This document shows, piece after piece, positions 1 through 27,815 of a stretch of DNA of 27,815 bases. Where the stretch lies: assembly GCA_016281295.1 (NCBI GenBank), contig JAEEII010000110.1, forward strand, positions 1-27,815. The letters are read 5' to 3'. Each line of letters starts with the position of its first letter. Within the stretch, counting starts at the first letter, position 1. The position numbers and the translations under genes were made by a program. This stretch comes from Bacteroidales bacterium. Its GTDB lineage: Bacteria > Bacteroidota > Bacteroidia > Bacteroidales > F082. A model generated the notes under the pieces. That model searched no databases, was not told the DNA's origin, and saw only the letters and a program-made list of their open reading frames with translations.

Positions 1-1
1 A

Positions 2-664
2 GATGGAAGTTACCTTGGTTGTGATTCTTTGGTGGTTCTCCATTTGACGATAGAGCCGGTGCTTCAGGGCGACACCACGATGATCACTTGTGAGCCTTTC
101 AACTGGTACGGCCAGCTCTGTGATACCACAGGTGACTATACTCATGTTTTCGAGGATGCCAGCTATCTTGGTTGTGACTCCATCGTGATGCTCCATTTGA
201 CAGTGCTCCCCGTTGTTCCAGGTGACACCACGGTAATCACCTGCGAGCCGTTCGAGTGGTATGATGACCTCTATTCCGAGTCCGGTGACTATTCCCACAC
301 CTTTGAGGATGCCAGCTACTTAGGCTGCGACTCCATTGTGACACTCCACCTGACCATAGAGCCGGTACCTCAAGGTGACACCACGGTGGTGGTGGGAGTC
401 CCGTTTGAATGGTACGGCGAGACCTATTCCGTGTCTGGAGATTATCCTCACACCTTCATTGATGCCAGTTATTTAGGCTGCGACTCCACGGTGATGCTCC
501 ACTTGTCAGTGCTTCCTGTTATCCCGGGCGACACCACAGTGATTACCTGCGAGCCGTTCGAGTGGTATGATAACCTCTATTCCGAATCGGGTGATTATTC
601 CCACACTATTGTGGATGGAAGTTACCTTGGTTGTGATTCTTTGGTGGTTCTCCATTTGACGATA
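2..664 (+). repeat. N-terminal block of 153-bp (51-aa) modules
   Basis: One partial and four full 153-bp modules encode units with a PGDTTVITCEPFEWY segment and an LGCDS core. Neighbouring modules alternate between two linker types (TIEPVxQ and VLPVxP), giving a 306-bp higher-order period. Bases 2-53 are identical to 614-665, an offset of exactly four modules, which points to block duplication. The third full module has lost its first cysteine (VVVGVPF where others read VITCEPF). Confidence 0.85.
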
Positions 665-3600
665 GGAGAGACCCAATACGCCTACGAGTACGACACCATA
701 TCTATGGAAGACCTCCCGTTCGATTGGCACGGCCAGGAATGCCTGACAACAGGCCTCTACTATGACACGCTCCAGACGTGGTTGGGTTGCGATTCCATCG
801 TCACCTTGGATCTGTTGGTGACAGGTTATGAGTTTACCCATGTGTACGACACCATCTGCGAAACAAATACCCCGTACGAATGGCACAACCAGGAACTTTA
901 CCTGACCGGCCAATACTATGACACCATCCCAGGCCAGCTCGGTATCGACACCATAGCGGTTCTCCATCTGATCGTGGGCGAGACCCAATACGCCTACGAG
1001 TACGACACCATATCTATGGAAGACCTCCCGTATGAATGGCACGGCCAAGAGTGCCTCGCTTCAGGCCTCTACTACGACACACTCCAAACCTGGTTGGGCT
1101 GCGACTCCATCGTCACGTTGGATCTCTTGGTGACAGGTTATGAGTTTACCCATGTGTACGACACCATCTGCGAAACAAATACCCCGTACGAATGGCACAA
1201 CCAGGAGCTTTATCTGACAGGCCAATACTTTGACACCATCCCGGGCCAGCTTGGTATTGATACCATCGCCGTCCTCCATCTGATGGTTGGCGAGACTCAA
1301 TACACATACGAGTACGACACCATTTCGATGGATGACATTCCGTTTGAGTGGCATGGCCAAGAGTGCCTCGCTTCAGGCCTTTACTATGACACGCTCCAGA
1401 CCTGGTTGGGCTGCGACTCGATTGTCACTTTGGATCTGTTGGTGACAGGTTATGAGTTCACCCATGTGTACGACACCATCTGCGAAACGGATACCCCGTA
1501 CGAATGGCATGACCAAGAACTTTACCTGACCGGCCAATACTATGATACCATCCCTGGTCAGCTTGGTATCGACACCATCGCTGTCCTCCATCTGACGGTG
1601 GGCGAGACCCAGTACTTCCAGGAGTTCGACACCATTTCGATAGAAGACCTCCCGTTCGATTGGCATGGCCAGGAATGCCTCGCTACAGGCCTCTATTACG
1701 ACACGCTCCAGACCTGGCTGGGCTGTGACTCCATCGTCACCTTGGATCTGTTGGTGACAGGCTATGAATTCGCCCATGAGCACGACACCATTTGCGACAC
1801 AAATACTCCATACGAGTGGCACGACCAAGAGCTTTATTTGACAGGCCAGTATTACGACACCATTCCTGGCCAGCTCGGTATCGACACCATAGCGGTTCTC
1901 CATCTGATCGTGGGCGAGACCCAATACACTTACGAGTACGACACCATTTCGATGGATGATATTCCGTTCGATTGGCATGGCCAAGAGTGCCTCGCTTCAG
2001 GCCTCTATTACGACACGCTCCAAACCTCACTGGGCTGCGACTCCATCGTCACGTTGGATCTCTTGGTGACGGGTTATGAGTTCACCCATGTGTACGACAC
2101 TATCTGCGACAAGGATACGCCAATCACTTGGCACGACCAAGTAATCAACCTGACTGGTCAATACTATGACACCATCCCAGGTACACTCGGTATCGACACC
2201 ATCGCTGTCCTCCATCTGACCGTGGGTGAGACCCAATACTCTTACGAGTACGACACCATTTCGATGGATGATATTCCGTTCGAGTGGCATGGCCAAGAAT
2301 GCCTGACTTCAGGCCTCTACTATGACACGCTCCAGACCTGGTTAGGCTGCGATTCCATCGTTACCTTGGATCTGTTGGTGACGGGCTATGAGTTCGCCCA
2401 CGAGTACGACACCATCTGCGACACTAATACCCCGTACGAGTGGCATGACCAGGAGCTTTACCTGACGGGTCAGTATTACGACACCATTCCAGGCTCCGAA
2501 GGCTTCGACACCATCGCCGTTCTCCATCTGACGGTTGGCGAGACCCAGTACGGCTACGAATTCGACACCATATCTATGGACGACCTCCCGTTCGATTGGC
2601 ACGGCCAGGAGTGCCTGACTTCAGGCCTTTACTATGACACGCTCCAGACCTGGCTGGGCTGTGACTCCATCGTCACCTTGGATCTGTTGGTGACGGGCTA
2701 TGAGTTCGCCCACGAGTACGACACCATCTGCGACACGAATACCCCGTACGAATGGCATAATCAGGAGCTTTATCTGACGGGTCAGTATTACGACACCATT
2801 CCAGGCTCCGAAGGCTTCGACACCATCGCCGTTCTCCATCTGATAGTGGGCGACACCCAATACACATACGAGTACGACACCATTTCCATGGCTGACATCC
2901 CATTTGAATGGCACGGCCAGGAATGCCTCGCTTCAGGCCTCTACTATGACACGCTCCAGACCTGGTTAGGCTGCGACTCTATCATTACCCTGGATCTGTT
3001 GGTGACAGGTTATGAGTTCGCCCACGAGTACGACACCATCTGCGAAACGGATTCCCCGTACGAATGGCACGACCAAGAGCTTTATTTGACAGGCCAGTAT
3101 TACGACACCATTCCAGGCTCCGAAGGCATCGACACCATCGCTGTCCTCCATCTGATAGTGGGCGAGACCCAATACGCCTACGAATATGACACCATTTCGA
3201 TGGATGACATTCCGTTTGATTGGCATGGCCAGGAGTGCCTCGCTTCAGGCCTCTACTATGACACGCTCCAGACCTGGTTAGGTTGCGACTCGATTGTCAC
3301 GCTTGATCTGTTGGTGACCAGCTATGAATTCGCTCATGTGTACGACACCATCTGCGAAACGGATACCCCGTACGAATGGCACGACCAAGAGCTTTATCTG
3401 ACCGGCCAATACTATGACACCATCCCAGGTCTCACTGGCATCGACACCATCGCCGTTCTCCATCTGACCGTTGGCGAGACCCAATACGGCTACGAATATG
3501 ACACCGTGTCGATGGCTGATATCCCGTTCGAGTGGCACGGCCAGGAATGCCTCGCTTCAGGCCTCTACTATGACACGCTCCAGACCTGGTTGGGCTGCGA

Positions 3601-6166
3601 CTCGATTGTCACGCTTGATCTGTTGGTGACAAGTTATGAGTTCACCCATGTGTATGATACCATCTGCGAAACAGATACCCCGTATGAATGGCATGACCAA
3701 GAGCTTTACTTGACCGGCCAGTACTATGACACCATCCCAGGTCTCACTGGCATCGACACTATCGCCGTTCTCCATCTGATAGTGGGCGAGACCCAATACA
3801 CATACGAGTACGACACCATTTCGATGGCTGACATCCCGTTCGAGTGGCACGGCCAAGAGTGCCTGACAACAGGCCTTTACTACGACACACTCCAGACCTG
3901 GTTGGGCTGCGACTCCATTGTCACGCTTGATCTGTTGGTGACAAGCTATGAGTTCGCCCACGAGTACGACACTATCTGCGAAACGGATACCCCGTATGAG
4001 TGGCATGACCAAGAGCTTTACTTGACTGGCCAGTACTATGACACCATCCCAGGTCTCACTGGCATCGACACCATCGCCGTTCTCCATCTGACCGTTGGCG
4101 AGACCCAATACACATACGAGTACGACACCATTTCGATGGCTGACATCCCGTTCGAGTGGCACGGCCAAGAGTGCCTGACAACAGGCCTTTACTACGACAC
4201 ACTCCAGACCTGGCTGGGCTGCGACTCCATTGTCACGCTTGATCTGTTGGTGACAAACTATGAATTCACCCATGTGTATGATACCATCTGCGATACGGAT
4301 ACCCCGTACGAATGGCATGACCAAGAGCTTTACTTGACCGGCCAGTATTACGACACGATTCCAGGTTCCGAAGGCATCGACACTATCGCTGTCCTCCATC
4401 TGACAGTGGGCGAGATCCAATACGGCTACGAATATGACACCGTGTCGATGGCTGACATTCCGTATGAATGGCACGGCCAGGAATGCCTCGCTTCAGGCCT
4501 CTATTACGACACACTCCAGACCTGGCTGGGCTGCGACTCGATTGTCACGCTGGATCTGTTGGTGACAGGCTTTGAATTCGTCCACGAGTACGACACCATC
4601 TGCGACACAGATACGCCAATCACCTGGCACGACTGCCTGCTCGACACCACTGGCCTTTACTATGATACTATCCCTGGCTCCACTGGTATTGACACCATCA
4701 CAGTGCTTCACCTGACCGTGGGCGAAACCCAATATGCATACGAGTTCGATACCATCTCTATCGATGATACCCCGTTCCTGTGGCATGACTACCTCTGCGA
4801 TACCTCAGGCCTCTATATCGATACCCTCCAAACTGCCCTCGGCTGCGACTCCATCATCTCATTGTCCCTGCTGGTGACAGTTCATGAATTCGTCCACGAA
4901 TACGACACCATCTGCGACTCGGATGCGCCTTACCATTGGCATGACCAAGATTATTCCCTGACTGGCCAATATTACGACACCATCCCAGGCCCTGTAGGCC
5001 TCGATACCATTGCAGTCCTGCATCTCACCGTGGGTGAAACCCAATGGCACCATGAATTTGACACCATCTCTGAACGCCTGCTGCCTTACGAATGGCATAA
5101 CCAACAGTGTATGATGTCAAACCTCTATCACGACACCCTCCAAACCGCCCTCGGCTGCGACTCTATCATAACCCTTCACCTTCAGGTGATTGACTATACC
5201 TACGCTCATGAATATGATACCGTGTGCGAATCTGACCTGCCTGTCATCTGGCATGGGCAGCTCTGTGATCAAACGATACCTTATTATGATACAATCATCA
5301 GCTCTACCCCCTTCGACACCATCGCTATCCTTCACCTGACCATCGAACAACCTTATTATGATACCCTCACCATCACCGCCTGCGACTTTTATCAATGGCA
5401 TGGCAATATATATACCCATAGCGATGTCTATGAATGCTCCGTGCCTGGACCAGTGTGCGATAGTACCTTCGTGCTCAATTTGACCATCGTCGAAAAGTAT
5501 TATGACACCCTGAACATCATGGCCTGCGACGACTTCGAGTGGAACAATAACCTCTATCAGTATTCTGGACAATACACTGATACACTCTCCTCACAACATG
5601 GCTGCGATAGCATCGTCACCCTGAATCTTACAGTCATTAATCCGCAACTGGAAATCTTAGGTTATAATAATGTGTATTATTCATCAGATATATGGCATGG
5701 TATATATCATTATTATGTTGTTGATTCCACTTATTCCTATCTGGATTCCATTGAATGGCAGTGTACAAACCCCGATTGGATTGTGACTCCTATCAATAAT
5801 TTCCATTGTATGGTGATCTTCAAAACCATGGGTACCGGAACCTTGACCGCACATCCTACCAACCTTTATGGATGCGATGACCTCCTCTCCATCGATATCA
5901 ACGCTACAGAGTTTAATGATCATACTGGAGAAGTGCCTGAGGTGATACTGTATCCGAATCCGTCTCGTGGCGATGTCACCGTGAAAGCACCTCACTTGAT
6001 TAAAGTACGGGTGCTCTCTGCCCTGGGTCAGCTTTTGAAGGAGATTCCGCTTGAACATAATGACAGCACCACCATCACCATCGAGTCAATGTCTTGTGGC
6101 TTCTACTTGGTGGAGGTCGTCACTTCAAATGGTATTTTCATGGAACGTCTAATTATCTCGAAATGA
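2..6166 (+). CDS. Giant repeat-built surface protein with T9SS sorting domain (5' partial)
   Basis: The reading frame is open from base 2 to a TGA at 6164-6166. The start and signal peptide lie outside the window: bases 2-53 already encode the end of a repeat module. About 2,054 residues are visible, in four parts. First are 51-residue modules (to 664). Next come fifteen 104-residue double modules (665-5344). Two more divergent single modules follow (about 5345-5646), then a non-repeat beta-rich stretch. The last ~78 residues (from about 5930) carry the YPNPSRG motif and a LSALGQLL segment, as in type A C-terminal sorting domains of T9SS cargo. By family knowledge such domains direct export through the outer membrane and surface attachment or release. 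Modules are rich in Asp, Thr, Tyr and Trp-His, with a recurring LGCDSIVTL core, so an extended adhesin-like stalk is inferred. No enzymatic domain is visible. Its stop overlaps the next gene by four bases. The ligand is unknown. Confidence 0.9.
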   Translation, partial: DGSYLGCDSLVVLHLTIEPVLQGDTTMITCEPFNWYGQLCDTTGDYTHVFEDASYLGCDSIVMLHLTVLPVVPGDTTVITCEPFEWYDDLYSESGDYSHTFEDASYLGCDSIVTLHLTIEPVPQGDTTVVVGVPFEWYGETYSVSGDYPHTFIDASYLGCDSTVMLHLSVLPVIPGDTTVITCEPFEWYDNLYSESGDYSHTIVDGSYLGCDSLVVLHLTIGETQYAYEYDTISMEDLPFDWHGQECLTTGLYYDTLQTWLGCDSIVTLDLLVTGYEFTHVYDTICETNTPYEWHNQELYLTGQYYDTIPGQLGIDTIAVLHLIVGETQYAYEYDTISMEDLPYEWHGQECLASGLYYDTLQTWLGCDSIVTLDLLVTGYEFTHVYDTICETNTPYEWHNQELYLTGQYFDTIPGQLGIDTIAVLHLMVGETQYTYEYDTISMDDIPFEWHGQECLASGLYYDTLQTWLGCDSIVTLDLLVTGYEFTHVYDTICETDTPYEWHDQELYLTGQYYDTIPGQLGIDTIAVLHLTVGETQYFQEFDTISIEDLPFDWHGQECLATGLYYDTLQTWLGCDSIVTLDLLVTGYEFAHEHDTICDTNTPYEWHDQELYLTGQYYDTIPGQLGIDTIAVLHLIVGETQYTYEYDTISMDDIPFDWHGQECLASGLYYDTLQTSLGCDSIVTLDLLVTGYEFTHVYDTICDKDTPITWHDQVINLTGQYYDTIPGTLGIDTIAVLHLTVGETQYSYEYDTISMDDIPFEWHGQECLTSGLYYDTLQTWLGCDSIVTLDLLVTGYEFAHEYDTICDTNTPYEWHDQELYLTGQYYDTIPGSEGFDTIAVLHLTVGETQYGYEFDTISMDDLPFDWHGQECLTSGLYYDTLQTWLGCDSIVTLDLLVTGYEFAHEYDTICDTNTPYEWHNQELYLTGQYYDTIPGSEGFDTIAVLHLIVGDTQYTYEYDTISMADIPFEWHGQECLASGLYYDTLQTWLGCDSIITLDLLVTGYEFAHEYDTICETDSPYEWHDQELYLTGQYYDTIPGSEGIDTIAVLHLIVGETQYAYEYDTISMDDIPFDWHGQECLASGLYYDTLQTWLGCDSIVTLDLLVTSYEFAHVYDTICETDTPYEWHDQELYLTGQYYDTIPGLTGIDTIAVLHLTVGETQYGYEYDTVSMADIPFEWHGQECLASGLYYDTLQTWLGCDSIVTLDLLVTSYEFTHVYDTICETDTPYEWHDQELYLTGQYYDTIPGLTGIDTIAVLHLIVGETQYTYEYDTISMADIPFEWHGQECLTTGLYYDTLQTWLGCDSIVTLDLLVTSYEFAHEYDTICETDTPYEWHDQELYLTGQYYDTIPGLTGIDTIAVLHLTVGETQYTYEYDTISMADIPFEWHGQECLTTGLYYDTLQTWLGCDSIVTLDLLVTNYEFTHVYDTICDTDTPYEWHDQELYLTGQYYDTIPGSEGIDTIAVLHLTVGEIQYGYEYDTVSMADIPYEWHGQECLASGLYYDTLQTWLGCDSIVTLDLLVTGFEFVHEYDTICDTDTPITWHDCLLDTTGLYYDTIPGSTGIDTITVLHLTVGETQYAYEFDTISIDDTPFLWHDYLCDTSGLYIDTLQTALGCDSIISLSLLVTVHEFVHEYDTICDSDAPYHWHDQDYSLTGQYYDTIPGPVGLDTIAVLHLTVGETQWHHEFDTISERLLPYEWHNQQCMMSNLYHDTLQTALGCDSIITLHLQVIDYTYAHEYDTVCESDLPVIWHGQLCDQTIPYYDTIISSTPFDTIAILHLTIEQPYYDTLTITACDFYQWHGNIYTHSDVYECSVPGPVCDSTFVLNLTIVEKYYDTLNIMACDDFEWNNNLYQYSGQYTDTLSSQHGCDSIVTLNLTVINPQLEILGYNNVYYSSDIWHGIYHYYVVDSTYSYLDSIEWQCTNPDWIVTPINNFHCMVIFKTMGTGTLTAHPTNLYGCDDLLSIDINATEFNDHTGEVPEVILYPNPSRGDVTVKAPHLIKVRVLSALGQLLKEIPLEHNDSTTITIESMSCGFYLVEVVTSNGIFMERLIISK
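665..5344 (+). repeat. Fifteen tandem 312-bp (104-aa) double modules
   Basis: The segment GETQ or a close variant starts a unit every 312 bases (665, 977, 1289 and so on to 5033) with no insertion or deletion in 15 copies, so 4,680 bp is exactly 15 x 312. Each unit is an A module of 53 residues (GETQ...HGQEC...LGCDSIVTLDLLVT) and a B module of 51 residues (GYEF...DTIC...YEWH...GIDTIAVLHL). Central copies are near-identical in DNA; the last two are clearly more divergent. Confidence 0.93.
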
Positions 6167-6813
6167 AAAAGTGGTTCTATATAGTTCTTTTTGTTGGTTG
6201 GCTTCTCGGTCTTGCGGGTTGTTCAATCCCACCAGATGAAACCATCATCTTCGTGGGTCCTGAGTCGTATATCACCCCACTCGATGAAATGATTCCCGAT
6301 GCTTGGCAGTCTTCTTTCTTCTCCAACTTCGACTCTCTTCCTCAAGGTTACTATCCTCCGAATATTGAAGGTGAGTATCGAATCAGTAAAAAGCAGTTCT
6401 GCACGTCCAATCTGGGTTACGACCTCTCCGATTCTTTAGATATGTATTTGAGGGTTGTCAACCAAGACAATCGTTTGGCGAGTGTGCAGTTTTTCGAGGG
6501 AGGGACGGTTTGGACAGATACAGCCTTCATCACCGGAAACGATCCTTGGTTTAGTTTGTATTTCAAAGAAAAAAGAGCGCTGGTGTCATACGGGACCACC
6601 CATACCCATCGGCGTTTTGTGCTTTTCACAGGAAGGAAGTCGGAAGAAGGCATCCATGACCTGTATTTCGGCACTGTGATTTTGGGCGCCGATAATGGTG
6701 ATGACCCTTACGTGGGGGCTTTTATCCCAGGATGGTATTTCATTTACAAAGATCAAGACGGCTTGTCTGAGAACAGCGATTGGTTTAGCCATGAGGAGGA
6801 TGAGGATGAATAG
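6163..6813 (+). CDS. Uncharacterised lipoprotein coupled to the giant surface protein
   Basis: This encodes 216 residues. The ATG at 6163 overlaps the upstream TGA (ATGA), and starting here gives a clean lipoprotein signal peptide: MKK, a hydrophobic run, then LAGC with the lipidated Cys at residue 20. An upstream in-frame extension to 6094 would bury that signal, so it was rejected. The mature part has many aromatic residues and beta-prone segments and ends in an acidic tail (HEEDEDE). I recognise no family. The acidic Ser-Ile-Pro-Pro-Asp-Glu start after the Cys could favour surface exposure, since Bacteroidetes surface lipoproteins often carry acidic residues there; this is inference. Position suggests a partner of the giant protein, perhaps in its attachment. 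Confidence 0.8.
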   Translation: MKKWFYIVLFVGWLLGLAGCSIPPDETIIFVGPESYITPLDEMIPDAWQSSFFSNFDSLPQGYYPPNIEGEYRISKKQFCTSNLGYDLSDSLDMYLRVVNQDNRLASVQFFEGGTVWTDTAFITGNDPWFSLYFKEKRALVSYGTTHTHRRFVLFTGRKSEEGIHDLYFGTVILGADNGDDPYVGAFIPGWYFIYKDQDGLSENSDWFSHEEDEDE

Positions 6814-7591
6814 AAGACTTGTCATATTGGGTTTGCTGCTCTCGCTGTCGGTCTCGCTGATGGCACAGAAACACTTTCTGCCTTCCCGTCCCCGCAATGA
6901 CGCTGCATTGTACGAAGGACCTGTCTATGGGGTGAAGGGGGGACTTAATTTGCCAAGGTTGTATCACACGGATCCACAGCTGAATCAAATCCCTCATGAT
7001 TTTGTGTATTCCCCTTCAGTAAGCGTCTTTGTCGAGTTTCCATTCCTGCGTCCCTGCACCGTCGCGCCTGAGCTGAACTATCAACGCAAAGGAGGCTCTT
7101 TCTCCTATTTCTTTAATGGCCAGCACAAAGAAACGTATTCGCTTTTTGCCGATTATGTCTTGTTCCGATGCCCGGTCTTTTTTTACACGCCAATCTCCGA
7201 CCGTGTGAAACCCTATCTCTTTCTCGGTCCTGACCTGGGTTTCGCCTTCAAGGGTGACATTGCCTTATCACACCCCGACCATGACCTTCCCGACCATTCT
7301 GTTGGCATCAACTATTCCAATTACAACTATCTCTATTTAGGTGCGTTAGGTGGAGTGGGTGTCAGGTTCAATCTTCCTTTAACCTTGATTACCTTTGTGA
7401 TAAAGGTAGATGCGGCGGTTAACTGGGGCTTTCTCGACACTTATTCCAAACATGAGCATATAGGAATAGCGATCCCCCAGAATGTGGATGTGTACCACTT
7501 GCAGGGGAATCGCTATTTAAGAGGCTTGGAAGTCCATTTAAGTCTCGGCTATTTTATCAATAAGCCTGACGCTTGTGGTATCTTCCAATAA
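6806..7591 (+). CDS. Outer-membrane beta-barrel protein (PorT-like / OMP_b-brl type)
   Basis: This encodes 261 residues from ATG 6806. An AGGAGG sits at 6794-6799, six bases before this start, and the gene overlaps the end of the lipoprotein gene by eight bases. In-frame ATGs at 6791 and 6800 are less well placed relative to that site. The N-terminus is a signal peptide (MNRRLVILGLLLSLSVSLMAQ). The rest alternates short amphipathic beta strands, for example YGVKGGLNL, VAPELNYQRKGGSF, VKPYLFLGPDLGFAF and YLGALGGVGVRFNL, as in the small Bacteroidetes barrel family with PorT-like members. It probably sits in the outer membrane. Overlap with both upstream genes suggests it works with the giant T9SS cargo, as SprF-type proteins do for SprB-type adhesins, although it does not look like a PorP/SprF homologue. 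Confidence 0.8.
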   Translation: MNRRLVILGLLLSLSVSLMAQKHFLPSRPRNDAALYEGPVYGVKGGLNLPRLYHTDPQLNQIPHDFVYSPSVSVFVEFPFLRPCTVAPELNYQRKGGSFSYFFNGQHKETYSLFADYVLFRCPVFFYTPISDRVKPYLFLGPDLGFAFKGDIALSHPDHDLPDHSVGINYSNYNYLYLGALGGVGVRFNLPLTLITFVIKVDAAVNWGFLDTYSKHEHIGIAIPQNVDVYHLQGNRYLRGLEVHLSLGYFINKPDACGIFQ

Positions 7592-7599
7592 GATTGGAA
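7583..7599. terminator. Short inverted repeat between convergent genes
   Basis: TTCCAAT and ATTGGAA form a perfect 7-bp stem with a 3-base loop. The stem overlaps the stop of the beta-barrel gene and lies just before the stop of the converging peptidase gene. There is no strong U-tract on either side, so a bidirectional terminator role is tentative. Confidence 0.35.
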
Positions 7600-7600
7600 A

Positions 7601-9739
7601 TTATTTGATAACCAATTCTTTGATAATGTTGTCGCATTGTCCCACTTTCTCGATGCACCAAAGCAGATAACGAGCATCCATACAGATGGTGCGCTGTACT
7701 TTGTTTTCGAAGTTCAGGTCGCCGCTCATGGCTTCCCAGTTGCCGTCGAAAGCCAAGCCGATGAGGTTGCCTTCGCCGTCGATGACAGGACTGCCGGAGT
7801 TGCCACCGGTGATGTCGTTGGTGGTGATGAAGTTCACAACCAGCTCGCCTTTCTCATTGGCGTAGCGACCGTAGTCTTTGTTGGCCACTAGGTCGCGCAC
7901 ATCCTGTGGGATGTCGAACTCCGAGTTGCCTGGCACGTACTTGGCCATCACGCCGTCCATGGTGGTGTAGTAGTTGTAGCTGACAGCATCGGCTGCTTTG
8001 TAAGGCTCCACCGTTCCGTAGGTTAAACGCATGGTGAAGTTGGCGTCGGGGTAGAAGTTGCGGTCTTTTTGCATCTCCATCAGTCCCTTCATGTACAGAC
8101 GCTCGCCACGGTTCCCGAGGTTCTGTGCCTCTGCATATCGTTCATACAGCGTGCCGTACGACTCAATGAGGTTCTCCGAAAGTGAGTAGATGGGGTCTTT
8201 GTCGAGTTTCTTGGGTTTGCGGATCCATTTCTCCAAACGTGCTTTGTCGGTGAATACGGACTTCTGGAACGCTTTGGCGATATATTCGGTGAAGTCGCCT
8301 CCGTTCTCTTGGCCGATTCTCTGGATCTCGCTGGGCATCAGGTCGGTGGGGATGTTCTTGTAGAACAAAGTCAGCAAAGCAGCGGTCACGTCTTGATCCA
8401 AAGGCATGTTATAATCTTTGAAGAAGGTCTCCACACGGCCTTGCATCTTCTCGGCGGCGGCTTTGATGTCATCCTTAGCGGCCTTTTCCTCAATCATCTT
8501 GTTGATGGCTCTGAAGCCACGGCTAAAGGAGATGGCCTCACCTCCGTTCCATCCAGCTTCGCGGTGATAGACAAACGACTTCTCAATCTCGTCGAGGATC
8601 TTCCATTTCTGTTCAATACCCTCAAAGATATCGCCATACTCGGCTTGGCGTTTGGGGTCGGCGTTAACCCAGTTTCTGAAATCCTCTTCCTGTGCCTGAC
8701 GTCTCTCAAACACATGGTTGCGCTTGAGTTGCTTCACCTGTCCGATGTAGTATTTCCAGTAGTTGGACACGCTTGCCTGTTTGGAGGCATATTGGATGAA
8801 CACCTTTTGGTCGGCGTCCAGGTGTTTGCGGTAGTTGTCGAGCTTGGTGGTGCGGCAGTCGATGATGGCAGGGCCTTCCTCTTCGATGATGTTCTTCACT
8901 GTATAGGAAGTGGAATAACGGTCGGTTGAGCCGGGATAGCCAAGGATCATGGCGTAGTCGCCGGGTTTCACGCCGTCAAGGTTGATGGGCAGGAACCATT
9001 TCGACTTCATGGGCACGTTGTCTTCGGAATAATTGGCGGGGTTGCCGTCTTTGTCCATATAAACACGGAAGATGTTGAAGTCGCCTTTGTGACGCGGCCA
9101 TGTCCAGTTGTCGGTGTCGGCGCCGTATTTGCCGATGCCCCATGGAGGACAGCATACCAGGCGCACGTCTTTGTATTCGATGTAGTCGAACAAGATGTAC
9201 TGGTTGCCGCTGTAGAAAGGCACCACCTCCACACGGTGGAAGTCTTTCTTGCCATAGTTGTCAACAATCTCTTTAGTGTTTTGGCGGATGAGTTTGTTCC
9301 GCTCGGCCTCTGTAGTCTCGGCGGTCACATCTTTCAGCACGGCCTCTGTCACGTCTTCCACTTGGTTCAGGAACAGCACGGACAGGCCGGGGTTGGGCAG
9401 TTCTTCTTCTTTGCTCTTAGCCCAGAAACCGTCAGTCAAATAGTCATGTTCCACTGAGGAGTGTTTCTGCACATAGCTCAATCCACAGTGGTGGTTGGTC
9501 AGCAGCAGGCCCTCGGCGGAGATGATTTCTCCGGTACAGCCACCACCGAATTGCACGATGGCGTCTTTGATACTCGGCTGGTTGAAGCTGAAGATTTGCT
9601 CCGCAGTGAGCTTGCAACCCAAACGCTGCATCTCGGCCAGGTTCTGGCCATTCAACGAATAAGGCAACCACATGCCTTCATCGGCTTTGGCAATCATCAC
9701 CGAAAGCAAAGCCAAGATCATCAATAATCCTTTTCTCAT
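7601..9739 (-). CDS. dpp7: S46 family dipeptidyl-peptidase, DPP7-like
   Basis: This encodes 712 residues, the usual length for Porphyromonas DPP7. ATG 9739 is preferred over a TTG three codons upstream because it gives a tidy signal peptide ending near AKA, leaving a mature start at DEGMWLPY. S46 enzymes release dipeptides from the N-terminus of peptides in the periplasm. The triad is visible: His84 in TNHHC, Asp220 in RHKGDF, and Ser648 in GGNSGSP. Eighteen residues after the Ser is a Gly in FDGNWE. In this family Gly there goes with hydrophobic/broad P1 preference (DPP7), and Arg with acidic preference (DPP11), so DPP7-type specificity is inferred. The gene follows purC by 23 bases in the same direction and is probably cotranscribed. 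It likely supports growth on peptides. Confidence 0.95.
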   Translation of the reverse strand: MRKGLLMILALLSVMIAKADEGMWLPYSLNGQNLAEMQRLGCKLTAEQIFSFNQPSIKDAIVQFGGGCTGEIISAEGLLLTNHHCGLSYVQKHSSVEHDYLTDGFWAKSKEEELPNPGLSVLFLNQVEDVTEAVLKDVTAETTEAERNKLIRQNTKEIVDNYGKKDFHRVEVVPFYSGNQYILFDYIEYKDVRLVCCPPWGIGKYGADTDNWTWPRHKGDFNIFRVYMDKDGNPANYSEDNVPMKSKWFLPINLDGVKPGDYAMILGYPGSTDRYSTSYTVKNIIEEEGPAIIDCRTTKLDNYRKHLDADQKVFIQYASKQASVSNYWKYYIGQVKQLKRNHVFERRQAQEEDFRNWVNADPKRQAEYGDIFEGIEQKWKILDEIEKSFVYHREAGWNGGEAISFSRGFRAINKMIEEKAAKDDIKAAAEKMQGRVETFFKDYNMPLDQDVTAALLTLFYKNIPTDLMPSEIQRIGQENGGDFTEYIAKAFQKSVFTDKARLEKWIRKPKKLDKDPIYSLSENLIESYGTLYERYAEAQNLGNRGERLYMKGLMEMQKDRNFYPDANFTMRLTYGTVEPYKAADAVSYNYYTTMDGVMAKYVPGNSEFDIPQDVRDLVANKDYGRYANEKGELVVNFITTNDITGGNSGSPVIDGEGNLIGLAFDGNWEAMSGDLNFENKVQRTICMDARYLLWCIEKVGQCDNIIKELVIK

Positions 9740-9762
9740 AATACTCAATTCTTAATTCTTTA

Positions 9763-10707
9763 TTAGTGTCTAAAGTAGGCCATCACGTTTTCTTCAATAC
9801 GCTTGGCTAAGTCTTCCGAATCCGGGGCTTTCTCAAAAGGATGACCTGTCACTTTTTCATAAAGCTCGATGTAGCGTTCCGACACACTCTCTACATATTC
9901 GGGGGTCATCTCGGGTACCTGTTGGCCTTCTTTGCCTTGGAAGCCGTTGGCCATCAGCCATTCACGCACAAACTCCTTGGAGAGTTGCACTTGAGGTTCG
10001 CCTTTGGCAAAACGTTCCTCATATTGGTCGGCGATGAAATAACGTGAGGAGTCGGGGGTGTGAATCTCGTCCATTAAGACGACGGTGTCGCCTATTTTGC
10101 CAAATTCGTATTTGGTATCGACCAAGATCAGTCCGTGTTTGGCGGCAATCTCGGTGCCACGCTGGAATAACTTGCGGGTGATGTCTTCAATCTGGACATA
10201 ATCCTGTTCGCTGATCAGCCCTCGGCCGATGATTTCCTCGCGGGAGATGTCCTCATCGTGTCCCTCTTCTGCTTTGGTGGTGGGGGTGATGATGGGGGTC
10301 TCGAAGCGTTGGTGTTCACTCATGCCATCAGGGATTTGCACGCCGCAGATGGTATGTTGGCCGCTTTTATAGGTGCGCCATGAGCTTCCTGTGAGGTAAC
10401 CTCTGATAATCATCTCGATAGGGAAGGGCTTGCACAGCTTGCCGATGGTTACCATCGGGTCGGGCGTGGCGAGTTTCCAGTTCGGAACGATGTCGGCGGT
10501 AGCATCAAGGAACATAGCGGCAATCTGGTTCAACACCTGTCCCTTGTAGGGGATGCCCTTAGGCAGGATGACGTCAAATGCCGAGATGCGGTCGGTGGCG
10601 ACCATCACCATGTATTCGTCTCTGATAAAATAACAGTCACGGACCTTGCCGTGATACACCTTGGTCTGGCCAGGGAAATTGAAATCAGTCTTCGTCAGTG
10701 CTTTCAT
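9763..10707 (-). CDS. purC: Phosphoribosylaminoimidazole-succinocarboxamide (SAICAR) synthase
   Basis: This encodes 314 residues. The enzyme joins CAIR and L-aspartate with ATP to form SAICAR in de novo purine synthesis in the cytosol. Family features include the N-terminal GKVRDCYFI loop, the [15 protein letters not shown] signature, the [13 protein letters not shown] segment and the LVDTKYEFG motif. Length matches the longer form common in Bacteroidetes rather than the ~240-residue E. coli form. The ATG at 10707 lies inside the end of phoH (23-base overlap), which implies translational coupling. No strong Shine-Dalgarno is seen, as is usual in this phylum. Confidence 0.96.
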
Positions 10708-11650
10708 TATGATGTTGCTTATATGCGTTAATAATATCTGTAACTAATCTATGCCTCACCACGTCTTTGTCATCCAGGAAGATGAACTCGATGCCTTTCA
10801 CGTCTTTGAGTACCTCTATGGCCTGGGGCAGCCCTGAAGGGGTCTTGGGCGGGAGGTCGATTTGCGTGATGTCGCCTGTGACGATGAATTTTGCGGAGCG
10901 TCCCATGCGGGTGAGAAACATCTTCAGCTGGCTACGTGTGGCGTTTTGTGCCTCGTCGAGGATCACGAAGGCGTGGTCCAAAGTGCGACCTCTCATGAAT
11001 GCCAGCGGAGCGATTTCGATGGTATGGTCTTCGATGTAGCCTTCCAGCTTCGAGGAGGGGATCATGTCGCGCAAGGCGTCATACAAAGGCTGGAGATAGG
11101 GGTCCAGCTTGTCTTTCAAGTCACCGGGCAAGAAGCCAAGATGCTCGTCGGCTTCCACTGCGGGACGGGTCAGGATGATGCGTCGTACCTGCCGTGCCTT
11201 CAAGGCTCTTACGGCCAATGCCACTGCGGTATAGGTCTTGCCAGTCCCCGCCGGCCCGATGGCAAATACCAAGTCCTTATGCTCCGAAGCACTGACCATC
11301 CGCTTCTGGTTGGCGGTGATGGCCTTGATGGGCATCCCGCCACGTCCGAATACCAACACGTCGCTCTCCGACATCTTCTGCTGTAACTCATCGTCGGAGT
11401 TGGCCAGCATCACGTCCTCAATGTCTTTCTCCTCAATCTTGCCCTTCCGCTCCAACTGCACCGTCAACATCTCGAAACGGCTGATGAACTGCTCCATCTC
11501 TTCCTCATCGCCCATCACCTTCACAAAGTCGCCTCTCGCTATGATTTTCAGCTTCGGAAACAGGGATTTGACCTTATCCAAGTACTTGTCGTTGGGCCCG
11601 TACAGGTCCTTCGGATCCACATTTTCTATCTGAAGTATCTGTTCTGCCAT
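10685..11650 (-). CDS. phoH: PhoH-like ATPase
   Basis: This encodes 321 residues from ATG 11650. A 28-codon upstream extension is rejected because a promoter-like box falls within it and the family begins near [10 protein letters not shown]. An N-terminal KH-like region (residues about 10-80) precedes a P-loop ATPase core: Walker A GPAGTGKT at 132-139 and Walker B VILDEAQ at 229-235, with the FMRGRTL segment just before. PhoH proteins are cytosolic nucleotide-binding proteins linked to RNA metabolism and, in some bacteria, the phosphate response; the exact role here is unknown. The gene heads a run with purC and the peptidase gene. Confidence 0.93.
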
Positions 11651-11669
11651 TTTTGTTCGTAAATTTTTG

Positions 11670-11677
11670 CAAAGGTA
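11670..11677 (-). promoter_or_regulatory. Candidate -7 box for phoH
   Basis: On the minus strand this reads TACCTTTG, matching the Bacteroidetes -7 consensus TAnnTTTG. It lies 19 bases before the phoH ATG. No convincing TTTG -33 element is visible at the usual spacing. Confidence 0.5.
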
Positions 11678-11712
11678 ATGAATTGTTTTTTTTCTTTTTT
11701 CATGATAAGTAT

Positions 11713-11720
11713 TATCTTTG
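11713..11720 (+). promoter_or_regulatory. Candidate -7 box for the SAM hydrolase gene
   Basis: TATCTTTG matches TAnnTTTG and would give a leader of roughly 20-25 bases before ATG 11750. It sits back to back with the phoH box, so both genes appear to be driven from one ~100-bp divergent region. Confidence 0.55.
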
Positions 11721-11749
11721 CATTCCAAACACATTTTATTTATAATAGG

Positions 11750-12529
11750 ATGGCTATTATCACGTTGACAAGCGATTGGGGGACCTCCGATTATTATGCG
11801 GCAGCTGTGAAAGGTGTGATTTTGTCACAAATGCCCAATGTCACCATTGTGGACATCACACATGATATCGCGCCTTTCAACATCGCTCAGGCGGGTTTCA
11901 CTTTGCGTAATTGTTACCGTAACTTCCCGGAAGGAACCATCCATATCATTGCGGTGGAGACTATCGAGTCAGATGTCAATCCCCATGTGGTGGTGAAAGC
12001 GCATGGACAGTATTTTATCTCCACCGACAACGGGATCTTCAGCCATATCTTCGACAACGACTATGAAGAGGCAGTGTTTATCGATGTGGAACAGGACACT
12101 GACTTCTTTACTTTCAGCACCCGTGACCGCTTTGCCAAGGTTGCCGTCATGATCGCCCAAGGTGTGCCGCTGTCTAACATCGGTGCGCGACGCGAACGCC
12201 TCAACGATGGGGGCACGTTCTGTGCCATCGTCAAGAAAGACATCATCGAAGGCATCGTCATCCATATCGACTCCTACGACAACCTCATCACCAACATTCC
12301 TAAGGAGTTGTTCGACGAGGTTGGACAGGGACGTGACTTCACCATCAAGGTCAAAGGCGACCTTTATATCATCGAGGAGATCTCTGAGAGCTACGACGAT
12401 GTGGATCATCTCGACCCCGTGGCGCTCTTCGGCACCCACGGCTACCTCGAAATCGCCCTCAACCATGCCAAGATGGCGTCACTTTGGGGCATCGAGCTTC
12501 GCTCCACCATCCAGGTGGTTTTCCATTAA
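11750..12529 (+). CDS. SAM hydrolase / SAM hydroxide adenosyltransferase (DUF62 family)
   Basis: This encodes 259 residues. Family members split S-adenosylmethionine to adenosine and methionine using a water-derived hydroxide. The N-terminus ITLTSDWGTSDYYAAAVKG, the VDITHDIAPFNIAQAGFTL block and the ISTDNGIFSHIF segment are diagnostic of DUF62. The C-terminal beta-barrel region is present and the length is normal. The ATG at 11750 begins at the conserved family N-terminus and follows the -7 box; an upstream in-frame start at 11678 would lie before that box. The gene stands alone and diverges from phoH. Its physiological role in Bacteroidetes is not established. Confidence 0.9.
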   Translation: MAIITLTSDWGTSDYYAAAVKGVILSQMPNVTIVDITHDIAPFNIAQAGFTLRNCYRNFPEGTIHIIAVETIESDVNPHVVVKAHGQYFISTDNGIFSHIFDNDYEEAVFIDVEQDTDFFTFSTRDRFAKVAVMIAQGVPLSNIGARRERLNDGGTFCAIVKKDIIEGIVIHIDSYDNLITNIPKELFDEVGQGRDFTIKVKGDLYIIEEISESYDDVDHLDPVALFGTHGYLEIALNHAKMASLWGIELRSTIQVVFH

Positions 12530-12544
12530 CGTTCGCTTTGGTTA

Positions 12545-12646
12545 TTATGCTTTTGTCTGGCGATTAAACACTTCATCGTGAGTTAAATAATCTCCTGCCT
12601 CGAACGCAGCCTCGGCTTCGTCAAGCATGGCATCTATTTCTTCCAT
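12545..12646 (-). CDS. 33-residue ORF resembling the C-terminal tail of a type II antitoxin
   Basis: The ORF runs from ATG 12646 to TAA 12545-12547. An in-frame stop lies two codons upstream of the ATG, so it cannot be longer. The product contains IDAMLDEAEAAFEAG followed by LTHDEVFNRQ. This resembles the C-terminal tails of small antitoxins, which typically read like a 'DEAEAxxxAG-x-SHEEV' helix-turn-helix pair, but the DNA-binding N-terminus is missing and no toxin gene is next to it. The start overlaps the last 26 bases of the PAP2 gene. It may be a degraded antitoxin remnant, a stand-alone small protein, or chance. The resemblance is from memory and is not a search result. Confidence 0.4.
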   Translation of the reverse strand: MEEIDAMLDEAEAAFEAGDYLTHDEVFNRQTKA

Positions 12647-13202
12647 TTTTTATTTCATTTGATTTACAAATACTTAGCTTGCGTAGCACCATAGCACCTA
12701 ACAAGCCGATGAGAATTCCCAAAGCTGCTCCAGCCACTATATCCCCAGGATAATGCACGCCCACATAAATCCTGCTGTAACTCGATAAAAACGCCCAGCC
12801 ATACAACACCCACCCAATCCAACGGTAACGCCTCCATAATACGCCGGTCAAATACGAAGCCACGGCAAAGGTGTTGGCGGCGTGCGACGAAACAAAGCCA
12901 AACCGCCCTCCAGGCAAGCCATTCGGCAAATGCACTAACCCTTCCAATTCAGGGTTGAAACAGGGTCTCAAACGCTGAAACAAGGGCTTGCACACATGTG
13001 CCGAAAGCTGGTCAGAACAAAGAATCACCACACAAACCCCTAACAAAATCCACCATCCGCGTTTCCCGAATTGCTTGAAAACCAAAAACAACAACAGCAA
13101 GTAAAGTGGAATCCATGGCCACATCTCTGTGATGGCAACCATCACCGGATCCAGCCAGTCAGCATGCAACCCGTTCAAAAACAAAAAGAGTTGTGCATCC
13201 AT
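12621..13202 (-). CDS. PAP2 family membrane phosphatase
   Basis: This encodes 193 residues with several hydrophobic membrane segments. All three motifs of the type 2 phosphatidic acid phosphatase superfamily are visible: K72-x6-R79-P80 (KPLFQRLRP), SSH at 105-107, and S143-R144-x5-H150-x3-D154 (SRIYVGVHYPGD). Members dephosphorylate lipid phosphates at the membrane, such as undecaprenyl pyrophosphate or phosphatidic acid. Position behind PBP1A and obgE would suit an undecaprenyl-pyrophosphate role, but substrate cannot be told from sequence. The last ~16 residues (CKSNEIKNGRNRCHA) look unstructured and run into the following 33-codon ORF. Confidence 0.9.
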   Translation of the reverse strand: MDAQLFLFLNGLHADWLDPVMVAITEMWPWIPLYLLLLFLVFKQFGKRGWWILLGVCVVILCSDQLSAHVCKPLFQRLRPCFNPELEGLVHLPNGLPGGRFGFVSSHAANTFAVASYLTGVLWRRYRWIGWVLYGWAFLSSYSRIYVGVHYPGDIVAGAALGILIGLLGAMVLRKLSICKSNEIKNGRNRCHA

Positions 13203-13236
13203 CTCTAACCTCTAATCTCTAACCTCTAACCTCTCA
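13201..13236. repeat. Short (TCTAACC)n-type linker between obgE and the PAP2 gene
   Basis: The spacer is made almost wholly of near-identical 7-8 base words reading TCTAACC on the plus strand (GGTTAGAG on the coding strand). Similar words occur before gldH (17024-17040) and after lemA (18916-18928). Confidence 0.6.
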
Positions 13237-14232
13237 GTTATCCCCTCCCAAAGTCAGCCAAATCAAATCCTTCAACTCGTCAATGCCTTTGCCAATGACA
13301 GAACTGATGAAGACATGCGGAATCTTCTTGGGCAAATGTTTCTTGATTTCCTTGATGGTGTCCTCATCCACGAGGTCGCATTTGGTAATGGCTAATATGC
13401 GATCCTTATCCATCAACTCGGGATTGTATTTCTTCAGCTCGTTAAGCAAGATCTCATACTCTTTCTTTACATCCTCCGTGTTGGCAGGCACCATGAATAA
13501 CAATGTTGAATTTCTTTCTATATGCCTCAAAAACCTGATACCCAGTCCTTTGCCTTCTGCTGCACCTTCAATGATGCCAGGAATGTCGGCCATGACGAAG
13601 CTTCGGTGGTCACGATAGCTGACGATGCCTAAGTTGGGCACCAAGGTGGTAAAGGGGTAGTCGGCGATTTCAGGTTTGGCGGCAGAGACGACCGACAGCA
13701 ACGTTGACTTGCCAGCGTTGGGGAAGCCTACCAGTCCTACATCGGCCAAGAGCTTGAGCTCCAGGATGATCCAGCACTCTTGTGAAGGCTCTCCTGGCTG
13801 TGCGAACTTTGGAGCTTGCATCGTCGCCGATTTAAAGAACGCGTTGCCTTTTCCTCCGCGACCGCCTTTCAGCAGCACGATGGTCTGGCCGTCTTCAGTG
13901 ATCTCGCCCAAAGGTTTACGGGTCTCAGCCTCGTATGCCACGGTTCCCAATGGCACATCGATAAACACATCTTTGCCTGCGGCGCCGGTCAGCTGGTTGC
14001 TGCCTCCCGGGACACCGTCCTCGGCTAACAGGTGCTTGGTGTAACGCAGGTGCAGCAACGTCCATAGCTGGGCGTTGCCTCTCAGGATGATGTTGCCTCC
14101 ACGACCGCCATCACCGCCATCGGGTCCTCCCTTGGGGATGTATTTCTCCCTTCGGAAATGCAGTGACCCCGCACCGCCTTTGCCCGAGCGGCAAAAGATT
14201 TTCACATAATCAACGAAATTGGAACTTGCCAT
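13234..14232 (-). CDS. obgE: Obg family GTPase
   Basis: This encodes 332 residues. Obg is an essential GTPase that binds the 50S ribosomal subunit and acts in ribosome assembly and stress control. The Gly-rich Obg fold fills residues 1-160 ([24 protein letters not shown]). The G domain follows, with G1 GFPNAGKS at 169-176, the switch segment [12 protein letters not shown]3 DIPG at 216-219 and G4 TKCD at 283-286. The protein ends after the G domain and lacks the C-terminal OCT domain of Gram-positive Obg, as expected for this phylum. It follows the PBP1A gene by 29 bases. Confidence 0.97.
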
Positions 14233-14261
14233 AATAATTTTGTTTTAGGTTTATTGTTAGG

Positions 14262-16532
14262 TTAAAACGAGTCAATGGATTCGATGGCGTCGTAGTCTTT
14301 TTCCTCTTTGCCACAGTCAAAGTTCAAGTCCATGTCGGGGGCCACGGGTTTTGGGAAGTCGCCTTTGCTGACGTTCAGCGTAGGATCGGCGTACACCTTT
14401 TTCATATAAATGGCCCAGATGGGCAAGGCGGTGTGTGAGCCTTGTCCTAAGGCGGTGCTGCGGAAGTGCACGCTGCGGTCTTCAGCGCCGACCCACACGC
14501 CGGTGGTCAAGTCAGGAGTGATGCCCATGAAATAGCCGTCACTTTGGTTCTGTGTGGTTCCCGTCTTGCCCGCGATGGGGTTGTTCAGGTTATACATGAA
14601 ACGCAAACGTCCGCCCGTGCCGCTCTGCACCACGCCTTTCATCAGCTCGATCATCTTGTAGGCGGTCACCTCGCTCATGGCTTCGTTCTCTTCTGGAGAG
14701 AAACGCTGGATGACGTTGCCGTTCTTGTCCTCGATCTTGGTGATGAACATTGGTTTGATATACACCCCTTGGTTGGCGAAGGTGCTCATGGCTCCTACCA
14801 TCTCGATGAGCTTCAGGTCACACACGCCAAGACAGATGGCGGGCACAGGGTCGATGGGTGACTCCACGCCCATGCGGCGGGCCATGGTAATCACGGCTTG
14901 CGGACCGAAACGGTTCATCAGATAGGCCGAGATCCAGTTGTTCGACTGAGCCAACGCCCATTTCAAGGTCACCTCTTCGTTGACGTGTTTGCCGCCGGAG
15001 TTTCTTGGTGACCAGAAGTCGCCGTTTTCCAACTGAATGTTATAGGGGATGTTGGGGATCTTTGTGCAGGGTGTGTATTCGCCCTCCTGCATGGCCAGCG
15101 TGTAAAGGAAAGGCTTGAAGGTGGATCCCACCTGACGCTGTGCCTGGGTTACATGGTCGTATTTGAAGAACTGGTAGTCGATGCCGCCCACGTAAGCCTT
15201 CACATGGCCGGTGTGTGACTCGATGGAGACCAGACTGGTTTGCAAGAACCATTTGTAGTACCGGATGGAGTCCATGGGCGTCATCACGGTGTCGATGGGG
15301 CCGTTCCATGAGAACAGCTTCATCTCCACGGGGGTGTTGAACACTGCCTTGATGGAGTCGAGGCACAAGCCTTCGTTCTTGAGCTCCCGGTAACGGTCGC
15401 TGCGTTTCATCGAGGTCTCTATGATGTTGTCAATCTTGTCCTTGTCATTCAACGAGAACGGTGCGTTTTTCTGTCCTTTCCAGTGTTTGTAGAATAAGGG
15501 TTGCAAGTCTTTTCCCATGAACTCTTTGACGGCTTCCTCAGCGTAACGTTGCATGCGCGAGTCGATGGTGGTGTAGATCTTCAAGCCGTCACGGTAGATG
15601 TTGTATGGCTTCCCGTCGGCACGAGTATGGGTCTTGGCCCACTCGGTAAGTTCCTTGCGCAGGTACTCCCTGAAGTAGGTGGCCTGGCCTGTGTTATGGT
15701 CCATCACCCCGAAATGCGACATGTCGATGGGGATCTGTGAGATGGAGTCATATTGTTCGGAGGTGAGATAGCCGTTTTTCTCCATGCTTCTCAGCACGAT
15801 GTTACGTCGGTTCAAGGCATTCTCGGGGTTGCGCACCGGGCTGAAGCGGGTGGGGGCGTTGACCACACCGGCCATCAGCGCGGCTTCCTCGATGTTCAGC
15901 TCCTTGGGGGTCTTGTCGAAAAAGGTCTTGGCGGCGGAGCGGATGCCGAAGGCGTTATGTCCGAAGGCCACGGTGTTCAGATACATGGCCACAATCTCTT
16001 CTTTGGAGTAGTTGTATTCCAGCTTGGTGGCGGTGATCCACTCTTGGAACTTACGGATGACCAGGCGTACGGTGCTGAGGTTCTCGTCGCGGGGGAAGAG
16101 GTTCTTCGCCAGCTGTTGTGTGATGGTGCTGCCGCCGCCTTTTTTGTTGCCGGTCAGCACGCCGAAAGCCACGCGGAACAAAGAGCGGCTGTCGATGCCC
16201 GAGTGCTTCTCAAAGCGCTCGTCCTCAATGCTGATGAGGGCTTGGGGCAGGTAAGGGGAGAGGTCCGTGTAATACACGTTGGAACGGTTTTCCACATAAT
16301 AGGTGCCTAACACCTTGCCGTCGCATGAGATAATCTCCGTGGCCAGGTTGGTCTGGGGATTCTCCAACTCCTCGAAAGTCGGCATGGTGCCAAACAAGCC
16401 TTTGGCCACGCAGAAGAAAAATAAGATGACCACGACGATGCCGATTCCGAAGATGGTCCATAACACCTTCACTGGCTTTGAATCGTCTTGGCCTTTGGGC
16501 GACTGCTTCTTTTTCTTGTTCTGGACTTGCAT
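14262..16532 (-). CDS. Class A penicillin-binding protein (PBP1A type)
   Basis: This encodes 756 residues. It is a bifunctional peptidoglycan synthase anchored by one transmembrane helix (about 23-45). The GT51 glycosyltransferase part has catalytic Glu103 in EDERFEKHSG, then GGSTITQQLAKNLF (133-146) and RKFQEW. The transpeptidase part has the active-site Ser470 in STFK, SNN at 530-532 and KTGTT at 656-660. It polymerises glycan strands and cross-links peptides in the periplasm. The N-terminus is Lys/Gln rich and cytoplasmic. The gene starts 11 bases after gldH, an arrangement I recall as common in Bacteroidetes. The C-terminal tail is acidic and low in structure. Confidence 0.96.
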   Translation of the reverse strand: MQVQNKKKKQSPKGQDDSKPVKVLWTIFGIGIVVVILFFFCVAKGLFGTMPTFEELENPQTNLATEIISCDGKVLGTYYVENRSNVYYTDLSPYLPQALISIEDERFEKHSGIDSRSLFRVAFGVLTGNKKGGGSTITQQLAKNLFPRDENLSTVRLVIRKFQEWITATKLEYNYSKEEIVAMYLNTVAFGHNAFGIRSAAKTFFDKTPKELNIEEAALMAGVVNAPTRFSPVRNPENALNRRNIVLRSMEKNGYLTSEQYDSISQIPIDMSHFGVMDHNTGQATYFREYLRKELTEWAKTHTRADGKPYNIYRDGLKIYTTIDSRMQRYAEEAVKEFMGKDLQPLFYKHWKGQKNAPFSLNDKDKIDNIIETSMKRSDRYRELKNEGLCLDSIKAVFNTPVEMKLFSWNGPIDTVMTPMDSIRYYKWFLQTSLVSIESHTGHVKAYVGGIDYQFFKYDHVTQAQRQVGSTFKPFLYTLAMQEGEYTPCTKIPNIPYNIQLENGDFWSPRNSGGKHVNEEVTLKWALAQSNNWISAYLMNRFGPQAVITMARRMGVESPIDPVPAICLGVCDLKLIEMVGAMSTFANQGVYIKPMFITKIEDKNGNVIQRFSPEENEAMSEVTAYKMIELMKGVVQSGTGGRLRFMYNLNNPIAGKTGTTQNQSDGYFMGITPDLTTGVWVGAEDRSVHFRSTALGQGSHTALPIWAIYMKKVYADPTLNVSKGDFPKPVAPDMDLNFDCGKEEKDYDAIESIDSF

Positions 16533-16543
16533 AATGACTGTGA

Positions 16544-17014
16544 TTAATGCTGTTTCTCAATAAATAAGCCGATGTCGGAGATGCCTTTCAGCTCCGATTT
16601 CCGCATGGCTTGCTCGATTTCAAAATGATAGTTTCCTGCCAAGGGGAAACGCAGGTTGGGGTTCAGGGTGATCTTCACGTCTCTCATGCTGCCGCTGCTC
16701 TTTCCCACCCAATTCCCTTCAGGCGTTGCCAACACACATTCAATGGTGTCGTGGGTCAAGTTGCCGTTGGGCATACGGGTATGAAGAAAGAGGTAAAGGT
16801 TGCTGAAACGATAGTTCTCTAAATGCCGCAGTCCCAGCCCAAACGTGTAGATGCCAACGGTGTCTGTCACGTTCACGTCGAAGGGGATGCGGTTCTCCAC
16901 GTCCCATGACGCCTCTGGAATCACCACCCGCTGGTCGAATCCCTCATGATGACAAGCAGATAACACCACCCAAAATGATAATAGGAATAATATTGTAGTT
17001 CTTTTTCTTTTCAT
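16544..17014 (-). CDS. gldH: GldH family gliding-motility lipoprotein
   Basis: This encodes 156 residues. A lipoprotein signal (MKRKRTT, hydrophobic run, LSAC) places the lipidated Cys at residue 21. The mature part matches the GldH pattern: an Asp-Val-rich early strand region, YRFSNLYLFLHTRMPNG, GNWVGKSSGSMRD and FPLAGNYHFEIEQAMR. GldH is required for gliding in Flavobacterium johnsoniae but is widespread in non-gliding Bacteroidetes, where its role is unclear. Its place between ricT and the PBP1A gene supports the call. Confidence 0.93.
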   Translation of the reverse strand: MKRKRTTILFLLSFWVVLSACHHEGFDQRVVIPEASWDVENRIPFDVNVTDTVGIYTFGLGLRHLENYRFSNLYLFLHTRMPNGNLTHDTIECVLATPEGNWVGKSSGSMRDVKITLNPNLRFPLAGNYHFEIEQAMRKSELKGISDIGLFIEKQH

Positions 17015-17038
17015 CGCATTACATCTAACCTCTCAATT

Positions 17039-18172
17039 CTAAACTCCCTCCAGCTTCTTCAAGTCTCTCTCGCTATATCCCTCATTCGTGTTGGTGTGCT
17101 GTTCCATGGTGATGGCGTAGTCCTCGAGTTTCTCCGGTTTCTCACCTTTTTTGTTTTTCTCGATGATTTCCTTCACTTTGTCAACGGGGATAGCCATGAT
17201 GTTGCTCTTGTCGGTGGTATAGGAATACCACATAATGCCTTTGAACACGTCGTTTTTCTGGTGGATGGCGTCGCCGTTTTTGAATTTAAGCACGATATTC
17301 GTGTCGGAGAAATCCTTCAAAGCCTCCATGTATGCCTCATACTCGAAATTGAGGCAGCATTTCAGTTTGCCGCATTGTCCGGCTAACTTCTGAGGGTTAG
17401 GTGAGAGCTGCTGCACGCGGGCCACGTTGGTTGTCACCGACTGGAAGTCGCTGATCCATGAGGCGCAGCACAGTTCGCGGCCACAAGAGCCAATGCCGCC
17501 TAACTTGGCCGACTCTTGACGCACGCCGATTTGGCGCATCTCGATACGGATGTGGAACTCTTCAGCCAGCTTCTTGATCAGCTCACGGAAATCTACACGC
17601 CCGTCGGCGGTATAATAGAAAATCGCTTTCGTTTTGTCGCCTTGATATTCGATGTCGTTGAGTTTCATCTCTAATCCAAGGTTGTCGGCAATGGCTCTGG
17701 TTCGATATAAGGTACTGTCTTCCAATGCGATGGCTGACAGCCATTTCTCCACGTCATTAGGCCGTGCCCTGCGATATACTTTCTTCATCTCCTCGATAGG
17801 CGTGCGGTAATGTTTGCGTTTCATCTGCCGTTCCGCCAGGGTGCCGACGAGGGTGACGATGCCGATGTCGTGTCCGATGGCGGCTTCCACCGCTACAATC
17901 TCGCCTTCATGGAGGTCGAGATCCTCAGGGTAGAGGTAGAAGTCTTTGTGGTCGTTCTTGAATCTCACCTCGGCGATGCGGGGTGTGCCTTCTATGGTGG
18001 CGCCTTCATAGTCTTTCATCCAGTTGAACTCGTTCAGCTTGCTTCCGCTGCGATTCAATACCGGTTGTCCGGGGACATATTCCCCTCTGATTTTACAGCA
18101 TCCTCGGTTGAAAACGGGATCTTTCAAACTGGGTTTTGACTCTATGGCTTTGCTTTTATACGTTTCTGACAT
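17039..18172 (-). CDS. ricT: RicT/YaaT-like PSP1-domain protein
   Basis: This encodes 377 residues. The PSP1 C-terminal domain is recognised by its cysteine clusters, GSCGRELCCASWI and QCGKLKCCLNFEYE, with the SPNPQKLAG segment between them. In Bacillus subtilis the homologue RicT belongs to an Fe-S-containing complex that affects RNase Y activity and mRNA processing; the role in Bacteroidetes is not known. The N-terminus carries an extra GCCKIRG motif. The gene leads a likely six-gene minus-strand transcription unit (ricT, gldH, PBP1A, obgE, PAP2, small ORF), and gaps in the run are about 30 bases or less. Confidence 0.93.
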   Translation of the reverse strand: MSETYKSKAIESKPSLKDPVFNRGCCKIRGEYVPGQPVLNRSGSKLNEFNWMKDYEGATIEGTPRIAEVRFKNDHKDFYLYPEDLDLHEGEIVAVEAAIGHDIGIVTLVGTLAERQMKRKHYRTPIEEMKKVYRRARPNDVEKWLSAIALEDSTLYRTRAIADNLGLEMKLNDIEYQGDKTKAIFYYTADGRVDFRELIKKLAEEFHIRIEMRQIGVRQESAKLGGIGSCGRELCCASWISDFQSVTTNVARVQQLSPNPQKLAGQCGKLKCCLNFEYEAYMEALKDFSDTNIVLKFKNGDAIHQKNDVFKGIMWYSYTTDKSNIMAIPVDKVKEIIEKNKKGEKPEKLEDYAITMEQHTNTNEGYSERDLKKLEGV

Positions 18173-18219
18173 GATTTTTCAAATCTCAAAATTACTATGA
18201 TGAATAGTTATAAAACTTG

Positions 18220-18253
18220 CAAAAATACAAAAAAGTTGCTTTTGTCGGCCAAA
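18220..18253 (-). promoter_or_regulatory. Candidate promoter of the ricT operon
   Basis: On the minus strand a TTTG (18250-18253) is followed after 22 bases by TATTTTTG (18220-18227), resembling the Bacteroidetes TTTG / TAnnTTTG pair. The spacing is slightly longer than the usual 19-21. It is interleaved with the lemA promoter. Confidence 0.5.
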
Positions 18254-18267
18254 AAAACGTACCTTTG
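18236..18267 (+). promoter_or_regulatory. Candidate promoter of lemA
   Basis: TTG at 18236-18238 is followed after 21 bases by TACCTTTG at 18260-18267, a match to TAnnTTTG. Because this box lies inside the longer in-frame reading of lemA, it supports the later ATG at 18311. Confidence 0.55.
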
Positions 18268-18275
18268 CCCTCAAC

Positions 18276-18307
18276 AATTCAACAAATCAATAATTCAACA
18301 AATCAAC
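18276..18307 (+). repeat. Two-copy 16-bp tandem repeat in the lemA leader
   Basis: AATTCAACAAATCAAT at 18276-18291 is followed directly by the same 16-mer with one change at 18292-18307, ending three bases before the lemA ATG. The segment contains no G, so it should be unstructured and leave the start open. Confidence 0.75.
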
Positions 18308-18310
18308 AAC

Positions 18311-18910
18311 ATGAAAAAAGGTGGACTTATCATTATTTTAGTCATTCTCGGAGCCATGGCGCTTTGGGGAGTGCGTGTTTACAACAACCTCGTTTCAAAA
18401 CAGGAAACCGTGGAGCAAGCCGTTGGCGATGTGCAGGCAGCTTACCAAAAGCGTGCCGACCAGATTCCCAATGTGGCGGCCACTGCAAAGCAATACTCTG
18501 ATTACGAAGGTGAAGCTTTCAAGAATATCGTGGAGGCTCGTGCCAAAGCCACTTCAACGACTCTCGACCTGTCGAACATCGACGAGCAGCAGCTGGCCAA
18601 TTATCAAAAGGTGCAGGATGAACTCATGAAGACCATGCGTTCCAACCTTAATGTCATCGTGGAACGTTATCCTGACCTCAAGGCGAACACGCTCTATTTG
18701 AACCTTCAGGATAACATCGAGAGTTGCGAGAATCAAATCGCCAATGCCCGTAAGGTCTTCAACGAGAAAGCGAAGGAATACAACCAATGTCTCCGTCGTT
18801 TCCCGAATAACCTGATTGCTGGCATGTTCAATTTCGACAAGATGCCTTACTTCCAAGCCTCTGAAGGCGCCGAAGTGGCTCCCAGCGTTAAGGACTTGTT
18901 CAACGAGTGA
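18311..18910 (+). CDS. lemA: LemA family protein
   Basis: This encodes 199 residues from ATG 18311. An N-terminal transmembrane helix (about 4-21) is followed by the LemA helical bundle: VYNNLVSKQETVEQAVGDVQ, a coiled segment with YPDLKAN, then NQCLRRFPNNLIAGMF near the C-terminus. The protein should be anchored in the inner membrane with a soluble helical domain. LemA function is poorly defined; in many bacteria it neighbours TPM-domain proteins, but none is here. The usual first motif reads YQKRADQIPNV, where most homologues have Arg-Arg-x-Asp-Leu-Ile-Pro-Asn. Confidence 0.94.
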   Translation: MKKGGLIIILVILGAMALWGVRVYNNLVSKQETVEQAVGDVQAAYQKRADQIPNVAATAKQYSDYEGEAFKNIVEARAKATSTTLDLSNIDEQQLANYQKVQDELMKTMRSNLNVIVERYPDLKANTLYLNLQDNIESCENQIANARKVFNEKAKEYNQCLRRFPNNLIAGMFNFDKMPYFQASEGAEVAPSVKDLFNE

Positions 18911-18928
18911 TAATCTAGGTTAGAGGTT

Positions 18929-19259
18929 TACCCCGTTAGGGGTTCCATCTCGGTAGAAAACAACCATTTCCGTAGAAAGATACCCCGTAGGGGTTTAATC
19001 TCGGTAGAAAACAGCCGTTCCCATAAAGAGATACCCCGTAGGGGTTTAATCTCGGTAGAAAACAACCATTTCCGTAGAAAGATACCCCGTAGGGGTTTAA
19101 TCTCGGTAGAAAACAGCCGTTCCCATAAAGAGATACCCCGTAGGGGTTTAATCTCGGTAGAAAACAGCCGTTCCCATAAAGAGATACCCCGTTAGGGGTT
19201 TAATCTCGGTAGAAATAAAACGGATTTCTCTACCGAGAATAAAACCTGACGGGGTAATC
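18929..19259. repeat. Array of six 51-bp palindromic repeats closed by an inverted copy
   Basis: Copies begin with TACCCCG at 18929, 18981, 19032, 19083, 19134 and 19185. Each holds ACCCCGTAGGGGT (a small palindrome) and TCTCGGTAGAAA. Two tail types alternate (AACCATTTCCGTAGAAAGA and AGCCGTTCCCATAAAGAGA), giving order A, B, A, B, B and then a truncated sixth copy. A reverse-complement copy follows at about 19220-19259. The array fills nearly all of the ~370-bp gap between lemA and the converging metallopeptidase gene; nothing else is seen there. Confidence 0.9.
19182..19259. terminator. Long hairpin formed by the last direct and the inverted repeat copy
   Basis: The sixth direct copy (from 19182) and the inverted copy (to 19259) form imperfect arms of about 35 bases around a short AAAACGG-like loop, with the best match over TCTCGGTAGA. 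Lying between two convergent genes, it could stop transcription from both sides. There is no clean U-tract, so this is inference from position and structure. Confidence 0.45.
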
Positions 19260-19280
19260 TTTTCAAACCAAAACCGCTTC

Positions 19281-20141
19281 TTATAGCGCTGAGTAAGCTG
19301 GTGAGAAGGTGTCGCCTAAGCTTACGTCACCGGTGCGAAGGCCTTTCTTCAGCCAGGTGGAGCGCTGGGCTGAGGTGCCATGGTTGAAGGTCTCAGGCAT
19401 GGTGCGTCCGTAGGCTTGTCTCTGAAGATAGTCGTCACCAATCTTGGCAGCGGCGTTCAGTGCCTCTTCGATGTCGCCATCTTCCAACGACCCAAACATC
19501 TTGTTGTCATGGTAAGCCCAAACACCTGCATAAAAGTCAGCCTGTAACTCCAGACGCACACTGGTCTGGTTGTATCCAGCGGTGTTTTTGCCGTATTGAG
19601 CCATCTTGTTGTGAGCGGCATTGAGGGTGCCTAACAAATACTGCACATGGTGTCCCACCTCATGCGCGATCACGTATGCGTAAGCGAAGTCACCGTCAGC
19701 GCCAATCTGTCTCTTCATGCTCTTGAAAAACTCCAGGTCAAGATACACGGTCTGGTCCGCCGAGCAATAGAATGGCCCGCTGTCGGAAGTGGCGTTGCCA
19801 CACCCTGAGCTCACCGCATCTGAGAAAATCACCATCTTGGGAGGCTGATAAGTGCGACCCATCTTACGGAACTCCTGTGTCCACACATCCTCAGTGCCGG
19901 CAAGGATGCGTTTGCAGAACTGCATCAGCTCGACATCCACCTCGCTGTAGTCCTCCGTCTGGGTGTACTCAGTCTGTTGTCCTTGCTGCATCTGAACCAC
20001 TTGACTTGGATCACCGCCCAGTAAGCTGATTAATAGATAAATAATGATACCACCGAGGCCAATGCCACCGGCTGCGGCCACCGTCTTTTTTCCACGACGG
20101 TCTTCCACGTTCGTACTTTCTCTACGTCCTTCTAGTCTCAT
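19281..20141 (-). CDS. YpfJ/KPN_02809 family neutral zinc metallopeptidase
   Basis: This encodes 286 residues from ATG 20141. A nine-codon extension to 20168 is rejected because the family N-terminus is MRLEGRRESTNVEDRRG. A transmembrane helix spans about 22-42 (VAAAGGIGLGGIIIYLLISLL). The extracytoplasmic domain has the zinc-binding HEVGHH (His160, Glu161, His164) and a downstream LELQADFYAG with Glu198 as a likely third ligand. Motifs FSDAVSSGCGNATSDSGPFYCSADQTVYLDL are typical of this family, whose substrates are unknown. It converges on lemA across the palindromic array and diverges from the TMEM43-like gene. Confidence 0.93.
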   Translation of the reverse strand: MRLEGRRESTNVEDRRGKKTVAAAGGIGLGGIIIYLLISLLGGDPSQVVQMQQGQQTEYTQTEDYSEVDVELMQFCKRILAGTEDVWTQEFRKMGRTYQPPKMVIFSDAVSSGCGNATSDSGPFYCSADQTVYLDLEFFKSMKRQIGADGDFAYAYVIAHEVGHHVQYLLGTLNAAHNKMAQYGKNTAGYNQTSVRLELQADFYAGVWAYHDNKMFGSLEDGDIEEALNAAAKIGDDYLQRQAYGRTMPETFNHGTSAQRSTWLKKGLRTGDVSLGDTFSPAYSAL

Positions 20142-20193
20142 AGTTGTAATGTTTTGAAATGATGGCACAAAAATAAAAAAATCGTGACAATTG

Positions 20194-20201
20194 CAAAAAT
20201 A
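20194..20201 (-). promoter_or_regulatory. Candidate -7 box for the metallopeptidase gene
   Basis: On the minus strand this reads TATTTTTG, matching TAnnTTTG, 52 bases before ATG 20141. A second copy of the same octamer lies closer, at 20168-20175. Either could serve. Confidence 0.45.
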
Positions 20202-20202
20202 G

Positions 20203-20233
20203 TTTGTACTTAAGTTTTTAATCTTTATTTTTG
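20203..20233 (+). promoter_or_regulatory. Promoter of the TMEM43-like gene
   Basis: TTTG at 20203-20206, exactly 19 bases, then TATTTTTG at 20226-20233: a textbook Bacteroidetes -33/-7 pair. The predicted leader is about 55 bases. It abuts the divergent metallopeptidase box. Confidence 0.65.
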
Positions 20234-20296
20234 CTTTTTGATATTTATACCTGATATCATCGAGTAATGTTGAATAATTTTAAATAAATATGTAAA

Positions 20297-21514
20297 ATGG
20301 CTTATCAAGAAACAAACAGAACATCCTACGGGAAAAATGTAGGGAACTCTTTCAAAGGGATTCTCACGGGACTGGTGATGGTGATTGTCGCCACCATCCT
20401 GATTTTTTGGAATGAAAACCGTGCGATTAAGAACTATAAGGCTATCGGGCGTGCTCAGGATGCATGTGTGGAAATGCCTGACATCAACACAGTATCCCCT
20501 GATTTTGAGGGCAAGACGGTGCATTGCACGGGTGTGGCTTCCACCAAAGAAATGCTTTCTGACGAGAACTTCGGTGTTCGGGTCAACGGTCTCTGCCTGA
20601 AACGTCAGGTGGAATACTTCCAGTGGGTGGAGCATTCCAAGACTACCACGAAAGAGAAAATCGGTGGCGCTACCGAGGAGACCACTACTTATACCTACGA
20701 AAAAGAATGGGTGTCCTCGCCACAAGCGAGTTCCAAGTTCAAGGATCCTACCTATCAAAACCGTAATTTTGTGTATCAGGTCATCGACGAAAAAGAGATG
20801 GTGCCTGATATCATCAGCTTCGGAGCGTACAAACTCCCTCCGTTCATCGCAGCTTCCATCCGCGGTAACGAGCCAGCAATGGTCGAGATGGACAGCGCCA
20901 CGTTGCGTCAGTGGAACAGTGCTGTCAAGGCTCAGCTCGGCCTTTCTGACACCATCAACGCAAATTACCTTACGGTGCGTGATAACGTGGTTTATATAGG
21001 CTCCAGCATGGATAAACCTGATGTGGGTGATGTCCGCGTGACCTTCACATACGTGCCAAACGACCAACAGATTTCCATCATCGCCAACGTCACCGGTAAC
21101 ACCTTCACCCAGTATGTTGACCAAAGAAACGGGAAGACCGTCTCTTCCGTGGCCATGGGAACAGTGCCTGCCGAGCAGATGTTCGAGTCGCTGAAGAAAA
21201 ACAACAAGATGATCACCTGGATCATCCGTCTGGTCATTCTCATCATCATCATCGCTGGCTTCCGTAAGATTTTCGCTTTTGTCCCCACCCTCCTCAAGGT
21301 GTTGCCTTTCTTGGGCAAAGGCGTTGGAGCCATCTTGGGCTTCGCCTGCACTATCATCGGCATTGCCTGGACCTTCCTCTTTATTGGCATTGCCTGGATT
21401 GCTGTGCGTCCTGTACTCGGTATCTCTCTGCTTGTTGCGGTCATCGCCCTCATCGTATGGCTTGTCATGCGCAGTAAGAAAGCTGGAGGTGGAGAATTGA
21501 AAACTGAGAACTGA
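20297..21514 (+). CDS. TMEM43 family membrane protein
   Basis: This encodes 405 residues. A transmembrane helix near residues 22-39 (ILTGLVMVIVATILIFW) precedes a large extracytoplasmic domain with VSPDFEGKTVHCTGVAS and the KRQVEYFQWVE segment typical of the TMEM43/LUMA family. Four hydrophobic segments form the C-terminus (about 295-395). Bacterial members are of unknown function; the human homologue is an inner nuclear membrane protein. The final residues (GGGELKTEN) come from spacer-like DNA rich in AACTGAGA words. A longer antisense frame covers this gene but has no family features. Confidence 0.9.
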   Translation: MAYQETNRTSYGKNVGNSFKGILTGLVMVIVATILIFWNENRAIKNYKAIGRAQDACVEMPDINTVSPDFEGKTVHCTGVASTKEMLSDENFGVRVNGLCLKRQVEYFQWVEHSKTTTKEKIGGATEETTTYTYEKEWVSSPQASSKFKDPTYQNRNFVYQVIDEKEMVPDIISFGAYKLPPFIAASIRGNEPAMVEMDSATLRQWNSAVKAQLGLSDTINANYLTVRDNVVYIGSSMDKPDVGDVRVTFTYVPNDQQISIIANVTGNTFTQYVDQRNGKTVSSVAMGTVPAEQMFESLKKNNKMITWIIRLVILIIIIAGFRKIFAFVPTLLKVLPFLGKGVGAILGFACTIIGIAWTFLFIGIAWIAVRPVLGISLLVAVIALIVWLVMRSKKAGGGELKTEN

Positions 21515-21534
21515 GAACACGTTGCCCGCTCCCT

Positions 21535-21561
21535 CTAAATTCTAAATTATAAATTCTAAAT
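21535..21561 (+). repeat. 27-bp AT-rich leader element, copy 1
   Basis: A 27-base stretch of TAAATTC words lies 10 bases before the ATG of the 64-residue ORF. It matches 26111-26137, upstream of gltX, at 26 of 27 positions. Confidence 0.8.
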
Positions 21562-21571
21562 TAATAAAACT

Positions 21572-21766
21572 ATGTATGTCTATGTAAATGATATTCAAGT
21601 GAAGACCTATTATGGTGCCAAAGTGAAATCGGCAATCATGGCTTATTTCAGAGACCATGACCTCTCGCCTAAAACGGAAATAAAAGAGGTGAGAGATGCC
21701 TACGGTAACCTCATCGCCCTTGATGGTTCCATACGTTCTAATTCAAAAATCTACATCAAGATATGA
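21572..21766 (+). CDS. 64-residue protein with beta-grasp-like pattern
   Basis: The product has no signal peptide or membrane segment, so it is probably cytosolic. Predicted layout by eye is a hairpin (YVYVNDIQVKTYYG), a helix (AKVKSAIMAYFRDH), then two late strands with a VRDAYGNLIALDGSIRSNSKIYIK pattern (shown here only to mark the Gly-Asn and Asp-Gly turns). This order resembles small ubiquitin-like/ThiS-type beta-grasp proteins, but the C-terminal Gly-Gly of sulfur carriers is absent. Its stop overlaps the ATG of the next gene (ATGA), implying translational coupling with the 5'-nucleotidase. Function is unknown; fold assignment is inference. Confidence 0.75.
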   Translation: MYVYVNDIQVKTYYGAKVKSAIMAYFRDHDLSPKTEIKEVRDAYGNLIALDGSIRSNSKIYIKI

Positions 21767-23190
21767 GAAAAACTTATTCTTTTTTGTTTCTTGGATTGGC
21801 GCTGCTATTCGCTTTTTCCAGCTGCCAGCCCAAGGAGAGGAAGCTGTATGTCGCCACCATCAACGACATGCATGCTAACATCGATAACTTCCCCAAACTC
21901 GCTACCGTGTTGGACAGTCTCCGTGCCGTGCATCCCGACCTGCTGCTTTTCTCGGCGGGTGACAACCGCTCGGGCAACCCCATCAACGACAGGAATCCCG
22001 AACCAGGCCGTCCTATGGTCGAGCTTATGAACGCGGTTCATTTCGACATGAGTATCTTTGGTAACCACGAATGGGACGCGGGAGCCTGTGCTTTGCGTGA
22101 CGTGGTGAAAAGGGCTGACTTTCCTTTCGTGTGCGCCAACGTGTCTTTCGATGACACGCTGAACATGGATGTCAAGCCATATATGGTCTTCGAGCGTCAG
22201 GGCCTCAAGATAGGTGTTCTTGGTGTCATCCAGCTGGGATTGACGGGCATCCCCGATTTCCATCCCAAAAATGCCCCGGGCAGTCATTTCCGTCCTGCGG
22301 TGGAGGTCATCCCTGAATATCTGTCTTTAAAAGACCAGTGTGATGCCCTTTTCTTAGTCTCACATTACGGTTTCGAGGATGATGTGGAGCTGGCCAACCA
22401 GTTCCCTCAATTCGATGCCATCTTCGGTGGTCATTCCCACACGCTGGTGAACGACAACACCATCGTCAACGGCGTGCTTATCACTCAAGCTTTAAATAGA
22501 GTCAAATACCTCACTCTCAGTACCTTCACATTCGACAGAAAAGGCAGAATCATTGCCAAGGAAAGCCATAACATCCCGCTTGCTGCGGAGCAACCCCAAG
22601 CGAAAATCAAAGCTATGGTGGATGACTTCAACCATAACGAGGTGTTTATGAAGGTGGTGGGCGACAATGCTGCGGTGGTTGAGGATTGCCGCCAGTGCCT
22701 GGGTTGTCTGATGGCTGACGCGGCTATGGAAGGCACAGGCGCTCAGATGGCCTTTCAAAACTATGGCGGGGTTCGTTTCGACACCCTTGGAGTACGTCCC
22801 ATCACGCTGAAGGATGTCTGCTCCCTCGATCCTTTTGACAACGAGCTGGTGCGGTTCGACATGACAGGGCAGGAGATCCTCGATTTCCTGGCTGTCTCGT
22901 TCTTCACAGATCACGGCCCCAACTTCTGCGCCGGTTGTTCCTATTCTTTCACGGTGGATGAGGAAGGCCAGATGAAAGATTGCCAAGTGATGCTCAGCAA
23001 TGGCAAGCCATTGAATTTGAAGGAACATTATCAAGTGGTGATGAACAGCTATATGTCGTCCTCGTTCGACTTCCCCCACGAGGATCCGGGTGTCTCCACT
23101 TTCCGCACTTCCAATGAGGTGCTGGTGGAATACCTCGCCGCCCATCCTCAGATCAATTATGCGAACACGATGAGGGTGATTGAAAAATAG
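21763..23190 (+). CDS. Lipoprotein 5'-nucleotidase / metallophosphatase
   Basis: This encodes 475 residues. A lipoprotein signal ends in FSSC (lipidated Cys21). The calcineurin-like metallophosphatase domain shows metal ligands Asp35 and His37 (INDMHA), Asp67 (SAGDN), Asn101-His102 (GNHEWD), a later His in LVSHYG and GGHSHT. The C-terminal 5'-nucleotidase substrate domain follows (FQNYGGVR and the SLDPFDNELVRFDMTG block). Such enzymes release nucleosides and phosphate from nucleotides outside the inner membrane, supporting nucleoside salvage. The C-terminal domain contains an unusual number of cysteines (CRQCLGC, CAGC). Start at 21763 is fixed by the ATGA overlap and the signal peptide. Confidence 0.92.
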   Translation: MRKTYSFLFLGLALLFAFSSCQPKERKLYVATINDMHANIDNFPKLATVLDSLRAVHPDLLLFSAGDNRSGNPINDRNPEPGRPMVELMNAVHFDMSIFGNHEWDAGACALRDVVKRADFPFVCANVSFDDTLNMDVKPYMVFERQGLKIGVLGVIQLGLTGIPDFHPKNAPGSHFRPAVEVIPEYLSLKDQCDALFLVSHYGFEDDVELANQFPQFDAIFGGHSHTLVNDNTIVNGVLITQALNRVKYLTLSTFTFDRKGRIIAKESHNIPLAAEQPQAKIKAMVDDFNHNEVFMKVVGDNAAVVEDCRQCLGCLMADAAMEGTGAQMAFQNYGGVRFDTLGVRPITLKDVCSLDPFDNELVRFDMTGQEILDFLAVSFFTDHGPNFCAGCSYSFTVDEEGQMKDCQVMLSNGKPLNLKEHYQVVMNSYMSSSFDFPHEDPGVSTFRTSNEVLVEYLAAHPQINYANTMRVIEK

Positions 23191-23270
23191 CAGTCAATTT
23201 GATTTGGTTGTTTTTTTGGAATGGATTTTGTAATAACCAAAGCGAGTTTAACCTTTAAAAACACAGCATC

Positions 23271-24482
23271 ATGAAAACCAAGAAATTCTTTATGACATTC
23301 CTGTTAGCAATGGGGATGATCATCGCCAAAGCAGCGAACGGCTTTCCGCCAGAATTGGTCTTGGTCTCACAACCCGTGTTGACCTACAATGCCAATTCGG
23401 TCACTATCTACTACGACGTACAGAACATCGGTGATTATACTTACAGAGGCGATCTTTACATCTATCTCGATCCCGATGATGGTTATTATTATGCCAGAAA
23501 ATACATGAAAGTACGTCCCGGACGAATTAGAAGATTTGCGGTCACCATCCCGGCCTATCGTCCGAATCCCTCCTGGGTTTACACGGTGATGCCTTATTAT
23601 GAATTAGGTAACGAGCTTTACAGCTTCACCACTTTCGAGTACTTTGAGCCAGTGCGTTTCTGCTGGTACGGGCCTCACACCGAGCCTTGGGTAGTGATTC
23701 ATGTCGGACCGCGTGTGCGTTACTATCACCGTCCCGCTCCTTACCGCTACTACTACGACGGTTACTATCCCATCCTGCCTCCTCCTCCTGGCGGCTATCC
23801 TCCGGGCTACTACGATGGACTTCACCCGCTGAACCCTGTACATCACACCTACGCACATCACCACAGCCACGGCGGTTATCCGGCCAACCATCATCCTGAG
23901 GCAGAAGTCCCGGGCTACAACAAACCCACTGATGCCACGGTGGCGCGCCCCGGCTCCTCCCACACCCCGGGCAGCATGAGCTCACGTGACCCCAACGCCA
24001 CTAACAACGCCAGCGTCAACACCCATAATAATAACAACACGGGTGCTACCACCCGCCCGAACGGCAACACTGGAACGGTGAATCGTCCGAACAGCGGTAG
24101 CTCTAACAACGCCACCAACACGGGTGCCACTACCCGCCCGAACAACAACACTGGAACGGTGACTCGCCCGAACAGCAGCGGCTCTAACAACTCCAGCAGC
24201 ACCCGCCCCAGCAGTGGATCTGGCACGGTCAACCGTCCGAACAACAGTGGCAACAGCTCCAACGGCACCCGCCCAAGCGGCACCAACAACAGCTCCAGCA
24301 CTGTTAATCGTCCCAATAGCAGCAGCAATAGCGGTCGCACAGGCAACAGCAGCTCCAGCTCGAGCAGTGGTCGCAAAAACAACAGCTCTAACAGCTCCAA
24401 CAGCAACAGCAGCGGACGTTCAGGCTCCAACAGCTCGAACAACGGTGGAAGAACTCCCAGCGGCCCTTCACGCGGCAGATAA
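23271..24482 (+). CDS. Secreted protein with Tyr/Pro/His-rich middle and Asn/Ser-rich tail
   Basis: This encodes 403 residues. A signal peptide (to about AKA, residue 20) is followed by a beta-sandwich-like domain to ~125 (VTIYYDVQNIGDYTYRGDLYIYL), which resembles CARDB/adhesive folds. Next is a Tyr/Pro/Gly/His-rich stretch (about 140-215, with PPPPGGYPPGYYDG and HHTYAHHHSH). The last ~170 residues are low complexity: Asn, Ser, Gly, Thr, Arg-Pro, with a repeated NTGATTRPN / NTGTVxRPN unit. No sorting domain or lipobox is seen. It is probably exported to the periplasm or surface; the His-rich part might bind metal. I recognise no named family. The ~80 bases upstream hold no exact promoter box. 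Confidence 0.82.
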   Translation: MKTKKFFMTFLLAMGMIIAKAANGFPPELVLVSQPVLTYNANSVTIYYDVQNIGDYTYRGDLYIYLDPDDGYYYARKYMKVRPGRIRRFAVTIPAYRPNPSWVYTVMPYYELGNELYSFTTFEYFEPVRFCWYGPHTEPWVVIHVGPRVRYYHRPAPYRYYYDGYYPILPPPPGGYPPGYYDGLHPLNPVHHTYAHHHSHGGYPANHHPEAEVPGYNKPTDATVARPGSSHTPGSMSSRDPNATNNASVNTHNNNNTGATTRPNGNTGTVNRPNSGSSNNATNTGATTRPNNNTGTVTRPNSSGSNNSSSTRPSSGSGTVNRPNNSGNSSNGTRPSGTNNSSSTVNRPNSSSNSGRTGNSSSSSSSGRKNNSSNSSNSNSSGRSGSNSSNNGGRTPSGPSRGR

Positions 24483-24502
24483 ATAATCCACACGATATCT
24501 TC

Positions 24503-24530
24503 AAAAAATCCCGCCTCGGCGGGATTTTTT
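24503..24530 (+). terminator. Strong intrinsic terminator
   Basis: A perfect inverted repeat AAAAAATCCCGC / GCGGGATTTTTT with a four-base CTCG loop lies 20 bases after the stop of the secreted-protein gene. The GC-rich stem followed by six Ts is classic; the A-run on the other side would also let it work in reverse. Confidence 0.93.
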
Positions 24531-24613
24531 AGTATGTATCACAACAACTCTAAGAAATACGCACAATTCGCCTAATTCGCCGACAAAAAAAGTCGAGCCA
24601 ACTCCTTTTTTTG

Positions 24614-24621
24614 TATATTTG
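24614..24621 (+). promoter_or_regulatory. Candidate -7 box for the symporter gene
   Basis: TATATTTG matches TAnnTTTG, 23 bases before ATG 24645. A -33 TTTG is not evident. The rest of the 24531-24644 gap shows no ORF or structure I can support. Confidence 0.55.
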
Positions 24622-24644
24622 CCGTTTAATCAACCCCTTAACCC

Positions 24645-26093
24645 ATGATAGACAACATTATCAACACTGTGAACGGCTGGGTGTGGAGTCCCGCCTTAGT
24701 GGTCTTGTGTTTGCTCGCAGGCCTTTATTTCTCTTTTGGAACCCGCTTTGTCCAGGTCCGCCGTTTCGGGGAGATGGCCCGACTGCTGTTCTCCACCGAT
24801 AAGAGTCAGAAGACAGGCATCACCTCGTTCCAGGCTTTCGCCATGGCACTCTCAGGCCGTGTGGGGACTGGTAACATCGTGGGTGTGGCCACCGCCATCG
24901 GCTATGGTGGCCCGGGTGCCATCGTCTGGATGTGGATCATCGCTTTCCTTGGTGCGGGTTCCGCCTTCGCCGAAGCCACCTTGGCGCAAATCTTCAAGGA
25001 GAGCCATAAAGGAGAATACCGTGGCGGTCCTGCTTATTATATAGAAAAAGGTCTTCATGCCAAGTGGCTTGCGGTGGTTTTTGCCGTCTGTGCCGTGGTG
25101 GCCTGTGGCCTTTTCTTGCCTCCTGTGCAGTCCAACGGCATCGCCATGTCATTCGCTAACACCTTCCACGTCAGCTCTGCATGGTTTGGCATGGGGGTGG
25201 CGTTACTGATCGGTTTCGTCATCATCGGTGGCGTCAAGCGCATCGCCAACGTGGCGCAGGTGGTCGCGCCGTTCATGGCTATCATCTATATCCTGCTCTC
25301 TGTCGTAATCCTCATCATCCATGCCTCGGAGGTGCCTGCTGTCTTCGGCGACATGGTTCGCAGTGCCTTCGGGATGAACGAGGTCTTTGGTGGCATCCTA
25401 GGCAGTACCATCGCCTGGGGTGTCAAACGGGGTATCTACTCCAACGAGGCTGGGCAGGGGACGGCTCCTATTGTGGCCGCTGCCGCCAAGGTAAGCCATC
25501 CGGTGAAACAGGGACTCGTTCAGGCTTTCTCGGTGTATGTCGATACCTTGCTCGTGTGTACCGCCACCGCCGTGATGATCCTCGCCTGCAAGACTTACAA
25601 CGTCTTCTCTGCTGACGGCTCCTTGCTGGTGACTTCTACCGTGGCTCATCTTGGCGAACCCGATGTGTCTTACACCACTGCCGCCATCAGCACGCTGCTC
25701 GGCGAGAAGATCGGAGGACTCATCGTCTCATTTGCCCTCTTCTTCTTCGCCTTCACCACCATCATGGCCTACTATTATTATGCAGAGACCAATCTGGTCT
25801 ATCTCTTCGGCAAAGGGCGTAAAGAACATCTGTTTATCTGGGTGCTCCGTATCTGCCTCATCGCTTCGGTGTTTTATGGCTCCCTGAAAAAAGCCAGCCT
25901 GATGTGGTCGCTGGGCGACATCGGCGTCGGAACCATGGCCTGGATCAACATCATCGCCATCTTGCTTCTCTCCAGAATCGCCTTCCGTTCCTTGCGCTCT
26001 TACGAGAAACAAAAGAGGGAAAACAAGGAGCCTGTCTTCGATCCTGATGAAATGAACATTAAAAATGCAGACTTCTGGCAAAAAAAATCGTAA
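24645..26093 (+). CDS. Alanine/glycine:cation symporter (AGCS family)
   Basis: This encodes 482 residues, mostly hydrophobic, with about ten or more membrane segments. Family signatures are present: FQAFAMALSGRVGTGNIVGVA near residues 62-82, the GGPGAIVWMW segment, and AWGVKRGIYSNEAGQGTAP near 255. The protein takes up alanine or glycine (or related small amino acids) with sodium or protons across the inner membrane. Its length is typical. Upstream are an intrinsic terminator and its own promoter box, so it is a separate unit. The gltX promoter box overlaps its stop codon. Exact substrate is not readable from sequence. Confidence 0.95.
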   Translation: MIDNIINTVNGWVWSPALVVLCLLAGLYFSFGTRFVQVRRFGEMARLLFSTDKSQKTGITSFQAFAMALSGRVGTGNIVGVATAIGYGGPGAIVWMWIIAFLGAGSAFAEATLAQIFKESHKGEYRGGPAYYIEKGLHAKWLAVVFAVCAVVACGLFLPPVQSNGIAMSFANTFHVSSAWFGMGVALLIGFVIIGGVKRIANVAQVVAPFMAIIYILLSVVILIIHASEVPAVFGDMVRSAFGMNEVFGGILGSTIAWGVKRGIYSNEAGQGTAPIVAAAAKVSHPVKQGLVQAFSVYVDTLLVCTATAVMILACKTYNVFSADGSLLVTSTVAHLGEPDVSYTTAAISTLLGEKIGGLIVSFALFFFAFTTIMAYYYYAETNLVYLFGKGRKEHLFIWVLRICLIASVFYGSLKKASLMWSLGDIGVGTMAWINIIAILLLSRIAFRSLRSYEKQKRENKEPVFDPDEMNIKNADFWQKKS

Positions 26094-26098
26094 CTTTG
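26091..26098 (+). promoter_or_regulatory. Candidate -7 box for gltX
   Basis: TAACTTTG matches TAnnTTTG and uses the TAA stop of the symporter gene as its first three bases. It would give a leader of about 36 bases containing the 27-bp AT-rich element. Confidence 0.55.
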
Positions 26099-26110
26099 CC
26101 GTTTCAATAA

Positions 26111-26137
26111 CTAAATTCTAAATTTTAAATTCTAAAT
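26111..26137 (+). repeat. 27-bp AT-rich leader element, copy 2
   Basis: This matches 21535-21561 at 26 of 27 positions and lies three bases before the gltX ATG. The two downstream genes are unrelated. Confidence 0.8.
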
Positions 26138-26140
26138 CCC

Positions 26141-27604
26141 ATGACGGTTAGAACACGATTCGCCCCGAGTCCGACGGGCTACATGCATATCGGAAACCTC
26201 AGAACGGCTTTATATGCCTATCTCTTTGCCAAATCACAGCACGGCAAGTTCGTGCTTCGTATTGAGGATACCGACCAGAAACGTTACGTGGAAGATGCCA
26301 CGCGAGTGATTTACGAGACCCTTGAGACTGCCAACATCCATCATGATGAAGGTCCGGATGTGGGTGGCGACTACGGCCCATACGTGCAGAGCGAGCGCAA
26401 GGCGATTTATAAGGAGTACGCCATGAAGCTCATCGAGAAAGGTGCTGCCTATTACTGCTTCTGTTCTAAAACGGAGGAAGAAGCCGCCGAAGGTGAGGAA
26501 ACCAAGGAGAATCCTTTCGAGAGCGATTGTCATTGCCGTAACCTGAGCGCTGAGGAGGTGCAAAAGAACCTCGCTGAAGGCAAGCCTTACGTGATTCGCC
26601 AAAAGGTGCCGCATGAAGGGACTACCACCTTCAACGACTTGGTGTATGGCGAGATCACGGTGGAGAACGAGACTTTGGACGACCAAATCCTGCTGAAGAG
26701 CGACGGGATGCCGACCTATAACTTCGCCAATGTGGTGGACGACTACCTGATGGGCATCACCCATATCATCAGGGGTAGCGAATACCTCTCGTCCAACCCG
26801 AAATACATCCTTTTGTACCAAGCCTTTGGCTGGGAGGTGCCTTGTTATATCCATCTGCCTTTGATTAACGGAAAGAACCCCGATGGCACGGTGAGCAAGC
26901 TCTCGAAACGTCATGGTGCCGTGAGTTTCCAAGCCTTGGTGGAGGAGGGATATCTGCCTGAAGCCATCATCAACTACATCGCTTTGTTGGGTTGGTCGCC
27001 AAAGAACGAAAGGGAGATCTTCAGCATGGATGAGCTATGTGAGGTGTTCTCGGTGGCGGGCTTGCACAAGAGTCCCGCCGTGTTCGACTACCAGAAGCTC
27101 GACTGGGTCAACGCACAGCATATCCAGGCCATGCCTTTCGAGCAGTTCTCGAAGATGGCTTTCGACTACTCAGGAGTGAAAGGCACGTTCCTCGAGGAGA
27201 AATGGAACAAGCTTGCCACCTTGATGCAGCCCCGTATCAACAAGTTCTCGGAGATTCCTGAGAAGATTAAGTTCCTGTATGAGGTGGCTCCTTACGAGGT
27301 GGAGCTTTATGTCAACAAGAAGAACAAATCCACGTTGGAAAGCTCTCTGGAGATCCTCCAAAAGACCATTGACGCGGTGAACAAGATTGAAAAGTGGGAT
27401 GAGGAGACGCTCAGTGAGGTCTTTGCCCAGGTGGCGGCTGACAACAACATCAAATACGGTCCGCTGATGTGGCCTTCGCGCATTGCCATGTCGGGATTGT
27501 TGGCCACTCCGGGTGGCTCCACCGACATCATGTATCTCATCGGCAAGGAAGAAACCCTGAAGCGACTCCAGGCAGGGATGGCGTTCATCCAGGCGAGTCG
27601 GTGA
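26141..27604 (+). CDS. gltX: Glutamyl-tRNA synthetase
   Basis: This encodes 487 residues. The class I enzyme charges tRNA-Glu with glutamate in the cytosol. The HIGH motif is His16-Ile-Gly-Asn19 in PSPTGYMHIGN, and the KMSKS loop is KLSKR at 253-257. A zinc-type cysteine cluster is seen at Cys106, Cys108, Cys130 and Cys132 (CFC and CHC). The FVLRIEDTD block binds substrate. The C-terminal anticodon-binding domain is complete. Whether it is discriminating (Glu only) or also charges tRNA-Gln cannot be decided here. Confidence 0.97.
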   Translation: MTVRTRFAPSPTGYMHIGNLRTALYAYLFAKSQHGKFVLRIEDTDQKRYVEDATRVIYETLETANIHHDEGPDVGGDYGPYVQSERKAIYKEYAMKLIEKGAAYYCFCSKTEEEAAEGEETKENPFESDCHCRNLSAEEVQKNLAEGKPYVIRQKVPHEGTTTFNDLVYGEITVENETLDDQILLKSDGMPTYNFANVVDDYLMGITHIIRGSEYLSSNPKYILLYQAFGWEVPCYIHLPLINGKNPDGTVSKLSKRHGAVSFQALVEEGYLPEAIINYIALLGWSPKNEREIFSMDELCEVFSVAGLHKSPAVFDYQKLDWVNAQHIQAMPFEQFSKMAFDYSGVKGTFLEEKWNKLATLMQPRINKFSEIPEKIKFLYEVAPYEVELYVNKKNKSTLESSLEILQKTIDAVNKIEKWDEETLSEVFAQVAADNNIKYGPLMWPSRIAMSGLLATPGGSTDIMYLIGKEETLKRLQAGMAFIQASR

Positions 27605-27616
27605 TTTTTCCACTTT

Positions 27617-27650
27617 TTTGTTGTTATTTCAAAAAAGTGATGTATCTTTG
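27617..27650 (+). promoter_or_regulatory. Promoter-like element after gltX
   Basis: TATCTTTG at 27643-27650 matches TAnnTTTG. A TTG at 27621-27623 lies 19 bases upstream, and an overlapping TTTG is at 27617-27620. The expected start of transcription, about seven bases after the box, coincides with the first base of the hairpin at 27657. Confidence 0.55.
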
Positions 27651-27656
27651 CAGAAT

Positions 27657-27717
27657 AAAATAAAACCGCATACATTCCAATCTGACAGAGAGGTAATGTA
27701 GAGTGCGGTTTTATTTT
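27657..27717. ncRNA. 61-nt hairpin: small-RNA candidate or bidirectional terminator
   Basis: Perfect 14-base arms (AAAATAAAACCGCA at 27657-27670 and its complement at 27704-27717) enclose a second stem, TACATT / AATGTA, a three-base GAG bulge and an 18-base loop. The right arm ends in TTTTATTTT. Read on the plus strand it directly follows a promoter-like element. Read on the minus strand it overlaps the stop of the right-edge gene, so a shared terminator for gltX and that gene is an equally good reading. Confidence 0.5.
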
Positions 27718-27815
27718 GTCCACAATTGTTTTTTTATCGCTCTCGTTTTCAACAATAAAAACATCGGTCCCAAGAAAACTATTAAAGACACAATTCTTTC
27801 GGCCTTTTCGCTGAA
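27711..27815 (-). CDS. 3' end of a minus-strand gene with a C-terminal membrane segment (partial)
   Basis: The frame is open from the window edge to TAA at 27711-27713, 34 codons. The translation has one hydrophobic stretch (IVSLIVFLGPMFLLL) followed by a basic tail (KTRAIKKQLWTK), as at the end of an inner-membrane protein. The stop sits inside the hairpin arm. The opposite strand also has open frames here, so the call rests on composition and the terminator-like hairpin. No family can be named. Confidence 0.45.
   Translation of the reverse strand, partial: FSEKAERIVSLIVFLGPMFLLLKTRAIKKQLWTK

What the first reader, a model, noticed from the sequence alone, without database searches (positions are those of the whole stretch)
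2..7591. Coupled trio: giant T9SS cargo, lipoprotein, beta-barrel
The stop of the repeat protein overlaps the lipoprotein start (ATGA), and the lipoprotein gene overlaps the barrel gene by eight bases. Such coupling suggests fixed stoichiometry and joint function. SprB-type adhesins need SprF-type partners, but neither downstream protein looks like PorP/SprF. This may be an undescribed cargo-specific export or anchoring pair. It is the strongest candidate here for a new system.
Basis: partly seen in the sequence, partly recalled or inferred. Interest (0 to 1): 0.72.

Follow-up and report, generated by a model that had tools for sequence, protein, structure and literature searches.

The report
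Secreted adhesin with two membrane partners
A very large protein that gut bacteria appear to export to their surface is encoded together with two outer-membrane proteins, a lipoprotein of an unnamed family and a small barrel; the same trio recurs in related bacteria and may hold the exported protein at the cell surface.

Summary
Window 2-6166 (open at the 5' edge) encodes a repeat protein with a T9SS type A sorting domain. A lipoprotein gene (6163-6813) overlaps its stop by 4 nt, and a beta-barrel gene (6806-7591) overlaps the lipoprotein gene by 8 nt.

The trio recurs. With the lipoprotein as bait, 18 of 18 genome loci have the barrel next door. In the 69 lipoprotein genes tabulated, 44 of 48 with a short barrel have a sorting-domain cargo within 1.5 kb, against 1 of 5 with an OmpA-type barrel and 0 of 16 with no barrel detected. 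Other controls: 0 of 28 other PF13568 barrels; 33 of 624 background genes have a cargo directly upstream.

The barrel is PF13568, 8-stranded, not PorP/SprF and not PorT. The window lipoprotein matches no Pfam or NCBIfam family. One correction: the cargo is type A, not SprB-like type B; the papers I saw describe linked partner genes for type B.

Most likely the pair retains its cargo at the outer membrane after export through Sov/PorV. That is inferred, not shown. Against it: pairs without cargo, and a weak surface-export signal.

The parts
2..6166 (+). T9SS type A cargo, repeat protein of at least 2054 aa (5' end outside the window)
   Evidence: open frame; tandem repeats; Por_Secre_tail
647..5045 (+). 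main repeat array of the cargo, 312-nt unit x 14.1
   Evidence: TRF
5948..6157 (+). type A C-terminal sorting domain (aa 1983-2052 of the frame)
   Evidence: PF18962 1.5e-7, TIGR04183 2.9e-7, 5.2e-9 on the isolated tail
6163..6813 (+). lipoprotein (216 aa) of an unnamed family; lipobox Cys20 at 6220-6222; beta meander predicted
   Evidence: sequence; Cys20 invariant in 23 of 23 and 26 of 26 aligned rows; 0 Pfam and NCBIfam families at E<=1; model pLDDT 85.9
6739..6771 (+). conserved C-terminal lipoprotein motif F-I-Y-K-D-x-D-G-L-S-E
   Evidence: alignments
6806..7591 (+). outer-membrane beta-barrel (261 aa): signal peptide, then 8 long strands, OmpA/OprF-like
7568..7576 (+). D-A-C stub after the last strand, where cousin barrels continue towards an OmpA domain
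   Evidence: C257 invariant in A2 and A4; tails of the short barrels

Best explanation
The three genes form one module: a large adhesin-like type A T9SS cargo plus a dedicated outer-membrane pair, made of a lipoprotein of an unnamed family and a small 8-stranded barrel. Proposed mechanism: the cargo crosses the outer membrane through Sov/SprA with PorV like other type A cargo, and the lipoprotein-barrel complex then captures it and retains it on the cell surface. This would parallel PorP/SprF with PorE for type B cargo but use unrelated proteins. Shown: gene order and its conservation, family assignments, correlated divergence, predicted folds. Inferred: that lipoprotein and barrel form a complex, that it binds the cargo, and that the role is retention.
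For: Lipoprotein as only bait: barrel adjacent in 18 of 18 genome loci. Sorting-domain cargo within 1.5 kb of 44 of 48 lipoprotein + short-barrel pairs, 40 of 48 upstream on the same strand. Controls: 0 of 28 other PF13568 barrels of the same genomes (some of these stretches are cut short by contig ends); 0 of 16 lipoproteins with no barrel detected; 33 of 624 background genes with a cargo directly upstream. Independent domain test: 35 of 36 tails submitted hit TIGR04183 (5 of the 41 lipoproteins then in hand were not submitted, see Tried and rejected). Distances over 40 sets: lipoprotein/barrel r 0.89, lipoprotein/CTD 0.61, barrel/CTD 0.64, each 0 of 2000 permutations as high. PorV-family genes in 18 of 18 genomes. 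The barrel model has 8 long strands, the PorV/PorP shuttles 14 (PMC9143113, passage). The C-terminal basic residue of the signal is kept in 28 of 35 module cargos (by eye). Cousin barrels carry an OmpA domain (Pfam in 2 of 2 tested), which suggests an outer-membrane complex with a cell-wall link in that branch.
Against: One pair has no cargo although its surroundings are known (L125). 4 of 5 OmpA-type pairs and 16 of 16 lipoproteins with no barrel detected have none within 1.5 kb, so the lipoprotein family has other uses. Strict surface-export signal in 1 of 26 lipoproteins, so it may face the periplasm. Correlated distances can come from shared descent alone. Loci are related, so counts are not independent. 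No interaction, expression or localisation data.
Confidence: 0.5

Rival explanations
1. The pair is a cargo-specific export shuttle for type A cargo that replaces PorV at the Sov translocon, as SprF does for type B cargo.
For: Same gene logic as type B cargo followed by its shuttle gene (PMC12618676, passages). 7 of 35 module CTDs have a non-basic residue at the motif-E position that is K or R in 40 of 40 background CTDs (Fisher p 0.003, by eye).
Against: 28 of 35 keep the basic residue, and at least 3 of the 37 other CTDs in the module loci, left out of that test, also lack it. The barrel has 8 long strands against 14 in the known shuttles. PorV-family genes are in 18 of 18 genomes.
Confidence: 0.17
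2. The pair works on the periplasmic side: it holds, folds or licenses a very long repeat protein before export.
For: Strict surface-export motif in only 1 of 26 lipoproteins. A conserved Cys after the last strand of nearly every short barrel, on the side that is periplasmic in OmpA (recalled).
Against: Cargo length is not always extreme (453 aa in L002). No known chaperone fold seen in the lipoprotein model.
Confidence: 0.15
3. The pair is a functionally separate surface receptor, for example for a small ligand, that shares the operon because it acts in the same habitat as the adhesin.
Against: Cargo linkage is largely confined to the short-barrel pairs and is found in several old clades of the lipoprotein tree. 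Cargo content varies (PKD, IgGFc-binding, repeats), which fits a generic cargo handler better than one shared ligand.
Confidence: 0.13

Closest known systems
SprB-SprF and other type B cargo with cognate PorP/SprF shuttle (Flavobacterium johnsoniae)
   Same: T9SS cargo gene closely followed by a gene for an outer-membrane barrel; several paralogous sets in one genome
   Different: The cargo here has a type A signal; the barrel is an 8-stranded PF13568 protein, not a 14-stranded FadL-type one; a lipoprotein gene lies between cargo and barrel
PG1035-PorP-PorE (Porphyromonas gingivalis)
   Same: cargo + outer-membrane barrel + OM-associated lipoprotein, proposed as a surface anchor (PMC9143113, passages)
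   Different: Type B cargo; PorE has TPR, propeller and OmpA-like domains, this lipoprotein has no such Pfam match
PorZ-PorQ
   Same: A type A CTD that is retained and bound by a PorV-like barrel (PMC10202324, passage)
   Different: Part of the T9SS attachment complex; PorQ is PorV-like; no direct comparison was made here
PF13568 OMP_b-brl_2 barrels, including PorT/SprT and NF049866 (TDE1717 family)
   Same: The barrel is a PF13568 member; 21 of 25 rows of A4 also match NF049866 at E<=1 (best 6.2e-14)
   Different: Not PorT: NF052311 matches 6 of 25 rows, best E 0.0074, and not the window barrel. The one NF049866 score seen is far below cutoff (26.8 bits against 135). 0 of 28 other PF13568 barrels tested have the cargo and lipoprotein neighbours

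Membership tests
T9SS type A cargo | C-terminal TIGR04183/PF18962 domain above cutoff | tested here: met
   window: 30.3 bits (cutoff 23) and 32 bits (cutoff 27); 35 of 36 submitted upstream tails at E<=0.01
T9SS type B cargo (SprB-type) | TIGR04131/PF13585 C-terminal domain | tested here: not met
   not among the matches of the window cargo nor among the families listed for the 36 tails
PorP/SprF | TIGR03519 / PorP family match, 14-stranded FadL-type barrel | tested here: not met
   no match at E<=1 for the window barrel nor among families listed for 25 rows of A4; 8 long strands in the model; over-cutoff PorP matches in 16 of 18 genomes lie at other places
PorT/SprT (T9SS component) | NF052311 equivalog match | tested here: not met
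   window barrel no match; 6 of 25 rows of A4, best E 0.0074
PF13568 outer-membrane beta-barrel | Pfam match above gathering score, 8-stranded barrel | tested here: met
Lipoprotein (Sec/SPII) | short signal peptide ending in a lipobox Cys | tested here: met
   Cys20 invariant in 23 of 23 and 26 of 26 rows; judged by eye, no SPII predictor was available
Surface-exposed lipoprotein (LES) | C-X-K-(D/E)2 after the lipid Cys | tested here: inconclusive
   strict motif 1 of 26; K plus two acids 11 of 26; two acids in +2 to +7 19 of 26; the motif was defined in Capnocytophaga and differs in other Bacteroidota (PMC5080379, passages)
PorE-like cell-wall anchor | OmpA-like peptidoglycan-binding domain in the lipoprotein | tested here: not met
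   no Pfam hit in the window lipoprotein; no OmpA among the families listed for 26 rows of A3
Calycin (lipocalin/avidin) fold of the lipoprotein | clear structural match to a solved calycin | tested here: inconclusive

The most novel reading that the evidence does not exclude
A new class of T9SS partner: some type A cargos have their own encoded outer-membrane receptor (unnamed lipoprotein family + OmpA-type barrel) that decides where the cargo ends up, so cargo fate in these Bacteroidales is set by dedicated pairs and not by PorV and the sortase alone. In part of the family the pair may even take the place of PorV.
Probability: 0.35. Interest if true: 0.8.

Novelty: new variant of a known kind. 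Interest (0 to 1): 0.62.

Why it matters
[quoted passage not shown] A conserved, multi-copy, cargo-linked pair for type A cargo would suggest how a few large adhesins, among the 73 to 150 or more sorting-domain matches per genome (11 in one genome), are sent to a fixed place on the surface, and gives a sequence handle to test it. The window lipoprotein has no Pfam or NCBIfam match, 26 aligned family members have no Pfam match better than E 0.03, and the profile finds 436 proteins at E<=1e-5.

Tried and rejected
Rejected: PorP/SprF and PorT identity of the barrel. Hits of the repeat protein to GP41, sigma-70, NuoB and the like: 0 stretches pass on their own, so taken as artefacts of the repeats. 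The idea that the lipoprotein family tracks T9SS presence: SprA is in 27 of 28 genomes that carry the family, but also in 370 of 393 genomes of the order, so it says nothing. Surface export by LES: strict motif 1 of 26. PorV bypass through loss of the motif-E lysine: only 7 of 35 lack a basic residue, so kept as a lead. Sequence relatives in the PDB: none at E<=1 for either profile.

Rows and limits; 36 tails were submitted for the 41 lipoproteins then in hand; left out were L012 (prolyl-tRNA ligase-like gene upstream, named by eye), L039 (contig end), the second pair of L055 (a barrel upstream), L054 and L057 (no barrel detected, no cargo upstream); 54 matches, some of them two pieces of one gene; 11 weaker places (E 4e-7 to 9e-4) were not fetched; comparing places, at least 5 of the 11 have a PF13568 match within about 0.7 kb; their cargo was not checked. 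One search scored only 7 candidates per genome, so 27 of 393 is a lower bound. Table: L101 (frame broken) was left out; L092, L094-L100, L102-L110, L113, L114 and L116 were replaced by longer versions L118-L137; L115 duplicates L042. 'No barrel detected' means none by my profile at E 1e-3; in L119, L127 and L057 a neighbouring secreted protein could be an undetected barrel. In L137 a sorting-domain frame lies 1.66 kb away, just outside the limit. L138-L143 (6 of 395 genomes of the phylum) were not examined; 30 best-scoring PF13568 loci by allotment, two of them module barrels; about five stretches are shorter than the full flanks; 4 of 28 control picks look like a wrong frame, so its counts (Cys in the last 45 aa 7 of 28, C-x-x-W/F 2 of 28) are rough. 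Cys in the last 45 aa in 48 of 49 short barrels, C-x-x-W/F in 39 of 49; the miss is an unpaired second barrel in L118, and in L093 the Cys lies inside the last strand. The CTD profile was trained on module CTDs; TIGR04183 is independent of that. Background stretches were picked by me on contigs that mostly hold module loci, not at random. Gene calls in scripts are crude longest-frame calls.

Literature: nothing describing such a type A cargo-lipoprotein-barrel set showed in the listings of searches (open-licence PMC papers only) or in the passages read.
Full report
WHAT IS THERE. The window starts inside a long open frame (2-6166, +) that encodes at least 2054 aa with a tandem array (312-nt unit x 14.1) and ends in a T9SS sorting domain (PF18962 32 bits, TIGR04183 30.3 bits). 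Its stop overlaps the start of a 216-aa lipoprotein as ATGA (6163-6166), and the lipoprotein gene overlaps the barrel gene by 8 nt (6806-6813). Downstream and convergent lies an S46 dipeptidyl-peptidase gene, then purC and phoH-like genes. What lies 5' of the window is unknown; no whole genome is held for it.

THE PAIR IS CONSERVED. Single-sequence searches gave 24 lipoprotein and 28 barrel relatives; a later profile search gave 436 lipoprotein-family proteins at E<=1e-5. A genome scan with the lipoprotein alignment as the only bait returned 18 loci, by title all Bacteroidales or Bacteroidia (one titled Prevotella, one Candidatus Limimorpha), several from buffalo, yak or red deer samples. In 18 of 18 a homologue of the window barrel, found with a separate profile, is adjacent; by my choice of starts the gaps run from about -14 to +21 nt. 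The 4-nt overlap of cargo stop and lipoprotein start recurs in L001, L003, L004, L006, L007, L008 and L010.

THE CARGO IS CONSERVED TOO. Of 36 C-terminal tails submitted from genes upstream of a lipoprotein (41 lipoproteins in hand, 5 left out as told under Tried and rejected), 35 match TIGR04183; the odd one is alanine-tRNA ligase in L044, where a cargo with a sorting domain lies convergent about 12 nt after the barrel. The 18 genomes hold 1 to 5 lipoprotein matches each. I fetched 20 regions around further copies: a barrel of this family is adjacent in 18 of 20. Together with relatives among 393 genomes of the order (27 positive; longer stretches) this gives 69 lipoprotein genes. 48 lie beside a short barrel: 44 of these have a cargo within 1.5 kb, 40 upstream on the same strand. 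5 lie beside a barrel with a C-terminal OmpA domain (Pfam in the 2 tested; from the sequence ends in the other three): 1 of 5 has a cargo, on the opposite strand. 16 have no barrel detected: 0 of 16. Of the four short-barrel exceptions, L012 and L134 have a cargo-like frame cut by the contig end beside the barrel (no sorting domain can be seen there), L039 begins within about 560 nt of a contig end, and L125 is a true negative.

CONTROLS. Of 30 PF13568 barrels from the same 18 genomes, two are module barrels and none of the other 28 has a lipoprotein-family gene or a sorting domain in its stretch of up to 1.5 kb each side. In 790 kb of other sequence from these genomes (40 stretches picked by me), 663 crude genes include 40 cargos; 33 of 624 genes have a cargo as the immediate upstream same-strand gene, and no lipoprotein or module barrel was found. 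Fisher tests: 7e-17 against the other barrels, 1e-11 against solitary lipoproteins, 3e-36 against background; as loci are related these are descriptive. On the lipoprotein tree (66 rows) the cargo label needs 5 changes against a shuffled mean of 18.7. Over 40 sets, lipoprotein and barrel distances correlate at r 0.89, and with the CTD at 0.61 and 0.64; shared descent alone could give this. T9SS presence is uninformative: SprA is in 370 of 393 genomes of the order.

HOW IT MOST LIKELY WORKS. From the passages seen: type A cargo is carried from SprA by PorV and then released or linked to LPS; type B cargo has cognate PorP/SprF shuttles, usually encoded next door, in some cases with PorE as wall anchor (PMC12618676 abstract and passages; PMC9143113 passages; PMC10994853 passages; PMC10202324 passages and one section). 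The module has the type B gene logic but a type A signal, a small barrel and an unnamed lipoprotein. PorV is present, most module CTDs keep the basic motif-E residue (28 of 35; background 40 of 40, by eye), and the barrel is unlike the 14-stranded shuttles, so I favour retention at the outer membrane after export over export itself. The weak surface signal of the lipoprotein leaves a periplasmic role open.

VERDICT. The coupling is real and belongs to a recurring, multi-copy module in T9SS-rich Bacteroidales. I saw no description of it in the searches listed. Function is inferred, with about even odds for the anchoring model.

Noticed in passing
window 7568-7576; tails of the short barrels: Nearly invariant Cys in a D-A-C stub after the last barrel strand, often C-x-x-W/F (39 of 49), where cousin barrels continue towards an OmpA domain; possible disulphide or docking site.
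   Followed up: partly
L118, L120, L121, L122, L126: The lipoprotein family also pairs with a PF13568 barrel fused to an OmpA domain, mostly without T9SS cargo; in L122 and L126, and in the barrel-less L119, L123 and L133, the lipoprotein domain is part of a longer protein.
   Followed up: partly
L043, L055: Tandem copies: two trios in L043, and two lipoprotein-barrel pairs between cargos in L055.
   Followed up: no
L013, L014, L016-L018, L040-L042, L058: A second cargo gene stands upstream of the first, mostly with a different sorting-domain subtype, so one lipoprotein-barrel pair may serve two cargos.
   Followed up: partly
module CTDs L004, L005, L010, L015, L049, L050, L053: The usually basic motif-E residue near the C-terminus is H, Q, L or I in 7 of 35 module cargos and in 0 of 40 background cargos (by eye).
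   Followed up: partly
L127-L133, L135, L136: Lipoproteins of the same family without a detected barrel, most with a C-terminal I-Y-D-x-D-G motif, in other genomes of the order; function unknown.
   Followed up: no
window 11678-12529: SAM hydrolase/fluorinase-superfamily protein (NF058624 1.7e-24, below cutoff).
   Followed up: no
window 20297-21514: 405-aa ORF without an NCBIfam match at E<=1e-5, overlapped by a long antisense frame (20225-21520, -).
   Followed up: no
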